From NCBI GenBank assembly GCA_900316315.1, contig ONCK01000018.1:1-62165 (forward strand): a DNA stretch of 62,165 nucleotides. Direction: 5' to 3'. Below, in pieces: positions 1 to 62,165 of this stretch; positions within the stretch are counted from its first letter, which is position 1, and every line of letters starts with the position of its first letter. A program made the position numbers and the translations under genes. The notes beneath the pieces were generated by a model that worked only from the letters and a program-made list of their open reading frames with translations, was not told the origin of the DNA and did not search any database. The stretch comes from an uncultured Prevotellaceae bacterium. Lineage in GTDB: Bacteria; Bacteroidota; Bacteroidia; Bacteroidales; Bacteroidaceae.

Positions 1-635
1 CATGAGGGTACGGGGGAGATTTCGTATGAAGACAGATCCATACATTTTCAACCTCAGTACATGAACGGGCATACTCCCGTGATAGGAAAGAGGACCTCCG
101 CCTCTTGGCTCCTGGGTCGGCAGGCCTGAAGAGCGTGCTGCTGCCAGGTGCCAGTATCTGCTTATGGGGATTCACCGCTTGCCGGACAGCGGGGATGCAT
201 ATCCTCTAATCATCTGGTATTTATATATACGAGCCTGCTTAGATGGTTTCCCATCTATGTGTGATCAGCAATTTGATTTAATGATTTCTTCGTATTCTGT
301 CTTAACCGTTTTGTCAAGATAGATACAAGGAATATTTCTTTTTTTACACTTACAACTCCAAAAATTGAAAGTATTTCTGGTGTCTGAATCAGCTGCGCCA
401 ATACTTTCTTGGTTGCTCATGCCGCGAGGGTAGAACCTTTCAGCTTTTTTAAGAATTGTCCCTTGATGATAGGGTGAGTCTTATTATAAGTTCCATATCG
501 AATGAAAAATTACGTTTTTCTCTCCTAATGGCAAAGGGAAAGGCGTTTTTTTTCGACAGAGAAATCTGTTTGTTATACCAATTGTAGTACATCATTTTTT
601 TTGCATCAGGCTTAAGGGAAGTCTATGTTATGATG
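1..635. other. Region without a confident gene
   Basis: No convincing gene is seen. The only suggestive frame is on the minus strand: a 51-codon ATG frame at 265-420 that remains open upstream to about 480, where two stops close it. It contains a C-x-C pair (FWSCKCKK). It has no recognisable domain, promoter or start signal and may be a relic. No known riboswitch core could be identified in the GC-richer part (60-200). Confidence 0.4.
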
Positions 636-1991
636 TCAAGCTTTACTGTAACTTATTCCCGTTTGACGACAGACTTTAGGCCAAATAATTGTTTGTATAA
701 AGCTCCTCGTGAAAAGGTAGGTTGTAAATGCAAGCCATAGGGATTGATTGGTATCACTGCAGAATTGGCCGGCAAAATGCAGCAGGGCAAAGTATATGCC
801 TGTCGCAATGATGAGTGTAAGTAGCATCGCGCGTGTCTGTGTAAGCCCGATGAGGATGCCGTCCCATATAAATGCGGCCATACTGATTAGCGGGATGCAA
901 ATGCTCCATCCAATATAATGGCCTGCAAGTTGGATAATCAATGGATCATTGCTGAAAAGTGATAAAATCTTCCGTCCAGCCAGTAGGTAGAGAAAGAAAA
1001 AGAGCAGGCTTAATATAATCCCCCAGCCAAAAATCTTGCGGACGGTTGCGTGAAGAAGCTTGCTGTCTCGGGCTCCATAGTGATGGCCGCTGAGTGTCTC
1101 GCCGGCATTTGCAAAACCGTCCATGACATAAGAGAACAGATAGAAGAGGTGCAGCAGTATCGTATTGGCTGCAAGGGTGGTGTCTCCCTGGCGTGCTCCT
1201 ACAGACGTAAAGCAGACGGTGACAGTGACGATACAGACTGTGCGCAAGAAGATATCCCGGTTGATAGCGATAAACTGCCTCAGGCTGGGGAGCTTATGGC
1301 TGATTGAGAATGGGGAAGTGTCTGGTGTCTCCATAAGCTGGCTGCTAATCTTCCTCATAAGCTGGCGCTGCAGGTAGAGGGCAGTGGCGAGACCGAGATA
1401 TTGGGAACAAATGGTTCCAAGCGCAACACCAGCTACGCCCAACTTAAGCCCGAAGACGAAGTATAGGCTGAGAGGAATGTTGCATAGGTTTTGCAGGATG
1501 GCCACAAACATCGTCTTGCGTGTGTCTTGCAGTCCGATCATCCATCCGTTGAGTGTGGTGAGAAGTAAGACGGCGGGCGCACCCCAGATAGCAATATTAT
1601 AATAGACTTCACTCCAATGGGCAACTTCGTCTGATGGATGGATAATCCAGATTGCACTACGGAAAATAACTTGCTGGAGAGTGAGAAGTACGGAAGAGAT
1701 GACTAGGGCGCAGAGTATGCTTTGACGCAGATGTTGACGTACGGCAGTCAAATTACGGGCTCCGTAAGCTTGGGCTGTGAGCCCGCTGGTAGAAGCTCTT
1801 AGGAAGCCAAAAAGCCAGTATACGATACTAAATGTGAGTGCGCCCACGGATATGGCGCCGATGTAGGCCGGCTGGCCGATATGCCCGACAATAGCGGTAT
1901 CCACCATGCCGAGGAGAGGCACTGTGACATTGCTCGCAATTGCCGGCAAGGCGATATGCAGGATGGACCGGCTTATGGGGGTTATTCGCAT
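636..1991 (-). CDS. MATE family multidrug/Na+ (or H+) antiporter
   Basis: Inner-membrane efflux protein of 451 residues, the usual length for a MATE transporter of about twelve helices in two six-helix bundles. The N-terminus (ISRSILHIALPAIASN) and the motif GMVDTAIVGHIG around residues 28-39 are typical of the DinF/NorM-like branch that takes cationic drugs out in exchange for Na+ or H+. Hydrophobic segments alternate along the whole length, and the second half starts near residue 240. The ATG overlaps the end of the biotin ligase gene by 10 bases, so the two are co-transcribed and probably translationally coupled. The substrate cannot be told from sequence. Confidence 0.9.
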   Translation of the reverse strand: MRITPISRSILHIALPAIASNVTVPLLGMVDTAIVGHIGQPAYIGAISVGALTFSIVYWLFGFLRASTSGLTAQAYGARNLTAVRQHLRQSILCALVISSVLLTLQQVIFRSAIWIIHPSDEVAHWSEVYYNIAIWGAPAVLLLTTLNGWMIGLQDTRKTMFVAILQNLCNIPLSLYFVFGLKLGVAGVALGTICSQYLGLATALYLQRQLMRKISSQLMETPDTSPFSISHKLPSLRQFIAINRDIFLRTVCIVTVTVCFTSVGARQGDTTLAANTILLHLFYLFSYVMDGFANAGETLSGHHYGARDSKLLHATVRKIFGWGIILSLLFFFLYLLAGRKILSLFSNDPLIIQLAGHYIGWSICIPLISMAAFIWDGILIGLTQTRAMLLTLIIATGIYFALLHFAGQFCSDTNQSLWLAFTTYLFTRSFIQTIIWPKVCRQTGISYSKA

Positions 1992-2755
1992 TCTCTATCA
2001 GGAAACAGGTAGTGTACTTCCTTAAATGTGTATCGGTGCCTCTTTCCGCCAGGCTCCTCCAGCAGGATATGTCCATCGTCCTCGACACCGAGGATGCGGG
2101 CCTCAAAGTCTATGCCGCCAGCCCGGTATCGATAGTAGCCGTCGTGGCGGTAGAGCGCGTCGGCATACTCCTGTCTGAGAAGGTCTGGCTGTCGCAAAGA
2201 GATGAGCTTCAGCCTCTCGCTGATACGATTGACGACTGCGCGTAGCAAAGCCCCTCGGTCCAGCAGATGGCCTGTCAGCTGGCAGAGCGAGACAGGATTG
2301 GGGGCATTGCTGGTAAAATGCTCCTGATTGACATTGAGGCCTATGCCGATAAGGCTATGGCTGATCTGTCCGTGAGAGAGGATATTCTCGATCAGAATGC
2401 CACATACCTTGCGGTCGCCCGCGTATATGTCGTTTGGCCACTTGATACTGCAAGGCTTGGCATAGGGCTTGAGAGCGTCGTATAGACCGAGTGCAGTAGC
2501 CTGAGAGATGCAAAATTGCTCGTGTGCAGCCAAGTCATGTGGACAGACCACGAGGGTAAAGAGCAAGTTCTTTCCAGCCTCGCCCTCCCAGTGGTTGCCT
2601 TTTTGTCCGCGCCCCGCCGTCTGATAGTCAGCCCATACGAGCAGGGGCAGGGTAGGGGTGTTGCCTGTGAGCGCGGGCAAATGACGTCGGGCCTCCAGAT
2701 TGGTGGAGTCTGTCTGTGAGAGATGTATAATCTGAAGTGATGGCGGATAAGACAT
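1982..2755 (-). CDS. birA: Biotin--[acetyl-CoA-carboxylase] ligase
   Basis: Cytoplasmic enzyme that activates biotin with ATP and attaches it to the biotin carrier lysine of carboxylases. The 257 residues hold the catalytic BPL/LplA domain (motifs TDSTNLEA near residue 16, GRGQKGNHWEG near 49 for biotinyl-AMP, KWPNDIYAG near 104, and GIGLNVNQ) and a C-terminal SH3-like domain (ARILGVEDDGHILLEE). There is no N-terminal helix-turn-helix, so it is a monofunctional ligase rather than a BirA repressor. The gene is followed with overlap by the MATE gene. A 96-base gap separates it from yraN upstream. Confidence 0.92.
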   Translation of the reverse strand: MSYPPSLQIIHLSQTDSTNLEARRHLPALTGNTPTLPLLVWADYQTAGRGQKGNHWEGEAGKNLLFTLVVCPHDLAAHEQFCISQATALGLYDALKPYAKPCSIKWPNDIYAGDRKVCGILIENILSHGQISHSLIGIGLNVNQEHFTSNAPNPVSLCQLTGHLLDRGALLRAVVNRISERLKLISLRQPDLLRQEYADALYRHDGYYRYRAGGIDFEARILGVEDDGHILLEEPGGKRHRYTFKEVHYLFPDRECE

Positions 2756-2851
2756 GTCTTAATATGTTATGCATACTTGTGTATGAGTATATTATAGTAG
2801 ATTTCGCATAATGCTTTGTGTCATCTCAGGTATCCTGGCTTTAGGATAAAT

Positions 2852-3244
2852 CTATCGGGGCTTGTGAGGCTTTTGTCCGGGAAGACTAAGTATATCAAAA
2901 GCGTTACGGATATGCTTAACTTGGAGGAACGGGGGTGTTCCCAATACGCAGATGATGTCAAATCTCAGAGGCATATCGAGCTGTTTCATGCGGAGGTACG
3001 CAGAGGCAGAGGTGATGATATGAGATTTCTTTTCATCGTCGACAGCGTCTTCCGGTTGTCCGTAGAGGTCGCTATGGCGGGCTTTGACCTCGACCATGAC
3101 GAGAGTCCCCTTACGTTCGGCGATGATGTCAATGTCGCAATGGCCGCAATGCCAGTCGCGTTCGCGTATATGGTAGCCGTGCATGACGAGGTATCGGGCC
3201 GCAATATCCTCGCCGAGGTGACCGAAATCATTGTGTAGCGCCAT
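2852..3244 (-). CDS. YraN family (UPF0102) endonuclease-like protein
   Basis: Small cytoplasmic protein of 130 residues with a Holliday-junction-resolvase/restriction-endonuclease-like fold. Seen are GHLGEDIAARYLVMHGY at the N-terminus, the acidic DIDIIAER strand and the VMVEVKAR strand, which together give the D/E-x-K metal site of the PD-(D/E)xK superfamily. The ATG at 3244 is chosen because the family starts just before GHLGEDIA and because the promoter-like box at 3266-3273 lies just upstream; a longer frame would read through that box. The exact function of the family is not known; a role in DNA repair or recombination is inferred from the fold. Confidence 0.88.
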   Translation of the reverse strand: MALHNDFGHLGEDIAARYLVMHGYHIRERDWHCGHCDIDIIAERKGTLVMVEVKARHSDLYGQPEDAVDDEKKSHIITSASAYLRMKQLDMPLRFDIICVLGTPPFLQVKHIRNAFDILSLPGQKPHKPR

Positions 3245-3265
3245 AAAATGAATAAATCTCAAGCA

Positions 3266-3273
3266 CAAAAATA
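3266..3273 (-). promoter_or_regulatory. -7 box upstream of yraN
   Basis: Reads TATTTTTG on the minus strand, a match to the Bacteroidota TAnnTTTG -7 element. It lies 22 bases before the yraN start and 21 bases from the opposing tadA box, so the two promoters share one short divergent region. Confidence 0.6.
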
Positions 3274-3294
3274 CGTTCTTTTGCCGGATTGGCG

Positions 3295-3302
3295 TATCTT
3301 TG
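3295..3302 (+). promoter_or_regulatory. -7 box upstream of tadA
   Basis: Reads TATCTTTG, a match to TAnnTTTG, 18 bases before the tadA start codon. Transcripts would therefore have a very short leader. Confidence 0.65.
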
Positions 3303-3320
3303 TATACCAAGAAAGTGTAG

Positions 3321-3755
3321 ATGGAAGACGATTTGTACTATATGCGCAAGGCGCTGGAGGAGGCCCATAAAGCCTATGAGGAAGATGAGATCCCCGTGGG
3401 TGCAGTAGTTGTATGCCAAGGCAGGATAGTGGCCCGGGCCCACAATCTTACGGAGAGGCTGACCGATGTCACAGCCCATGCGGAGATGCAGGCTATCACC
3501 GCTGCGGCCAATGCACTGGGGGGCAAATATCTGACAGACTGCACGCTCTACGTCACACTTGAGCCCTGTACGATGTGCGCCGGCGCCCTGTCCTGGGCTC
3601 AGATAGGGCGCATCGTCTATGGGGCAGGCGACCCCAAGCACGGCTATGCCCAGTGTGTCCCGAGTCTGCTCCACCCCAAGACAGAGGTCACCGCAGGCGT
3701 CCTGGCTGATGAGGCTGGGGAGATTCTGCGCAAGTTTTTTCGCAAGCGGCGTTAG
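3321..3755 (+). CDS. tadA: tRNA-specific adenosine deaminase
   Basis: Deaminates the wobble adenosine of tRNA-Arg(ACG) to inosine in the cytoplasm. The 144-residue protein has the full zinc cytidine/deoxycytidylate deaminase signature: HAEMQAI near residue 53 (zinc His and catalytic Glu) and PCTMCAGA near 82-89 (the two zinc cysteines). The N-terminus YMRKALEEAHKAYEEDEIPVG is typical of TadA, as is the IGRIVYGAGDPKHGY strand that follows the zinc site. It is divergent from yraN with a 76-base shared regulatory gap. No terminator with a T-tract was seen after it. Confidence 0.94.
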   Translation: MEDDLYYMRKALEEAHKAYEEDEIPVGAVVVCQGRIVARAHNLTERLTDVTAHAEMQAITAAANALGGKYLTDCTLYVTLEPCTMCAGALSWAQIGRIVYGAGDPKHGYAQCVPSLLHPKTEVTAGVLADEAGEILRKFFRKRR

Positions 3756-4785
3756 CTTCCTGCTTGTCAGCAGCATAAGCAGCGGACTGGACCATGATCT
3801 AGGGGGATGAATCTCGAAAATATCTGAGCAATTGCCTTAGACTTGTTATGCCTTATTTTGAAGTTCTCTCCGCATCTTCCCATCTGTAGAGACGGTCGCC
3901 CCGACACTGTCAAGGCCTTGAATGAATAATGAATTTATATAATAGTGGAGGCAAGATGACACCTCCGTCGTCCTTCGCGCGAAACAGGCAGTCTTCAGAG
4001 TTGCTCCGTAACATGCTGGATGTCATGGCATTATGAATAAATCCAACATTTTGTAATGCTTTGGCTATCAGCTGCAAACAACATCGGACCTAGTTTAAAA
4101 TAAGTCCGACCTTGTAGCGCTTACAAGGCGGCTTTTTCATCAAATACGGCGCCCGTATGAGACAGTTTCCTGAATTTATCATATTATAATAAAAGGCAAC
4201 GGGAGGAGAGGCGTGAGACGCAGCGGAGAAGATAAGCAGCTGCATCACTGCTCCTGACGGCGACGCACGCAAATGGGGGTCGCCCGCACGCTTCCCCGTC
4301 TACTTCTCAGAACCGCAGGTAGACGGAGCCAAAGGGCGGAGCAAAGGTGCTCCGCACGCTGAGGCTTCACTTCATGTCTCATCAAGAGACAGACGGTCTT
4401 GTCTTACTATTGCAGCTCCCAATGCCGGCAAGAAACCCGAAGAAGAGAAGCGCGACGCTGCGCCCGATTTTCCGGATGGACCAATTTTATTCCTCTGTGT
4501 CCTGCATTTCTGGAAAGACGATTTACACAAATTCAATAATTGATTATCAATCGTTTACGGAACTAATCCGGCCTAAAATTCGTTGAAAACAATTTGGGGT
4601 GTGAAACTTGTGTTAGTTCTATAATAAATGCTTTTCGTTTTTATCGGATAATTTTTTCCGACTTTCTTTCATCATTTAAAATTCTAGTGTAAATTTGTTA
4701 TTATAAATAGAGAGGGCGGGAGAGGACATGAGCGCTCTTGCGGTCTTGGACGAAGAACACAACGACAAGAACGATACCGGAGCCT
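3756..4785. other. Decayed intergenic region with a dispersed repeat
   Basis: About one kilobase without an intact gene. It holds one copy of a dispersed stem-loop repeat (4081-4195). The short plus-strand frame at 4347-4586 shows no recognisable domain and looks accidental. The region precedes a run of pseudogenes, so it is probably the edge of an old insertion zone. Confidence 0.5.
4081..4195 (+). repeat. Dispersed stem-loop repeat, copy A
   Basis: One of three related intergenic sequences in this window (others at 29670-29776 and 52658-52769). Shared parts in order: ACATCGGAC, TAGTTTAA, a hairpin CCTTGT-(7-nt loop)-ACAAGG, CGGCT, a GTATGAG block and an AT-rich tail with TTATCATATTATAAT. 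The hairpin arms are kept in all copies. Confidence 0.6.
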
Positions 4786-5263
4786 ATGGACATTTTGGAA
4801 AACAGACTCTTAAAGGACAAACCCGACGTGCTGATGACGCTGCTTGCTGACCATAGCACCCAACAGAACATCTTTTGTGCGTGAACAGCTATGCGTCCTT
4901 GGGTGAGAGTTATGGCTTCGCCGACCCGATCACTGTCGAGGCCATCACGGGCGACCACGGCAACGTGATACGGCCGCGGCCGTGAAGGCGCGTGAGGAAC
5001 AGCAGCTGAAGTTGCGCGAGATGGCAGAGGTCTTCACGCCCTCATGGCTCTGCAATGAGATGTACAACGAGGCCGACGCGGGGTGGTTCGTCCGCAGCAA
5101 CGTGTTCAATACTGTAGGCTATGACTATCAGTGGACGCCGCAGCCCAGCGCCATCGTCCTGTCGGAGGGCAAGACGTGGCAGGACTATGTCGCAACCACA
5201 CTCTTGGAGCTTAGTGAGCCACAAAAACTTTACGGCAGCTGTAGGGTTGCAATGGCTTTATAA
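4786..5263 (+). pseudogene. Relic of an Eco57I/BREX-type DNA methyltransferase
   Basis: A fragmentary gene read in three frames. From 4786 the frame gives LLKDKPDVLMTLLADHS then a stop; the next frame gives GESYGFADPITVEAITGDHG; from about 4982 the frame gives REEQQLKLREMAEVFTPSWL and ends with WQDYVATTLLE. This order (PLG-E-YGFSDPIT, VIRPR, REEQ...MAEVFTPSW, GKTWQDYV) is what I know from class I SAM-dependent adenine methyltransferases of type IIG/BREX type in Bacteroidota. At least two frameshifts are needed, and the catalytic NPPY region and all downstream parts are absent. It cannot be functional. Confidence 0.7.
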
Positions 5264-5276
5264 GAACTGAAACTTT

Positions 5277-5594
5277 ATGAGAGAGGACTTTGCAAAGTCA
5301 GAACTTAACAAATATTCGTTGGAGGCTGTAAGATAGCCGTTCAACTATGATTTTAGAGTTTCTTATAATAAGGATAACTTGTCGGTCAGTTTCAACGCAT
5401 TTTCACTGTTCTATAATCGTCACTCCAGAAAGGAAACGCTTACTGAATGTTATGAAGATCATAGTGACATATTAAGTCTAGGTAACTATTACAACCTGTC
5501 GTTGGCATATACTTTTAATTTGGGAAAACGCATTCCGCTTGTTAAAAAGAATATTGACGAAAGGGTAGAGAGTTCTGTTCTTCATAGTAATTAA
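5277..5594 (+). pseudogene. Relic of an outer-membrane beta-barrel (TonB-dependent receptor-like) C-terminus
   Basis: The frame starting at 5277 is broken by a TAG stop after about 19 codons and then continues in the same frame to 5594. It shows alternating beta-strands (NYDFRVSYN, LSVSFNAFSLFYN) and the typical closing strand YYNLSLAYTFNLGKR, as found at the end of Bacteroidota outer-membrane barrels. The plug and most of the barrel are missing. It directly follows the methyltransferase relic with a 13-base gap, so the two fragments were probably brought together by deletion. Confidence 0.5.
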
Positions 5595-5991
5595 ATCGCC
5601 TTAAACCAAAAGGAGTTGGCACCCCTCGCCCGTGGAGTAAGGTGTGAATAGGTTTGCTAAGCGCGTCATTTCTATCAATAACTATGGTTCCTTGTGATAA
5701 TTCGCAGACTGCGGTTTATCCGGCCTCAAAGTATGCGATTTCAAAGCATGCAAACCTTGATCACGTGATAACAAAGTCTTATCATGTAATAAATGTGATG
5801 AAAGACCAAGCCGTTTGACCGATGCCTGATGAATATGGAGGATGTGGAGAAGTGGGTCCTCGTGATTGCGAGCGAGTATTGCCTGCACCCCATGATAATT
5901 TCGTGGGGCTTATATTATTTCAAGATATTTCTAACTATTTCAGAAAGACTCAGCGCCTTATAATGTCGCCAATTTGGTGCTAAAAATTAAG

Positions 5992-6027
5992 AATGCCAAG
6001 ATGTTGAAAACTCAACAACTTGACATT
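5992..6027 (-). terminator. Displaced copy of the tRNA-Leu terminator hairpin
   Basis: A 16-base arm pair with two mismatches (AATGCCAAGATGTTGA with TCAACAACTTGACATT), followed on the minus strand by a T-rich tail (TTCTTAATTTTT). Its position relative to the 14-base tRNA end copy (6035-6048) is the same as that of the real tRNA-Leu terminator (9488-9521) to the tRNA end. It may be the original chromosomal terminator, separated from the tRNA by insertion. Confidence 0.6.
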
Positions 6028-6034
6028 ATCTTGG

Positions 6035-6048
6035 GTGCGCCTGACAGG
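6035..6048 (-). repeat. Candidate attachment site, distal copy of tRNA-Leu 3' end
   Basis: Fourteen bases identical to 9530-9543, which is the last 13 bases of the tRNA-Leu gene plus one base outside. It lies 175 bases in front of the integrase relic, which points inward, the standard layout of a tRNA-integrated element. Confidence 0.65.
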
Positions 6049-6222
6049 CACATTATATTGAAAATTGGTGAAACCGAGTGAAATAGGAAGCAAACTAATT
6101 ATCAACAAGTTAGATTATAAATCAAATTCTTAATGATACTTAAAATATCTGTTGTTTACGCCTATGTCGCCAAAATGTCGCCAAAAATTGGCTTATCTTT
6201 GTGCCGTTAGAACTCAATCCCT

Positions 6223-6390
6223 ATGGCCACAATTCTACTAAGTTTATCGTCCAAAGAAGATAAGATTACTCATCGTAGTGAGGTGCTTCTTCGGTTCCTG
6301 CCTTTCCATGGCATGAACCTTCGTTCAAAAACGGGTATATTCATATATCCCCGTCACTTCCGCTATTTCGTTAATCGCACTGCATCTTAA
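6223..6390 (+). pseudogene. Tyrosine recombinase (integrase), N-terminal fragment
   Basis: A 55-codon frame beginning MATILLSLSSKEDKITHRSE and then VLLRFLPFHGMNLRSKTGIF, which resembles the start of Bacteroidota tyrosine recombinases with an N-terminal arm-type DNA-binding domain (the common pattern is a short beta-strand, then S-x-VLIRF and LRxKSGIF). It stops before the core-binding and catalytic domains, so no R-H-R-Y residues are present. Its place next to the distal tRNA-Leu repeat supports an integrase origin. It was too short to be taken for a full gene. Confidence 0.6.
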
Positions 6391-6438
6391 AAGGCTGGTG
6401 TCATAATCCCAAACGGCTAATCAGATTAAGATGCTGTC

Positions 6439-6723
6439 ATGGACAAAATTGTCCGAGATGTGTCCCAGATATGTCCCAGACACGTCCTAGATGTGTCCCA
6501 GATGTTGTTGAGTATTGCTAAGAGCGGGCAAGGCGAATTGGGCATTGTGACTTTAATGGAAACAGCTAAGAAGACATCAAAGCGACAATACAGAAGAGAC
6601 ATTCTCGCTCCGGCTTTGGAATCTGGACTCATCGAGCGCCCAATTCCCGACAAGCCAACTTCGCGTTATCAGACGTACCGGTTGACCGACAAGGCATTGA
6701 AAATACTGAAAGGCAACAAATGA
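6439..6723 (+). pseudogene. Winged-helix C-terminal fragment (Fic/AlbA-2-type protein)
   Basis: A 94-codon frame. The first 20 residues come from a short repeated sequence (several copies of a GTCCCAGA-like motif at 6460-6505). From about residue 30 it reads as a winged-helix domain ending ESGLIERPIPDKPTSRYQ followed by TYRLTDKALKILKG, the usual end of ATP-binding (AlbA-2) or Fic proteins of Bacteroidota. The N-terminal catalytic part is absent, so this is most likely a truncated gene. A short stand-alone regulator cannot be excluded. Confidence 0.5.
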
Positions 6724-7599
6724 CTATGACTATGGAGCCTCTCTATCCTTATCATCGCTCATACGCCCAAGCGAAAGTCGGCACTATGGTGCAGTTCATC
6801 AACATGAGGACGGCACCAGAGCACGACCACCTCCGGATGGTCAACCGTGAAGAGCACCATCGACCTCATTTTAGGAAGTATGACTATTCTAACCATTTCA
6901 ACCAACCATTTCTATACTATGACAAACGGCAGTTCGGCATCAAAACCATGCAGATCCATATCCATCGTGATGAGGGACACAGCACTGCTCATCCGTCACC
7001 GCAGCCGCGAAGAGCTCCTCCGCGAACTTGTCGACCAAGACTATAACGTCAACCAGTATAAGCTATAACATATGTGACAACTCACACAATCACATTCTCA
7101 CATAGTAAAAGAATGGTTGTGTGAGTCTGCATTGTATGGTGTTGGCAGGCACAGCATTTTTTTCAAAAAAGTCCGCCTTTCTGTTGCAACTTTAAGAAAT
7201 ATTTCTTAATTTCGCCAACGAGATGCTCAGTCATTCGTTTGGCTCAGCAAATCAGACATCGATGGAATTGAGTCTTTAAGGCAGCAGGATATGCATATCC
7301 AAAGGTCTTTGGCTCAGAAAGGACGTTTACGAACGTTATCTTCCAGTCTCGAATCTCGCAAATTCAACTCACAGAAGATAAGGCAACGAAACGTCCATGT
7401 TAGGTGTATTGTATCTGCGCCTCTGTTGGCGTACGCATATAATATCTCTTGGCGTGGGCTTCTTGCGTTGCTTATCCTGTGAGGAGGCAATGCGAGAGCC
7501 AGAGACTGGGATAAGCGAGTGCAGACTCCCACGTCTTTTCATTATTAAATGTAATCCTAATTTACGCTGAAGCTTGGGTGTCGATAGGCAAGTGATAAA
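6724..7599. other. Gene-poor interior of the remnant element
   Basis: No gene can be supported. Frames at 6720-7046 and 6847-7068 overlap in different phases and show no domain; the end of the second (SREELLRELVDQDYNVNQYKL, positions 7006-7068) could be a coding relic. Structures seen are a long hairpin at 7081-7125 and a perfect 16-base palindrome, TAAGAAATATTTCTTA, at 7193-7208. Confidence 0.4.
7081..7125. repeat. Long inverted repeat (hairpin)
   Basis: Outer arms CTCACACAA and TTGTGTGAG pair over nine bases, and inner arms CATTCT and AGAATG pair over six. No T-tract follows on either strand, so it is not a clear terminator. It could be a transposon end or a recombination relic. Confidence 0.5.
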
Positions 7600-7857
7600 A
7601 TGGAAAGAAAAATATCTCACGAAGAGTTCAGCACCATGGAACCTTCCGAATTTCTCGGTCTCACCAAAGATTGTGCAGTTGATGTAAAATTGTTTGACGG
7701 CTCATTAATACAACTTTGTCTCAACGATTTAAATGCTTATAACAACATAGACAAATGTTTCGTCTCTCATACAGGAATTAAAATTCCTATATTCAAGATT
7801 GATACCGTTGAACTGCATTCAATGCCCGAAACAGCAGTTCGTCCATTAAATAAATAA
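7600..7857 (+). CDS. Hypothetical small protein
   Basis: An 85-residue frame without signal peptide or membrane segment and with no family that I recognise. It is acidic in the first half (HEEFSTMEPSEFLGLTKD) and ends in TVELHSMPETAVRPLNK. It precedes the BspA-like gene by 16 bases on the same strand, so the two may be co-transcribed. It may be a cytoplasmic partner of that surface protein or an unrelated island gene. The sequence is more AT-rich than the housekeeping genes around the island. Confidence 0.5.
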   Translation: MERKISHEEFSTMEPSEFLGLTKDCAVDVKLFDGSLIQLCLNDLNAYNNIDKCFVSHTGIKIPIFKIDTVELHSMPETAVRPLNK

Positions 7858-7873
7858 ATCATATGGGACAAAT

Positions 7874-9171
7874 ATGAAGTATTTGAGAACTTTTATCATA
7901 ATATGCTTGTTAGCATTCACAGCTTTCCCTGTTATTGCAGAAAATGTAGATTTTACAGTTGATGGATTCGGCTATTCTATTACTTCAACTACTCCTCTAA
8001 CAGTTGAGGTGGTAAGTGGTCCTGATGAAGCTGTCGTTACAATTCCTTCAACCGTCGTGTTCAATAATAGGACATTCCGTGTCACAGGAATTAGCTATGA
8101 CGCATTCCGAAATCATACAGAATTGAGATCTGTAGACATGCCGTCGATTACTTATATAGAAGATGGTAATGGTGAGTATTACGTCGATAATTATAAGGGT
8201 GCTTTCGCAGGCTGTTCTAATTTAAGTCATGTAAACATGCCTGCCGCAACTTCCATTGGTATTGCTGCGTTTAAGGATTGTGATGCCTTGGCAAGCATTA
8301 GTCTGCCTGTCGCAACTTCCATTGGTGATTATGCGTTTTGGGATTGTAATGCCTTGACAAGCATCAGCCTGCCTGCCGCAACTACCATTGGCGTTGGTGC
8401 GTTTCAGTATTGTAATACCTTGACAAGCGTCAGACTGCCTGCCGCAACTTCCATTGGTGGTGAAGCGTTTTATGATTGTAATACCTTGACAAGCGTCAGA
8501 CTGCCTGCCGCAACTTCCATTGGTGGTGAAGCGTTTTATGATTGTAAAGCCTTGACAAGCGTCAGCCTGCCTGTCGCAACTTCCATTGGTCATGAAGCGT
8601 TTGAGTTTTGTGATGCCTTGACAAGTGTAAGCCTGCCTGTCGCAACTTCCATTGGTGGTGGTGCGTTTCAGTATTGTAATGCCTTGACAAGTGTAAGCCT
8701 GCCTGTCGCAACTTGACAAGTGTAAGCCTGCCTGTCGCAACTTCCATTGGGAATGATGCGTTTTCTGCCTGTTCCTCCTTGTGTGATATATATGTTGGTG
8801 ACCAGCCCGCACAATGCTCTGATAACACATTTAGTAAGGTTACATATGCGACAGCAACTCTTCATGTTCCTGCCGGTTGTGCTTCAAAATACAAGGCAGC
8901 TGATTCTTGGAAGAATTTTTCTTTCATTTCTGAGGATTATGACCCAACAGGCATTAAGAGTACAAAGGTTAATGACGTAAAAATCTACACCGATAACGGT
9001 TCCGTTCAGCTCACTGGTCTGAAAGAAGGCGAGAAGGTAGTGTTCTACTCCCTCGACGGCAAACTGATTGGCGCACAAAAAGCTAACAGCGGCACGATCA
9101 GCATCACTACATCTGAGCCAGTCGTCATTTGCAAGATGGGTGGAAAAAGCATAAAGATACTCGTGAAGTAA
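7874..9171 (+). pseudogene. BspA-like leucine-rich repeat surface protein, frameshifted
   Basis: Reads as one secreted protein broken once. It starts with a signal peptide (MKYLRTFIIICLLAFTAFP, cleavage likely after VIAE or nearby), followed by a beta-rich stretch and then LRR_5 (BspA/Treponema pallidum type) repeats of 22 residues with consensus ATSIGxxAFxxCxxLTSVSLPx. At 8716 the frame hits a TGA; the remaining repeats and C-terminus continue in another frame to 9171. The C-terminus (VVFYSLDGKLIG ... GGKSIKILVK) looks like the short beta-sandwich tail of exported Bacteroidota proteins. The break is a 37-base loss within one 66-base repeat. The protein is probably truncated in this genome, or off in a switching population. 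Confidence 0.75.
8243..8799 (+). repeat. Tandem 66-bp LRR repeats
   Basis: Seven full 66-base units start at 8243, 8309, 8375, 8441, 8507, 8573 and 8639, then a 29-base unit at 8705 and a last diverged unit at 8734. Units 8441 and 8507 are almost identical. The short unit joins CAACTT to CTTGACAAG with a shared CTT, the mark of a slippage or microhomology deletion. Confidence 0.85.
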
Positions 9172-9190
9172 TAGGAAACAATAATACTAC

Positions 9191-9257
9191 AAAGCCCTTG
9201 TGCATCGAAAGGCTACGTGTGACGCAGCTGTCTCTCGTAGATGCATAAGGGCTTTTT
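9191..9257 (+). terminator. Terminator after the LRR gene
   Basis: Arms AGCCCTTGTGCAT and ATGCATAAGGGCT pair with one mismatch across a long loop, followed by TTTTT. It begins 20 bases after the end of the LRR reading frame. Confidence 0.8.
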
Positions 9258-9348
9258 ATTTCTTCTTTACATAGATATACTTCGGGTATCGTCCCGGCAC
9301 GAACAGCGTGACGGGCATATCCATACGTTTCGATGGAAGTTGGCTAAT
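9256..9348 (-). pseudogene. Possible C-terminal relic of an unknown gene
   Basis: A short minus-strand frame ends in RMDMPVTLFVPGRYPKYIYV followed by KKK and a stop at the edge of the LRR terminator. The beta-strand pattern and the lysine-rich end look like a real C-terminus, but a stop lies about 30 codons upstream. The family is not recognised. Confidence 0.25.
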
Positions 9349-9478
9349 TCAGTTTGATATAACATAGCGACCGCCCGCCGTCCACAGGGAACATGCAAGC
9401 ACTTAGTTTTCATTGGCTTGCATGTGATATGGGACTTTCCTGACAATAAAATGTTGCCGATTTATTGCCAAAAAAATT

Positions 9479-9521
9479 CAAAAACAAATGCCAAACAACT
9501 AAATATACAGTTGCTTGGCAT
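9479..9521 (-). terminator. tRNA-Leu terminator
   Basis: On the minus strand a hairpin with arms ATGCCAAGCAACT and AGTTGTTTGGCAT (one mismatch) is followed by TTTGTTTTTG, starting nine bases after the tRNA 3' end. Confidence 0.75.
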
Positions 9522-9529
9522 CATTGTCT

Positions 9530-9543
9530 GTGCGCCTGACAGG
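9530..9543 (-). repeat. Candidate attachment site, tRNA-Leu copy
   Basis: The 3' end of the tRNA-Leu gene, identical over 14 bases to 6035-6048. Tyrosine recombinases often use this part of tRNA genes as the crossover site. Confidence 0.65.
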
Positions 9544-9612
9544 ACTCGAACCTGCACGACTCTCGCCACTAGATCCTAAGTCTAGCGCGTCTACCAATTC
9601 CGCCACAAGCGC
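9531..9612 (-). tRNA. tRNA-Leu (anticodon UAG)
   Basis: An 82-base cloverleaf with acceptor pair GCGCTTG/CAGGCGC, anticodon stem CTAGA/TCTAG with loop CTTAGGA giving UAG, a long variable arm (class II, as expected for leucine) and T-arm GCAGG TTCGAGT CCTGT. The discriminator base is A and no CCA is encoded. Its 3' end is the target of the remnant element at 6035-9543. Confidence 0.95.
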
Positions 9613-9649
9613 TTGTTTGTGTAAAATGGCAACCGGTGAATTGCGGCTG

Positions 9650-9657
9650 CAAAGGTA
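9650..9657 (-). promoter_or_regulatory. -7 box upstream of tRNA-Leu
   Basis: TACCTTTG on the minus strand, 37 bases before the tRNA 5' end. Confidence 0.6.
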
Positions 9658-9732
9658 ACGATTTTATTTGACATGAAGAGCACTGTGACATGTATATATT
9701 TGCAGTCTGTCTACTCCCTGGCCGGGTAGGGT

Positions 9733-10398
9733 CTAGGGGGTGTGCGATGGCGAGGCTGGGCCTTTCACCCGTATCTCGTGGATGCCGAAGGGGATGTCGT
9801 AACTTACGGTGCCTTTCTGATTGGGACGCAAACTGAAGTGTTCCCGTCCAGCCTCTTGAGACGAAACGGTGCGTAGAAATCATCTCCGGTGATGATGTGG
9901 TTTAGCTGACTCCAGCGTGATGGAGTATCTAGGGAATCTGAGGATGATAGGCTCGTTCCAGGAAATAAAATCCGTCGGTCTCGTCCACATTGTCCCGGAT
10001 CAATTTGGTACCCAGCCAGGCACAGCGATAGCTGGTCTCTCCGTCCATATTGACATTGACAGGACCGGAGTAGAATGTGCTTGTAAAATTGAGCAGCCCC
10101 CTCTGATGGATGCGCTTGGTGTGGCCAATCATCTGAGGGGCGGTCTGCTTGAGGCTGCCGTAAGTCCGGCCGCTGAATTGCACCTGCTCCTTAAAATCGG
10201 GTGAGCATCCATGAAATCAAGCAAATGGTCATAGATGGCGAGAAAATTGTTCCATATCGTTGTCCTCACGTACCGGCCGTAGTTCATGTTGCCGTGGAGG
10301 ATAACGTCATATACATCTTGCGCCTCGCTCCCATCGAGAGAGGCATGGAGAAAATGAATCCCAGCATCAGCAACATGATTCCAAAATACAAAGAAGCT
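9733..10398 (-). pseudogene. Relic of a hydrolase-like gene, family not assigned
   Basis: Read on the minus strand with frameshifts. The first part gives FWNHVADAGIHFLHASLDGS and ILHGNMNYGRYVRTTIWNNF; after a shift near 10200 it gives QVQFSGRTYGSLKQTAPQ and TSYRCAWLGTKLIRDN up to FLERAYHPQIP; after further shifts it gives GDDFYAPFRLKRLDGN and then FSLRPNQKGTVSYDIPFG, ending at a TAG at 9733. The aromatic-rich strands and the beta-sandwich-like end suggest a secreted carbohydrate-active enzyme, but I cannot name the family. At least three frameshifts make it non-functional. Confidence 0.5.
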
Positions 10399-10562
10399 CC
10401 AATCTCACCGGATTTACTTATATATAGGGTATAGTGAATAATCCTATTAGGACAGTGTGTCATGCGGTCAGACCAAAACGTCATTTACTCGCGACGAAAC
10501 ATGAACCCTATTGAAAAGAGGACACATTCGCTTGAGACTGTCCACTATCTTATCGGAATAGA

Positions 10563-10585
10563 ACTTTACTTCTTCGGAGTAAAGT
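10563..10585 (-). terminator. Hairpin after the secreted phosphatase-type gene
   Basis: An eight-base perfect stem (ACTTTACT/AGTAAAGT) with a seven-base loop, 26 bases downstream of the stop of the minus-strand gene ending at 10611. The T-tract is weak, so this is a tentative terminator. Confidence 0.4.
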
Positions 10586-10610
10586 ATGGCCTTGGCAGGG
10601 CAAAATACCC

Positions 10611-13496
10611 TCAGGGAATGACGACCTTGCGCTTTCCGACGATATAGATACCTTTGAGCAGTCCACAGAGAGCCTCCGAGGTCTTGACTTGACGGCGCAA
10701 AAGACGACCATCTGCACTATAGACATCGACAGGGCTATTTTCATTGCCTACCACTTGTAGCTGGCTAATGCCAGTGATACCCGCAGTGAGGGAGATCGTG
10801 AAGTCGGGTGTCTCACCTGTATCCTTGACTTGTGCACGAAGAATATAGCCTGTCTGTCCGTCGAGGTAGATATTGCTGCCAGAACTGAAAGTGTTGTCTA
10901 CATAGTAGTAACAGAGACGGGAGACACGAGTGCGATTGAGCAGGCCTGTGAGACCATTGACTGTCTGGGCTTTACTGACAAAGACGTCTGGCGGGGTCAC
11001 CTTGAGACAGATGGAGTCGGTCGACGTGCCCAGTTGGTGCCAGTCGCCGACGATGAGGATAAAAGGCTCTCCGGCAGCGAAACTCTCCTGCTCCTTGATA
11101 TTGTATGACGTGGAGGTGACACGACGGACGATACGGTAGCCCTTCATGTCGGGATTGTCAGCGGCAAGATGATCTACGGTAAACGGCAGCGTCATCATGC
11201 GGATGCTGTTTTTTTGTACGGGTATCTTGACCTTGCTTAGGTCGGCATCGTCGGCTACATAGTCTAAGCCCCAGGAGCCTAACCCGCCATACTGCACTTG
11301 CTGCGTCGCTGTCAGGACGGGCGAGGATTCGCTTGCTGTCACCAACTTGCGCTGTGACAAATTTGGCTGAAAGGGGTAGAGCACAAACTCGCGGCTCCCG
11401 ATGAGAGAAATCTTGTAGGCTACGGTGTCAATGCTCTGGGTGAAGACTCCGGTACTTAGATTAGGCTGCCCGAGAAACATACCGGTTTCACGATTTTGCA
11501 GGGCGTAGGTGGTGTCCTCTGAACTCAGCGGTATCGCGCGCCACATCGATGATGCGAGTTGGCCGCCACTAATCCGTTCTGTACCTCCAGTCACGCTGTT
11601 ACAGGCGACTGCGGCATCGGCGTTGGCCGTCGGAGCATAGAGACCCTTGCCCGACTGGGCCTTGTTGACAATATATATCCAGCGATTGGGCCTCAGATTG
11701 ACGAGAGAGGTCCTGTATTGTTTGACAGCTTCGTTCAGGATACGGTATTGCTGATCCAGTTGAGCCTTGGTCAAAAGGGCTGACGTATCAAGGAGTGCCT
11801 GTGCCGACTGCTTCGCAGCATCCAGCGCGCTAATCTGGTTCTGAGTCGTCTGCCCATGGTCAGTGCCGACAGAGAAATGGGTCAGTAGAAATTCGGCCTC
11901 ACTAATCTTGCAGCTGAGAGGCCCTCGGTCTATCTTGACAGAGCGCAGGCGGGTCAGCGCTGCGGCCAAGGCATCATATTGTGCCTGATTGACTGACGTG
12001 CCTGCCGACTTGACAATAGCCATCTGGGCCTGCAGAGTGTCGGCTGCGCCCTTGACCGCTGCGTCGTAGTAACGCTGAGAAGACTGGGTACTAATGGTAT
12101 CCTCAAATATTTGGAACTCGCTGCATGAGAACTGGGGATGACCATTGCGTATCTTCATGGCGGGCGTATGCATCACGTTGAATCTGATGTAACGGTAAGG
12201 CCGCGGCAAGAGGATTGCTGGGGAATCATAATAGATCATCTCGGGACCGCCGAAGTTATAGAGCTCTGTGATGTAGTCCCAGTTAGTACGGTCATCGGAG
12301 GCGACGATCATCACGTCTTGCCAACGGTCCGCCTTGCCGTAGTTGTCATTATTGCGTCGTGCGTAGCGGAAGGTGAAGGCTGTGACATCATTGGTTCGCA
12401 AATCTGCCTGAAGATAATGAGGACGATTGGGTGGTAGCGGGCTCTTATCCTGCGAATGAAAATATGTGTCCAGATTGCCATCGATCAAATAACGATAATA
12501 TTGTCCTTCGGTCTCATTCGCCTTGTCACAACTCAGCTGACAGCCGGCGCTGCCATCAGTAGCGTTGGTGATGAGCTTGGTCTGTGTCCTCACGGGCACA
12601 AGCAGCGAATCGTAGGCGGCCTGAGCCTGTTCAAGTAAGGCTGTGGCATTTTCGCTCAGCGAAGTCTCCCATGAAATGTCAGCATAGTGGGCATTGTGAT
12701 CGGAAAGCTGTTGGCCGGTGAGCAGACGACTCTCGTGTATATAGGCCTTTTCACAGTTGATTTCTTGGGTCAAGAAGATATAGTCTATCTTGGTGCCGCC
12801 CGAGCACCACGTCCAACTGGGACCTGCCTTGGCCTTGGCAATCACGTAGGCGTCATTCATTGGAATCTTATAAGTGGAGGCTCGCTGATAGGCTGAGCCT
12901 GTCCTCTTGACATTGAAGTCTCCGGTCAGCATCATCGGCAGGTTACCGTACTGGGCACGGAGCTCAGTCATCTTGGTCTTGATTACCTCCATCTGATGCT
13001 CACGAGCGCTGTCGCTGATGTGATCCAGATGGGTGTTGGTATAGATAAACCGTGCCCCCGTCTGTTTGTCACGAAAGAGAGCCCATGTGGCGATGCGATT
13101 GCACGCCGAACTCCAACTCTTAGACACGACTTCCGGCGTCTTGCTCAGCCAGTAGGTGCCTGTGTGCTCGACGAGCAAGCGGTCTGTACGGTACAGTATA
13201 GGGCTGTATTCGCCGCTCTCCTGACCATTGTCTCGGGCCACGCCAAGCATGCTGTAACCGGGCATGCCGCTAAGCAGATTCATCAGCTCTGTCCTCACCG
13301 GCTCCTGCATGCCCATCATGTCTGGTCGTACCGAGTCTATGAAGTTTTGGATGCCGATACATCGGTTGGCCCAAGTATTGAGCCCTACTGCCGGGATATT
13401 GCCCATTGGCACATTGAATGTCATAATGCGGAGTCGCTCCGTGGCCTGCATGGTGAGGCAGGCGAGCAGAAGTATAATGGATAACAGTTTCTTCAT
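10611..13496 (-). CDS. Secreted endonuclease/exonuclease/phosphatase-family protein with discoidin-like domain
   Basis: A 961-residue exported protein. A signal peptide (MKKLLSIILLLACLTMQA) is followed by an EEP hydrolase domain at about residues 22-275 with MTFNV, GMQEP (metal Glu), TGDFNV and LSDHNAHY (catalytic His), the set shared by DNase I, sphingomyelinases and inositol phosphatases. Residues about 300-470 look like an F5/8 type C (discoidin) carbohydrate-binding domain (DGNLDTYFHS, YLQADLR, EFQIFED), then a helical FIVAR-like part. The end (VDVYSADGRLLRRQ ... GIYIVGKRKVVIP) resembles a type IX secretion sorting tail. It probably acts outside the cell on a phosphodiester bound to glycans or lipids; the substrate is unknown. 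Confidence 0.85.
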   Translation of the reverse strand: MKKLLSIILLLACLTMQATERLRIMTFNVPMGNIPAVGLNTWANRCIGIQNFIDSVRPDMMGMQEPVRTELMNLLSGMPGYSMLGVARDNGQESGEYSPILYRTDRLLVEHTGTYWLSKTPEVVSKSWSSACNRIATWALFRDKQTGARFIYTNTHLDHISDSAREHQMEVIKTKMTELRAQYGNLPMMLTGDFNVKRTGSAYQRASTYKIPMNDAYVIAKAKAGPSWTWCSGGTKIDYIFLTQEINCEKAYIHESRLLTGQQLSDHNAHYADISWETSLSENATALLEQAQAAYDSLLVPVRTQTKLITNATDGSAGCQLSCDKANETEGQYYRYLIDGNLDTYFHSQDKSPLPPNRPHYLQADLRTNDVTAFTFRYARRNNDNYGKADRWQDVMIVASDDRTNWDYITELYNFGGPEMIYYDSPAILLPRPYRYIRFNVMHTPAMKIRNGHPQFSCSEFQIFEDTISTQSSQRYYDAAVKGAADTLQAQMAIVKSAGTSVNQAQYDALAAALTRLRSVKIDRGPLSCKISEAEFLLTHFSVGTDHGQTTQNQISALDAAKQSAQALLDTSALLTKAQLDQQYRILNEAVKQYRTSLVNLRPNRWIYIVNKAQSGKGLYAPTANADAAVACNSVTGGTERISGGQLASSMWRAIPLSSEDTTYALQNRETGMFLGQPNLSTGVFTQSIDTVAYKISLIGSREFVLYPFQPNLSQRKLVTASESSPVLTATQQVQYGGLGSWGLDYVADDADLSKVKIPVQKNSIRMMTLPFTVDHLAADNPDMKGYRIVRRVTSTSYNIKEQESFAAGEPFILIVGDWHQLGTSTDSICLKVTPPDVFVSKAQTVNGLTGLLNRTRVSRLCYYYVDNTFSSGSNIYLDGQTGYILRAQVKDTGETPDFTISLTAGITGISQLQVVGNENSPVDVYSADGRLLRRQVKTSEALCGLLKGIYIVGKRKVVIP

Positions 13497-13642
13497 ATCT
13501 ATAATGTCTTGTTTTCTATCTTTTCAACCTCTGTGCATGGGGCCTTAGACAAATCGCTGTCGGCATCAGGGAGAGCTAAGACTCTACGCTGTGGTCTGTC
13601 TGTTAACGGGAAGGCAGGAAGGACAAGATGCTTAAGGTCTTG

Positions 13643-13650
13643 CAAAGGTA
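13643..13650 (-). promoter_or_regulatory. -7 box for the gene at 10611-13496
   Basis: TACCTTTG on the minus strand, giving an untranslated leader of about 140 bases. This leader together with the rplS leader fills the 13497-14026 gap, in which no other gene is supported. Confidence 0.55.
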
Positions 13651-13931
13651 CAAAAACCCCTATAAAGATTTTATTTCCTTGTTATTTTTTTCAACTGCCC
13701 AGGGGAGCAGAGACAAGGCGGTCCCTAATTTGGACCAGTCGAATGCTGCTCGTTACGGATTTGAACTGATCTCAGAAAACATGGCAACCTGTCTAGATAT
13801 CATTGCTGACTTGTGGCCTTAAGGCTTCCTGATAATGGGACTTCTCCTCTATCTCAAATTTATTTGCAGGGGCTGAGCAGTAAAACATTACTTTTTTCTG
13901 ACGACATATTTAATTTATCAGATAAAAAGTG

Positions 13932-13939
13932 TAACTTTG
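13932..13939 (+). promoter_or_regulatory. -7 box upstream of rplS
   Basis: TAACTTTG, 88 bases before the chosen rplS start. Confidence 0.6.
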
Positions 13940-14026
13940 CACCCGCTAAGCGTAACCGCTGGCAGGATGATTGCAGAAGCCTGTGATATGTTGCGCAATT
14001 TGTACAATCAAATCCATAAACAAGAA

Positions 14027-14404
14027 ATGGAAGATCTGATTAAGGTAGCTGAAAGCGCCTTTGCAACTGAAAAAAAAGAATTTCCCGCATTCAAGAGCGG
14101 TGACACAATCACTGTAGCCTACAAGATTATCGAGGGCAACAAGGAGCGTATTCAGAACTATCGTGGCGTGGTCATCAAGATTGCCGGCCACGGCGATTCC
14201 AAGCGCTTCACTGTACGCAAGATGTCGGGTACTGTAGGTGTAGAGCGTATTTTCCCGCTCAACAGCCCCAACATCGCAGGTATTACCCTTGAGAAAACGG
14301 GTAAGGTGCGCCGCGCCAAACTCTATTACCTCCGCGACCTCACTGGTAAGAAGGCACGTATCCGTGAAAAACGTATCAATCTAAAGGAAGCTGAGGAGGC
14401 TTAG
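14027..14404 (+). CDS. rplS: Large ribosomal subunit protein bL19
   Basis: A 125-residue ribosomal protein located at the 30S-50S interface. The core is complete: FKSGDTITVAYKIIEGNKER, the conserved YRGVVIKIAGHG, the FTVRKMSGTVGVERIFPLNS block and the basic C-terminus KVRRAKLYYLRDLTGKKARI. The start at 14027 (MEDLIKVAESAF) is chosen because the family begins with a D/E-L-I-K helix; the frame is open up to 13937 but the upstream part is not L19-like and begins in the promoter. It is a single-gene unit with its own promoter and terminator. Confidence 0.95.
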   Translation: MEDLIKVAESAFATEKKEFPAFKSGDTITVAYKIIEGNKERIQNYRGVVIKIAGHGDSKRFTVRKMSGTVGVERIFPLNSPNIAGITLEKTGKVRRAKLYYLRDLTGKKARIREKRINLKEAEEA

Positions 14405-14422
14405 TCTTTTCACAGACACTCG

Positions 14423-14488
14423 AGTAGCGAGATACGAAGGTCGGGAGCCAGCTCCACAATTACCCCTTGTATCTCGCTACTTCTTTTT
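14423..14488 (+). terminator. rplS terminator
   Basis: Arms GTAGCGAGATAC and GTATCTCGCTAC pair perfectly over 12 bases across a 33-base loop and are followed by TTCTTTTTG. It starts about 20 bases after the rplS stop. Confidence 0.85.
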
Positions 14489-14578
14489 GTATCCCCTTAG
14501 TGCTGCCCAAAGGGTGGCAAAATGGCGGATTAGCCAAGATGGTTATTTTGCCAACAATTAATCAACATAGGTACCATC

Positions 14579-15493
14579 ATGAAGCTGGCCTCTATAGACG
14601 TAGGCTCCAATGCCTCCAGACTGCTTATCAGATCTTACGAGGACAAATCGCCTGTCGCAACGACTCGGAGAGAACACCAGCCGACGTATACGGATCGATA
14701 CTGGAGGGTACCGGTACGCATAGGTAACGATGTATACAGTTGCGGCGAGATTACGCCCGCTATGTCCAAGCTGCTCTGCAATACGCTACGTGACTTCGCT
14801 CTGCTGATGATCAAGGCAGGTGTTAGTCACTATAGAGCCTGTGCTACAGCAGCTATGCGCGATGCGGCGAATGCTACGGCTATTCTTCGTCAAGTCAAGG
14901 AATACAGCGGCATTGAGCTCAAGGTCATCTCGGGTGATGAGGAGGCCTGCCTCACACGAAGTAGCTATCGTCCTCCACGAGGTAAGGAAAAAGTGCTGAC
15001 AGCCTTTGTCGATGTTGGCGGCGGAAGTACGGAGATTAGTCTGAGCCAAAAGGGTAAAGACCTCTACGCTCGCTCTCTGCAGATGGGGTCTATGCGTAAA
15101 TACAGCCAGCAGCAATGGCAGGAAAAGTTTGCCCAGTTGGATATGATACTTGGCCAGCTCAAGACGAGATATGGCGCGCCTTATATGGTGTGCACGGGTG
15201 GCAATATCCACAAGATCTCAGAGATGCTGCTTGGCGTACACTCCGGTGCCGACTTGACAATCTCAGCCTTGACCAATCTCTATCAGCGCCTCTGTCCGCT
15301 CTCTCCCATGCAGATACAATCCCAATGGAATATCAGTCAGGACCGCGCTGATATCATTGTACCTGCCCTACGTATATATCTGCGGATAGCCGAAGGGCTG
15401 GGAGTGACTCAACTGGCTACGCCTGTCATGAGCCTACGCTATGGCATCCTTCATCAACTCGAAACAAAGTATCACCCTGGGTCCTGTTTATAA
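14579..15493 (+). CDS. Ppx/GppA family exopolyphosphatase/guanosine pentaphosphatase
   Basis: A 304-residue cytoplasmic phosphatase of the ASKHA (actin-like) fold. Motifs are IDVGSNASRLLI at residues 6-17 (phosphate-1), CATAAMRDA near 88 and VDVGGGSTEISL near 147-158 (phosphate-2). The length fits the short two-domain form found in Bacteroidota without the HD domain of E. coli Ppx. It would trim inorganic polyphosphate or pppGpp. IDVGSNA replaces the more common IDIGTNS, with Ser in place of Thr. The next gene (LD-carboxypeptidase) begins 16 bases downstream, so they form an operon. Confidence 0.88.
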   Translation: MKLASIDVGSNASRLLIRSYEDKSPVATTRREHQPTYTDRYWRVPVRIGNDVYSCGEITPAMSKLLCNTLRDFALLMIKAGVSHYRACATAAMRDAANATAILRQVKEYSGIELKVISGDEEACLTRSSYRPPRGKEKVLTAFVDVGGGSTEISLSQKGKDLYARSLQMGSMRKYSQQQWQEKFAQLDMILGQLKTRYGAPYMVCTGGNIHKISEMLLGVHSGADLTISALTNLYQRLCPLSPMQIQSQWNISQDRADIIVPALRIYLRIAEGLGVTQLATPVMSLRYGILHQLETKYHPGSCL

Positions 15494-15509
15494 AGTCTAT
15501 TATCGCATC

Positions 15510-16496
15510 ATGTTTCATCCGCATTTCCTTCTCAATCTCCTTCTGTTTACACTTCTGCTTCCTGCCCATGCCAGGCGGCAACCTCTCTCTCCGATGTGGC
15601 TTCAACCGGGTGATAGCATCGCCGTCATTTCTCCGTCATGTCCTCCTGAGGCTGAGCAGATTGAGCCGGGTATGGAGATTCTGAGACAATGGGGATTTCG
15701 TCCCGGAATGGGGCCAAATGCGCTCAAAAACTATCATAGCTATGCCGGGACAATCGACCAACGCCGTAGCGATTTGCTCCAAGCCCTTTGCAATCCGCAA
15801 GTTAAAGCGGTCATCTGTACACGCGGTGGTCAGGGCTTGGCCCAACTGCTCTATGAAATACCTCTTGATACTCTCCGACGCTATCCCAAATGGGTCGTAG
15901 GCTTTAGTGACATCACAGCGCTCTTGAGTGCTGAGGTTCAAGCTGGTATACAGAGTATCCATGCCAATATGGTAGAGGGCATAGGTCGGTATCCTGAGCA
16001 GGACAGCGTCAATGAGGTGCTCCATCAGCTCTTGCTCGGGCACCTCCCTTCTTACCACCAGGCTCCTCATCCTTACAATGTTTACGGCAAGGGGCAAGGT
16101 TTGCTCGTGGGCGGTAATATGAGCGTACTGGGTGCCTTGGCAGATACTCCATATGACATGCTTCGACAGAAGGATATTATTCTTTTTATCGAGGATACGG
16201 GTGAAGGAATGTACAGCGTAGATCGCATGTTTCACCAACTGATGTTGCGAGGTGTGCTCAAGCGTGTGCGAGGTCTCATCATCGGTCGTTTTACTGACTA
16301 TAAGCCTGATCTGGGCTACGCTAGCATGGAAGAGATGCTCCACAAGGTTATCGAGCGATATGCCCCCGACTTCGACTATCCCATCTGTTTTGGCTTTCCC
16401 GCTGGTCATGGCAGTCATAGGCCCAACGTACCGCTTCTCATGGGGCATTGCGTGACTCTCTCTGTCTCGGCGCAAGGCACCGACCTCACCTTCTAG
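15510..16496 (+). CDS. LD-carboxypeptidase (peptidase S66), exported
   Basis: Muramoyl-tetrapeptide carboxypeptidase-type enzyme that removes the terminal D-alanine from murein tetrapeptides during recycling. The 328-residue protein has a signal peptide (MFHPHFLLNLLLFTLLLPAH), the N-terminal LQPGDSIAVISPS strand, the nucleophile motif VVGFSDITAL (catalytic Ser), FIEDTGEGMYSVDRM (catalytic Glu) and FGFPAGHGSHRPNVP (catalytic His). The start at 15510 is chosen because it begins directly with the signal peptide. The signal peptide implies periplasmic action, whereas E. coli LdcA is cytoplasmic. It lies 16 bases after the Ppx/GppA gene. Confidence 0.9.
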   Translation: MFHPHFLLNLLLFTLLLPAHARRQPLSPMWLQPGDSIAVISPSCPPEAEQIEPGMEILRQWGFRPGMGPNALKNYHSYAGTIDQRRSDLLQALCNPQVKAVICTRGGQGLAQLLYEIPLDTLRRYPKWVVGFSDITALLSAEVQAGIQSIHANMVEGIGRYPEQDSVNEVLHQLLLGHLPSYHQAPHPYNVYGKGQGLLVGGNMSVLGALADTPYDMLRQKDIILFIEDTGEGMYSVDRMFHQLMLRGVLKRVRGLIIGRFTDYKPDLGYASMEEMLHKVIERYAPDFDYPICFGFPAGHGSHRPNVPLLMGHCVTLSVSAQGTDLTF

Positions 16497-16671
16497 GTGT
16501 GAAGCCGCTGTATTATCTTGCTACAAGGGTAATCTAAACTGTCTATCTGGCAACTCTTCCTAAACTGATTTTATCAGACGTATTTGTGGAAAAGTATGCT
16601 TAATGATTAAATTGCCCCTCCTGTTTCTCTTTATGCTTCTACGAGAATAAAACTTTCTTCGTATCTTTGGC

Positions 16672-16679
16672 ACAGACAT
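16672..16679 (+). promoter_or_regulatory. -7 box for the winged-helix gene
   Basis: TATCTTTG, 28 bases before the start codon at 16708. Confidence 0.65.
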
Positions 16680-16707
16680 CATTTATCAACTTAAAGAGAA
16701 TTAGATT

Positions 16708-16890
16708 ATGGCAACGAAAGACACAGTATTGGAAACCATGAAAAAGGCTGGCATTCCGCTGAATGCCGGTAAGATCGCAGAACTCTCAGGTCTTGATCGC
16801 AAGGAAGTAGACAAGGCGATGAAAGAATTGAAGGCTGAAGGCGCCATCGTCTCTCCCGTTCGTTGTAAATGGGAGCCTGTCCAGAAGTAA
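16708..16890 (+). CDS. Small winged-helix DNA-binding-like protein
   Basis: A 60-residue protein that is almost entirely one winged-helix domain: helix 1 ([12 protein letters not shown]), helix 2 (AGKIAELSG), recognition helix ([16 protein letters not shown]) and a wing ([13 protein letters not shown]). Stand-alone proteins of this size are common in Bacteroidales and are mostly annotated as transcriptional regulators without tested function. It has its own promoter box and a short leader. Nothing around it tells the target. A short inverted repeat (AGGACT/AGTCCT, 16924-16942) follows but lacks a T-tract. Confidence 0.75.
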
Positions 16891-17058
16891 ATTTTTCCTT
16901 CATCGTTTGTTTATTGCCGCCTAGGACTTTATCCTAGTCCTTCCGGTAAATGCTATGGGTCACATCACGGCTATCGTTGCTGCCCATGGGTGTGGTGTAT
17001 GCCTTATGACCGCTATCATAAGAAGTACAGACGAATATAATAACAACTAACAATAAAA

Positions 17059-17811
17059 ATGACTTTGCATACAGTAGGTGAGATTACTGCAAAGATGCTA
17101 TCCATGAGAAATGATGCCCAACGAAAGGTTTCGATGGGCTTCTTCAAAACTGGCCATGGCGAATACAGCGAGGGGGACCAGTTTCTCGGAATTCGGGTAC
17201 CCGTAATCCGAAAAGTGGTGAAAATGGTGTGCAAGGATTTTCCTCTGGAAAGAGTCGGAGCATTGTTGGACTCTCCATGGCATGAGATAAGGCTGTGTGG
17301 GCTACTCATCCTTGTTGATCTATTTTCGCACGTGGCTAACCACTCCGGCGAAGAGGCGATGAAGCGGCGTGACGACATTGTAACCTTCTATCTTCACCAT
17401 ACAGAAAGGATAAACAATTGGGATCTCGTAGATGCTTCAGCGCCCAACACCTTAGGCCAGTGGTTGATGGAGGATACGGCACTGGGTAATCCACAAGACA
17501 TGCTTGATGTACTGGCTCGCAGCGCAGACCTCTGGTGTCGGCGCATAAGTATGGTCTGTACGCTTACGCCCATACGACATGGAGATCCGTCATGGTGCCT
17601 GCGTTATGCTGAGATACACCTTCATGACAAGCAGGACCTCATGCAGAAAGCTGTAGGATGGATGTTGCGTGAAATGGGCAAGTGGGTCAGCACGGACCTT
17701 TTGCGCTCCTTTCTCAAGCAACATGCACGGGAAATGCCAAGAACCATGCTACGCTATTCCATTGAAAGACTAGATGCCGCAGAACGCAAAAGGCTTATGG
17801 CGATGAGATAG
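17059..17811 (+). CDS. DNA alkylation repair protein, AlkD-like
   Basis: A 250-residue protein built of HEAT-like helical repeats, matching the AlkD family of DNA glycosylases, which remove positively charged alkyl bases such as N7-methylguanine and N3-methyladenine without base flipping. Key family segments are visible: FLGIRVPVIRK near the N-terminus, INNWDLVDASAP with the conserved Trp and Asp, LWCRRISMV with the Arg, and KAVGWMLREMGK near the end. It seems to be a single gene. No clear promoter box was found in the 168-base gap upstream. Confidence 0.88.
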   Translation: MTLHTVGEITAKMLSMRNDAQRKVSMGFFKTGHGEYSEGDQFLGIRVPVIRKVVKMVCKDFPLERVGALLDSPWHEIRLCGLLILVDLFSHVANHSGEEAMKRRDDIVTFYLHHTERINNWDLVDASAPNTLGQWLMEDTALGNPQDMLDVLARSADLWCRRISMVCTLTPIRHGDPSWCLRYAEIHLHDKQDLMQKAVGWMLREMGKWVSTDLLRSFLKQHAREMPRTMLRYSIERLDAAERKRLMAMR

Positions 17812-18003
17812 CTCCTCGTAGAGAACAGACACCTAAGTCGTATCTGTCTCTCGTGATTGTAGAAACGAATCTCTTGATTTTCTTAATCCGCCTGCCTTAA
17901 AAGAAAATCTCTCTACAATTTGCATATTTTGAGGAATTATCTTTCTTCTCCATCCACATACTCCGAAGTTTTGTCCGTCTACAAATAGGCCTTGAAAGTG
18001 GTG

Positions 18004-18046
18004 AAAACAAAAGGGGGCGCACAGTATTTAATGTTTGTGCGCCCCC
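18004..18046 (-). terminator. Terminator of the 3-keto-glycoside operon
   Basis: On the minus strand a GC-rich perfect 11-base stem (GGGGGCGCACA/TGTGCGCCCCC) is followed by TTTTGTTTT, 34 bases after the stop of the last operon gene. Confidence 0.9.
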
Positions 18047-18079
18047 TCGCAATGAATTTATCCCAATCAGGCGGGTCTG

Positions 18080-18970
18080 TTATTTGTCATATGACTTCTT
18101 GACATCCTTCAGACCATTGAGATAGTCAGCGCTGCGCTTAACACCTTCCATGATGGAGATGGTGCCGTCAGTACGCTCAAGCTCTACGATATAGCCCCTG
18201 AGACCGCAGACGTCGCTATTCTTAAAGATTGTGCTGAAGTTGACCATTCCGCTCTCGCCGAGCTCATACTTATCCTTGATATGCAGGAGGGTGAAGCGGC
18301 CGGGATACTTTTTAAACCACTCGACAGGACTCTCTTGGGCCATCACGCACCAGTAGACGTCCATCTCCCAAAACATGTTTTTGGCGTCGATATGATCCAT
18401 CATGTATTGGATCCATTTGGTCTTGGTGTCGCCTATGTTCTTGTATTCGTGGCTATGAGTATGATAACCGTAGCGTATGCCAGCAGCATTGCACTTCTCA
18501 CCAACAGCGTTGTGATAGTCACAAAGTGTCTGAGCATCCTTGAGATTCTTGGGAACAGGGCCCCAAGGAGTCACAATGTACTTCATGCCTGCAGCCTTGT
18601 GAGCAGCGATACACTTGTCCCACCACTGCATAGCCTTTGTGAAGTCATGATCAGCAAGCTCCTTGTCAGAGAGGCGATATGTCGTATGCGAAGACAAGGC
18701 CGTTAAGCCTGCTGCTGCGAGATCAGCCTTGAATTGAGCCGGATCAACACCGTAGAGTTTGCCGTCGTTATAGCTGGCAGCCTCAACTGCAGTGTAGCCC
18801 ATGTCATGAAGCTGCTTGAAAATCTCTGCGTGCTTCTCCGCATAATTGTTGTTGCCAAAGACGGTACGAATAGAGTATAACTGAAGTGCCATCTCTTTCC
18901 TCGCTTGCATGGTCTGAGGTGCAAAGACCGCTAAGACGACAAGCAGAATCAATAGAGCATTTTTTTTCAT
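18080..18970 (-). CDS. Exported sugar phosphate isomerase/epimerase-like TIM-barrel protein
   Basis: A 296-residue protein of the xylose-isomerase-like (AP endonuclease family 2) TIM barrel. A signal peptide (MKKNALLILLVVLAVFAPQ, then TMQA) sends it to the periplasm. Barrel features are MALQLYSIRTVF (strand 1), GYTAVEAASYN (strand 2, metal Glu), YIVTPWG, IRYGYHTHSHEYK with the His pair, MFWEMDVYWC (metal Glu/Asp) and FTLLHIKDKYE. It is the last gene of the five-gene operon and follows the first DUF1080 gene by 34 bases. In the related Bacteroides pathway such proteins act as isomerases or hydratases on keto-sugars; that activity is inferred here. Confidence 0.85.
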   Translation of the reverse strand: MKKNALLILLVVLAVFAPQTMQARKEMALQLYSIRTVFGNNNYAEKHAEIFKQLHDMGYTAVEAASYNDGKLYGVDPAQFKADLAAAGLTALSSHTTYRLSDKELADHDFTKAMQWWDKCIAAHKAAGMKYIVTPWGPVPKNLKDAQTLCDYHNAVGEKCNAAGIRYGYHTHSHEYKNIGDTKTKWIQYMMDHIDAKNMFWEMDVYWCVMAQESPVEWFKKYPGRFTLLHIKDKYELGESGMVNFSTIFKNSDVCGLRGYIVELERTDGTISIMEGVKRSADYLNGLKDVKKSYDK

Positions 18971-19004
18971 TTTATCTCTACTTTTTGATGTCTTGGATTT
19001 TTTC

Positions 19005-19910
19005 CTAGTCCATCACTTTGATACGTATGTTGCGATACCATACGTCATCACCGTGATCCTGGAGACCGATGTAGCCGCCGTCGCCCTTTTCGCCGCCGCC
19101 AATATTCTTAAGCAGCTCATAAGCAATGGGGAAGTCGCCTCCTTCTTTGAACTTGGAATGCTGAAGCATCTCATTCCATTTGGGTGTCCAGAGGTGATAC
19201 TCGAGGACATTCTGACCATTTTGTCCATGTACGACAGTACCTTTGTAAACCATAATCTTAGCCTTGTTCCATTGGCCATAGGGCTTAGCATTCTGGGGCT
19301 TAGCAGGTATCATGTCATAGAGAGAAGCAGACTGACGGTTGCCGTCTGTGCCCAGCTGAGCATCGGGATGATTGGCATTGTCAAGCACCTGATACTCTGA
19401 ACTGCTTTGCCAGATAGGTACGCTAACTTCCTTGCCATCCTCCTTGGCCATGACCTCTTGAGCGAGATATAAGATACCGGAGTTACCGCCCTTGGAAATC
19501 TTGTACTCAAGTTCGAGGGTGAAGTTTTTAAACTTGTGGGCGAAGATTAAGTCGCCGCCACCTTCAGCCTGAGCCTCACCAGTGCCAGAGCCTTTGAGGT
19601 GAATGGCACCATCTTCTACATTCCAGCTTGTAGGAGGAGTCTTCATGTTGTAACCACGCCAGTTTGTGAGAGTCTTTCCGTCAAAAAGTGTAATATAGCC
19701 GTCCTTGTCTACAGGCAGCTTGCTGATATCAACCTGCGGATTCTCAATGATCTTGTATTCGGGAGTAGCGTTCTTAGCAGTGGTATCTCCCTTAGCACAT
19801 GTGCAGTTGTCGCAACCGCATGAGCAATTGCAATTGCAACCTTGCTTATTGCCGCAAGACGTCATCACAAGGGCGAGGCCGGCAGCGAGAATAATGGATG
19901 ATTTTTTCAT
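19005..19910 (-). CDS. DUF1080 (3-keto-disaccharide hydrolase-type) lipoprotein with cysteine-rich N-terminus
   Basis: A 301-residue lipoprotein. The start at 19910 gives a clean lipoprotein signal (MKKSSIILAAGLALVMTSCG, lipid Cys near 20); the frame extends 12 codons further upstream without signal-like sequence. Directly after the lipobox is an unusual run GCNCNCSCGCDNCTCAKG with eight cysteines. Then comes the DUF1080 jelly-roll: ITLFDGKTLTNWRGY, FKNFTLELEYKISKGGNSGI, EYQVLDNANHPDA, and QDHGDDVWYRNIRIK at the end. DUF1080 proteins are lyases/hydrolases acting on 3-keto-glycosides. It is paired with a second DUF1080 gene upstream. The Cys run could bind metal or form disulfides (inference). 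Confidence 0.87.
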   Translation of the reverse strand: MKKSSIILAAGLALVMTSCGNKQGCNCNCSCGCDNCTCAKGDTTAKNATPEYKIIENPQVDISKLPVDKDGYITLFDGKTLTNWRGYNMKTPPTSWNVEDGAIHLKGSGTGEAQAEGGGDLIFAHKFKNFTLELEYKISKGGNSGILYLAQEVMAKEDGKEVSVPIWQSSSEYQVLDNANHPDAQLGTDGNRQSASLYDMIPAKPQNAKPYGQWNKAKIMVYKGTVVHGQNGQNVLEYHLWTPKWNEMLQHSKFKEGGDFPIAYELLKNIGGGEKGDGGYIGLQDHGDDVWYRNIRIKVMD

Positions 19911-19997
19911 ATTAGAACAAATTAAAATTGTTGGACAAGATAACAAGGGCCATGTCTTTACGTCCAGACGCAGACATGACCCTTGAAGTATAGAATA

Positions 19998-20846
19998 TCA
20001 AAGTTCTTTGACCTTAATATTGCGGTACCAGACGCGGTCGCCGTGATCCTGAAGGCCAATATAACCCTCGTGATTGGCTCCTCCGCAGTTGTCAAGCAGA
20101 TAAAAAGCTACTGGCCACTTTGCTTCGCTGAACTTGCTGGCTTGCAGCATCTTCGTCCATTCGGGCGTCCAGAGCTTATACTGGACAACGAGCACACCAT
20201 TCTGATAATGGCTGACCGTACCGTTTTGTACGCGGATCTTAGCTTCATTCCACTCGCCGTAAGGTTTGGAGTTCTGTGGCTTGGCAGGAATCATATCGTA
20301 GAGTGATGCGCTCTGGCGGTTGTGATCTTTGCCTAGTTTTGCATCAGGATGATTCTGATTGTCAAGCACCTGATACTCCGGGGCTGAGATGTAAATAGGT
20401 TCGACCTTGCTTCCGTCCGGCTTGATTACCTCCTGAGCCAAGTAGAGAATGCCGCTATTGGAACCTTTGGCAACCTTCCACTGAAGCGTCAGTTCAAAAT
20501 TCTTGAACTTATGAGCAAAGATGAGGTCTCCGCCTTCTTCGTCCTTGGCAGCCTCTTTACCCTTAAAACTGAGACATCCATCGGGAGTTACTTCCCACTT
20601 GGAGGGAATATGGTTTTTACCATATCCGCGCCAGCCTCCGAGAGACTTGCCGTCAAAGATGGTGATGTAGCCCTTCTTGTCAATAGGCTTGACTTGTTTG
20701 TCCCACTTCTCAGGACCGAGAAGGCCCTGAGAGCATATGACTGTGGCTGTGCCGTTGCCATTGTTGACAATCTTGCTTTCAGCACTCACGCGGCTGCTCC
20801 CTAATAAGAGCAGTGCTGAGGCTATTAAGAGAGTCCTTTTCATCAT
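19998..20846 (-). CDS. DUF1080 (3-keto-disaccharide hydrolase-type) exported protein
   Basis: A 282-residue periplasmic protein with a signal peptide (MMKRTLLIASALLLLGSSRV, then SA). It has the whole DUF1080 fold: ITIFDGKSLGGWRGYGK, DLIFAHKFKNFELTLQWKV, GSNSGILYLAQE, EYQVLDNQNHPDAKLGKD, RQSASLYDMIPAKPQN and LQDHGDRVWYRNIKVKEL. It is clearly related to the neighbouring DUF1080 lipoprotein, so the pair arose by duplication and may differ in bond or anomer preference. The ATG lies 13 bases after the stop of the Tat-exported oxidoreductase gene, a tight operon link. Confidence 0.88.
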   Translation of the reverse strand: MMKRTLLIASALLLLGSSRVSAESKIVNNGNGTATVICSQGLLGPEKWDKQVKPIDKKGYITIFDGKSLGGWRGYGKNHIPSKWEVTPDGCLSFKGKEAAKDEEGGDLIFAHKFKNFELTLQWKVAKGSNSGILYLAQEVIKPDGSKVEPIYISAPEYQVLDNQNHPDAKLGKDHNRQSASLYDMIPAKPQNSKPYGEWNEAKIRVQNGTVSHYQNGVLVVQYKLWTPEWTKMLQASKFSEAKWPVAFYLLDNCGGANHEGYIGLQDHGDRVWYRNIKVKEL

Positions 20847-20859
20847 TGATACTCTTTTT

Positions 20860-22344
20860 TTAAATAATAGGCATATCCGGCAACTTGTAGCCGTTGTGGT
20901 AGTCCGGCTTGATCAGCTTGTCTGCAAATTCGTTGGCATTGACAGGCTCTGTGTAGTCACGGGCAAATGTCGGGTTACCATCCTTAATATTGAATTTATC
21001 CTTTGTGATGAACTTGATGGTTTTGTCACTCGGGATATTGGTAAACTTCATATGCTCGCCATCCCAGTCGAGCCATTGGTCGAGGCTCTGCAGACGTGTA
21101 GCAACTACGCCCATGACGACCATTTCGTTGAGAGGACCGGCTTCGGCAAAGCAGGATGCAGTCTCGACACGATTGGCAGCGCTCTCCTTGCAGGCACGTA
21201 TCCAGTCTTGCTGATGGTTGTCGTCCTTGACGATGCGGCAAAGCTCGGGTACCTTGGGATCGCGTCCGCTGACGAGGAAAGGATTGCTACCCCATGATCC
21301 GACAACCATAGTGTCCTTGGTGCCATAGAAGATGCAAGCTCCATCAGCCAGTAAGTGCTTGTCGGCGGGCATATTGAAAGGAATATCAGGCTTGAGGCCA
21401 CCGTCATACCATACGACTTCGCACTCAGGAAGGGCAAGCTTAGGCATGTTGGGGCGTGCGGGGAATTTGTAGGTTACCTTCTGTGCGGTAGGACAAGAAT
21501 CGCTCATCAGCATTGTTGAGCTGCCGAGTACCTGAGAGGGATAGCCGAGATTGAGGCCTTTGAATGCGACCTGCAGGATATGATTGGCCATATCTCCAAG
21601 GGCGCCGGAGCCGAAGTCCCACCAACCACGGAAGTTCCAAGGAGTATAGGCGGCATTGTAGCTGCGCATCTTGGCTGGGCCGATAAAAGATTCCCAGTTA
21701 AGTGTTGAAGGTACAGGCATAGCCTCGCTTGGGGTAGGCATACCTTGAGGCCAGATAGGACGGTTGGTAAAGGCTTCTACCTTGCGTACTTCTCCGATTT
21801 CTCCGTTCCATAGCCAGTTGAGAGCCTTGCGCGTTCCCTTACCGCTTGCGCCTTGATTACCCATTTGGGTGGCAACCTTATATTTCTTTGCGAGCTTGGC
21901 AAGCAGACGAGACTCGTACACATAGAGAGTCATAGGCTTCTCGACATATACATGTTTACCCGCTGTCATAGCATCAGCGGCGATGATGGCATGCGTGTGG
22001 TCAGCCGTGGCTACCATTACGCCGTCTGCTTCCTTGAGCATCTCGTCGTACATCTTGCGGTAGTCATTGTACCTCTTAGCTTTGGGATATTTCTTAAAAA
22101 TATGGTCGGCGTATTTCCAGTCAACGTCGCAGAGGCCGATGATATTTTCTGTCTCCATCTGCTTGAGGTCGGCTGCGCCACGTCCGCCGATACCTACGCC
22201 AAGGATGTTCATCTTGTCACTCGGCGACTTGTGGTTGTACTTCTTGCCCAACACGGTATTGGGAACGATTGTAGGAGCTGCTACGAGGCCAGCCAAGGCA
22301 GCGCCGCTTCTCTTAAGGAAGGCTCTTCTTGAAAGATCCGACAT
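20860..22344 (-). CDS. Tat-exported Gfo/Idh/MocA oxidoreductase
   Basis: A 494-residue NAD(P)-dependent oxidoreductase with a twin-arginine signal (SRRAFLKRSGAALAGLVAAP), so it is exported folded with its cofactor. The Rossmann domain follows (MNILGVGIGGRGAADLKQ with the glycine motif near residues 45-60), then HTHAIIAADAMTAGKHVYVE and KPMTLY (the EKP motif of the family), and a C-terminal beta-sheet domain with WWDFGSGALGDMANH. Exported members in Bacteroidota oxidise C3 of glycosides or accept electrons from a bound cofactor. With the DUF1080 partners it is the likely 3-oxidation step. It is preceded by the second Gfo/Idh gene with a 72-base gap. Confidence 0.9.
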   Translation of the reverse strand: MSDLSRRAFLKRSGAALAGLVAAPTIVPNTVLGKKYNHKSPSDKMNILGVGIGGRGAADLKQMETENIIGLCDVDWKYADHIFKKYPKAKRYNDYRKMYDEMLKEADGVMVATADHTHAIIAADAMTAGKHVYVEKPMTLYVYESRLLAKLAKKYKVATQMGNQGASGKGTRKALNWLWNGEIGEVRKVEAFTNRPIWPQGMPTPSEAMPVPSTLNWESFIGPAKMRSYNAAYTPWNFRGWWDFGSGALGDMANHILQVAFKGLNLGYPSQVLGSSTMLMSDSCPTAQKVTYKFPARPNMPKLALPECEVVWYDGGLKPDIPFNMPADKHLLADGACIFYGTKDTMVVGSWGSNPFLVSGRDPKVPELCRIVKDDNHQQDWIRACKESAANRVETASCFAEAGPLNEMVVMGVVATRLQSLDQWLDWDGEHMKFTNIPSDKTIKFITKDKFNIKDGNPTFARDYTEPVNANEFADKLIKPDYHNGYKLPDMPII

Positions 22345-22416
22345 GATTACATGTTTTTTTTTGATTAAACGATAAGTGAATTATTTTGAGATTTGATTCG
22401 TCATGAGACGATTTTT

Positions 22417-23496
22417 CTAATAATCACCTGTGAGGTGGGGCAGGAGACCATAGCCGTTTTTCATATGACGGCGGCGCTCTCTGATCTGTTCGAGCTCGCG
22501 CAGGTTGCCAATGGATGGAAGCTCATGCTTGTGAGCGTCTTCGAGAAAAGTCCATGCATATTCCGAGGCAATGGCACTGTCTCTCATCTCGGGTAAAGCC
22601 GGCGACCGTTTCCCGCTCTCAATCGACTCGCCCATAAGCTCAACGAGACGGTCTATGTTTTTACCTCCAAAGGGCTTCTCTATCTCCTCCGTACGGGTCA
22701 CACCATGGAGTGATACGTGGGCTGTCTTGAAGTCATGGGTCATGTGGCAGACACCCTTGGTGCCGATGATATCTATATAGGAATTATGAATTTGGTCCTT
22801 GGCCAATTGTCCATAGACGAAGCCTTGGGTAATGTCGAATACTACTCCGTTTTCAAAAGTGCCATGGCACTGTATCCACCAAGGATCCTTGTAGTTCCAC
22901 ATGTTGACTCCCTGCGCATGCCATGTCTTGTACTCACAGCCGGCATACCAGCGGGCGATATCCACATAGTGCATTCCGCAGTCATGGAAGGCAGGACCTT
23001 CATATTCATGTCCTTCGCCAGGTGCGAGTCCGGGAGTCATATGGCAGATGCGCAAGATAGCCAGTTCTCCGATCTCACCTGTCTTGATGAAATCGCGTAG
23101 CGTATTGTGATACCAGGAATTGCGCAAATAGAGATTGACCGTCGTCATCTTGTCATATCCGTCTACGAGGTCAACTACGTCCCATTCTCTCTCGACGGTG
23201 TCGGCAATAGGCTTTTCAGAAATGATATGCTTGCCAGCCTTAACGGCTTTCTCAATCTGACCCTTTCTAGAGTTGGCCAATGCGCAGAGTGCGACCAGTT
23301 GGACTTCTGTGTCCTCAAAGATAGGATCAGACTCGCTTATAATCTTGGATTCAGGTGACAATTTATGTGCTAATTCGCGGGAAGACTCCATGGGGTCACA
23401 GATATAAGCCACTTCAAAACGGTCATTCTTCTGAAATTCCTGTAGATAGAAGCGCCCCATTCGGCCAAACCCGATTAGCCCTACTTTGATTTTCAT
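22417..23496 (-). CDS. Cytoplasmic Gfo/Idh/MocA oxidoreductase
   Basis: A 359-residue oxidoreductase with no signal peptide. The Rossmann motif KVGLIGFGRMGRFYLQEFQK lies at residues 4-23, ALANSRKGQIEKAVKAGKHI near 91-110, followed by the EKP motif (SEKPIAD), and a C-terminal domain with HDCGMHYVDIARWYAGCEY holding the substrate His/Asp. It is the first gene of the operon and may reduce or re-oxidise keto-sugars after uptake (for example myo-inositol-like or 3-keto-glucose compounds). Its substrate cannot be read from sequence. Operon order is this gene, Tat-exported oxidoreductase, DUF1080, DUF1080 lipoprotein, TIM-barrel protein. Confidence 0.88.
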   Translation of the reverse strand: MKIKVGLIGFGRMGRFYLQEFQKNDRFEVAYICDPMESSRELAHKLSPESKIISESDPIFEDTEVQLVALCALANSRKGQIEKAVKAGKHIISEKPIADTVEREWDVVDLVDGYDKMTTVNLYLRNSWYHNTLRDFIKTGEIGELAILRICHMTPGLAPGEGHEYEGPAFHDCGMHYVDIARWYAGCEYKTWHAQGVNMWNYKDPWWIQCHGTFENGVVFDITQGFVYGQLAKDQIHNSYIDIIGTKGVCHMTHDFKTAHVSLHGVTRTEEIEKPFGGKNIDRLVELMGESIESGKRSPALPEMRDSAIASEYAWTFLEDAHKHELPSIGNLRELEQIRERRRHMKNGYGLLPHLTGDY

Positions 23497-23519
23497 CTTA
23501 TTAAATTTCGATACTTTTG

Positions 23520-23545
23520 GTGGATAAGACTGCGGTAGTATCCAC
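23520..23545. promoter_or_regulatory. Inverted repeat in the operon leader
   Basis: Seven-base arms GTGGATA and TATCCAC separated by 12 bases, located between the -7 box (23564-23571) and the start codon (23496). Its position fits an operator just downstream of the transcription start. Confidence 0.4.
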
Positions 23546-23563
23546 AGTACTTTTAATCTAGCG

Positions 23564-23571
23564 CAAAATTA
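23564..23571 (-). promoter_or_regulatory. -7 box of the 3-keto-glycoside operon
   Basis: TAATTTTG on the minus strand, 67 bases before the first start codon. The rest of the 23497-23908 gap holds only this promoter region and, on the other strand, the rpsP promoter. Confidence 0.55.
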
Positions 23572-23836
23572 GCAATTTATTGCGTGAACGAGGATATCTG
23601 CAACCTATTTTTTTTGCATTGCAAGCAATATTTTCTGCCGTGCGACTATGGCTTTTGCTACTGCACTTCCCGTAATTATACGTTGTATGCTCATATTATA
23701 CAGATGCAAATTTGACGACAGTTTAGCTCTTATTCCTCTGCGGTCTATCTGTCATTTGCTCTTACCCTGCTTGTGCGTCATTATATAAAAACAGAAAAAT
23801 ATTGGGCCAAAGTGTCCTCATTTCGAATAAAAAACG

Positions 23837-23844
23837 TAATTTTG
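23837..23844 (+). promoter_or_regulatory. -7 box upstream of rpsP
   Basis: TAATTTTG, 64 bases before the rpsP start. Confidence 0.6.
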
Positions 23845-23908
23845 CACCGCCGTTACGAGTTAGCGGCTTTTTCAAACCTATTTATATTATAAATACAACA
23901 AAAGTTCA

Positions 23909-24511
23909 ATGGCAACAAAAATCAGATTGCAGCGTGGCGGCCGTAAGGGCTACGCCTTCTACAGCATCGTCATCGCAGATGTAAGAGCTCCACGTGATGG
24001 TAAGTTTACAGAAAAGATCGGCACCTACGATCCCAATCAGCATCCAGCAAAGGTAGATTTGAAATTCGACCGTGCTCTCTACTGGCTCGAGACTGGTGCT
24101 CAGCCCACCGACACCGTTCGCAACATTCTCTCCCGTGAGGGCGTGTTGCTGATGAAGCACCTTCGTGGTGGCGTCAAGAAGGGTGCCTTTGATGAGGCTG
24201 CTGCACAGGCTAAGTTTGAGGCATGGAAGCAGGCTAAGGAGCAGAAGCTCAATCAAATCAGCGACAAGGATGCCGCTGACAAGAAGGCTGCCGCTCAAAC
24301 ACGTCTTGAAGCTGAGAAAAAAGTCAACGAAGCTATCGCTAAGAAAGTCTCAGAAAAGAAGGCCGCAATTGAGGCTGCTAAGGCTGAAGAGCTCAAAAAG
24401 GCTGCAGAAGCTGCTGCCGCAGAGGCTGCTGCTCAGGCTGCTCCGAATGACGCTCCTGAGGCTCCCGCAGAAGATGCGGCTCCCACTGCTGAGGCTCCGG
24501 CAGAGGCCTAA
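23909..24511 (+). CDS. rpsP: Small ribosomal subunit protein bS16 with long Ala/Lys-rich tail
   Basis: The ribosomal core is in the first 100 residues: [20 protein letters not shown], then [20 protein letters not shown] and [20 protein letters not shown]. The protein is 200 residues, against about 80-90 for E. coli S16. The extra part (from about residue 100) is a predicted long helix rich in Lys, Ala and Glu that ends in an acidic Ala/Pro-rich segment ([19 protein letters not shown]). Extended S16 proteins are usual in Bacteroidota, so this is not an artefact. Start region is A-rich (ACAAAAGTTCA) with no Shine-Dalgarno. Single-gene unit with promoter and terminator. Confidence 0.95.
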
Positions 24512-24557
24512 CCTCTCCTCATCCGGCTCTTTTGAAACGGCTCTGATATCATTTTAG

Positions 24558-24600
24558 TAAGACCACCGATTGTATTGATCATCAATCGATGGTCTTATTG
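24558..24600 (+). terminator. rpsP terminator
   Basis: Arms TAAGACCACCGATTG and CAATCGATGGTCTTA pair with one mismatch, followed by TTGTATAT. It starts about 47 bases after the rpsP stop. Confidence 0.75.
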
Positions 24601-25028
24601 TATATAGTAGAACTTACAGAAAAACGAACAGTAGAAAAATCAGCAGTGACCAGCATACTGTCCGCGATGAGGGAAAAGAGAATCTTCTTATTGCCGATGC
24701 TTCTCTGCTGGCCAACGAATTTCCTTATCTTTGTATAGAAAACGCTGCCTCAGAGAAGTTGACGGCTATATTTTTACCGTAGAGGAGTAAAGTCTGCTTG
24801 TGGAATAATTTTGATTGGCTATCATAGTGTCTTCTCTTTGCTTGGGAGAGACGCAGTTACGACTTTGAGGGAAACTCTCTATGGTAGAATTAGGAACCTC
24901 ATAATCCCTGTGGAATACGGCAACGGTGTTTCTGGGAGATTTCAGCTTGGCCTCGCCAGCTTTGTAGTCTCGCCCGGTTCTTACCCATCAAGCGGCCTCT
25001 TTAACGGTATATTTTTCTTACGCTGTGG
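24601..25028. other. Gene-free gap with an orphan promoter-like box
   Basis: No gene is supported between rpsP and the antiporter gene. A perfect TATCTTTG box at 24726-24733 points to the right, but no plus-strand gene follows it; a small RNA or an antisense transcript into the antiporter gene is possible. Otherwise nothing is seen. Confidence 0.4.
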
Positions 25029-27275
25029 CTATTGCTCGTCTATCAAGGAGAGGAGGAGCCGGCGCTCGCCGACAATCCAAATGGTGTCTCCCTCGCGTAT
25101 GATACGCTGAGCCCGCGGCAGACCAAGCTGGGCCTCTCCGTCCTCAAATCCGATCAGCATGCAGCGATAGCGTTCGCGCAGGCCGCTCTCGCGTACCATC
25201 TTGTCCTTGAAGGGCGAATGGCTGTCGATGGTGAGGCTGCGGAGAATCATTTCGTGCGATTCGTCGGGCTCGACCTCTGATCTTACTTCGGCTGATACTC
25301 GCTTGGCAAATTGGCCGAGGGCTTTGTCGTCTCCGATGACTTGCAGCGTATCGCCAGGAAAGAGGATTTGGTCGGGACCGGGAATGTTGATATTCGTCCC
25401 CTGACGGAAGATGGCAGCGACCATGACGCCGTCTTTGCGGGCGAGGTCCAGTTGACGCAGGGTGCGGCCGGCCAGCATGGTATTCATAGGCAGGGTGAGC
25501 AGGGAGAGGTGTACATCGCGCTGGAGCAGCCTCTGAGCATATTTGGGCCGTGACTCGCCTTTTTCCTCCGCAAGTAGCTCGCGTGAGTTAAGATTACGCA
25601 GGAAACGGTGCTCGAGGGCGATGCTACCTTGCTTGATACGCTTGGAGGCCATAAAGAGCAGGACGAGGGCAAAGGCGACAAACCAATGGATGAGCGTGGA
25701 GTAGGGGGAGAGATAGTTGATGATGTAAAAGACGAAGCTCGATGCGATGACATAGCGCACAAGTATGGTAAAGAGCAGGGGAAAGCGATTGATATTGCGC
25801 TGGTGCCAGAGCTTACGGAAGTCGTCGCTATGGTTCTTGCGCATGACGATGGCGCGCAGGAAGGGGGAGATGGCCAAGAGCGTGATAAGGCCGCAGACGA
25901 TATTGCCAGGCCAGTGACCGAGCAACTGCCGAGAGAGGGGGAGTAGAGAGTGAAAACTGAGTACGATGACGGCGCAGGAGAGGAAGCCGTAGGCGATGAC
26001 TTGTTTGAAGAGGGCTCTGAGCAGGCGCTTCCAGGCGTTCTCACTATTAACGGAGGGGATGCCAGAGGTTTGGTTGAGGGTATGCTTGAGAGATCCGGGC
26101 AGATGCTTCTCTACAAATCCATAGGCGGGCCCTGCCAGACGTATCATATAGGGCGTCAGAAATGTAGTAATCACGGACACGGCGACGACGACGGGATACA
26201 GGAAGTGGGCGGTCACGTGAAGGCTGTTGCCCAGCGAGGCAATGATAAAGGCAAACTCGCCAATCTGGGCCATGCTAAATCCGCACTGCATGGCGACCTT
26301 GAGTGGCTGACCGCTGAGGAGATAGCCGAAGGTGCCAAAGACGGCTTGCCCGACCAGTATGGCCAGAATCAACACGAGAATAGGGAACCAGTACTGGACG
26401 ATGATCTGCGGGTCTACGAGCATGCCGACGGAGACGAAGAAGATGGCGCCGAAGAGGTCCTTGACGGGCTGTACGACCTTGGTGATGTCCTCAGCCTCTA
26501 TGGTCTCGGCCAGGATACTGCCTGCCATGAAGGCGCCGAAGGCCGAACTATAATGCAACTTGACGGCGAGCACGACCATCAAGAAGCAGAGGCCAAGCGA
26601 CACGATGAGCAGTGTCTCACTCGACATCAGCGGACGGGCCTTGCTCAGAAAAGTGGGGATGATGAAGACACCGACAACAAACCATACGACCAGCACTAGG
26701 GCGAGTTGCAAGAGGCTGCCTGCCAGCTGAATGCCCTGGAAGCTATTGCTCATGGCGATTGTACTGAGCACTACCATCAAGAGAATGCCCAAGATGTCCT
26801 CTATGACAAGCACGCTCATCACCGACGAGGCGAAGCGATGCTGCATATAGCCCATGTCGGTAAGGGCCTTGTAGATGACGGTGGTTGACGACATCGCGAG
26901 CATACCACCGAGGAAAAGGCTGTTGATGCGGCTCCAACCGAAGAAGTGGCCGCAGATGGAGCCGAGACCTATCATGCAGAAGATGATAGTACAAGCGGCG
27001 ATGAAGGGCGCGCTGCCCATCTTGAGAATCTTCTTGAAGCTGAACTCGAGGCCCAGCGTAAACATGAGAAAGATCACGCCGATGTCGGCCCATGTCGAGA
27101 CGTTGCTCTCATCGGCCACGCTGGGCGTGAAGGCAATGTGGGGACCGGCAATGAAGCCTACAATGATATAGCCTAAAATAAGCGGTTGTTTCAACCGCTT
27201 AAAGAGGAGCGTTACGATACCCGCCAGAACGAGTATCAGCGCTAGGTCATTGATCAGGGCTGGCAGATGTCCCAT
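25029..27275 (-). CDS. Kef-type cation:proton antiporter with C-terminal TrkA-C-like domains
   Basis: A 748-residue membrane protein of the CPA2 family. The first 390 residues form the Na+/H+ exchanger domain of about twelve helices (LIL-GYIIVGFIAGPHI near 31-46, MFTLGLEFSFKK, GGMLAMSSTTVIYK and GSILAETIEAEDITKVVQPV with conserved acidic residues). A second set of four hydrophobic segments (about 420-560) follows, and the C-terminus (from about 590) has two TrkA-C-like regulatory segments (LPMNTMLAGRTLRQLDLARK, GDTLQVIGD, GDTIWIVGERRLL). No full TrkA-N nucleotide domain is apparent. It exports K+ or Na+ in exchange for protons. It abuts pepT exactly: its ATG follows the pepT stop with no gap. 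Confidence 0.9.
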   Translation of the reverse strand: MGHLPALINDLALILVLAGIVTLLFKRLKQPLILGYIIVGFIAGPHIAFTPSVADESNVSTWADIGVIFLMFTLGLEFSFKKILKMGSAPFIAACTIIFCMIGLGSICGHFFGWSRINSLFLGGMLAMSSTTVIYKALTDMGYMQHRFASSVMSVLVIEDILGILLMVVLSTIAMSNSFQGIQLAGSLLQLALVLVVWFVVGVFIIPTFLSKARPLMSSETLLIVSLGLCFLMVVLAVKLHYSSAFGAFMAGSILAETIEAEDITKVVQPVKDLFGAIFFVSVGMLVDPQIIVQYWFPILVLILAILVGQAVFGTFGYLLSGQPLKVAMQCGFSMAQIGEFAFIIASLGNSLHVTAHFLYPVVVAVSVITTFLTPYMIRLAGPAYGFVEKHLPGSLKHTLNQTSGIPSVNSENAWKRLLRALFKQVIAYGFLSCAVIVLSFHSLLPLSRQLLGHWPGNIVCGLITLLAISPFLRAIVMRKNHSDDFRKLWHQRNINRFPLLFTILVRYVIASSFVFYIINYLSPYSTLIHWFVAFALVLLFMASKRIKQGSIALEHRFLRNLNSRELLAEEKGESRPKYAQRLLQRDVHLSLLTLPMNTMLAGRTLRQLDLARKDGVMVAAIFRQGTNINIPGPDQILFPGDTLQVIGDDKALGQFAKRVSAEVRSEVEPDESHEMILRSLTIDSHSPFKDKMVRESGLRERYRCMLIGFEDGEAQLGLPRAQRIIREGDTIWIVGERRLLLSLIDEQ

Positions 27276-28505
27276 TTATTCATTGTATAGCGCTGTAAGC
27301 CGGCAGATCTCGACAATGGTTTGCATGGACTTCTCCATGGAGGGGATGGGAAGGAACTCATAGGGGCCGTGGAAATTGATGCCGCCAGCAAATATGTTGG
27401 GGCAGGGCAGTCCTCTGAAGGAGAGCTGGGCACCGTCTGTGCCGCCACGGATGGCCTGGACCTTGGGAGAAATACCCAGATTTTCCATAGCCTTGATGGC
27501 GATATCCACCACGTGCATGACGGGGTCAATCTGCTCTCTCATGTTGTAATACTGGTCGTTGATGGCAATCGTTACGGTACCGGTGCCGTACTTGGCATTG
27601 AGCTGGTCGACGATCTGCTGCATGAAGGCCTTGCGGGCCTCAAACTTCTTGCGGTCGTGGTCGCGGATGATGTAGCTCATCGTAGCGTGCTCGACATTGC
27701 CTTGCAGGGAGAGCAGGTGATAGAAGCCCTGATAGCCCTCTGTGGTTTCCGGCAGTTCGGCGGTCGGTATCTGAGCCTGCAGTTCGGTGGCGATACGTAC
27801 AGCATTGATCATCTTGTCCTTGGCATATCCGGTGTGGACGCTGACGCCCTTGATATTGATCTTGGCTCCTGCAGCGTTGAAGCACTCGTACTCCAGCTCG
27901 CCGACTCCGCCGCCGTCGATGGTATAGGCCCATTCGCAGCCAAATTTTTTGACATCAAACTTGTGGGCACCCAGTCCGATCTCTTCGTCGGGGTTAAATC
28001 CGACGCGGATGTCTCCGTGCTCTATTTCAGGATGCTCCTTGAGATAGACCATGGCCTGCACGATGGCGGCGATGCCGGCCTTGTCGTCGGCGCCGAGCAG
28101 GGTGTGGCCGTTAGTAACGATGATGTCCTGACCGATATACTGGTTGAGCTCGGGGAAGACCTCTGGACTTAGCTTGAGGTCCTCAGCGGCATCCAATACG
28201 ATGTTGCCTCCACTGTACTGGCCTACGATGCGCGGCTTGATATTGGCACCGGAGCAGTCGGGACTTGTGTCCATGTGGCTGATAAATCCGATGGTCGGGG
28301 CAGCCTTCTCGGTGTTGCCGGGCAGGGTGGCGTACAGATAACCGTTGTCGTCGAGGTCTACGTCGTCGAGACCCTCAGCCTCCAGCTCTTCCTTGAGATA
28401 CTTGGCAAAGGTCATCTGCTTGGCTGTGCTGGGGGTGGTGTCGCTTTCTTCGCTCGACTGCGTGTCAAACTTTACATAGTGGAGAAATCTATCTACAATA
28501 TTCAT
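27276..28505 (-). CDS. pepT: Peptidase T (tripeptide aminopeptidase)
   Basis: Zinc aminopeptidase of the M20B family that removes the N-terminal residue of tripeptides in the cytoplasm. The 409-residue protein has [10 protein letters not shown] (zinc His, catalytic Asp) near 77, [12 protein letters not shown] near 139, [10 protein letters not shown] near 172 (catalytic Glu, zinc Glu), [13 protein letters not shown], the dimerisation domain, and [17 protein letters not shown] plus GINFHGPYE at the C-terminus. The start at 28505 ([17 protein letters not shown]) matches the family start; the reading frame stays open 64 codons upstream, but that part crosses the promoter box. Operon with the antiporter gene downstream. 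Confidence 0.95.
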
Positions 28506-28577
28506 ATTTTTCTGTTTATATTTTATTTTCGTGATCGTCAAATCTAAGGCGGTGCTGTCACTTGTGCACTGCCTTTG

Positions 28578-28585
28578 CAAAGATA
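28578..28585 (-). promoter_or_regulatory. -7 box upstream of pepT
   Basis: TATCTTTG on the minus strand, 73 bases before the pepT start; it supports the shorter start. The 28506-28870 gap holds this promoter and the next one and nothing else recognised. Confidence 0.6.
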
Positions 28586-28835
28586 CAAAATATCGGGCAT
28601 CTTTCAAAAGGAATGGCTCAAATCTTTGTGTATCATTTTCCGTCGCCTCAGCGTCTAGTTCGGTGGGTGACGGATTTTCCCGGTCAGAAAAGGGCATCTA
28701 AGGGTTGACAGACAGAGGGTGAAGTTGGCAGAAAAGGCCCCTTTGCTGCAGAAGAGAGGGGAAAAGTCCTCTGTGACTTATATAAGGAAAGACATAGACG
28801 GGGTGGCTGGGTGTTGCCTTTTCCAAAAAATAAAT

Positions 28836-28843
28836 TACTTTTG
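28836..28843 (+). promoter_or_regulatory. -7 box for the small lipoprotein gene
   Basis: TACTTTTG, 27 bases before the start at 28871. Confidence 0.55.
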
Positions 28844-28870
28844 TGCCACAATATATTTACTGGGCTTCTC

Positions 28871-29218
28871 ATGATTGGCAAGCATCATATCCCTTGTCTG
28901 TCTATTTCGGCGGTGGTGACCATCATTCTCCTGATGGTTGCGGCAGGGCTTCACTCGTGTGGAACTACGTCTTCCTACGATTCGGCAGACTGTGTGATCA
29001 ATCAGGTCGTGACCGATACGCTCTTTATCAAGTTTAAGGACGCGGAGGACGAGATGGTCTTTGTGCGCATTCAGCGCAACGACATCGACTTTACGGGTCG
29101 CGAGCAGGTGACGAACGGGCAAGTTTATTTTGATCTCAGAAGCTTTCCCTCTGGCTACTATACCCTGTGGATCAAGGTGGGGCCGGAATTTGTCTGCAAA
29201 AGAATTTTCAAGCGCTAG
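28871..29218 (+). CDS. Small hypothetical lipoprotein
   Basis: A 115-residue exported protein. The start at 28871 (MIGKHHIPCLSIS) is chosen because the promoter box lies at 28836 and the upstream 20 codons are not signal-like. A hydrophobic stretch (AVVTIILLMVAAGL) is followed by HSCG, an imperfect lipobox. The mature part is a small beta-rich domain (VTDTLFIKFKDAEDEMVFVR, then DLRSFPSGYYTLWIKVG), which resembles the beta-sandwich modules of Bacteroidota exported proteins. The family is not recognised. It is flanked by a divergent pepT and a decayed region, so context gives no function. Confidence 0.65.
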   Translation: MIGKHHIPCLSISAVVTIILLMVAAGLHSCGTTSSYDSADCVINQVVTDTLFIKFKDAEDEMVFVRIQRNDIDFTGREQVTNGQVYFDLRSFPSGYYTLWIKVGPEFVCKRIFKR

Positions 29219-30332
29219 GCGGAGGCCCGATGAGGTACTTGCATATCAGCAGCTGCACTTGCGTCGTCTCTGTCTGAAACGGTGCTACCCCGGATTGAAC
29301 GAAAATCAACAGGGAGAGGAACTTCTTTCTGGCTCATAGAATATTGGAAAACTGTTCATTTCCAGTTCTCAAGCGGCCAAATAGAGCGTGGCGAATGAAA
29401 TCGCGATCATGCTCTTGGGGCCATTTTCATGCTCTGTCGCAAGTCTTTTGGTGAAGGGCCTGCCTGTAGTTGCAGTGAGCCAGTCGTGATCAGAACTTTG
29501 CCGAAGTGATCATTTTTATATAATAAATTGGAACAAAAGCTCCGACTTATGCTCAAATACGAAAGACGAGCATTTAAGCGGACTTCTTCTGCAACTCGAT
29601 GAATAAAATCATTATAATAAAATTATATGCTTCCATAGCTAATAGACTTTCAGATGATAACAACTTACTACATCGGACTTAGTTTAATATGTCGGAACTT
29701 GTAGCGCAACAAGGTGACTTGAAATGACGGCGTTGGTACTAGTATGAGCTAGTAAACCAAAATTATATTAAAAAACGCTGGGATTTTTACACCCGCTGAT
29801 TTTATACTGAGCAGCCGGCTCCTGGGAGAAATTTCAGCCGCAGAGACTTGCCCTTCTCCGTTCTCCCAAAGTGAAATGCTCCGGCGATTCTAGCTTCTTC
29901 CTGTCGTCTTAAACGGGTGCTGTGTTGGCTCTAGTTTTTTTCTACTCTTCAAACGAGTTCTCCACCGGTTTTAGGGGGTTCTTTCCGCATTTTGTCCTTT
30001 GTCTCCTCCAGAAGGTATCAGGCGCTTGCAATGGTGTGACGTGCCCATTCTCTTTTCCCCTCACATGCCTGCTCCGAGCGAATTGGGACTGCTTCTGGCG
30101 AGGCCATAAGGCGTGCTGGGCCCATGAGTTTGCCTATATATAAGGAGGAGATTCCTCTTGAGAATTCGTCTTCGCATAGATAGGGGAAATCTGCTGCGCA
30201 AAAACGACGGATGCGAGGACTTGCTGATGATATTGTGCGAATAGGGCTCTCGCCGAACGGACAAAAAAAGAAGAGGCTGCATTTCGCTCAGGAAAAACAA
30301 CCTCTCTTGGATATTCTTTTGCAGTTTGCCGA
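29219..30332. other. Decayed intergenic region with a dispersed repeat
   Basis: More than one kilobase without a supported gene. It holds copy B of the dispersed stem-loop repeat (29670-29776). Short frames at 29922-30143 (+) and 30061-30363 (-) show no domain. AT-rich and GC-rich patches alternate, as in the other two repeat-bearing regions. Confidence 0.5.
29670..29776 (+). repeat. Dispersed stem-loop repeat, copy B
   Basis: Shares with copy A ACATCGGACTTAGTTTAA, the hairpin CTTGT-AGCGCA-ACAAG, GTATGAG and an AT-rich tail. With copy C it also shares the preceding GACTTTCAGAYGAYAACAA (29646 onward), so the full unit may be about 130 bases. Confidence 0.6.
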
Positions 30333-31412
30333 CTACTTGAAGCGGTGGATGAGCTTGAGCCAAATCTCTGTTGCCACCTCGTGGGGCATATAGGGATAGA
30401 TGCGAAACTGCTGCTTGAGGTACAGTTTGGCTCTGTGGAAGATGTTTTGCCGCTTACCGAGCATCTGCCAGTAGCCGGAATTGCCTCCGTCCATGATGAT
30501 CTGCATGAGTTCGTCGGCCTTGTTGCCCCACTCGTCGGCCTTGTAGTCGTAGGGTACTTCGCTGTCGGGCAGTCCGAGATACTTGACGCACGCGGCTGCT
30601 ACCGCATTGGCCATGCGGCGCATCTCGAGCTTGTCAAACCATCGCTCGATGGACTCGGTATCGATGCGCTGATGGAAGTGGTGGATATGCAGGGTGATGT
30701 CGCAGAGCTGGCGTACGCCTACGCCGCTGGAGATCAGATGGCGGCTGAAGTGCACGATGAGATAGAGCAATCCGAGCGTCGGTGGCAGGGTCTCGATTTG
30801 CTGGCCGTTGATGGTGACAAAGGCGGGGTCGGCATCGGGATTGAGCTCGTCGGCCACGATGCTCTGCATATTGGCAAAGAGCCGCTTGTTGTAAAACTTA
30901 AGTAGGCACAGGTGATTCTCAATAGTCGCTCCCTGCCAGGAGAAGGCCAAGATGTGGCTGCGTCGAGGATCCTCCTTGATGTCATCAGCGTTTTGCTTGA
31001 CCCAGTCCATCAGCTTCTGACCACCGTCGGGCACGTAGATATCGATGTCGCCAAAGACGCGGAGACCTGGGTTCTTGTACAGTGTGGCGGCTCCTTGTCC
31101 CTTGAGCAATACGGGGTGGAAGCCTAGCTTATGATAGATGTCAAAGATCTCGCAGGTGCGCTCGTTGAGCATTTTGTTCATATTCTCATAGTAGACTACA
31201 TAACTGTAGAGCTTCATGAGAATCTGCTGAGGAGGGCGCAGGGCAGGTGGTAACTTGGAGAGGGCGTTGAAGAAAATGCCTGAAACAGTTTGCCGTTTGG
31301 CAATGGCTTGCTGCTCTTTCCAGCTCGACTCTGTGAGCAAGCCGTGAGGATAATCGCCGCCCATCAGAGCGTAGCGGATAAAGGCCAAGAAGTGGCGTTG
31401 GTTGATTGTCAT
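30333..31412 (-). CDS. Nucleotidyltransferase-family protein (PF14907-like)
   Basis: A 359-residue cytoplasmic protein resembling the uncharacterised nucleotidyltransferase family often found near capsule or exopolysaccharide genes. Visible is the MNT-type active site: FHPVLLKGQGAATLYKNPGL, then RVFGDIDIYVPDG with the D-x-D pair that would bind metal and NTP, and HFSRHLISSGVGVRQLCDIT with the family LRxLxD-like motif. The start at 31412 (MTINQRHFLAFIRYALMGGD) matches the usual first helix; the frame is open 161 codons further upstream but that part lacks any protein-like pattern. Target and biological role are unknown. Confidence 0.8.
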   Translation of the reverse strand: MTINQRHFLAFIRYALMGGDYPHGLLTESSWKEQQAIAKRQTVSGIFFNALSKLPPALRPPQQILMKLYSYVVYYENMNKMLNERTCEIFDIYHKLGFHPVLLKGQGAATLYKNPGLRVFGDIDIYVPDGGQKLMDWVKQNADDIKEDPRRSHILAFSWQGATIENHLCLLKFYNKRLFANMQSIVADELNPDADPAFVTINGQQIETLPPTLGLLYLIVHFSRHLISSGVGVRQLCDITLHIHHFHQRIDTESIERWFDKLEMRRMANAVAAACVKYLGLPDSEVPYDYKADEWGNKADELMQIIMDGGNSGYWQMLGKRQNIFHRAKLYLKQQFRIYPYMPHEVATEIWLKLIHRFK

Positions 31413-31904
31413 TGGCTTCAGATATTTGCCTCGCAGGATCCGCCATGCTGCCCGTGGCTCATAGCTTTTCCTTTGACAGGCCAAAATTAAGAAAAAAAAC
31501 GTATTTCTCCTTAACGTATAGGTAAAAAAGTGAAACCGAAGTGTACAAAAATGCTCTGTCTGCGATTTGCTCCAGTATCTTTCTGAGGTATACTTGTGCT
31601 TGATTCTTAGTAAAATACGTTGTGAAAGAGGTGAAAATGATTCTCCATTTTTGGTGAGCTCCAAGGGCTTTTGTGCTAGGATAGAGCTCAGGACCGATAG
31701 ATCAGTCTTCTTGGCGGGTGGACACTTGCTTTTCCAGGAGAGAAGTGTGAGAGCAAGAGGACTGCAGAGAGACGAGGGGATGCGTTTTTCTTCCGATGCA
31801 CTGGGCGACGGCTGTGTTGTAAATAAAAATGAGTAAGATAAAAATATCGCATTTAGTTGGCCGAGAAATTTTTTATTCGTACCTTTGCAGAGCAATAAGC
31901 GATT
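31413..31904. other. Gap before tRNA-Val
   Basis: An open frame from the nucleotidyltransferase gene continues on the minus strand to 31895 but has the composition of chance sequence (runs of Ser, Leu, Phe; no domain), and it would begin next to the tRNA. Only the tRNA-Val promoter box (31880-31887) is recognised here. Confidence 0.45.
31880..31887 (+). promoter_or_regulatory. -7 box upstream of tRNA-Val
   Basis: TACCTTTG, 17 bases before the tRNA 5' end. Confidence 0.65.
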
Positions 31905-31978
31905 GTCGGCATAGCTCAGCTGGTTAGAGTATCACCTTGACATGGTGGGGGTCCTTGGTCCGAATCCAAGTGTCGACA
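31905..31978 (+). tRNA. tRNA-Val (anticodon GAC)
   Basis: A 74-base cloverleaf: acceptor GTCGGCA/TGTCGAC (one G-U pair), D-arm GCTC AGCTGGTTA GAGT, anticodon stem TCACC/GGTGG with loop TTGACAT giving GAC, and T-arm TTGG TCCGAAT CCAA. The discriminator is A and CCA is not encoded. It stands alone with its own promoter box and terminator. Confidence 0.95.
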
Positions 31979-31990
31979 CAATTTATCATG

Positions 31991-32025
31991 CAGCCTTCTC
32001 TATAGAGCAAGAGACGGCTGTTTTT
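31991..32025 (+). terminator. tRNA-Val terminator
   Basis: Arms CAGCCTTCTCT and AGAGACGGCTG pair with one mismatch and are followed by TTTTT, 12 bases after the tRNA. Confidence 0.8.
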
Positions 32026-32284
32026 ATGCAATCTTTTGCTGCAAAGCTGACATCGTAGCTGACTTGTGCCGGAGCCGATATGGCTGCGTAGCGAGCAAGA
32101 CTGCCCCTTAATCTTGCATAGGTGAGATATGCGCACTCCCTTTGTCCAAGGGGTATGAGCCCTTGCCGTCTGTAGCCCCCAAACGGGGCTTATCCACTGC
32201 GCTGCGACTCCTGGCGCTCATGCCGAGAGGAAGGTAGGGCGAGAGATTTTTTTTGTTCCTCTTTTCGTTGTGCTCGCTTATTCG

Positions 32285-32292
32285 TAACTTTG
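32285..32292 (+). promoter_or_regulatory. -7 box upstream of map
   Basis: TAACTTTG, 26 bases before the TTG start at 32319. The rest of the 31979-32318 gap holds the tRNA terminator and no supported gene. Confidence 0.65.
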
Positions 32293-32318
32293 CACGTTAA
32301 AAGAAAAAATACAAGCTT

Positions 32319-33173
32319 TTGAAACGGATTAAGAAAAACTGGATTGTACCCAAAGGCAGACGGCTGACTGAGATGGACAAGCGTGTGCTGGCAATACAGG
32401 ACGAAGGCCATCTCGTGCCATCAAGGGATCTCATCAGGACCCGCAAGCAGATAGAGGGCATACGCGAGAGCGGAAAGATCAACACCGGCGTGCTGGACTA
32501 TGTGGCAGAACGCATCAAGGAGGGCATGTCAACGGCAGACATTGACAAGCTGGTATACAACTATACTACTGACCATGACGCCATTCCAGCGCCACTCGGC
32601 TATGAGGGCTTTCCCAAGAGCGTATGTACAAGCATTAACGAGGAGGTGTGCCACGGCATACCGAGCAACGACATCATACTCGAGGAGGGCGATATCATCA
32701 ATGTGGATGTCTCTACCATATATAAAGGTTATTACAGCGACGCAAGCCGTATGTTCATCATCGGCAAAACGACGCCTGAGAAGGAGCGCCTGGTAAGAGT
32801 CGCCAAGGAGTGTCTCGATCTGGGGGCTGAGGCTGCCAAGCCTTACGGATTTGTGGGCGACATCGCAGCGGCAGTGACCAAGCACGCTCATGACAACGGC
32901 TTTACAGTCGTACGCGACTTCTGCGGCCACGGAGTGGGACTGGAGTTTCATGAGGATCCCGAGGTCGACCACTACGGCGAGGCAGGTACAGGTATGCTGC
33001 TGGTACCGGGCATGACCTTTACCATCGAGCCGATGATCAATATGGGCGACTGGCGCGTATTTATCGACGCGGCCAATGATTGGACAGCCGTGACCGAGGA
33101 CGAACTGCCGAGCGCCCAGTGGGAGCACACCTACCTGATGACGGACGACGGACTGGAGATACTGACTTACTAA
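32319..33173 (+). CDS. map: Methionine aminopeptidase, type I
   Basis: Removes the initiator methionine from new proteins. The 284-residue protein has the pita-bread fold with all five metal ligands in context: INVDVSTIYKGYYSDASRMF (two Asp), CGHGVGLEFHEDP (His), TFTIEPMINMG (Glu) and the Glu of QWEHTYLMT. About 45 residues precede the catalytic core (GRRLTEMDKRVLAIQDEGHL), a longer N-terminus than E. coli MAP. The start at 32319 is a TTG placed just after the promoter; an ATG at 32373 is the alternative and would remove 18 residues. I favour the longer form because the N-terminal segment looks conserved in Bacteroidota. Confidence 0.93.
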   Translation: MKRIKKNWIVPKGRRLTEMDKRVLAIQDEGHLVPSRDLIRTRKQIEGIRESGKINTGVLDYVAERIKEGMSTADIDKLVYNYTTDHDAIPAPLGYEGFPKSVCTSINEEVCHGIPSNDIILEEGDIINVDVSTIYKGYYSDASRMFIIGKTTPEKERLVRVAKECLDLGAEAAKPYGFVGDIAAAVTKHAHDNGFTVVRDFCGHGVGLEFHEDPEVDHYGEAGTGMLLVPGMTFTIEPMINMGDWRVFIDAANDWTAVTEDELPSAQWEHTYLMTDDGLEILTY

Positions 33174-33510
33174 GAGAGCGCGTGACCGGGGCTACCCTCA
33201 TTTCTTTTGCTGATGAGCGGCTGACGAAGGTGGAGGTCCTTTGCGCTTGGGAGATGGCAGATCGCCTGTTCGGCGACACCATGAGCCTGACTTAGGAGAG
33301 GCCATGAACAGGAAGGGACGATAGAATCATCTGAAAAGAAGCGGCAGCCACTGAAGCGGTTTATTTCCATCCCGTACGAATCTAAGAACGATAAAGCAAG
33401 GATTACAGACAGCCAATACATTGGACGCGAAGCGTCGGAGATGGTGCCGTAAGGGCGCGACAGAGGCTACCGAGGGTCTCCTCCTGCTGTCTTATAATGA
33501 TATAGATAGA
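33174..33510. other. Gap between map and tsaD
   Basis: No gene, terminator hairpin or promoter box was recognised with confidence. The tsaD frame is open through the last 90 bases of this gap without resembling TsaD. Confidence 0.4.
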
Positions 33511-34542
33511 ATGATGAAAGACAAAGTAGTGATACTAGGCATAGAGTCGAGCTGCGACGATACTTCGGCAGCGGTGATAGAGGACGGCTACCTGCTGAGC
33601 AATGTGACATCGAGTCAGGACGTACACAGGGCCTACGGCGGTGTCGTACCCGAACTGGCCAGCCGTGCTCACGAGCAAAATATAGTGCCCACCATTGACC
33701 AGGCAATCAAGCGGGCTGGCATCGACAAAGAAGAGATTACGGCAATTGCCTTTACCCGCGGTCCTGGCTTACTCGGGTCGCTGCTGGTAGGCGTTTCCTT
33801 TGCCAAGGGCCTGAGCATCGCGCTCGGCAAGCCCCTCGTAGAGGTCAATCATCTGCAGGGGCACATATTGGCCCACTTCATACAGGTGAAGGACAAGGAG
33901 CGCAAGACACCGGATTTCCCCTTCATCTGCTTGCTTGTCAGCGGAGGCAATTCACAGATTGTCAAGGTCAACAACTATAATGACATGGAAGTGCTCGGTC
34001 AGACGATCGACGATGCCGCTGGAGAGACGATAGACAAGTGCTCCAAGTTTATGGGTCTTGGATATCCGGGTGGCCCGATCATTGACCGTCTGGCCCGCAA
34101 GGGCAATGCGGAGGCTTTCACCTTCAGCAAGCCCCATATCAAGGGGTATAACTACAGCTTCAGTGGGCTCAAGACTTCCTTCCTATACTTCCTCGAGGAC
34201 AAGATGCACGAAAATCCGCACTTCATCGAGGAGAACAAGGAAGACCTGGCTGCCTCGCTTGAGAAGACCGTCGTCGACGTGCTGATGAGTAAGCTGCGGA
34301 TGGCAGTCAAGGACACCGGCATCTACCGCGTCGCCGTAGCCGGCGGAGTAAGCGCCAATACCAGATTGCGCGAAGCCTTCCTCGAGCAGGGCCGCACTGC
34401 CGGATGGGACGTCTACATCCCACCCTTCTCCTACACGACAGACAATGGCGCCATGATCGCCATGGCAGGCTACTTCAAGTATCAGGACAAGGAGTTCTGT
34501 TCGCTCGATAAGCCGGCCTATTCCCGGGTGACGTTTAGATAA
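33511..34542 (+). CDS. tsaD: tRNA N6-adenosine threonylcarbamoyltransferase
   Basis: Transfers threonylcarbamoyl to A37 of ANN-decoding tRNAs, with TsaB and TsaE. The 343-residue protein starts MMKDKVVILGIESSCDDTSA, the typical ASKHA phosphate-1 motif. The metal-binding NHLQGHILAHF near residue 108 (two His), LLVSGGNSQIV and the C-terminal AGGVSANTRLREAF plus YTTDNGAMIAMAGY (metal Asp) complete the signature. Start at 33511 (a tandem ATG ATG) is chosen because the family begins with this strand. The CinA-type gene follows after 24 bases. Confidence 0.95.
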   Translation: MMKDKVVILGIESSCDDTSAAVIEDGYLLSNVTSSQDVHRAYGGVVPELASRAHEQNIVPTIDQAIKRAGIDKEEITAIAFTRGPGLLGSLLVGVSFAKGLSIALGKPLVEVNHLQGHILAHFIQVKDKERKTPDFPFICLLVSGGNSQIVKVNNYNDMEVLGQTIDDAAGETIDKCSKFMGLGYPGGPIIDRLARKGNAEAFTFSKPHIKGYNYSFSGLKTSFLYFLEDKMHENPHFIEENKEDLAASLEKTVVDVLMSKLRMAVKDTGIYRVAVAGGVSANTRLREAFLEQGRTAGWDVYIPPFSYTTDNGAMIAMAGYFKYQDKEFCSLDKPAYSRVTFR

Positions 34543-34566
34543 TCAAAATTTATACTCTATAGGACA

Positions 34567-35067
34567 ATGAATATTAAGCTAAAAGTATTGAGCCGCGAGA
34601 TAAACCGGCTGATGTGGAATACAGACAAGACGATCTCGACAGCAGAGAGCTGCAGCTCTGGCCGTCTGGCGACATTGCTCACGGAGTATCCCGGCAGCTC
34701 GGACTTCTTTAAGGGCGGTATCGTAGCCTATGCAGACGAGTGCAAGGAGCAGCTGTTGGGCGTGAGCAAGGAGCTCATCGCGCAAAAGAACGCAGTAAGC
34801 GAGGACGTCGCGCGCGAGATGGTGCGGGGAGCCATAAAGCTGTTTGGCACAGACTATGCCGTAGCGATGACAGGCTTTGCCGGTCCCGGTGGAGGCACTG
34901 AGGATGAGCCCATCGGATCTATCTGGATTGCCGTCGGCTCGGCCGATGAGATCATTACGTACCACCAAGTTGGCAATGAGGGTAGGGAGGAGAATGTGAT
35001 TAACGCTACGCACAAGGCGCTGTCCATGCTCCGTAATTTTCTGAACGAAGATTTGGGAAAAGAATAA
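34567..35067 (+). CDS. CinA C-terminal domain protein (nicotinamide-nucleotide amidohydrolase, PncC-type)
   Basis: A 166-residue protein equal to the CinA C-terminal domain alone, which hydrolyses nicotinamide mononucleotide to nicotinate mononucleotide and ammonia in NAD recycling. Motifs are STAESCSSGRLATLLTEYPG (nucleophile Ser region) near residues 20-39, FFKGGIVAYADECK, KNAVSEDVAREMVRGA, AMTGFAGPGGGTEDEPIGSI and a final helix. The N-terminal molybdopterin-binding-like half of full CinA is absent. It follows tsaD by 24 bases and is most likely in the same transcript, ahead of the ribosomal-protein cluster with its own promoter. Confidence 0.92.
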   Translation: MNIKLKVLSREINRLMWNTDKTISTAESCSSGRLATLLTEYPGSSDFFKGGIVAYADECKEQLLGVSKELIAQKNAVSEDVAREMVRGAIKLFGTDYAVAMTGFAGPGGGTEDEPIGSIWIAVGSADEIITYHQVGNEGREENVINATHKALSMLRNFLNEDLGKE

Positions 35068-35108
35068 TTTTTTTGGCGTAAATGATTGTGAATATCAATA
35101 ATTAATGC

Positions 35109-35116
35109 TACCTTTG
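35109..35116 (+). promoter_or_regulatory. -7 box of the rpmB-rpmG-DUF4295 cluster
   Basis: TACCTTTG, 55 bases before the rpmB start. Confidence 0.6.
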
Positions 35117-35170
35117 CAGTCCGAATCAGATAACCTCATAGACTAATCAGAAAATAAGAATAATAGAGTA

Positions 35171-35431
35171 ATGTCGAAAATCTGTCAAATCACCGGAAAA
35201 AAAGCAATGATTGGGAACAACGTTTCGCATTCTAAGCGCAGGACGAAGCGTAGTTTCGATCTCAATTTGTTTAAGAAGAAGTTCTACTATGTAGAGCAGG
35301 ATTGCTGGATTAGCCTCACGATATGTGCAGCTGGATTGAGAATGATTAATAAGGTCGGTTTGGATGCCGCGCTCAAGCAGGCCGTAGAAAAAGGCTACAT
35401 CAGCTGGGACGAAATCAGGGTAATCGCTTAA
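35171..35431 (+). CDS. rpmB: Large ribosomal subunit protein bL28
   Basis: An 86-residue ribosomal protein. The start [20 protein letters not shown] and [20 protein letters not shown] are the classic L28 signature, and the C-terminal helix [20 protein letters not shown] is intact. Only one Cys-x2-Cys-free form is seen (C5 alone plus C at 51 and 57), so this is the zinc-independent type. First gene of a three-gene cluster with 24-25 base gaps. Confidence 0.95.
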
Positions 35432-35455
35432 TACTTAAAAATCAAACATCAGACT

Positions 35456-35644
35456 ATGGCAAACAAGTCTAAAGGCAACAGAGTACAGGTCATCTTGGAG
35501 TGCACGGAGATGAAAAATAGCGGTCTACCTGGTACTTCTCGCTATATCACTACAAAGAACCGTAAAAACACTCCCGATAGGCTGGAATTGAAGAAGTACA
35601 ATCCCATCCTCAAGAAGATGACAATCCACAAGGAAATCAAGTAA
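35456..35644 (+). CDS. rpmG: Large ribosomal subunit protein bL33
   Basis: A 62-residue ribosomal protein: [40 protein letters not shown] and [14 protein letters not shown]. It has one cysteine and lacks the two CxxC pairs of the zinc form, so it is a C-minus bL33. It lies between rpmB and the DUF4295 gene. Confidence 0.95.
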
Positions 35645-35669
35645 TCTATACAAGTCAACGATATAAACT

Positions 35670-35828
35670 ATGGCAAAAAAAGTAGTCGCTACTCTCCAGT
35701 CGGGCAAGACTGACGGACGAGCATATTCCAAGGTGATCAAGATGGTCAAGAGCCCCAAAACGGGTGCATATGTCTTTGACGAGCGTATGGTACTCAATGA
35801 AGATGTAAAGAAGTTCTTTGAAAACTAA
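35670..35828 (+). CDS. DUF4295 family protein (ribosome-associated, bL38-like)
   Basis: A 52-residue basic protein starting MAKKVVATLQSGKTDGRAYS and ending MVLNEDVKKFFEN. The gene lies 25 bases after rpmG on the same strand, a neighbourhood that is conserved in Bacteroidota. From memory, this family was seen as a novel large-subunit protein (named bL38) in the Flavobacterium johnsoniae ribosome structure; I did not verify this here. Length and basic first half fit a ribosomal protein. A terminator follows directly. Confidence 0.85.
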   Translation: MAKKVVATLQSGKTDGRAYSKVIKMVKSPKTGAYVFDERMVLNEDVKKFFEN

Positions 35829-35871
35829 TTTTTCAAGGGTATATTCCAAGCATAACACAAAGTAACACATA

Positions 35872-35912
35872 AAGCCCCCTTTCCTCTGCAGAGAGTAAAG
35901 GGGATTTTTTTT
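35872..35912 (+). terminator. Terminator of the rpmB cluster
   Basis: Arms CCCCTTTCCTCT and GAGAGTAAAGGGG pair with one bulge and one mismatch around GCA and are followed by an eight-T run. Confidence 0.85.
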
Positions 35913-35987
35913 GACGTTTGTCTGATGCTCAAAATTATCTCTCGTCATTTGAGTGCGGGAAGCATGCTCGTTTACAAAAAAAATGAT

Positions 35988-35995
35988 TAAGTTTG
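35988..35995 (+). promoter_or_regulatory. -7 box upstream of ftsY
   Basis: TAAGTTTG, 21 bases before the start at 36017; it overlaps the first codons of the longer reading frame and so supports the shorter start. Confidence 0.6.
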
Positions 35996-36016
35996 CAACT
36001 AAAGACTCACTCCACT

Positions 36017-36997
36017 ATGAAATTTTTTAAGATATTCAGCCGCGACAACAAGCTCAGCGAGGACAACAAGAAGGTTTTGGATCAGGGACTTGCCAAGTCC
36101 AAGACGGGAGTTGTCGAAAAACTGACCCGCGCCATCGCCGGCAAGTCTACTGTTGACGATGAGGTTCTGGACAATCTGGAGGACACGCTCATCTCTGCCG
36201 ATGTCGGTGTGGAGACGACGATTGAGATCATCGATCGCATCAAGGCCCGAGTCCAGCGGGACAAGTATGTCAAGACCAGTGAGCTCAACTATATATTGCG
36301 CGACGAGATTGCGCAGATGCTAGCCGATGATCCGGTGCCCGACCTGGTCCATTCCGACAAGACCACGCCCTATGTCATTCTGGTCGTCGGCGTCAATGGC
36401 GTAGGCAAGACCACGACGATTGGCAAGCTGGCCTATCTCTTCAAGCAGCAGGGACTTAAGGTCTATCTCGGCGCCGCAGACACCTTTCGCGCGGCAGCCG
36501 TCGAGCAGCTTCAAATCTGGGCTGACAGGATCGGTGTGCCTATCGTCAAGCAGCAGATGGGAAGCGATCCCGCCAGCGTAGCTTATGATACACTAAGTTC
36601 GGCGATTAAAAATGAGGCAGACGTCGTGCTCATCGATACGGCCGGACGCTTGCACAACAAGGTGGGCCTTATGAATGAGCTGACCAAGATCAAAAACGTC
36701 ATGAAGAAGCTCCTGCCAGACGCCCCCGATGACGTGATGCTCGTCCTCGACGGTTCGACAGGACAGAATGCCTTTGAGCAGGCCAAGCAGTTCTCGCAGG
36801 CGACAGACGTCACTTCGCTTACGATTACCAAGCTTGACGGCACTGCTCGCGGAGGAGTCGTCATCGGCATCTCTCACCAGTTTAAGATCCCCGTGCGCTT
36901 CATCGGCTTAGGCGAAAAGGTGACAGACTTGCAGCCCTTCAACAAGCGCGAGTTTGTCAATGCTCTCTTTGACAACGTCAATCTTCAGGCAAAATGA
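36017..36997 (+). CDS. ftsY: Signal recognition particle receptor FtsY
   Basis: GTPase that docks the signal recognition particle with the membrane translocon. The 326-residue protein has a short N-terminus (MKFFKIFSRDNK) without the long acidic A-domain of E. coli, a four-helix N-domain, and the G-domain with VVGVNGVGKTTTIGKLAYLF (P-loop), LGAADTFRAAAVEQL, VLIDTAGRLHNK, TKLDGTARGG and GLGEKVTDLQPF. The start at 36017 fits the promoter. Its stop overlaps the rimO start by four bases (ATGA), a translational-coupling arrangement. Confidence 0.96.
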   Translation: MKFFKIFSRDNKLSEDNKKVLDQGLAKSKTGVVEKLTRAIAGKSTVDDEVLDNLEDTLISADVGVETTIEIIDRIKARVQRDKYVKTSELNYILRDEIAQMLADDPVPDLVHSDKTTPYVILVVGVNGVGKTTTIGKLAYLFKQQGLKVYLGAADTFRAAAVEQLQIWADRIGVPIVKQQMGSDPASVAYDTLSSAIKNEADVVLIDTAGRLHNKVGLMNELTKIKNVMKKLLPDAPDDVMLVLDGSTGQNAFEQAKQFSQATDVTSLTITKLDGTARGGVVIGISHQFKIPVRFIGLGEKVTDLQPFNKREFVNALFDNVNLQAK

Positions 36998-38298
36998 TAC
37001 GGCGCGTTGACATCATCACCATGGGGTGTTCCAAAAATCTTGTGGATTCCGAACATCTCCTCTATCAGCTCAAGGCAGGCGGCTTTCGTACCTACCACAA
37101 TCCCAAGCGCCTTCACGGCGATGTCGCCGTCGTCAATACTTGTGGCTTCATCAATGATGCCAAGGAGGAGAGCATCAATATGATACTCTACCTTTGCAAG
37201 GCCCGTCGCGAGGGCAAACTCAAGAGACTCTATGTCATTGGATGTCTGTCGGAGCGTTTCTTCAGGGAGCTCAATAAGGAGATTCCCGAGGTCGATCGCT
37301 ATTTTGGCAAGTTTGACTGGCAAGGCGTCCTGCGCGAGCTTCATCTCCAGTACGATCCCTCATGTGCCGACAAGCGCCTCATCACGACGCCCTCTCATTA
37401 CGCCTATCTCAAAATTGCCGAGGGCTGTGACCGCAAGTGCGCCTACTGTGCCATCCCTATCATCACCGGTCCGCACAAGAGCCGTCCCATGGAGAATATC
37501 ATCGAGGAAGTCAAGGCCCTCGTGTCGCAGGGCGTCAAGGAGTTTCAAGTCATAGCCCAAGAACTCACCTACTACGGTCTCGACCTCTACGGGAAGCGTC
37601 GGCTGGCTGAGCTCGTGTGCCGCATCTCCGACGTCCCTGGCGTGGAATGGATACGGTTGCACTACGGCTATCCTCACCAGTTTCCGATGGACCTTATCCC
37701 CGTCATCAAGGAGCGCAGCAATGTCTGCCACTATCTTGACATCGCCTTGCAACACTCGAGTGACGTTGTTCTCCAGCGCATGCATCGCCACACCACCCGC
37801 GTGTACCAGCGTGATCTGATGCTGTGTCTGCGCGAGGAGATTCCAGATATCTGTCTGCGTACCACCTTCATGGTCGGCTTCCCCGGAGAGACCGATCAGG
37901 ACTTTGAGGACCTCATGAACTTTACCCGCGAGATCCGTTTTGACAGGATGGGCGCCTTCAGCTATAGCGAGGAGGAGGGTACCTATGCAGCCGCCCACTA
38001 TGAGGATGATGTGCCGCAGACCGTCAAGCAGGAGCGTCTCTCTCGCCTGATGCAACTCCAGCAGGACATCGCTGTCGAGCTTTGTGAGAAGAAGGTAGGG
38101 CAAACCCTGCGGGTGATTATCGACCGCGAGGAGGAAGACTACTTCATTGGGCGCACGCAGTACGATTCGCCCGAGGTCGACGGAGAGGTACTCATCCCGC
38201 GGCAGGAGAGAAAACTGCAAACGGGCTCCTTTTATAATGTGAAGATTACGGGCACAGAGGACTTTGACCTGATTGGTACAACCCTCACTGATAAATAA
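36994..38298 (+). CDS. rimO: Ribosomal protein S12 methylthiotransferase
   Basis: Radical-SAM enzyme that adds a methylthio group to Asp of ribosomal protein S12. The 434 residues show the N-terminal UPF0004 domain with three cluster cysteines (GCSKNLVDSEHL, VNTCGFI, VIGCLSERF), the radical-SAM CxxxCxxC in EGCDRKCAYCAIP near residue 145, the TIM-barrel part with HYGYPHQFP and FMVGFPGETDQDF, and a C-terminal TRAM domain (VIIDREEEDYFIGRTQYDSP). It overlaps ftsY by four bases and precedes the HU gene by 12 bases. Confidence 0.95.
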   Translation: MIRRVDIITMGCSKNLVDSEHLLYQLKAGGFRTYHNPKRLHGDVAVVNTCGFINDAKEESINMILYLCKARREGKLKRLYVIGCLSERFFRELNKEIPEVDRYFGKFDWQGVLRELHLQYDPSCADKRLITTPSHYAYLKIAEGCDRKCAYCAIPIITGPHKSRPMENIIEEVKALVSQGVKEFQVIAQELTYYGLDLYGKRRLAELVCRISDVPGVEWIRLHYGYPHQFPMDLIPVIKERSNVCHYLDIALQHSSDVVLQRMHRHTTRVYQRDLMLCLREEIPDICLRTTFMVGFPGETDQDFEDLMNFTREIRFDRMGAFSYSEEEGTYAAAHYEDDVPQTVKQERLSRLMQLQQDIAVELCEKKVGQTLRVIIDREEEDYFIGRTQYDSPEVDGEVLIPRQERKLQTGSFYNVKITGTEDFDLIGTTLTDK

Positions 38299-38310
38299 AA
38301 TTTACGCGAG

Positions 38311-38601
38311 ATGAACAATAAGGAATTTGTTTCTGCGCTTGCCGCCCGCCTGGGCATAGCGCCCAAGGAAGCTCAGAAGAGGATAGACGGATTGGTCGAG
38401 ACCCTCGCCACGCAGCTCGAGCAGGGCAACGAAGTGGCCGTCAGCGGCTTCGGCACCTTTGAAGTAAAGAAGCGCAATGAGCGTGTCATTGTCAATCCCG
38501 CATCAGGTAAGCGTATGCTTGTGCCCCCAAAATTGACCGTCAACTTCAAGGAGAGCTCTTCGCTTAAGACGAGAGGACGGGCCAACACAGACAACGACTG
38601 A
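38311..38601 (+). CDS. HU family DNA-binding protein
   Basis: A 96-residue nucleoid protein. It has the HU/IHF fold: an N-terminal helical body (NKEFVSALAARLGIAPKEAQ), the hallmark VSGFGTFEVKKRNERVIVNP and the tip RMLVPPKLTVNFKESSSLK of the DNA-embracing arm. It ends with a short basic tail. It starts 12 bases after rimO and 49 bases before the HU-LysM gene, so rimO-HU-HU/LysM probably form one transcript. Confidence 0.92.
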   Translation: MNNKEFVSALAARLGIAPKEAQKRIDGLVETLATQLEQGNEVAVSGFGTFEVKKRNERVIVNPASGKRMLVPPKLTVNFKESSSLKTRGRANTDND

Positions 38602-38650
38602 TTATTCCTCCCCAAAGAAAAGAAAAATACAGCTCCCAACCAACCAAACT

Positions 38651-39988
38651 ATGCCGCGCATTACATTACGAGATTTTGCAGAAGCTATGAGCAGCCGGAC
38701 CAAGCTCACCAAGAGCGCATCCGAATCTACGCTACGTGCCGTATTTGAACTTATCGGGACGCATCTCTACGCTGACAATTATGTCAAGATCAAAGGGCTC
38801 GGCGTATTTAAGCTGTTGACGGTCCGCGGCCGCGAAAGCGTCAGTGTCAATACAGGAGAGCGCATTGAGATTGCTTCCCATAGTCGCATCTCCTTCACCC
38901 CGGACAAGGCGCTTGCCGAACGCATTAACAAGCCTTTCTCCTCTTTCCAGACTGTCACCATCGACGACTCCTCTGCCGTGGCGTCCGATGGCTTGACTCC
39001 CACAGAGACCATTTCCGAGGCTGCATCTCCCGAGAATACTCCGTTCTCCGACGGAGCAGTCTCCCTCTCTCAGCCCTCTGCAGACCAAAGCGCTCAGCCT
39101 CAGACTGCGCCTTCTGTCTCAGTTCCGCCTTCTTCCTGTCTGCTGCAGCCAGCATACGACGCGATACCGGTCTCTACTGCCTATATAGGTGATGACGAAG
39201 CACCCGAGACTGACTCGGCCGACGTCGCTCAGCCGCATGCATCTGCAGAGGAACAGACCTCTCCGGATACAGTTGCCGTCACTGACCAACTTTCACCCGA
39301 GGACGCCTCAGAACAGTCTGCCCTTGACAGCCAGGAGGATACCAGTGAAGCTGTGAGCGAGTCGTCAGACCGTGACGCAGGGATACAGCAAGATGGTTCC
39401 TGCGAGCCGAACATTCCCGCGCCATCAGAGACCATCGACGACACCTCCGATGATGGGCAGGAGGCCACCCTCTCTGCCACTGGGCGGAGGGGATGGCTCA
39501 TCGTCCTCTGTATCGTATTGGCCGGCGTGTGCGGTTATCTGCTGGGCTATTATCGCGTTTTTGTTCCGCAGGCAGCCTCATCATCTCCTAGTGCGCAGGT
39601 ACAGAAGCCGCAAGCCACCAGCAGTCCGCAGCGCCCGAAGACCGGCAATCTGTCCAAGGACACTGTGAAGCGTGCCACTCATGCAGACAGCGTCCGCCTC
39701 CGCATGGCAGCCGCCCAGGCTGACTCCGTAGCATTGGAGAAGCGCAAGGCCCAGCTGCGTCAGGAGAGTCGTAAATACAATCAGATGCCCTCCGCCACTC
39801 ATCTGATAGCGGGTACCTACAAGGTTCATACAATGAAGTCTGGAGAATCCCTGATCAGGCTCAGCAAGCAGATTTACGGCTCCAAGGAAATGGCCAAGTA
39901 TGTTGTCTTTTACAATGGCCTGTCCAATCCCGATGTCGTGCCCGTCGGTACTAAGGTACGCTTCCCCCTGCTTGTCAGCAAGCAGTAA
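38651..39988 (+). CDS. HU-like DNA-binding domain fused to membrane segment and LysM domain
   Basis: A 445-residue protein with an unusual order. Residues 1-100 are HU-like (MPRITLRDFAEAMSSRTKLT, YVKIKGLGVFKLLTVRGRES, ISFTPDKALAERINKPFSSF). Residues 105-275 are a low-complexity Ser/Asp/Glu/Pro-rich linker. A single hydrophobic segment lies at about 280-298 (WLIVLCIVLAGVCGYLLGYY), with RR before it. A second linker leads to a LysM domain at 386-443 (YKVHTMKSGESLIRLSKQIYGS, VPVGTKVRFP). By the positive-inside rule the HU part is cytoplasmic and LysM is periplasmic. It could therefore link the nucleoid to peptidoglycan, which is inference. HU-LysM-type proteins are annotated in Bacteroidales without a known function that I can name. 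Confidence 0.85.
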   Translation: MPRITLRDFAEAMSSRTKLTKSASESTLRAVFELIGTHLYADNYVKIKGLGVFKLLTVRGRESVSVNTGERIEIASHSRISFTPDKALAERINKPFSSFQTVTIDDSSAVASDGLTPTETISEAASPENTPFSDGAVSLSQPSADQSAQPQTAPSVSVPPSSCLLQPAYDAIPVSTAYIGDDEAPETDSADVAQPHASAEEQTSPDTVAVTDQLSPEDASEQSALDSQEDTSEAVSESSDRDAGIQQDGSCEPNIPAPSETIDDTSDDGQEATLSATGRRGWLIVLCIVLAGVCGYLLGYYRVFVPQAASSSPSAQVQKPQATSSPQRPKTGNLSKDTVKRATHADSVRLRMAAAQADSVALEKRKAQLRQESRKYNQMPSATHLIAGTYKVHTMKSGESLIRLSKQIYGSKEMAKYVVFYNGLSNPDVVPVGTKVRFPLLVSKQ

Positions 39989-40090
39989 TCGCCCCTATCT
40001 CTACTCCCTCTCGTGACTATCTGGTCAGTGGGAGAGGAGAAGAAGAACTCTCATCATCCATGCCCATCAGACGCCACCGTCTTCCCCGGT

Positions 40091-40141
40091 AGGGCATGAT
40101 ACGCGCAGGCGGCTTTAGGCTTGCGTAATTTCGCCTTCCGG
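40091..40141 (+). repeat. Dispersed GC-rich repeat, copy 1
   Basis: Starts AGGGCATGATACGCGCAGGC and ends GCCTTCCGG; related to 53091-53141 (AGGGCTTGATCCGCGCAGGC ... GCCCTCCGG). Nearly identical in the first 20 bases, weaker in the middle. No intact gene covers either copy. Confidence 0.5.
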
Positions 40142-40169
40142 TTTGCCGCCCCTTGGCAACTCCCTTTAT

Positions 40170-40191
40170 GACCTCAAAAGCTTTTGAGGTC
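40170..40191. repeat. Perfect 22-bp palindrome
   Basis: Perfect two-fold symmetry around AAGCTT, with arms GACCTCAAAAG. Its right half belongs to a 19-base sequence (40183-40201, TTTGAGGTCTCGTAGAGAA) that recurs inverted at 53747-53765. Confidence 0.7.
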
Positions 40192-40309
40192 TCGTAGAGA
40201 AGTTATGAGCGAACTCTCCCTGGCCAACTATTGCTAATCCCATTTGTAAAACCTATTCACACAAAAAAACGACAACAACAAAACTATGACAACAGTTACA
40301 AGGTTACAG

Positions 40310-41463
40310 ACTCAAATTTCGGAAGTAAAATGATTGACCCATCACCATTAGGACTGATCACAGGGAATCAGAGCTGCCCGATGTGATTATATTGCATGAC
40401 ACGGACCAGCCAAAGACCGGCCGGCACATCGAGAAGATAGGCAGGTTGTTCTCGTACGTGGTTCAGAAGCATACCGGCTTCAAGGCTCTGACAAAGGCTT
40501 GGAGTGACGGAAAAGACTGTCCTGTGCCAGGAGCAGAGCCTTTTGTGTGAGAACGGGAAGAATGAGAGGAAACCGCAGGAGCTGACGGCCAAGCAGTGCA
40601 AGGAGGGATTCTCGAAAACGCGTGACCCGCAGCACCCCGGTGCCAAGAGACAGGAGGAGTACTTCACGTCAAAGTGTGAGCTCATCAAGAAGATGGTAAA
40701 ACGTGCTATCGCCAACCCTATGCCGTTTGAGTGCGTACTTACTGGTGGACAGCTGGTTCACAATCATCTGACTTGTAGAATATGTCTGCCTCTCAAAGAA
40801 GAAGTTCCATCTCTTGGGAATGGGCAAGATGGAAAACACGAAATATGGTACGCAGTGGGGAGAACTGACAATTAATGTCATTTTGAGAAAGCTGCAGGCA
40901 GCGAAGCGGTCCAAATACAGCAGGGCGCTACACTGCAAGTGCGCCGTGATGGATGCGACACTTGGCAAGAAGGAGGTGCGTCTCTTCCTTTGCAAGAGGA
41001 AAAAGGCGGAAAAGTGGAGTGTTCTGGTGACTACAGGCCTCAAACTTAACTTCATGAAGCATACCGCGTTTTATGCCATGAGATGGGGTATCGAGGTCTT
41101 CTATGAGGACACAAAGAGAAACCTGGGCCTGAGCGACTGCTCCTGCCGCAACATCACTTCTCAAACCGCCTACGCTGTGCTGGTTACCATACGATACAAC
41201 ATCATGGCCTATGTCAGCGGTTCCACAATTATGAGACAATCGGTGGACTGTTCAGAGATATGCACTCAAGCGTGAAGGAGATTACAGTGATCGACTATAT
41301 CTGGGGTGCGATACTTGAAGTTGTTAGCACTGTCGCAGGAAGCTTCACGTTCAACGAGGATGATGTGATGCGACAGATTATCGCAGACAACCGATGACTG
41401 ACCTTGTTCAGTCACTTGCTAAAACTGCATAACGTAACGATTTTTTTCTTCCGAAACTTGAGT
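40310..41463 (+). mobile_element. Degenerate IS4-like insertion sequence
   Basis: A 1154-base unit bounded by inverted repeats ACTCAAATTTCGGAAG (40310-40325) and, reverse-complemented, ACTCAAGTTTCGGAAG (41448-41463), 15 of 16 bases the same. It encloses a decayed DDE transposase. No target duplication was clear outside the ends, so both flanks may have diverged. Confidence 0.65.
40381..41397 (+). pseudogene. IS4-family DDE transposase, frameshifted
   Basis: Coding pieces in different frames: DVIILHDTDQPKTGRHIEKI and GRLFSYVVQKHTGFKALTKA (first catalytic Asp in the DTD-PKTG motif); a frame from 40504; then, from 40814, WGELTINVILRK, KCAVMDATLGKKEVRLFLCK and MRWGIEVFYEDTKRNLGLSD (catalytic Glu in the Y-x2-R/W-x-I-E region). 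After another shift the end IWGAILEVVSTVAGSFTFNE reaches a TGA at 41395-41397. At least three frameshifts show that it is inactive. Confidence 0.75.
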
Positions 41464-42029
41464 ATAAAATATGATGGATTAAAACATTTGTAAAACATAT
41501 AACATAATCATACCCATAATATGTTAATCTCATTGTAGGCGAGTTCCGTCTTTCTTGCAAAGCTGTCTAGATTATTGGCTACATGATAGAATAGCCTATT
41601 GATGATGTTCATCTGCTGTTTGCCATCCAGTTGTTTGCCTTATTTCAAACAGCATCCGCTCCATAATCCATCCACGACCTGCAAGAACTGCTCTCGGTAG
41701 AGCAGTCTGTCGATATATTCCTATGGAATGGAACTGAGGCCGAACTTGCACCTAATATGGCGCAGGCTACGGCGGAACGGCACATCACGCCTCCATTGAC
41801 GGCAGACATTTCGTAAAAAAATCTACCCCGCCAATCTCTCTGAGCCGAAAGTCATATCGGGCGATGGTGGCGACGGAGACGGAAGTAGAGAGGTGAGTCG
41901 GAGAGGGCGAGTAGCGGCAAGAAGGAGCCTGCTCCTCATCCTGTACATGACGGGATGGCGCCAGTGGGACGGATGCTCTATTTATAATATGGTAAGGCGC
42001 TGATACTGCTGGGCTGCAATGGGAAAAGA
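41464..42029. other. Gene-free stretch with a coding relic
   Basis: No intact gene. On the minus strand at about 41520-41640 one frame reads GKQQMNIINRLFYHVANNLD followed by SFARKTELAYNEIN, a helical pattern that looks like a coding relic of a mobile-element protein. Adjacent frames contain stops. A promoter or terminator for this stretch is not seen. Confidence 0.35.
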
Positions 42030-42066
42030 ATAAAAGAAAACCGCATTACTGACTGGAGTAATGCGG
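42030..42066 (-). terminator. tRNA-Gln terminator
   Basis: On the minus strand a perfect nine-base stem (CCGCATTAC/GTAATGCGG) is followed by TTTTCTTTTATTC, starting nine bases after the tRNA 3' end. Confidence 0.88.
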
Positions 42067-42075
42067 CTTGTCTCG

Positions 42076-42146
42076 TTGGGATACCCGGACTCGAACCAGG
42101 AAAAACAGGACCAGAATCTGTTGTGTTACCATTACACCATATCCCA
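42076..42146 (-). tRNA. tRNA-Gln (anticodon CUG)
   Basis: A 71-base cloverleaf: acceptor TGGGATA/TATCCCA, D-arm GTGT AATGGTA ACAC, anticodon stem ACAGA/CCTGT with loop TTCTGGT giving CUG, four-base variable loop, and T-arm CCTGG TTCGAGT CCGGG. The discriminator is A. The innermost anticodon-stem pair (A31-C39) is a mismatch. CCA is not encoded. Confidence 0.9.
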
Positions 42147-42164
42147 ATGGTCTCAATTCGGATG

Positions 42165-42172
42165 CAAAGGTA
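42165..42172 (-). promoter_or_regulatory. -7 box upstream of tRNA-Gln
   Basis: TACCTTTG on the minus strand, 18 bases before the tRNA 5' end. Confidence 0.6.
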
Positions 42173-42304
42173 CTACTTTTTTTATTGTTGCCAAATAATT
42201 TGACAAAAAAATCAGTCTCCTCGTTGCAAAAATCTCAGGGATGTCGGAACCGGGCAGTGGCTTGGGTGATTGGCCAGATGGTGAGAGGGTGATATGGGCT
42301 CTAT

Positions 42305-42342
42305 AAATCAAACAGGTGGTGTAGTCTTGACTACATCACCTG
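42305..42342 (-). terminator. tmRNA terminator
   Basis: On the minus strand CAGGTGATGTAG and CTACACCACCTG pair over 12 bases with one G-U, followed by TTTGATTT, 15 bases after the tmRNA 3' end. Confidence 0.85.
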
Positions 42343-42356
42343 CTCTGCTCGCTGCG

Positions 42357-42754
42357 TGGACCTGGAGGGAATCGAACCCTCGTCCAAACGGGGAAGCCAT
42401 ACGCTTTCTACACGTTTATTCCGGCTTTGGTTTTCGAATATCAGCAAGCCCCGGACGACTAACTGGTACCTTATCCTCTAAATTTTCATCCGACGTACGA
42501 GGTTATGCCAGACTATTTCCGATTTACCTGCGCCGCTAGACCAAGACGATTCGGAACCACACCGCTTGAGCGACGTCTCGTCCTGTCACCTGGTGACGGG
42601 ATTGAGCCAGTAATCTACTGTACTTCGATTAGGCAGCGAGAGCGTAATTGTTTTCGCCAATTATATGTTGCAATACTCAGTTTAAGGAGCAAGTGCTGCA
42701 AGGCTCCGCGTGCTTACGTACATCCTCTGCCCGCTGTCAAAACCAGTCAAGCCC
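42357..42754 (-). ncRNA. ssrA: Transfer-messenger RNA
   Basis: A 398-base one-piece tmRNA that rescues stalled ribosomes. The 5' part begins GGGCTTGACTGGTTTTGACAG and its first seven bases pair with CAGGTCC near the 3' end (two G-U pairs), forming the tRNA-like acceptor; the T-arm is GAGGG TTCGATT CCCTC. The tag reading frame (minus strand, about 42630-42660) encodes GENNYALAA and then TAA, the normal proteolysis tag with a hydrophobic Ala-Ala end. The discriminator is A and CCA is not encoded. Promoter box and terminator flank it. Confidence 0.95.
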
Positions 42755-42784
42755 TTCTTGCGGATGTTGCTCATAAGAGCGGTG

Positions 42785-42792
42785 CAAAGGTA
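42785..42792 (-). promoter_or_regulatory. -7 box upstream of tmRNA
   Basis: TACCTTTG on the minus strand, 30 bases before the tmRNA 5' end. Confidence 0.6.
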
Positions 42793-42913
42793 CGCTTTTT
42801 TCTGATGGGTCGCACAATGAGCCCGCTATTTTTTTCTGTACTCATGCGCGGCAAAAGTAAAATCGGTTGATTTAAAAGTGATTTATATGACTTTTGAATT
42901 GAAAAAGTAAGAT

Positions 42914-42921
42914 TATCTTTG
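42914..42921 (+). promoter_or_regulatory. -7 box of the redox operon
   Basis: TATCTTTG, 22 bases before the start of the NapHG-like gene at 42944. Confidence 0.65.
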
Positions 42922-42943
42922 CAACAAATAAAACAGAACGGCT

Positions 42944-44458
42944 ATGTTGCGTAGAATCAGACAGACACTGGCGGTAATCTTCTTTTTGTGTATTACTTTG
43001 CTCTTCCTCGACTTCACGGGGACGCTGCAGACGTGCCTCGGGTGGATGGCGAAAATCCAGTTTTTGCCCGCGATAATGGCTCTCAACGTTGTGGTGGTGG
43101 CTGCGTTGGTCATCGTCACGCTGATATTTGGCCGCATCTACTGTTCCGTCATCTGTCCGATGGGGGTCATGCAGGATGTGGTCTCGTGGCTCCACGGCAG
43201 GGTGAGGTGCAACCGCTTCTCCTATTCGCCGGCTAAGAGTGTGTTGCGCTATACGGTTCTCGGTGTCTTCGTCGTCGCCTTGCTGGCGGGGGTCTCCTCA
43301 CTGGTAGCGCTGCTCGCTCCGTACAGCAGCTACGGACGCATCGTGAGCAATCTCTTGCAGCCTTTCTATCTGTGGGGCAACAATGCGCTGGCATACTGGG
43401 CTGAACGGGTGGACAGCTATGCTTTTTACTCGGCTGATGTATGGATCAAGGGTCTGCCGACCTTGGTCGTGGCCGCGGTCACGCTGGTCGCCGTCGCTAT
43501 CTTGGCTTGGAGCGGAGGACGTACCTACTGCAATACGATATGCCCCGTGGGGACGATGCTGGGTCTTCTGTCCCGCTTTGCCTGGCTGAAGGTCCGTCTG
43601 GATGAGGACAAGTGTGTCCAGTGCGGCCTTTGCTCCCGTAATTGCAAGGCTTCGGCTATCGATTACAAGCATTATAAGGTCGACTATTCGCGCTGTGTCG
43701 CCTGCGGAGACTGCATCGGCAAATGTCACAAGGATGCAATCTCCTATAGTCCCAGACCTTCTCAGCTTAAAGTGCTGTCGCCGGTTGACGAGGCGTCCGC
43801 TACAAGCGCAGAGGCTACAGATATGTCTAAAAGGGCTTTCTTGCTCGGTACGGCGATGGTTGCCGGTACGGTTCTGATGGCTCAGGAAAAGAAGAAAGTG
43901 GACGGTGGCCTTGCCGTCATTGAGGAGAAAAAGTCGGTGCATCGTTCCACCCGGCTCTTGCCGCCGGGGGCAATGAGCGCCCAGCATTTTGCCCAGCATT
44001 GCACTGCCTGTCAGCTCTGTGTCAGCGAGTGTCCCAACGGCGTGCTCCGCCCCACGACGGACCTGCTCCACTTGATGCAGCCTGAGATGTCGTATGAGCG
44101 CGGATACTGCCGCCCAGAGTGTACGCGCTGTAGCGATGTTTGCCCCACGGGAGCAATACGCCGCATTGATCGCAGCGAGAAGTCGGCTATCCATATTGGA
44201 CACGCGGTCTGGATGAGACGAAACTGTGTTGTACTGACGGATGATGTCTCTTGCGGCAACTGTGCCCGCCATTGCCCGACAGGGGCTATCACGATGACTA
44301 TGGTCGACAATCTCACCACCAAGAGCGGTCGCCCCGCCATTATCCCAGTGGTCAACGAAGATAAGTGCATCGGATGCGGCGCATGCGAGTATGTCTGTCC
44401 GTCACGGCCCTTCAGTGCCATCTATATCGAGGGGCATGAGCAACATAGGGAAGTCTGA
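42944..44458 (+). CDS. NapH/NapG-like fusion: membrane 4Fe-4S ferredoxin protein
   Basis: A 504-residue membrane iron-sulfur protein. The N-terminal half is NapH-like: hydrophobic helices (about 8-28, 40-62, 100-125, 170-192), membrane cysteine motifs CSVICPMG and CNTICPVG, then two ferredoxin clusters (CVQCGLCSRNCKA near 226, CVACGDCIGKCHKD near 252). At 293-312 MSKRAFLLGTAMVAGTVLMA is an internal twin-residue hydrophobic segment like an uncleaved Tat signal. The C-terminal part holds four more cysteine clusters (CTACQLCVSECP, CTRCSDVCPTGAI, CGNCARHCPTGAI, CIGCGACEYVCP), as in NapG. It probably carries electrons across or along the membrane. The Tat-exported aldo/keto reductase follows after 63 bases and is the likely partner. 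Confidence 0.85.
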   Translation: MLRRIRQTLAVIFFLCITLLFLDFTGTLQTCLGWMAKIQFLPAIMALNVVVVAALVIVTLIFGRIYCSVICPMGVMQDVVSWLHGRVRCNRFSYSPAKSVLRYTVLGVFVVALLAGVSSLVALLAPYSSYGRIVSNLLQPFYLWGNNALAYWAERVDSYAFYSADVWIKGLPTLVVAAVTLVAVAILAWSGGRTYCNTICPVGTMLGLLSRFAWLKVRLDEDKCVQCGLCSRNCKASAIDYKHYKVDYSRCVACGDCIGKCHKDAISYSPRPSQLKVLSPVDEASATSAEATDMSKRAFLLGTAMVAGTVLMAQEKKKVDGGLAVIEEKKSVHRSTRLLPPGAMSAQHFAQHCTACQLCVSECPNGVLRPTTDLLHLMQPEMSYERGYCRPECTRCSDVCPTGAIRRIDRSEKSAIHIGHAVWMRRNCVVLTDDVSCGNCARHCPTGAITMTMVDNLTTKSGRPAIIPVVNEDKCIGCGACEYVCPSRPFSAIYIEGHEQHREV

Positions 44459-44521
44459 TTGCCGGTGAATGCATCAAGGCTGCCTTTTCTTTCCCATTTC
44501 TAATCTGACAATATCTCTACT

Positions 44522-45922
44522 ATGAGCAATCGTAATAAGATTAATCGTCGTAAGTTTCTCAAGGTCTTTGGCGCCAGTGCTGTCGCATCGTCGGCCGTTC
44601 TGACCAGCTGCAAAGGCGTCGGCCCGAAGGGACAGGAGACCGCGACAGGTGTCCATGAGCCGCCAAAGGGCAAGATGACCTATCGGGTCAATCAGCATAC
44701 GGGAGACCGTGTCTCCATATTGGGCTATGGCATGATGCGCCTCCCGACGGAGGATGGTACGGCAGCCCGCGACAGCGATGCGCCGATAGACCAGGAGATG
44801 GTCAATAAGCAGGTAGACTATGCCATCGAGCACGGTGTCAACTACTTTGACACGTCTCCGGCTTACTGCAAAGGCAAGAGCGAGGAGGCCACAGGCATTG
44901 CCCTCCATCGCCATCCGCGCAAGAGCTACTATGTGGCGACCAAGATGAGCAACTTCAGTCCTGATACGTGGTCACGCGAAGCCAGTATAGAGATGTTCCA
45001 CAACTCCCTGAAGGCTCTGCAGGTGGACTACATCGACTACTACCTACTCCACGGCATCGGCATGGATGGCATGGAGGCCTTTGAGGGTAGGTATATCAAA
45101 AATGGAATTCTCGACTACCTCGTAGAGCAGCGGCAGAAGGGCATCATCCGCAATCTCGGATTCTCCTATCATGGCGATGTCAAGGTCTTTGACCATCTCT
45201 TGTCACAAAATGACAAATACCATTGGGATTTTGTGCAAATCGAGCTCAACTATCTCGACTGGAAGTTTGCCAATGAAATTAATGAGCGCAACACCGACGC
45301 CGAGTTTCTCTATAACGAGTTGCAGAAGCGGAATATTCCCGCCGTCATCATGGAGCCTCTCCTCGGCGGCCGACTCAGCAACGTGCCCAATCCCATTGCC
45401 GTGCAGCTTAAGAAGCGCGATCCGGAGCGGAGTGTGGCCTCCTGGGCCTTCCGCTATGCTGCGACTCGTCCTGGTGTGCTCACCCTGCTCAGCGGCATGA
45501 CATATATGGAGCATCTGAAGGACAATCTCAACAGCCTCTGTCCCCTCAAGCCGCTCACGGACGTGGAGATGAAGTTCCTCGAAGACGACATCGCCCAGCA
45601 GATTATGGGATTTGACACCATCCCGTGCAACAACTGCAAGTACTGCATGCCTTGTCCCTATGGTGTCAATATACCAGCTATCTTTGTCCACTACAATAAG
45701 ATCAAGAATGAAGGCGAATTGCCGGGGCTCTCGACCGACGACAACTATCAGAAGTACCGTCGCCAGTATCTCGTCAGCTATGACCGGCGCATACCACCTG
45801 ATCGCCAGGCGGACCATTGCATCGGTTGCGGCCAGTGTATCCCGCATTGCCCGCAGCAGATCATGATTCCCAATGAACTGCATAAGATAGACCAATTTGT
45901 AGAACAACTTAAGCAATTGTAA
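44522..45922 (+). CDS. Tat-exported aldo/keto reductase with C-terminal 4Fe-4S clusters
   Basis: A 466-residue oxidoreductase. A twin-arginine signal (NRRKFLKVFGASAVASSAVL) ends in LTSCKG, a lipobox, so it is likely a Tat-exported lipoprotein. The aldo/keto reductase barrel follows: LGYGMMRLPTEDG, DYAIEHGVNYFDTSPAYCKG with the catalytic Asp/Tyr region, YYVATKMSNFS (catalytic Lys), DYIDYYLLHGIG (catalytic His), and VIMEPLLGGRLS. The C-terminal 100 residues carry CNNCKYCMPCPYGVNIP and CIGCGQCIPHCPQQIMIP, two [4Fe-4S] ferredoxin-like sites. Such proteins lack a clear NADPH source outside the cytoplasm, so electrons probably come from the upstream NapHG-like protein (inference). The substrate is unknown. 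Confidence 0.87.
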   Translation: MSNRNKINRRKFLKVFGASAVASSAVLTSCKGVGPKGQETATGVHEPPKGKMTYRVNQHTGDRVSILGYGMMRLPTEDGTAARDSDAPIDQEMVNKQVDYAIEHGVNYFDTSPAYCKGKSEEATGIALHRHPRKSYYVATKMSNFSPDTWSREASIEMFHNSLKALQVDYIDYYLLHGIGMDGMEAFEGRYIKNGILDYLVEQRQKGIIRNLGFSYHGDVKVFDHLLSQNDKYHWDFVQIELNYLDWKFANEINERNTDAEFLYNELQKRNIPAVIMEPLLGGRLSNVPNPIAVQLKKRDPERSVASWAFRYAATRPGVLTLLSGMTYMEHLKDNLNSLCPLKPLTDVEMKFLEDDIAQQIMGFDTIPCNNCKYCMPCPYGVNIPAIFVHYNKIKNEGELPGLSTDDNYQKYRRQYLVSYDRRIPPDRQADHCIGCGQCIPHCPQQIMIPNELHKIDQFVEQLKQL

Positions 45923-45947
45923 TTAATAGACATAAAATCAATCAGAT

Positions 45948-46466
45948 ATGAATAATTCAAATGATTCTATAGCGGCTTTCGGACGGTGGATTTCTACACT
46001 TGGACTGGGCTTGCTTTTCGTTATTGGGAATATCCTTCTTCCCCAGCTCTGCCATATTGTACCGATGGGAGGTCCCCGCTGGTTGCCGATATACTTTTTC
46101 ACCCTCGTAGGTGCTTATTGCTTCGGCTGGCGCGTCGGGTTGTTCACGGCTCTGCTGTCACCCGTGCTTAACTCACTGCTCTTTGGCATGCCGGCATTGC
46201 CGGTCCTCCCGTCTATCCTACTCAAGTCCATCGTGCTCGCCTTGGCAGCCGCCTATGCAGCTAAGAGGTCGGGTAAGGTAACGCTGCTTGCCCTCGGGGG
46301 GATAGTGCTGGCTTATCAGCTCATCGGTTCTCTGGGCGAATGGGGACTCAGCGGCAGCCTACAGAGTGCCTTACAGGATTTCCATATTGGCGTTCCCGGC
46401 ATGCTCTTGCAGATCTTTGGCGGATACTTTGTTATCCGTCAATTAGAGAAACGTAGACAGGCATAA
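45948..46466 (+). CDS. ECF-type transporter S-component-like membrane protein
   Basis: A 172-residue protein with five or six hydrophobic segments (WISTLGLGLLFVIGNILLPQ, WLPIYFFTLVGAYCFGWRVG, LPSILLKSIVLALAAAYAAK, VTLLALGGIVLAYQLIGSLG, a final helix). The layout, with GWRVGLFTALLSPVLNSLLF and the PVLPSIL part, is like the substrate-binding S components of ECF vitamin/cofactor importers. No ECF ATPase or T component is in the window, so it would rely on a shared module elsewhere, or act alone. It is 25 bases after the aldo/keto reductase gene, so it is a third operon member. Confidence 0.7.
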   Translation: MNNSNDSIAAFGRWISTLGLGLLFVIGNILLPQLCHIVPMGGPRWLPIYFFTLVGAYCFGWRVGLFTALLSPVLNSLLFGMPALPVLPSILLKSIVLALAAAYAAKRSGKVTLLALGGIVLAYQLIGSLGEWGLSGSLQSALQDFHIGVPGMLLQIFGGYFVIRQLEKRRQA

Positions 46467-46678
46467 TTGACGGCTTTGGAGGAGACTCGATGCACAAATG
46501 GCGGCTGCTTAGACTCGTATAAGGGACTATGTGGCTCGATTTGAGCAAATGGAGCGACATTCTATGCCGCCGTCTGTCTGCCTTCAGGTTATGGGGGGGG
46601 GACGCAATATTGGTGCATCCGGTGCCTTGGGTCTTATCATATTCTTATTCGACAATTTGGACATTAAGATAAAATGAC

Positions 46679-46686
46679 TATCTTTG
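46679..46686 (+). promoter_or_regulatory. -7 box upstream of the FMN reductase
   Basis: TATCTTTG, 29 bases before the start at 46716; it lies inside the longer open frame and so rules out an earlier start. A nine-G run lies 78 bases further upstream. Confidence 0.65.
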
Positions 46687-46715
46687 CCCCGGCAGACTAT
46701 ATTAACCAAGACCAG

Positions 46716-47264
46716 ATGAAACGTATACTCTTCATTATCGCGTCGCTCCGCAAGGCGTCATTCAATCGCCAAGTATCGGAGTTCGTAAAAGACTATATCG
46801 GAGACCGGGCAGCGGTCAGCGAACCGGACCTTTCGGATGTTCCCTTTGTCAATCAAGATGCAGAATATCCGGTGCTACCTGCCGTAGATCGTCTGCGCCA
46901 GGTCGTTGCCCAGGCTGATGCCGTCTGGATCTTTTCGCCCGAATACAACTTCAGTTATCCAGGGTATCTCAAGAATATGCTGGACTGGCTTTCGCGTACG
47001 TCAAATCCCAAGGACCCTCAGAGTACCACGGCCATCGCCGGCAAGAAGGTCACGGTGACGGGTATCGGTGGCAAGTTTGCGACCAAGGGAATGATCGATA
47101 AACTGACGGATCTGCTCACTTTTATCAAGGCGGACTTGGCAGGTGTGCCCCCCGTCGGCCTCTCTGTCAATGCTGAGGCTTGGGCTACGAATAAGGTCAC
47201 ACTTAGCGAGGTTCAAAAAGAAAAGCTGCAGGCTCAAGCCAATGCTTTTCTGAAAGTAATCTAA
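46716..47264 (+). CDS. NADPH-dependent FMN reductase (flavodoxin-fold)
   Basis: A 182-residue flavin reductase that transfers electrons from NADPH to FMN or to quinones/azo compounds. Seen are the N-terminal phosphate loop IIASLRKASFNRQVSEFV, the strand DAVWIFSPEYNFSYPGYLKN typical of this family (flavin-ring contact), and the VTGIGGKFATKG loop. The Bacteroidales form carries the sequence SPEYN. Start at 46716 (MKRILFIIASLRK) is placed after the promoter. It is a single gene, convergent with the HAD phosphatase gene across a 253-base gap that shows nothing else. Confidence 0.88.
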   Translation: MKRILFIIASLRKASFNRQVSEFVKDYIGDRAAVSEPDLSDVPFVNQDAEYPVLPAVDRLRQVVAQADAVWIFSPEYNFSYPGYLKNMLDWLSRTSNPKDPQSTTAIAGKKVTVTGIGGKFATKGMIDKLTDLLTFIKADLAGVPPVGLSVNAEAWATNKVTLSEVQKEKLQAQANAFLKVI

Positions 47265-47517
47265 CAGAGCAAAAGTTAATTACGTAGTTTTCCTATAGCC
47301 TCTCTTGATATCGGGCCATAGCGATTGGAAATGTTCCCATCGGGCTTTATCGAGACTATGCCACACGCGCTTTTATGGTGCGGCAACGTGGCCGTCTGCT
47401 TATCCCGTAGGGTATTTTTCTCATGCCGCCCTGCGTCCATCTCATATACATCTCATACGGTATGGTGTCAGGATGAGTCAGTCAACTCAAGTGAGGTGGG
47501 TGCTGAAAGGGTGCGTC

Positions 47518-48174
47518 CTATGCTTCTGCGTCAGAGAGGAGGCTGAGGATGTCAGACGGCTGGCTGGCTATGTGGAAAGCTCCTTTGGCGATGAGGAAGT
47601 CTCGGTCGCGGAAGCCCCACAGCACGGAGATGCAGGGGAGACCGGCATTGTGGGCTGTTGCCATGTCCACCTCGGAGTCGCCGATGTAGATGGCTTCGTC
47701 GCGCGAGCTATGGAGGAGATCAAGCGCGCGATATACGCTGTCGGGAGCAGGCTTGCGGCGCACCTCAGGGCTCTCGCCGATAGCAACGGTGATGTAGGCG
47801 TTGAAGAAGCGCTCTTGCAGTTCAGTGACAGCAGGCTGCAGCTTATTGGACACGATGGCGAGCTTGTAGCCCCGGTCGTGCAACTGATGAAGTAGCTTCG
47901 GTATCCCGTCGTAGGGGCGTGTCTCGTCTAGGCAGTGGTCCATATAGTAGGCCTTGAAGCAGGCGAAACACTTCTCAAAATCATCCTGCGGGGTGCCTTT
48001 GGGCACGGCGTGCTCTATCAGGTAGCGGATGCCGTTGCCCAGAAACTGGCGCACCTCAGCGGTAGTGCGTTGCGGGTAGTGGCTTTGGCACAGGGCGTAG
48101 TTGACGCTTGAAGCGAGGTCGTCGAGGGTGTTGAGCAGGGTGCCGTCGAGGTCAAATATGATGGTGGTTATCAT
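47518..48174 (-). CDS. HAD-family phosphoglycolate phosphatase-like hydrolase
   Basis: A 218-residue HAD phosphatase. Motif I is FDLDGTLLNT near residues 7-16 (nucleophile Asp), motif II is LAIVSNK, motif III is KPAPDSVYRAL with the Lys, and motif IV is IYIGDSEVDMATAHNAG with the acidic pair. The cap is the helical type C1, as in phosphoglycolate phosphatase Gph and related enzymes, whose substrates vary. The start at 48174 (MITTIIFDLDG) is chosen because the family begins there and the promoter box lies just upstream; the frame is open further without HAD-like sequence. Confidence 0.9.
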   Translation of the reverse strand: MITTIIFDLDGTLLNTLDDLASSVNYALCQSHYPQRTTAEVRQFLGNGIRYLIEHAVPKGTPQDDFEKCFACFKAYYMDHCLDETRPYDGIPKLLHQLHDRGYKLAIVSNKLQPAVTELQERFFNAYITVAIGESPEVRRKPAPDSVYRALDLLHSSRDEAIYIGDSEVDMATAHNAGLPCISVLWGFRDRDFLIAKGAFHIASQPSDILSLLSDAEA

Positions 48175-48216
48175 GGTTTTTTTATTTTTTCTGTGGATTT
48201 TTACGATTAGCGGGTG

Positions 48217-48224
48217 CAAAGTTA
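48217..48224 (-). promoter_or_regulatory. -7 box upstream of the HAD phosphatase
   Basis: TAACTTTG on the minus strand, 42 bases before the start codon at 48174. Confidence 0.6.
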
Positions 48225-48386
48225 GTGATAATTTGCTGAAAATGGGCTTTTCGCTCAGATAAGCCCCATCATGCTGGCCCATGCTGCCGGTTGAGGGTCT
48301 CGCTGCCGCTTATTAGTCAGGGTAGAATGGGATTTTACAGGGTCTGATATAATATCCGGGCAAAAAATCCGTTTAAAGAGTAAAAT

Positions 48387-49838
48387 ATGAATGTTTTGAA
48401 AACGATACGTGCTTTGATCTGCAGCCTGGCTATCATGGCGATGGCGGCTTGTACAAGCGAGGAGAAGTTTGAGACAGCCCAAGGCGACGTCTTGGTATTC
48501 TCGGTCGATACACTCAGAATGGATACGGTGATTGCCGGAACGAGCTCTGTGACCCGTGGCTTCACGATATACAATCATAACAGCGACGGTGTGAGCATCG
48601 TGGCCGTGGGTTTCAAGGATGGCAAGAGCAACGGTTTTCGCGCTAATGTGGACGGCACCAATGTCGGCGGGACTTTGACCACATCTATTGATTGCCGCAA
48701 GGATGACAGTCTGCTGGTTTTTGTCGAGATGACTCCCGAGGTGACGGATACAGATGACAAGGTGCTCCACGAGGCGACGTTGCAGTTCACTCTCGCCAAT
48801 GGGACGACTCAGGGAGTCGTGCTGCAGGCCTATAGCCAAAATGTGATATGGCTCCGAGATGTCCATATCACTCAAGATACGACTCTGGTGGCTCAGCGCC
48901 CGTACGTCATCGCCGGAGGTCTGACCGTCGACGAAGGGGCTACGCTGACGCTTGCAGCAGGCGTGAGGCTGCTCTTCCAGAGCAATGCCTCGATGCTGGT
49001 GGAGGGCACGCTAATCAGCGATGGAACGCTCCTGCACCCCGTTGTGTTGAGGGGCGATAGGATGGATATGATGTTTGAAAATCAGCCTTACGACCGAGTC
49101 TCCAATCAGTGGGGCGGAGTCCGCCTGAGTAGCACCAGCTATGGTAACCGACTGACCTACACGGATATCCACAGTGGATCCTACGGCATACGATGCGACT
49201 CGTCCGATGTCTATAGGGAGAAGCTGAGGCTGGTCAACAGCGTCATCCACAATGTTGGCGGCCACTGCCTCGAAGCAGTAAGCAGCAAGCTGTGGGTGGG
49301 CAACAGTCAGATCACCAATGCCGGTGGCCACTGCGTCAGTCTCATCGGGGGTGATGCACAGTTTGTACACTGCACGATAGGCCAATTCTATCCATTTGAC
49401 GGCATGAGAGGCGTTGCCCTGGCCTTTACCAATGAGCAGTTTGGCAGGGTCTATCCGCTATTGGGCGCCTTTTTCTACAATTGCATCGTGACGGGCTACA
49501 GCGAGGACGAGGTGGCTGGCGAACAAAGCGAGACCTTTGCCGATGCGAACTTTAATTACGGATTTTACAATTGCCTGCTCAATACGCCGGAGATCAAGGA
49601 CGATCCCCAAGTGGTGGGCAATGTGTGGGATGTGACGGCCAACAAGTTGCATCGCGAGGGTAATTTCCCCGGTTTCAATCTGGACTGGCTCGTCTTTGAT
49701 TTTCATCTGGACAGCCTCTCTTTGGCCCGTGGAGCCGCCGACATAGGCATCACGCAGCAGTACTATCTGCAGGACCGCGACGGAGTGGACCGCCTGAGCG
49801 ACGGGACGGCTGATGCGGGGTGCTACGAATACAGGTAA
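48387..49838 (+). CDS. Exported lipoprotein with right-handed beta-helix
   Basis: A 483-residue lipoprotein: signal MNVLKTIRALICSLAIMAMA with a lipobox AACT near residues 19-22. After a beta-sandwich N-terminal part (residues 30-165, VSVDTLRMDTVIAGTSS to VWLRDVHI) comes a parallel beta-helix (about 165-400, with rungs such as GGLTVDEGATLTLAAGVRLLF and VGNSQITNAGGHCVSLIGG). It ends GVDRLSDGTADAGCYEYR, the typical close of such proteins. Beta-helices often bind or cleave polysaccharides, but no catalytic triad is recognisable. A conserved hypothetical family in Bacteroidales by impression only. Followed by a terminator. Confidence 0.8.
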   Translation: MNVLKTIRALICSLAIMAMAACTSEEKFETAQGDVLVFSVDTLRMDTVIAGTSSVTRGFTIYNHNSDGVSIVAVGFKDGKSNGFRANVDGTNVGGTLTTSIDCRKDDSLLVFVEMTPEVTDTDDKVLHEATLQFTLANGTTQGVVLQAYSQNVIWLRDVHITQDTTLVAQRPYVIAGGLTVDEGATLTLAAGVRLLFQSNASMLVEGTLISDGTLLHPVVLRGDRMDMMFENQPYDRVSNQWGGVRLSSTSYGNRLTYTDIHSGSYGIRCDSSDVYREKLRLVNSVIHNVGGHCLEAVSSKLWVGNSQITNAGGHCVSLIGGDAQFVHCTIGQFYPFDGMRGVALAFTNEQFGRVYPLLGAFFYNCIVTGYSEDEVAGEQSETFADANFNYGFYNCLLNTPEIKDDPQVVGNVWDVTANKLHREGNFPGFNLDWLVFDFHLDSLSLARGAADIGITQQYYLQDRDGVDRLSDGTADAGCYEYR

Positions 49839-49869
49839 AAAGAGAAACAAACTAAACTTTTTTCATATG

Positions 49870-49911
49870 CACAAGAAGGGCCGGACAAGCGTTCTGTCCT
49901 TCTTCTTTTAT
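49870..49911 (+). terminator. Terminator after the beta-helix lipoprotein gene
   Basis: Arms AAGAAGG(GCC)GGACA and TGTCCTTCTT pair with a three-base bulge, followed by CTTTT. Confidence 0.7.
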
Positions 49912-50032
49912 TTGGCAAAGGCTGTCGGCAGGTCATTTGCCCTTGGTGTTTATGACTTCAGTTGAGAGTGGAGAGAAGGGTACCAATGCTCCTCAGAGAC
50001 GTCGTTGGCGCAGATAACTTGCAGGGGTGAGG

Positions 50033-51370
50033 CTAAGGCCAGACGGCGCGATACCACGGGGTATCCTTGATCAACTCATTGAGGTCCCCATAGTAGCTGT
50101 AGAGCGAATAGATCTTGCGGGGAAAGAACATGGAGACGCCGCAGGCATTGGCCCGGTCGCAGGCCTGTGTGTAGACTTCGCCGTTATAGGAATAGAGATA
50201 GTAGGAGTCGGACATGCGGCTGTACACCACGCATTGGTCGAGGGCCGTGCGCCATTGCCAGTAGTCAGCCTCGGGCAGCAAAGCCTTCATGCCGCAGGCA
50301 ATGTCGTACATGTCGGGGTAAGATGTGTGGAGAAAGTCGCAGTAGGGTTGCACATCGCTGACCTCGGGATACCATGTCGTATCGCGCTGATTCACACCAG
50401 TATAAGTCTTTGCCAGTGCCAGGGCCGAGGCAGTGGCTGTGGCGAGCTGGTCGAGCCGGGAGGTCTTGATGGCCGACATGACGCAGCCCTGTTTGCCGTA
50501 GTAGTCCTTGAGACGGTCGTCGTCCACGCTATTGTAGTAATAGGTATCGACCATCGTCTTGATGCTGTCGTCTCCGTAGGGATAGCAGAAGAGCCCATTG
50601 GGGATTTGGTCGTAGTAGAAGGCCCCGTAGCCGGATGTCGTGGCAGGTGAGGCGACGATATAGTCGGTCACATTTCGCAGGGAGTAGGCTACCTCGACAC
50701 ACTGCATGAGGCAGGCGTCAAAGAAGATGTAGGCGGGCCTGACGCCGCTCTCGCTGATTGCCTGGGTCATGTCGTCTATCTCCATCTGTTGCCCGAGATG
50801 TCCCTGGGCGTCCAGGTCCTCCGCCCAGTTGCCGCCTGTGCCCACGTCTACGCCAAATCCCATCGGTTTGTACGACCGCGACAGCCGGGACTGGCTGCCG
50901 CTTGGGCTGATGATATCGGGCAGCCATCCTGTCCCGTGGCTCCACATCACGAGGCCATAGCTGCGGCTCGGATACTGGGCCTTGACATCGGCGAGCACAT
51001 CACGCAGCGTGCTGGGGTTGCTGCTGTTGAGGTCAGTACTATATTGCTTCACTTTCTGGATATATCCCTTGCCATCGCCGCCCTTGTAAAACCGGTAGAT
51101 TCGTGGCAGCTTGTCATCATCGAGATAGAGAATCAGGTTGTCGTGGGTACTTCTCATACGTGAGGCCCCCGACGCGATTTCAGCACTGTCCAGCAGTGCC
51201 GCCTGGGAGTAGCCGAGGCTGTTTTGGGCCGACATATATACGATGACCGTGTGTCGATACTTGGGCATATCGGCCTTGCCGTTGCCATGGTCGTCGGAGC
51301 TGCATGCGGTCATGGACAAGGTGCAGATGAGGCCTATGATGCAGTATAGCGTATTTCTCAGAGGGTACAT
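50033..51370 (-). CDS. Clostripain-family cysteine protease lipoprotein (C11)
   Basis: A 445-residue exported protease. The lipoprotein signal is MYPLRNTLYCIIGLICTLSM with the lipobox TACS (Cys near 23). The caspase-like C11 domain shows HTVIVYMSAQNSLGYSQAAL at its start, GLVMWSHGTGWLPD with the catalytic His (near residue 147) and YIFFDACLMQCVEVAYSLRN with the catalytic Cys (near residue 220). Family members cleave after Arg or Lys. The C-terminal half (from 300) has a beta-rich domain found in surface C11 proteases of Bacteroidales. It probably sits on the outer side of the cell and may act on host or cell-surface proteins (inference). Confidence 0.9.
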   Translation of the reverse strand: MYPLRNTLYCIIGLICTLSMTACSSDDHGNGKADMPKYRHTVIVYMSAQNSLGYSQAALLDSAEIASGASRMRSTHDNLILYLDDDKLPRIYRFYKGGDGKGYIQKVKQYSTDLNSSNPSTLRDVLADVKAQYPSRSYGLVMWSHGTGWLPDIISPSGSQSRLSRSYKPMGFGVDVGTGGNWAEDLDAQGHLGQQMEIDDMTQAISESGVRPAYIFFDACLMQCVEVAYSLRNVTDYIVASPATTSGYGAFYYDQIPNGLFCYPYGDDSIKTMVDTYYYNSVDDDRLKDYYGKQGCVMSAIKTSRLDQLATATASALALAKTYTGVNQRDTTWYPEVSDVQPYCDFLHTSYPDMYDIACGMKALLPEADYWQWRTALDQCVVYSRMSDSYYLYSYNGEVYTQACDRANACGVSMFFPRKIYSLYSYYGDLNELIKDTPWYRAVWP

Positions 51371-51394
51371 TTTTTGTGTATAGTATCAATGATA

Positions 51395-51402
51395 CAAAAA
51401 TA
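51395..51402 (-). promoter_or_regulatory. -7 box upstream of the C11 protease
   Basis: TATTTTTG on the minus strand, 24 bases before the start codon. Confidence 0.55.
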
Positions 51403-51663
51403 GGCAATCAGACGTGGATTGCGTATATTTTTGGTAAAAATATCTCGATAAAACATGCTATAAATAAAGGGAATCACACTCAATCGGTCTGTCGGCCGGA
51501 AAATTGAGCGTAAGGCAGACGCAAGTGCAGAATGTTATTGATAAAAAAAGACATGTCGGATTAAACTTTTTGGATTTTGCAGGGTCTTATAGATGCAAAA
51601 GCAAAGAGGCCTCCTCCTATTTGCAAGCCGTAAGGCATAGTCTTAACGCAAATGATAAAACAA

Positions 51664-52188
51664 ATGAAAAAACTAATTTTTATGGCGGCAGCATGCGCGC
51701 TGATGAGCCTTGCGCCAGCCCAGACGATGAAGGCACAAGACACAGAGGACTCTCAGTCCATACAGACTCAGAATCGCGCCAGCAGTGCCCGGCGCTCTCT
51801 CGATCCTGCCAAGATGGCGGAGAATAGAGCCAATATGATGGTCAAGCGCTATGGCTTGACCGCAGAACAGGGCAACAAACTCAAAGTTCTCTTCCAGTCC
51901 GAACAGACTGAGATGCAAAAGCAGATGAAGCAGCAGAAAACCTCAGAGATGACGGACGAGCAACGTGCGGCACGACACAAAGAGATGCAAGAGCGCAAAA
52001 CCAAGCTTGACGCTCAGATCAAGGAGATCCTGACCGATGAGCAGTATCAGAAGTATACGGCTGATAAGAAGAATAGACAGACCCGACGCTTCCAGCGCGT
52101 CCCTGGCGATAGTCAGACCCGTGATGCGCAGAGAGCACGCGGCGAAGGGGGCTTTGGCGGCAACTTCCCCGATACAGGTGAAGATTAA
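51664..52188 (+). CDS. Small exported helical protein (DUF4890-like)
   Basis: A 174-residue exported protein with signal peptide MKKLIFMAAACALMSLAPAQ. The mature part is strongly helical and charged (ARMANM...MVKRYGLTAEQGNKLKVL, QSEQTEMQKQMKQQKTSEM, KEMQERKTKLDAQIKEILTD), ending in EQYQKYTADKKNRQTRRFQR. The LTDEQ-x2-KY motif is the same as in Spy/CpxP-like and DUF4890 proteins, small periplasmic chaperone-like proteins. The start at 51664 is preferred because the signal peptide begins there; an upstream ATG at 51652 adds four residues. No neighbour shares its transcript. Confidence 0.8.
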   Translation: MKKLIFMAAACALMSLAPAQTMKAQDTEDSQSIQTQNRASSARRSLDPAKMAENRANMMVKRYGLTAEQGNKLKVLFQSEQTEMQKQMKQQKTSEMTDEQRAARHKEMQERKTKLDAQIKEILTDEQYQKYTADKKNRQTRRFQRVPGDSQTRDAQRARGEGGFGGNFPDTGED

Positions 52189-52230
52189 AAAATGAGTGTA
52201 ATATTTGTTTTTCCCTTATTATAATGTGTT

Positions 52231-52265
52231 GAGGGGCAGCTGCTGTGAAGCGCCTGCCTCTTTTT
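52231..52265 (+). terminator. Terminator after the DUF4890-like gene
   Basis: GAGGGGCAG and CTGCCTC pair with mismatches and are followed by TTTTT; moderate support only. Confidence 0.5.
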
Positions 52266-52657
52266 GTATCTCGCCCGGCAGAGACTCCCATCCTGAGTCT
52301 GTCTCCTCATCCGTCAGACAACGGAAAGCCTACGTCACAAGCACTGGGCATCCAATTCTGAAGGAGAAAAATACAATAGCGATCGGCTCCAAAAAAGAAT
52401 AGAGACCTCCCGATGACGCGGGTAATAGGTGAGGAAAATGTAAACACATGGGCACAGCCCATCTATCAGTCACCATCGCGAATCGGTTAGCGGAGTGTAA
52501 TTTTTATATGAAAACTTTTGGGAAAATTCTGACAAATAGAATATTTATACAAGTTCGCTTCTGTAGCTCGCTGAACCTCAAAGAATTTCCACAATATGCA
52601 ATATTTCCATAACGCCTTGACTTTCAGACGACAACAAGGTGCCTTCTCGTTTAAACT

Positions 52658-52769
52658 ACATTAGACGTAGTTGCACCGATATCAACCCTTGTGGTGCTTA
52701 CAAGGCGACTCAAAAATGCCGAAAACACACCTGCATGAGGCTACTTCTCAAATTTATTATATAATTTTC
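52658..52769 (+). repeat. Dispersed stem-loop repeat, copy C
   Basis: Shares ACATTAGACGTAGTT, the hairpin CCTTGT-(7-nt loop)-ACAAGG, CGACTCAAAAATG, GCATGAGG and the AT-rich tail (AATTTATTATATAATTTT) with copies A and B. The hairpin loop differs from copy A (GGTGCTT against AGCGCTT) while the arms are the same. Confidence 0.6.
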
Positions 52770-53090
52770 TCTTTTCTCGTCCCAAAAGCCTGTATTGCCG
52801 CTTGCAGAGTACTAAACGCTCCTTACAGAAGACTTAGCGCAGTCTCTTGTAAGCGTATAAAGCGCTGTCGTTTGTCGAATACACAAGTACAGAGCGGGGC
52901 TTAAAGTCAGGTAGGACGGCTTGGTTACGGAAAGAGTGTGGCAAGCCCGTAAAGGCCTTTAGAACTGTCTGACGGCGCTGGAATTTGTCTTTCCATCCGC
53001 CTCGTAAAGGAACTTAAATACAAGAAAATTGCCATCTTCCTTCCACTCCCGGCAGGGCGAACTTCCGCACAGCCTTTGGCTGCCCCTGTC

Positions 53091-53141
53091 AGGGCTTGAT
53101 CCGCGCAGGCGGTCTAGGGCAGCGCGTAAATTGCCCTCCGG
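53091..53141 (+). repeat. Dispersed GC-rich repeat, copy 2
   Basis: Partner of 40091-40141; the first 20 bases differ at two positions, the middle is diverged with small gaps, and both end in CCTTCCGG or CCCTCCGG. Confidence 0.45.
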
Positions 53142-53746
53142 GAAGCCTACACAATCGGCTTGGTATTCGGTGGCGTATATCTCGTGGTTAGCGCTTTTTG
53201 CAGTTAGGTAGGAGGGGAATATATCAGAGAGCAGCGAATTTGCCGTGATATCCCTTGCAGAAATCGTCGACACCCCTCTCAAAATACCTGTAGAGTGCAC
53301 GAAATGGCCTAGCAGATAGCCGTTTTCCTGCCAAAGAGTCTCCGAATAGCGCAAACGGGCATTCAAAAGGAAAGCCCCAAATGGCGAGTAACGTACCAAA
53401 AACGTGATTTTTCGCTAGTTCGAAGCCCATTTTGAGCTTCAAAATTCGCTCTTTTGAGCTCTTTTGTGAACCTTTTTGATGGACAATATGAGATGTGGTG
53501 GAGAATAATTCGTTGTGGATGAATAGCTTGCAGATTGGGTGTGTAAGGAACAGTCTCAGTATCTCAATTAAAGGGTGCTTATCTTCCCTTCTTCTCTTAT
53601 ATATAACTAATTTTAAATAGAAGGATAGGTAGAGGAAATATTAAATTTGAACTGAGACGCTTGTCATTGTTTGTCGGTAGAGTTGTGACAAGCAAGACAT
53701 TTGTTTTAGCAGGTAAATGTCTGCAGCCCTTGTTCGTTGACGTTTT

Positions 53747-53765
53747 TTCTCTACGAGACCTCAAA
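53747..53765 (-). repeat. 19-bp sequence shared with the 40-kb palindrome
   Basis: Reads TTTGAGGTCTCGTAGAGAA on the minus strand, identical to 40183-40201 on the plus strand. Confidence 0.6.
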
Positions 53766-53859
53766 CGATTTAGTTTGCAAAGGACAGCTTTATCTGCCCT
53801 TTGGCAGTCACTTACACTATAAAAGGAAGCCATATTAGAGAAGGCAAGGAAGTATTCAA

Positions 53860-55127
53860 GGCTCCCCCAATACAGGAAGAGATAGACTGACCATCTTTGC
53901 CAAGTTAGCTGTACAGCAAGGCAGAGCAGTAGTGGTCTCCTAAATGGCAAGCAGTACATAGTCAATGACAAAGATGAGATACTCAGTGTGACCTCAAAGA
54001 AGATGATGCATTGGGAGGCCAACAGTGGAGACAGAAAAGCCACTATTGCAGATGCTCATGATAAGCTAGGCAAGGAAGGTATCAAGGAAAGCAATCAGGA
54101 AGCCATCCAGAAGGAAATAGATGATGCCATTGTTCTGCAAACCATTCCGCAACTGAAAAGCTCTGGTACCATTATCCATAATAAGGAGGAGCTTGCAAAG
54201 TATCTCAAGAATCATGGGTATGATGATATAACTCAGTTTATTAATAATGGGAGAAAAATTGCTTTACAACTTACATTTGCTAAAGGAGTAAAAAAACATA
54301 TGGCTATATTATGGGATTATCTTCTGCAATAATGTCACAAGTCAATACTGATTTAAGCTAGCTTCTGAATTAAATGAAAATGAAGGAAATACAGCTAAGA
54401 AAGTTATTCTTTATGGAAATAATGCCTATCTTTGGAGTACAGAAAATGGATATGAATTTATGATAGAAAAATCATATACCATTAATGAAAAATTATGATG
54501 CAATAAACAAGCTTATAGAGAGTTATTGAACAAATTCCAGAACTGTTGACATTATATGCAATATTCAGAAACTCGGGAATAAAAAAGAAAGAGTGCATAG
54601 CTTTGTTGAGTCTTTTAGACAACAAGGACATAGATTATATGATAACTCTAATAGACAAATTAATGGACGGCGGGGAGGGTTGTCAGTTTTCAACAGAGAC
54701 AGAATTACTGGAAATGATAGAAGTAGTAATGAAAGGCAAGAAATAGCCACGTTTACCACCCCTCAGGAGAAATCTATGGCTTTGTAACTAAGGATAGGGA
54801 GATGTATTTGGATGGTCATTAAGCCAGAGGATCCTATACATGAATACACCATCTGTAGGATAGGGCTGTCATGGAGAAAATCCTAAACTCTGGAAGAGAG
54901 GCATACAGCTGATGCAGAAAGGAGCTACCTCCCTTTGGAATGAGATAGCAAATGATGAGAATTACGGCAAACTATGGAGAGCCAAAGGTATCAAGGGTGA
55001 GAAACTAGCCAACCTCATCGCCTCAGAAGTCTACTCAAGACTGGTAGACCCTCAAGGAGCAGAGATACTGGATAGACTGGCTAATGAGAAAGACAAGGAA
55101 GACAAGGAAGACAAGCTAAAGCAGTAG
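53860..55127 (+). pseudogene. Relic of a large mobile-element protein with a zincin-like domain
   Basis: Pieces in changing frames: RDRLTIFAKLAVQQGRAVVV and then KQYIVNDKDEILSVTSKKMM (from 53939), IIHNKEELAKYLKNHGYDDI, VILYGNNAYLWSTENGYEFM (54400-54470), SGEIYGFVTKDREMYLDGH (54765-54825), EDPIHEYT (54825-54860; the HEx2H-like metal site is incomplete) and, from 54912, TSLWNEIANDENYGKLWRAK and IKGEKLANLIASEVYSRLVD. This order (YGFV...YLD, PIHEYTHLW, SLWNEIANDE) is what I know from very large Bacteroidota mobilome proteins with metallopeptidase-like and toxin-type domains. Many frameshifts and stops show that it is dead. The end is a lysine-rich tail. Confidence 0.55.
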
Positions 55128-55269
55128 ATACTTGACTTCAGGAAAGAGCCACATTCAGAGGGGCAAACTATGACATACGCCACCAATAGAGAGGCGGATG
55201 ATATTTTAAAAATCTATTTTTTAGACATTGTACATGGCAGAGAGGAATGTTTCTCTCTTTGACATGAAA

Positions 55270-55314
55270 AAGGAAACTTCCCCGCCAGGCTGCGGGATGC
55301 CTATAGCGGGGAAG
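55270..55314 (-). terminator. Terminator of the sppA-upp operon
   Basis: On the minus strand CTTCCCCGC and GCGGGGAAG pair perfectly and are followed by TTTCCTTTTTC, 31 bases after the upp stop. Confidence 0.85.
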
Positions 55315-55344
55315 GTAGGGGATATGGTGAGCGTGACGACAGGG

Positions 55345-56004
55345 CTAGAGCTTGTCGCCGAAGCAGAGGTCACCTGCGTCGCCTAAGCCGGGGACGATAT
55401 ACTTGTGGATATTGAGCTTGGGATCGACGGCGGCACACCATATGGTGATATTGTCGTAGGGCATGACCTTCTGCAGATACTGCAGTCCTTGCTTGGTCCC
55501 GATGACGCTGGCGAGGTGCACGGTCTTGGGTTTGCCGCGGGTCAGGAAGGCGCGGTAGCCGACCTCCATGCTCTCGCCGGTGGCCAGCATAGGATCGGCA
55601 ATGATGAGGGTGGTATCATTGAGTTCCGGAGCGGCGAGATAGTCGACATGGACGGATATTTCTGTCTTTTTGCTGTCAGTAAACTGGCGGTAGGCACTAA
55701 CGAATGCGGCTCCGGCCTTGTCAAAGATATTGAGAAATCCTTGATGGAAGGGGAGTCCAGCACGGAAGATGGTGCCTAGTATGATCTTGTTGGCCGGCTG
55801 GTTGACCTTGGCAATGCCCAGGGGCGTCTGGATGTCGTGGGGCTCGTAGACGAGGGTCTTGCTGATCTCGTAGGCCATGAGTTCGCCGATACGCATGATG
55901 TTATTGCGGAAGAGGAGGCGGTTTTGCTGATAATCGGCATCACGTATCTCGGCGAGATACTGATTGATGATGGAGTTTTGTTTACTTAGATTTACGATTT
56001 TCAT
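55345..56004 (-). CDS. upp: Uracil phosphoribosyltransferase
   Basis: Converts uracil and PRPP to UMP in pyrimidine salvage. The 219-residue protein has the PRPP-binding strand-loop TTLIIADPMLATGESMEVGY near residues 132-151 and the uracil-specific C-terminal IHKYIVPGLGDAGDLCFGDK. PFHQGFLNIFDKAGAAFVSA covers the flexible-loop region. The motif ATGES replaces the common ATGGS. It is the last gene of the operon, 14 bases after thiL, and is followed by a strong terminator. Confidence 0.93.
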   Translation of the reverse strand: MKIVNLSKQNSIINQYLAEIRDADYQQNRLLFRNNIMRIGELMAYEISKTLVYEPHDIQTPLGIAKVNQPANKIILGTIFRAGLPFHQGFLNIFDKAGAAFVSAYRQFTDSKKTEISVHVDYLAAPELNDTTLIIADPMLATGESMEVGYRAFLTRGKPKTVHLASVIGTKQGLQYLQKVMPYDNITIWCAAVDPKLNIHKYIVPGLGDAGDLCFGDKL

Positions 56005-56018
56005 ACAATATAATGTTT

Positions 56019-57098
56019 TTAGCTTGACTTGTCTGGTGTTTCACTCATGGCCTGCCATCCCTGAGCCTCGAGAGGAAAGTCTTGGCCACTGGAGGTCTCA
56101 AGCTCGCAGCCGTACTGGGCCTTCTGGATGCGGCCAATAATGCGGATGTCTTCGAGCTGCTTGACCTTGTCGTAGTCAGCGAGAGAGACAGTGAAGAGGA
56201 GCTCGTAGTCCTCCCCACCATTGAGGGCGCAGGTGGTGGGGCTGATATTGAATTGCTCAGCCATGGCTGCGGTCTGTAGGTCGATGGGGATGCGGTCCTC
56301 ATAAATGAGGCAGCCGGTCTGGCTCTGCTTGCAGATATGGAGGAGCTCAGAGGACAGTCCGTCGGAGATGTCCATCATTGAGGTCGGCTGGATGTCAGCT
56401 TTTTTCAGCCGGTGGACGATGTCCAGGCGTGCCTCGGGCTTGAGCTGTCGCTCGAGGATATACTCGTGGCCGCTGAAGTCGGGCTGGGCAGTGACAGAGG
56501 AGACACCCTTGTGCACCTGCTGGTCATAGACATGCTTCTCGCGCTCGAGGAGCTGTAGTCCCATGTAGGCGGCTCCCAGATTGCCGCTTACGCAGATGAG
56601 GTCGGTATCACGGGCGCCGCTGCGATAGACGATCTTGTCGGCTTGGGCCTGACCGATGCAGGTGGGGCTGATGACCAATCCCGTGAGCGATGAGGAGGTG
56701 TCGCCTCCGACGAGGTCGACTCCGTAGCGGTCACAGGCGAGGCGGATGCCTGAGTAGATCTGGTCGACGTCCTCGACGCTAAACCGCTTGTCAACGGCAA
56801 GGGAGACGAGGAGTTGTTGCGGCAGTCCCATCATGGCGCACACATCAGAGATATTGACGACGGCGGCCTTGTAGCCCAGATGCTTGAGGGGCGTGTAGCT
56901 GAGGTCAAAGTGGATGCCCTCCATGAGAATGTCGGTGGTGACGAGCTGACGGTATCCTGATTGCGGCTCTATGACGGCACAATCGTCTCCGACTCCGCGA
57001 TAGGAGGTGGAATTGGTCAGCTTGATGTCCTGAGTAAGATGCCGGATGAGGCCAAACTCTCCGAGCTGGGATATGGGAGTTGCGTTTTTGTCGTTCAT
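56019..57098 (-). CDS. thiL: Thiamine-monophosphate kinase
   Basis: Phosphorylates thiamine monophosphate to the cofactor thiamine diphosphate with ATP. The 359-residue protein has the family signature: the N-terminal GEFGLIRHLTQ, GVGDDCAVIEP near residues 36-46 (metal-binding Asp), TTDILMEGIHFDL near 54-66, GVDLVGGDTSSS near 128-139, SMMDISDGLSSEL near 243-255 and LNGGEDYELLFTVS. It is a normal PurM/ThiL-fold dimer. It lies between the BASS transporter gene (25-base gap) and upp (14-base gap). Confidence 0.93.
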   Translation of the reverse strand: MNDKNATPISQLGEFGLIRHLTQDIKLTNSTSYRGVGDDCAVIEPQSGYRQLVTTDILMEGIHFDLSYTPLKHLGYKAAVVNISDVCAMMGLPQQLLVSLAVDKRFSVEDVDQIYSGIRLACDRYGVDLVGGDTSSSLTGLVISPTCIGQAQADKIVYRSGARDTDLICVSGNLGAAYMGLQLLEREKHVYDQQVHKGVSSVTAQPDFSGHEYILERQLKPEARLDIVHRLKKADIQPTSMMDISDGLSSELLHICKQSQTGCLIYEDRIPIDLQTAAMAEQFNISPTTCALNGGEDYELLFTVSLADYDKVKQLEDIRIIGRIQKAQYGCELETSSGQDFPLEAQGWQAMSETPDKSS

Positions 57099-57123
57099 AT
57101 GGATTCTATGTTTTTTGAGGGAA

Positions 57124-58095
57124 TTACATTCTATGGTGCAGTTTGTCCCACTGGAGGTAGAGGCCAGCGAGGATGGTGCCGCTTATCGAGTGCCAGGCAC
57201 AGGAGATGGCGCAGGGGAGCACGGCGAGGGGTTGTGATGCAAAGAAGTGGCTCGCGAGCACGGTGGCCAAGCCGGCATTTTGCATGCCTACCTCGATGGA
57301 GATGGTGCGCTTCTTGGCTGTATTGAATCTGGCGGCCTTACCTGCCAGCCAGCCCAGTAGGTAGCCAAGGGAGTTGTGGCAAAAGACGACGGCAAAGGTC
57401 CAGATGAAGAGCATAAAGCCACGGGCGATGAGGTCGTCATGCACGGTGGAGATGACGCCGCCTACGATCAGCGCGAGGCAGGTGACACTGATGCCGGGCA
57501 TGAGCTGCTGCAGCGTGGGAAAGGATGGGCGGTGGCTGTACAGATAGTTGAGCAGACAACCGATGCCCACAGGAATGATGGTGACAATGAGGATATTGAG
57601 GAACATGCCCGCAGCATCGACATGGATGATCTCGCCTGCGGTGAGCTTCATCAAGAAGGGCGTCATCACGGGGGCTAGCAGCGTCGAGGCGCATGTCATG
57701 CCGACAGAGAAGGCGACGTCGCCGTGGCAGAGATAGCTCATGATATTGCTGGAGACTCCACCAGGGCAGCAACCGACGAGCAGAATGCCCAGTGCCAGAG
57801 CGGGCTCAAGGTGCCAGACATAAACTAACATATAGGCGACACCGGGCATGATGATAAACTGGGCGCAGGCGCCGATGAAGATGTCGAGAGGCCGGCGGGT
57901 CAGTATCTTGAAGTCCTCGGTGGTCAGGGTGAGGCCCATCGTCAGCATGATGATGCCGAGTATGACAGTCTGGGTTGTGCCTCTGACCCAGTCAAAGGTA
58001 TGGGGAAAGAAGAAAGTGAATATGGCGATGCCGATGATGAATAATGAGGTATAGTTGGCAAGCCATTTACTTGCAGCAAGTAGGAATTTGAGCAT
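57124..58095 (-). CDS. Bile acid:sodium symporter (BASS) family transporter
   Basis: A 323-residue inner-membrane protein with about ten hydrophobic segments. It matches BASS/NTCP family members: FFFPHTFDWVRGTTQTVILG at the first helix, LGIIMLTMGLTL, LAFxLV-type GILLVGCCPGGVSSNIMSYL near residue 110 (the family core Pro-Gly-Gly) and FNTAKKRTISIEVGMQNAGL near residue 237 (the conserved E-x-G-x-QN site that binds sodium). Bacterial members carry bile acids, pantoate or other organic anions with sodium; the substrate here is unknown. It sits 36 bases after pnp and 25 before thiL. Confidence 0.9.
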   Translation of the reverse strand: MLKFLLAASKWLANYTSLFIIGIAIFTFFFPHTFDWVRGTTQTVILGIIMLTMGLTLTTEDFKILTRRPLDIFIGACAQFIIMPGVAYMLVYVWHLEPALALGILLVGCCPGGVSSNIMSYLCHGDVAFSVGMTCASTLLAPVMTPFLMKLTAGEIIHVDAAGMFLNILIVTIIPVGIGCLLNYLYSHRPSFPTLQQLMPGISVTCLALIVGGVISTVHDDLIARGFMLFIWTFAVVFCHNSLGYLLGWLAGKAARFNTAKKRTISIEVGMQNAGLATVLASHFFASQPLAVLPCAISCAWHSISGTILAGLYLQWDKLHHRM

Positions 58096-58131
58096 TGATA
58101 AAAAGGACAGATATTATATAATATGTGTGGT

Positions 58132-58935
58132 TTATAAATGCTGGATAAGCTGCTTGAACAGCTGGGTCAAGCGCGTTTGGGCTGCCTGAGCGGCAGCTTC
58201 GACCTTCTGATGGCTAACCTGGGCTGACTGCTGTACGACATTGGTAATCACGCTGATACCGAAGCACTCGATGCCGCAGTGGCGGGCAACGATAATCTCG
58301 GGCACAGTGGACATCCCGACGGCATCGGCTCCAAGTAAACGAAACATATGATACTCAGCAGGTGTCTCGTAAGTGGGCCCTTGTGTAGCCAGATAGACAC
58401 CCTCGCGCAGGGCAATGCCTTCATCATGGGCAATCTGACGCGCTTTGGCCATGAGAGCGGGGGAATAGGCATGGGACATGTCGAGAAATCGTGGGCCGTA
58501 GTCGACATTTTTGCCGCGCAGAGGATTTTCCGGAAGCATATTGATATGGTCGGTGATCATCATAATGTCTCCGATATGGAAGTCGGGATTGGTTCCGCCG
58601 GCAGCGTTGCTGACAAAGAGGGTCTTGATGCCCAGCTCGCGGAAGACGCGGATGGGGTAGGTGACTTGTTGCATGGAGTAGCCCTCGTAGTAGTGGAAGC
58701 GCCCTTGCATGGCTATGATGTCTTTGCCTCCAAGCGTGCCGACGAGCAGGCGCCCAGCATGTCCCTCGACAGTGGAGATGGGAAAGTGGGGAATATCCCA
58801 ATAATCAAATTGGACTTTAACCTCTATCTCTTTCGCAAGGCTGCCAAGGCCGCTGCCGAGGATGATGGCGATGGAAGGGTGGCTGTTGATGCGCGCCTTA
58901 AGCCATTCGGAGGATTGAATTACGTCTTCTAACAT
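58132..58935 (-). CDS. Purine-nucleoside phosphorylase
   Basis: Splits purine ribonucleosides with phosphate. The 267-residue protein is of the trimeric class I PNP type: IAIILGSGLGSLA near residue 29, GKDIIAMQGRFHYYEGY near 74-90 with the phosphate-binding Arg/His, LFVSNAAGGTNPDFHIGDI near 108-126, GVYLATQGPTYETPAEYHMF with substrate Glu, and MSTVPEI plus SVITNVV. The start at 58935 (MLEDVIQSS) is an ATG; a TTG further upstream would add seven residues. Its start overlaps the end of lpxK by 38 bases, so the two genes are translationally linked. Confidence 0.92.
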   Translation of the reverse strand: MLEDVIQSSEWLKARINSHPSIAIILGSGLGSLAKEIEVKVQFDYWDIPHFPISTVEGHAGRLLVGTLGGKDIIAMQGRFHYYEGYSMQQVTYPIRVFRELGIKTLFVSNAAGGTNPDFHIGDIMMITDHINMLPENPLRGKNVDYGPRFLDMSHAYSPALMAKARQIAHDEGIALREGVYLATQGPTYETPAEYHMFRLLGADAVGMSTVPEIIVARHCGIECFGISVITNVVQQSAQVSHQKVEAAAQAAQTRLTQLFKQLIQHL

Positions 58936-59968
58936 AGTCTGTAATGATTTTGTCAAATTCCGGTCCTTTGTCTTGCAAAAAGTGTACCTCTATGCGCAGG
59001 GCAAAGAGATGCTGCTTGACATGCTCGCTGAGCTCCTGGTAGAAGCATAGCCGGGCCGCGTCTTTCTCAGTCGTGACGATAAGATCGTGCCGCTCAGCCT
59101 GCCGGTTGATTCGCTCGATGTCTTCGTCGGTAAAGTTGTGGTGGTCGAGGTAGGCAAGCCGGTCAATATGCTGATTCCATCGCCTCAGGTCCTGAGCCAG
59201 CAGCTTGGGCGTGGCGATACCCGTGACAAGTAGTATGCTCTTGGCTCCAGATAAGGCTGTGAGTGGAAGTTGACGGCTGTGAAAGACCCCTCTGAGGTCG
59301 ATGTATTGCAGTGTCGTGAAGTAGAGGTGCTGGTAAGGGAGCAGGTCGAGCTTGTTGCGCACGATGCGGAAGTCGATGGGCTGGATGTCGGTGGGGCACT
59401 TGGTGACGATGACGATGCTGGCCCGGAGTCTCTCTTCAAAAGGCTCGCGCAGACGTCCGGCCGGCAGGAGACGGTCATCGCAGATGAGCCTGTTGTATCG
59501 AGTAAGGAGGATGGAGATCCCCGCCTTGACGTAGCGGTGCTGATAGGCATCGTCCAGGAGGATGACCTGTGGCCTCTGTCCGGTGGGAAGTTGGAGCATA
59601 TGGTCAATGCCGATGACGCGCTTCTCGCAGACGGCGACTGTCGTCTCCGGAAATTTGTGCTTCATCTGCCACGGCTCGTCGCCAATCATCTCCGAAGGCG
59701 TCACAGTGTCTGCCAAGACCCAACCCTTGCTCTTGCGCTTGTACCCACGGGAGAGAACACCTACTTTCCAGTTTTGCTGAAGCAGCTTGATCAGGTATTC
59801 AGTGTGGGGCGTCTTGCCCGTACCTCCAGCGGTAAGGTTGCCCAAGCATATCACAGGCTCGCGATAGGATTTGCTCTTGAGTATATTCTCCTCAAAGAGC
59901 CAATTCCTCAGCCTTACGCCCATGCCGTATAGGGCAGAGGCAGGCAGAAGCCATTTATGGATACGCAT
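58898..59968 (-). CDS. lpxK: Tetraacyldisaccharide 4'-kinase
   Basis: Membrane-associated kinase of lipid A synthesis, adding the 4'-phosphate to tetraacyldisaccharide-1-phosphate. The 356-residue protein has an N-terminal membrane-linked helix (MRIHKWLLPASALYGMGVRL), the P-loop LGNLTAGGTGKTPHTEYL near residues 42-59, VLSRGYKRKSKG, the catalytic LLDDAYQHRYVKAGI (Walker B-type Asp-Asp) and the C-terminal lobe with DHHNFTDEDI. The start at 59968 is an ATG just after sppA; the frame is open upstream but without LpxK-like sequence. It overlaps pnp by 38 bases. Confidence 0.93.
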   Translation of the reverse strand: MRIHKWLLPASALYGMGVRLRNWLFEENILKSKSYREPVICLGNLTAGGTGKTPHTEYLIKLLQQNWKVGVLSRGYKRKSKGWVLADTVTPSEMIGDEPWQMKHKFPETTVAVCEKRVIGIDHMLQLPTGQRPQVILLDDAYQHRYVKAGISILLTRYNRLICDDRLLPAGRLREPFEERLRASIVIVTKCPTDIQPIDFRIVRNKLDLLPYQHLYFTTLQYIDLRGVFHSRQLPLTALSGAKSILLVTGIATPKLLAQDLRRWNQHIDRLAYLDHHNFTDEDIERINRQAERHDLIVTTEKDAARLCFYQELSEHVKQHLFALRIEVHFLQDKGPEFDKIITDYVRRRNSILRMA

Positions 59969-59985
59969 GTCGGCAGAAGAGACGG

Positions 59986-61761
59986 TTAATAGATGTTGGG
60001 AGAATAGGGTAGGCGGGCTTGTATGACGCTCTGGCGCGTCACAGTCTTGAGCCACTTCAGCGGCTCGTAATAGATGCCGAGCATGGCTCGCATGCGTGAC
60101 TCGTAGTAGCTGTCCTTCTCCTGGTTGATGAGGCTGATGTACCAAGGCTGGGCTACTGGGTATTCGACAGGGGTGTACTTGTCTCCCATGTTGACCAGCT
60201 TGGCTGCGTAGGCAATGGCATCCTCAAGCGTGCCGAGACGGTCTACCAGACCAATCTTGATGGCTTGCTCACCTGTCCATACGCGTCCTTGGCCGATGGA
60301 GTCTACTTGGGCTTGCTTCATCTTGCGTCCGCCGGCTACACGATTGACGAATAGGTTATAGCCGCGCTCGATACGGTGCTGAAGCAAGGCTTTCTCCTCC
60401 TCATTGAATGGACGGCTGATATTGCCGAAGTCACTCATCTTGTTGGTCTTGACGCCATCAAACTTGAGTCCCAGCTTGTCCTTGAGCAATCCGCTTACAT
60501 CGGGAATGATGCCAAAGATGCCGATACTACCCGTCAACGTGGTCGGCTCGGCGAAAATGTATTGCGAGGCACTGCTCATATAGTATGCGCCACTGGCTGC
60601 CATCCCGCCCATGCTGACGACAACGGGCTTTTGCTTGGACAGCTCCTTAATGGCATGCCAAATTTGTTCCGATGCATTTGCACTGCCGCCACCCGAATTG
60701 ATTCGCAAGACGACGGCTTTGACATCCTCATTGTCAGCCAGCGAAGCCATATCCTTGACGACTTTGGGCGCACAGATGAGGCTCTGATTGGTGTAGCCTT
60801 GAACATCCTCGTCTACGATATCTCCCGCTGCGTAGTAGACGGCAACCTGATTGCTTGTCGTGGTACTGACGTCATCTTTGGTGTAGGCCGTGAGCTCGGA
60901 TGGACTTACTAGATTGAGCTTGTCATCCTCGTCAATGCCGACATATCGTTTCAGTACGCTCTTGGCGTCGTCTATGTAAGCCAGCGTGTCTACCATATGC
61001 TTCTTGACAAGATCTTGAGCAGGCGCAAAGCCCATGAATTGATCGGCATAGCTCTTGAGAGAGTCAACAGGAATCTTGCGGGAAGCGGAGACTCCTGCCA
61101 CAAAATTATTCCAAATGGATCCTAAATACTCCGTGACTTGTTTGCGGTTGGCCTCACTCATCTCTGTATTGGTAAAGGGCTCAACGGCACTCTTGAATGT
61201 ACCGACTTTGAACACCTGCATCTTGATGCCAAACTTCTGGAGCATGTCCTTGAAAAACATGGGCTGAGTGGAGAGCCCCTTCCAATCAACTTCTCCGACC
61301 GGATTGAGCATGATTTTGTCTGCTACAGAGCATACATAGTATCCCCCTTGTGTGTAGGTCTCACCATAGCTCAGAACGAACTTGCCGCTCTTCTTGAAGT
61401 CAAGCAGATATTTTCTTAGCTCCTCAAGCGAGGCTGGGTCGCTTTGCATCATGCCGGCCTCGAGGTATATGCCCTTGATAGCACTCATCCCCTTGGCGGC
61501 CTTGATGGCTTGGCAGGCCTGATTGAGAGCAAGACTGCCATCTTGATTTCCCATCAGCTGACTTAGCGGGTCATCCACCGCCTGCTCTTGCATGATTCCG
61601 CTTAGTGGAATGTAGAGTACGGAATTGCTTTTAATCGTGGGTTTCGAACTTGTCGATGCAATTGATCCGATAAGGAAGATAATGCCAATGAGACAAATCA
61701 GACCAAGTGCGAGAAAAAAGCCTAAGGCAGATGAAAAAACGTTTTTTATAAACTCTTTCAT
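59986..61761 (-). CDS. sppA: Signal peptide peptidase SppA, 67-kDa type
   Basis: Membrane serine protease that degrades cleaved signal peptides. The 591-residue protein has an N-terminal anchor ([20 protein letters not shown]) followed by two peptidase S49 domains. The first half carries the catalytic Lys in [14 protein letters not shown] (near residue 167), and the second half carries [13 protein letters not shown] and the nucleophile Ser in [20 protein letters not shown] (near residue 385). The start at 61761 ([20 protein letters not shown]) is an ATG directly before the anchor; the frame upstream crosses the promoter. First gene of the operon; lpxK begins 17 bases after its stop. Confidence 0.94.
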
Positions 61762-62165
61762 AATGAATGATGTGGAGTTAATATACAAGGCATAGAGTCC
61801 CCTCCTAGTGAAGGTAAATGCAAAAGTACACAATTTCTGTCTTTCACTATCAATCAATTTCCCAAAAATCAGTATTTCAACCCCAAATCGTCGCGAGTCC
61901 AACTTCTGTATCCCCAGTCGAACCTGATGGGAACAGGCATAATACCGCTAATGGATGAATACCTTACTTAGAGCAGATGCTAATCATAAAATGTAATGCG
62001 CGAAATCACGCGTGATACTACGGCACGTCCGTTGGGAAGGCACTCCGTATTCGGGGAAATTCGCTTTCGCGCGTACAATATAATATGTATTCTGAGGAGA
62101 GGGTATCGTAGGGGAAGTGCAAGTGTAGGGAGCAAAGTAAAAAATTATTTGCCTGTCAGCAAGGG
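61762..62165. other. Upstream region of sppA and end of window
   Basis: Holds the sppA promoter (61823-61830). No other gene, terminator or repeat is supported in the last 330 bases. Confidence 0.5.
61823..61830 (-). promoter_or_regulatory. -7 box of the sppA-upp operon
   Basis: TACTTTTG on the minus strand, 61 bases before the sppA start. It would serve the whole six-gene operon. Confidence 0.55.

What the first reader, a model, noticed from the sequence alone, without database searches (positions are those of the whole stretch)
38651..39988. A protein that could tether the nucleoid to the cell wall: HU domain, one membrane segment, LysM domain
Seen: an HU-like DNA-binding domain (1-100), a long acidic low-complexity linker, one strong hydrophobic helix preceded by two arginines, a second linker and a C-terminal LysM domain. 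Known: HU binds DNA without strong sequence preference; LysM binds the GlcNAc backbone of peptidoglycan. Inference: with HU inside and LysM outside, one molecule could link chromosome and wall. It directly follows a normal HU gene and rimO/ftsY. I do not know a published function for it.
Basis: partly seen in the sequence, partly recalled or inferred. Interest (0 to 1): 0.8.

Follow-up and report, generated by a model that had tools for sequence, protein, structure and literature searches.

The report
Two-part HU complex spanning cell envelope
Next to a small DNA-packing protein gene sits a protein that carries a second such domain inside the cell, one membrane crossing, and a probable wall-binding domain outside; the two genes travel together in many related bacteria and may form one complex that links the chromosome to the cell wall.

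Summary
In detail: window 38651-39988 encodes 445 aa with an HU domain (1-96), an acidic linker, one membrane helix (281-300) and a C-terminal LysM fold (384-443). Its family occurs in 35 of 198 sampled genomes of its order and in 39 of the 45 listed genomes of one family (f40) of another class. The "normal HU gene" upstream is not the housekeeping HU. It is a dedicated paralogue ("HU1"): 26 of 26 HU1 hits of 95 bits or more in 198 genomes lie beside a fusion, and the two frames overlap or lie within 20 bp in 120 of 132 loci. In three genomes HU1, the second HU domain ("HU2"), a membrane helix and LysM are one chain, clearest in one. I read it as a split, heterodimeric, membrane-anchored HU/IHF-like complex. 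HU1 carries the basic, proline-tipped DNA arm; in most Bacteroidales HU2's arm is near neutral and has lost the proline, and some lineages shortened or lost it. The chromosome-to-wall bridge is a good but unproven inference; DNA and peptidoglycan binding are untested. The closest known design is CCDC81-HU/TM/SPOR, also in this genome.

The parts
38311..38601 (+). HU1: dedicated HU paralogue, 96 aa, proposed partner of the fusion protein; proline-tipped basic arm (VNPASGKRMLVPPK)
   Evidence: PF00216 4.7e-24; HU1 profile hit 127 bits at this place (the window's HU1 is one of the 20 rows of that profile); branch separate from ordinary HU (other HU1 members)
38651..39988 (+). HU2-TM-LysM fusion protein, 445 aa (P0001)
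38651..38938 (+). HU2 domain, residues 1-96, IHF-like strand VKIKG, arm tip Val66 where HU/IHF have Pro
   Evidence: PF00216 9.5e-17; model and Foldseek to HU/IHF; column counts
38951..39484 (+). acidic disordered linker, residues 101-278 (net charge -36)
39491..39550 (+). single membrane helix, residues 281-300, preceded by Arg-Arg
39551..39799 (+). second linker with helix 349-373, residues 301-383
39800..39979 (+). LysM domain, residues 384-443

Best explanation
The gene is the membrane subunit of a two-part HU/IHF-like complex. HU1 (38311-38601) and the HU2 domain of the fusion protein form a heterodimer in the cytoplasm. HU1's basic proline-tipped arm provides most of the grip on DNA; HU2 contributes the other dimer half and a weaker arm (hydrophobic tip in most Bacteroidales). 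HU2 is tied by a long acidic brush-like linker to one membrane helix, and the LysM domain holds peptidoglycan in the periplasm. The complex would thus couple the nucleoid to the wall, probably for chromosome positioning or segregation, or to keep wall growth and division in register with the nucleoid. Shown here: domains, fold, conserved order, one membrane segment, charge bias for N-in, tight linkage of the pair, natural single-chain versions. Inferred: heterodimer, DNA binding, peptidoglycan binding, the bridge and its purpose.
For: Small HU gene directly upstream on the same strand in 80 of 80 named loci, 25 of 25 f40 loci (24, the last), 27 of 27 further loci and 17 of 17 wider regions (these overlap earlier loci). 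Stop/start overlap in 74 of 132 and overlap or a gap of 20 bp or less in 120 of 132. HU1 profile: 26 hits of 95 bits or more in 198 genomes, all 26 beside a fusion, next hit 75.6 bits. One branch holds HU1 of Bacteroidales and f40 (99/94), another HU2 of both (100/99), ordinary HU apart. HU1-HU2-TM-LysM as one ORF in L256, L257, L258 (L257 has 2 PF00216 stretches, 1.3e-12). HU1 and HU2 distances correlate after control for rimO and ftsY (0.238, 0 of 500 permutations as high), HU1 and LysM hardly (0.05, 96 of 500). Arm chemistry. Topology bias.
Against: No complex was modelled: no multimer prediction was at hand. Short or lost HU2 arms in f81, f130 and f138 show that DNA bending is not needed everywhere. 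LysM in this copy gives no Pfam match, and a LysM fold does not prove wall binding (Kbp's LysM is not known as a wall binder; recalled). The co-evolution signal is small, and HU1 also correlates with ftsY given rimO (0.196). Linkage shows joint function, not contact. The window's own copy has a 49 bp gap between the genes, longer than in 120 of 132 loci. The HU1 profile was built from linked genes, and HU1 of divergent pairs scores only 64-66 bits (G457, G437, G573, G544), within the range of ordinary HU, so a divergent lone HU1 would go unseen. Two of the three single chains rest mainly on family profiles.
Confidence: 0.5

Rival explanations
1. The HU domains act as a protein-protein adaptor and no longer bind DNA: HU1 and HU2 form a scaffold at the inner membrane, as proposed for eukaryotic CCDC81-type HU domains (recalled), and LysM positions it on the wall.
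For: HU2 median core charge 0 and arm -1 in 112 Bacteroidales fusions; tip Pro lost in most; arm cut to 10-13 residues from 27 in L173, L175, L176 and short by eye in L255, L256, L258; HU1 tip Pro lost too in f81 (2 of 2), in 1 of 2 f130 and 1 of 2 f138 genomes; weak matches to CCDC81-type HU models.
Against: HU1 keeps Pro in 109 of 111 and arm charge +6 in Bacteroidales; HU2 has Lys at positions 43 and 45 (E. coli HU numbering) in 106 and 92 and Arg58 in 106 of 112; f40 HU2 keeps Pro in 25 of 25 and Arg58 in 25 of 25. The window's HU2 core is as basic as E. coli HU-beta.
Confidence: 0.2
2. The fusion is a membrane-bound regulator: LysM senses the state of the wall and the cytoplasmic HU complex changes DNA looping or transcription (ToxR-like logic, recalled).
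For: DNA-binding type domain, one membrane helix and a periplasmic sensor-like domain in one chain; a long disordered linker that could be cleaved.
Against: HU/IHF domains are not typical of such regulators (general knowledge); the context outside the pair is not conserved, so no regulated neighbour stands out.
Confidence: 0.12
3. The fusion works alone as an HU2 homodimer tether; HU1 is a soluble relative that is merely co-expressed.
For: Ordinary HU forms homodimers (established knowledge); the fusion's HU domain has a complete HU fold.
Against: Single-chain HU1-HU2 proteins, no unlinked strong HU1 hit, frame overlap, division of arm chemistry.
Confidence: 0.1

Closest known systems
HU-CCDC81_bac_1/_2 - TM - SPOR proteins (Pfam PF18174, PF18175, PF05036; Burroughs et al. 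2017, Cell Cycle 16:1093; paper not held, content recalled, only its reference entry seen)
   Same: Two HU-type domains, one membrane helix, then a wall-binding domain. One lies in this same genome on contig C13, with SPOR confirmed. In 30 CCDC81_bac_1 proteins the charge bias is N-in in 29 (SPOR was not checked in the other 29, and four of the 30 have a hydropathy peak under 1.6). CC2 matches both HU1 and HU2 profiles (96.5 and 96.7% probability); CC1 matches HU1 weakly (47.8%) and HU2 hardly (5.4%).
   Different: LysM instead of SPOR; HU domains on two genes in most members; full DNA arm in HU1; window proteins below the CCDC81 cut-offs. Rarer in the order: 35 of 198 genomes against 54 of 60 with CCDC81_bac_1 over cut-off.
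Integration host factor (IHF alpha/beta)
   Same: HU fold; heterodimer proposed; VKIKG strand aligned with IHF alpha's VKLSG; Foldseek 1ihf, 8flj.
   Different: IHF has Pro-tipped arms in both subunits, is soluble, and its two genes are not paired as here (recalled).
HU (housekeeping nucleoid protein)
   Same: Fold and family PF00216; Foldseek 5lvt, 1p71.
   Different: HU1 and HU2 lie on branches apart from ordinary HU; membrane and wall parts in HU2.
LysM proteins such as Kbp/YgaU
   Same: LysM fold, 1.4 A over 55 columns.
   Different: Kbp pairs LysM with BON in a soluble protein (recalled); here LysM follows a membrane helix.

Membership tests
HU/IHF superfamily (PF00216) | HU fold and Pfam score over cut-off | tested here: met
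   61.5 bits against 22.4; Foldseek E 2e-7 to HU
HU/IHF superfamily (PF00216) | DNA-bending arm with intercalating Pro (feature recalled) | tested here: not met
   Val at the tip of this protein and in 95 of 112 Bacteroidales HU2; partner HU1 has Pro in 109 of 111; f40 HU2 has it in 25 of 25. Fold membership stands; classical bending by HU2 alone is doubtful
HU/IHF superfamily (PF00216) | binds DNA | not testable with these tools
   needs gel shift or ChIP
LysM (PF01476) | LysM fold | tested here: met
   model pLDDT 95-98; five solved LysM-type matches at 0.7-1.5 A, E 4e-3 to 1e-2
LysM (PF01476) | Pfam score over cut-off | tested here: inconclusive
   no match for P0001 at E<=0.1; 27 of 80 members match at E<=0.01
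LysM (PF01476) | binds peptidoglycan | not testable with these tools
   needs sacculus pull-down
HU-CCDC81-TM-SPOR proteins | CCDC81_bac HU models over cut-off | tested here: not met
   no CCDC81_bac match for P0001 at E<=0.1; HU1 24 bits against 35 for bac_2
HU-CCDC81-TM-SPOR proteins | SPOR domain at the C terminus | tested here: not met
   the C terminus is LysM; the genome's 3 SPOR hits lie on other contigs
HU-CCDC81-TM-SPOR proteins | two HU domains, one membrane helix, wall-binding domain | tested here: met
   as a two-gene set here and as one chain in L256-L258; wall binding itself not tested

The most novel reading that the evidence does not exclude
A split, transmembrane IHF: an obligate HU1:HU2 heterodimer whose soluble subunit grips the chromosome and whose second subunit runs through the inner membrane to peptidoglycan, giving a direct protein link between nucleoid and wall in part of the Bacteroidales and in a second class, beside a parallel CCDC81-HU/SPOR link in the same cell; in some lineages the DNA arms decayed and the complex was kept for another use.
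Probability: 0.4. Interest if true: 0.88.

Novelty: new variant of a known kind. Interest (0 to 1): 0.72.

Why it matters
How Bacteroidota position and segregate their chromosomes, and how the nucleoid is coupled to the envelope, is little known (my own knowledge). This gives a defined, conserved two-gene target in common gut genera (Bacteroides fragilis, Phocaeicola massiliensis and Paraprevotella clara are among the named hits) with clear predictions: a heterodimer, N-in/C-out topology, nucleoid and wall association, and a possibly redundant CCDC81-HU/SPOR protein. A direct chromosome-to-peptidoglycan link would be unusual in bacteria.

Tried and rejected
Rejected: chance assembly of domains (conserved); normal HU neighbour; rimO/ftsY as part of the unit. 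Phylum-wide presence: outside families f1, f18 and f40 the best match in 344 genomes was 8.2e-26, and the listed ones are short ordinary-HU frames, one of 271 aa not opened. Weaker unlisted matches were not inspected, and a real member can score weakly (own-family G379, 1.4e-21), so absence elsewhere is not shown. Six genomes without a match are not named in that answer, so the f40 count is of the 45 listed.

Led nowhere: Burroughs 2017 is not held. Paper searches, listings only: (HU domain with LysM, 0 papers). Passages only were seen of PMC10434189 (BT0577 LysM and an HU are separate table rows, not shown to be this gene), PMC12218091 and PMC5906684. The VIA-align library was not on the machine. 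The second structure job was not used.

Rows dropped or biased: the 80 named loci are the best 80 of 561 relatives found, so they lean to close relatives. In one search four of 110 loci (L115-L118: the window's own copy and three of its family) were left out; with the window protein that gives 107. In one search, 5 of 137 loci gave no measurable pair. In one search, L057's partner was missed because its open frame begins upstream of the HU gene; one search shows it. One search missed the partner of L143; searches show it. In one search, 74 of the 80 named loci were usable. Alignment A2 holds 79 of the 80 (L108 left out for length). Of the 137 fusions 136 are distinct in their last 200 residues.

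Full report
OBSERVATION. The ORF is real and exact: 38651-39988, 445 aa. Pfam finds the HU domain at residues 7-93 (9.5e-17). AlphaFold2 on 80 sequences gives a confident HU domain, a helix at 281-300, a helix at 349-373 and a confident C-terminal domain at 384-443, the rest mostly disordered. Foldseek matches the first domain to HU and IHF (E 2e-7 and weaker) and the last to LysM domains of Kbp and of contractile-injection baseplates at 0.7-1.5 A, with modest E-values of 4e-3 to 1e-2. The linker 101-278 has 37 acidic and 1 basic residue.

TOPOLOGY. In 107 family members each has exactly one segment of mean hydropathy 1.6 or more. Lys/Arg in the 15 residues before the segment exceed those after it in 82, are equal in 18 and fewer in 7 (sign test 2e-17, but the members are related, so these are not 107 independent tests). 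HU in and LysM out is the expected arrangement. It is not shown by experiment.

DISTRIBUTION. Search with the window protein: 28 of 41 genomes have some match at 1e-3, the weakest of them ordinary HU. Order-wide: 30 of 198 genomes carry a clear fusion (loci read), and inspection of weaker hits added five (G544, G486, G442, G494, G578), so 35 of 198, in 19 families by my count; other weak hits were not opened. Phylum-wide: 5 of 5 in the own family (G379 weakly, 1.4e-21, but with a 361-aa frame), 1 of 1 in f18, 39 of the 45 listed genomes of f40, a family of another class; in the other 344 genomes the best match was 8.2e-26, in ordinary-HU-sized frames. Named carriers include Bacteroides fragilis Q1F2, Phocaeicola massiliensis, Paraprevotella clara, Alloprevotella rava, Xylanibacter brevis and Dysgonomonas alginatilytica (which kept the best 80 of 561 relatives).

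THE PARTNER. The genome's best match to the HU family lies elsewhere (C17, 105 bits). A small HU gene lies directly upstream of the fusion on the same strand in 80 of 80 named loci, in 25 of 25 f40 loci, in 27 of 27 further Bacteroidales loci and in 17 of 17 wider regions, which overlap the earlier loci. The genes overlap in 74 of 132 loci, and 120 of 132 overlap or lie within 20 bp; in the window the gap is 49 bp. A profile of 20 HU1 proteins searched over 198 genomes gave 26 hits of 95 bits or more, and by coordinates all 26 sit beside a fusion; the next hit is at 75.6 bits. Two limits: the profile was built from linked genes, and HU1 of divergent pairs scores only 64-66 bits, like ordinary HU, so a divergent lone HU1 would not be recognised. 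A tree of 76 HU domains puts HU1 of both classes on one branch (99/94), HU2 of both on another (100/99) and ordinary HU on a third (100/91); it has only 90 columns and no outgroup root, so inner forks are weak. The pair is therefore older than the split of the two lineages, or moved between them as a unit.

ROSETTA STONE. In L256 and L258 (family f138, two genomes) and L257 (f86) one ORF holds an HU1-like domain, an HU2-like part, a membrane segment and LysM. Pfam sees two HU stretches in L257 (1.3e-12), one weak one in L256 (0.0024) and none in L258, so L257 is the strong case and the other two rest on the family profiles. L256 and L258 are 29.6% identical over their first 190 residues, so they are not copies of one assembly error. 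L256 and L257 have no Met between HU1 and HU2; L258 has Met 71 and 76 there, so a separate start is not excluded in that one (other start codons not examined). This is the best evidence that HU1 and HU2 touch. A weaker sign is the residual correlation of HU1 and HU2 distances (0.238) after rimO and ftsY are taken out, against 0.05 for HU1 and LysM; HU1 with ftsY given rimO is 0.196, so part may be shared history.

WHO HOLDS THE DNA. In E. coli HU numbering, HU1 keeps the tip proline P63 in 109 of 111 Bacteroidales and 25 of 25 f40; the two exceptions, L175 and L176, are both in f81. HU2 keeps it in 25 of 25 f40 but in only 3 of 112 Bacteroidales, where V (95) or I (10) replaces it. Median arm charge: HU1 +6, HU2 -1 in Bacteroidales; +3 and +1 in f40. 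The window's own values are HU1 +6 and HU2 +1, with an HU2 core of +4, equal to E. coli HU-beta, so this copy is less degenerate than the median. Bacteroidales HU2 has Lys at 43 in 106, Lys at 45 in 92 and Arg58 in 106 of 112; in f40 positions 43 and 45 are not basic. The HU2 arm is cut to 10-13 residues from 27 in L173, L175 and L176 (f130, f81) and looks short in L255 (f130) and in L256 and L258 (f138, by eye). In those lineages HU1's tip proline is lost in f81 (2 of 2), in 1 of 2 f130 genomes (L255, not L173) and in 1 of 2 f138 genomes (L256; L258 keeps a Pro nearby); L257 (f86) keeps it. So decay of the arm tends to touch both subunits, but not always. It warns that DNA bending is not the use everywhere.

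COMPARISON. The same genome has a CCDC81-type protein: two HU domains, one membrane helix, SPOR. The first CCDC81 domain is over cut-off in 54 of 60 Bacteroidales genomes sampled. In 30 examples the charge bias is N-in in 29; SPOR was checked only in the own-genome one. Burroughs et al. 2017 predicted a role in chromosome partition; that paper is not held, I rely on recall and saw only its reference entry. Profile comparison links CC2 with HU1 and HU2, and CC1 weakly with HU1. So the design of two HU domains, one membrane helix and one wall-binding domain seems to exist twice, with different wall domains. It works like that family but fails its defining tests (CCDC81 models, SPOR), so I call it a new variant of a known kind.

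VERDICT. The sequence facts are strong. A two-part complex is likely (my estimate 0.7 for a heterodimer). A nucleoid-to-wall tether is the best reading, but every binding step is untested; overall confidence 0.5.

Noticed in passing
G000:C13 about 71038-72144 (L145 799-1905, minus): CCDC81_bac_1 and _2 HU domains, one membrane helix and SPOR in the same genome: a second HU-membrane-wall protein.
   Followed up: partly
L185, L187, L192, L193 downstream of the pair: In several Bacteroidales families the pair is followed by a shared cluster that reads like MoxR ATPase, DUF58 and BatA/BatB-like genes (my reading of the sequences; not tested with Pfam).
   Followed up: no
window 40504-41275: Short reading frames downstream of the fusion; the second (40814-41275) matches a DDE transposase weakly (PF01609 9.5e-4, below cut-off), perhaps a remnant.
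   Followed up: no
window 42075-42754: tRNA-Gln and a tmRNA gene on the minus strand.
   Followed up: no
L120-L144 (f40), also L174 and L254: Members of f40, f101 (L174) and f87 (L254) share a tail after LysM and a canonical HU2 arm; f101 and f87 are filed in the window's order but look like the f40 type, and HU1 of L174 joins the f40 HU1 branch in the tree.
   Followed up: partly
L173, L175, L176, L255, L260, L261: HU2 domains with a strongly shortened or missing DNA arm that still keep partner, membrane helix and LysM (L260 and L261 are the same genes as L176 and L175).
   Followed up: partly
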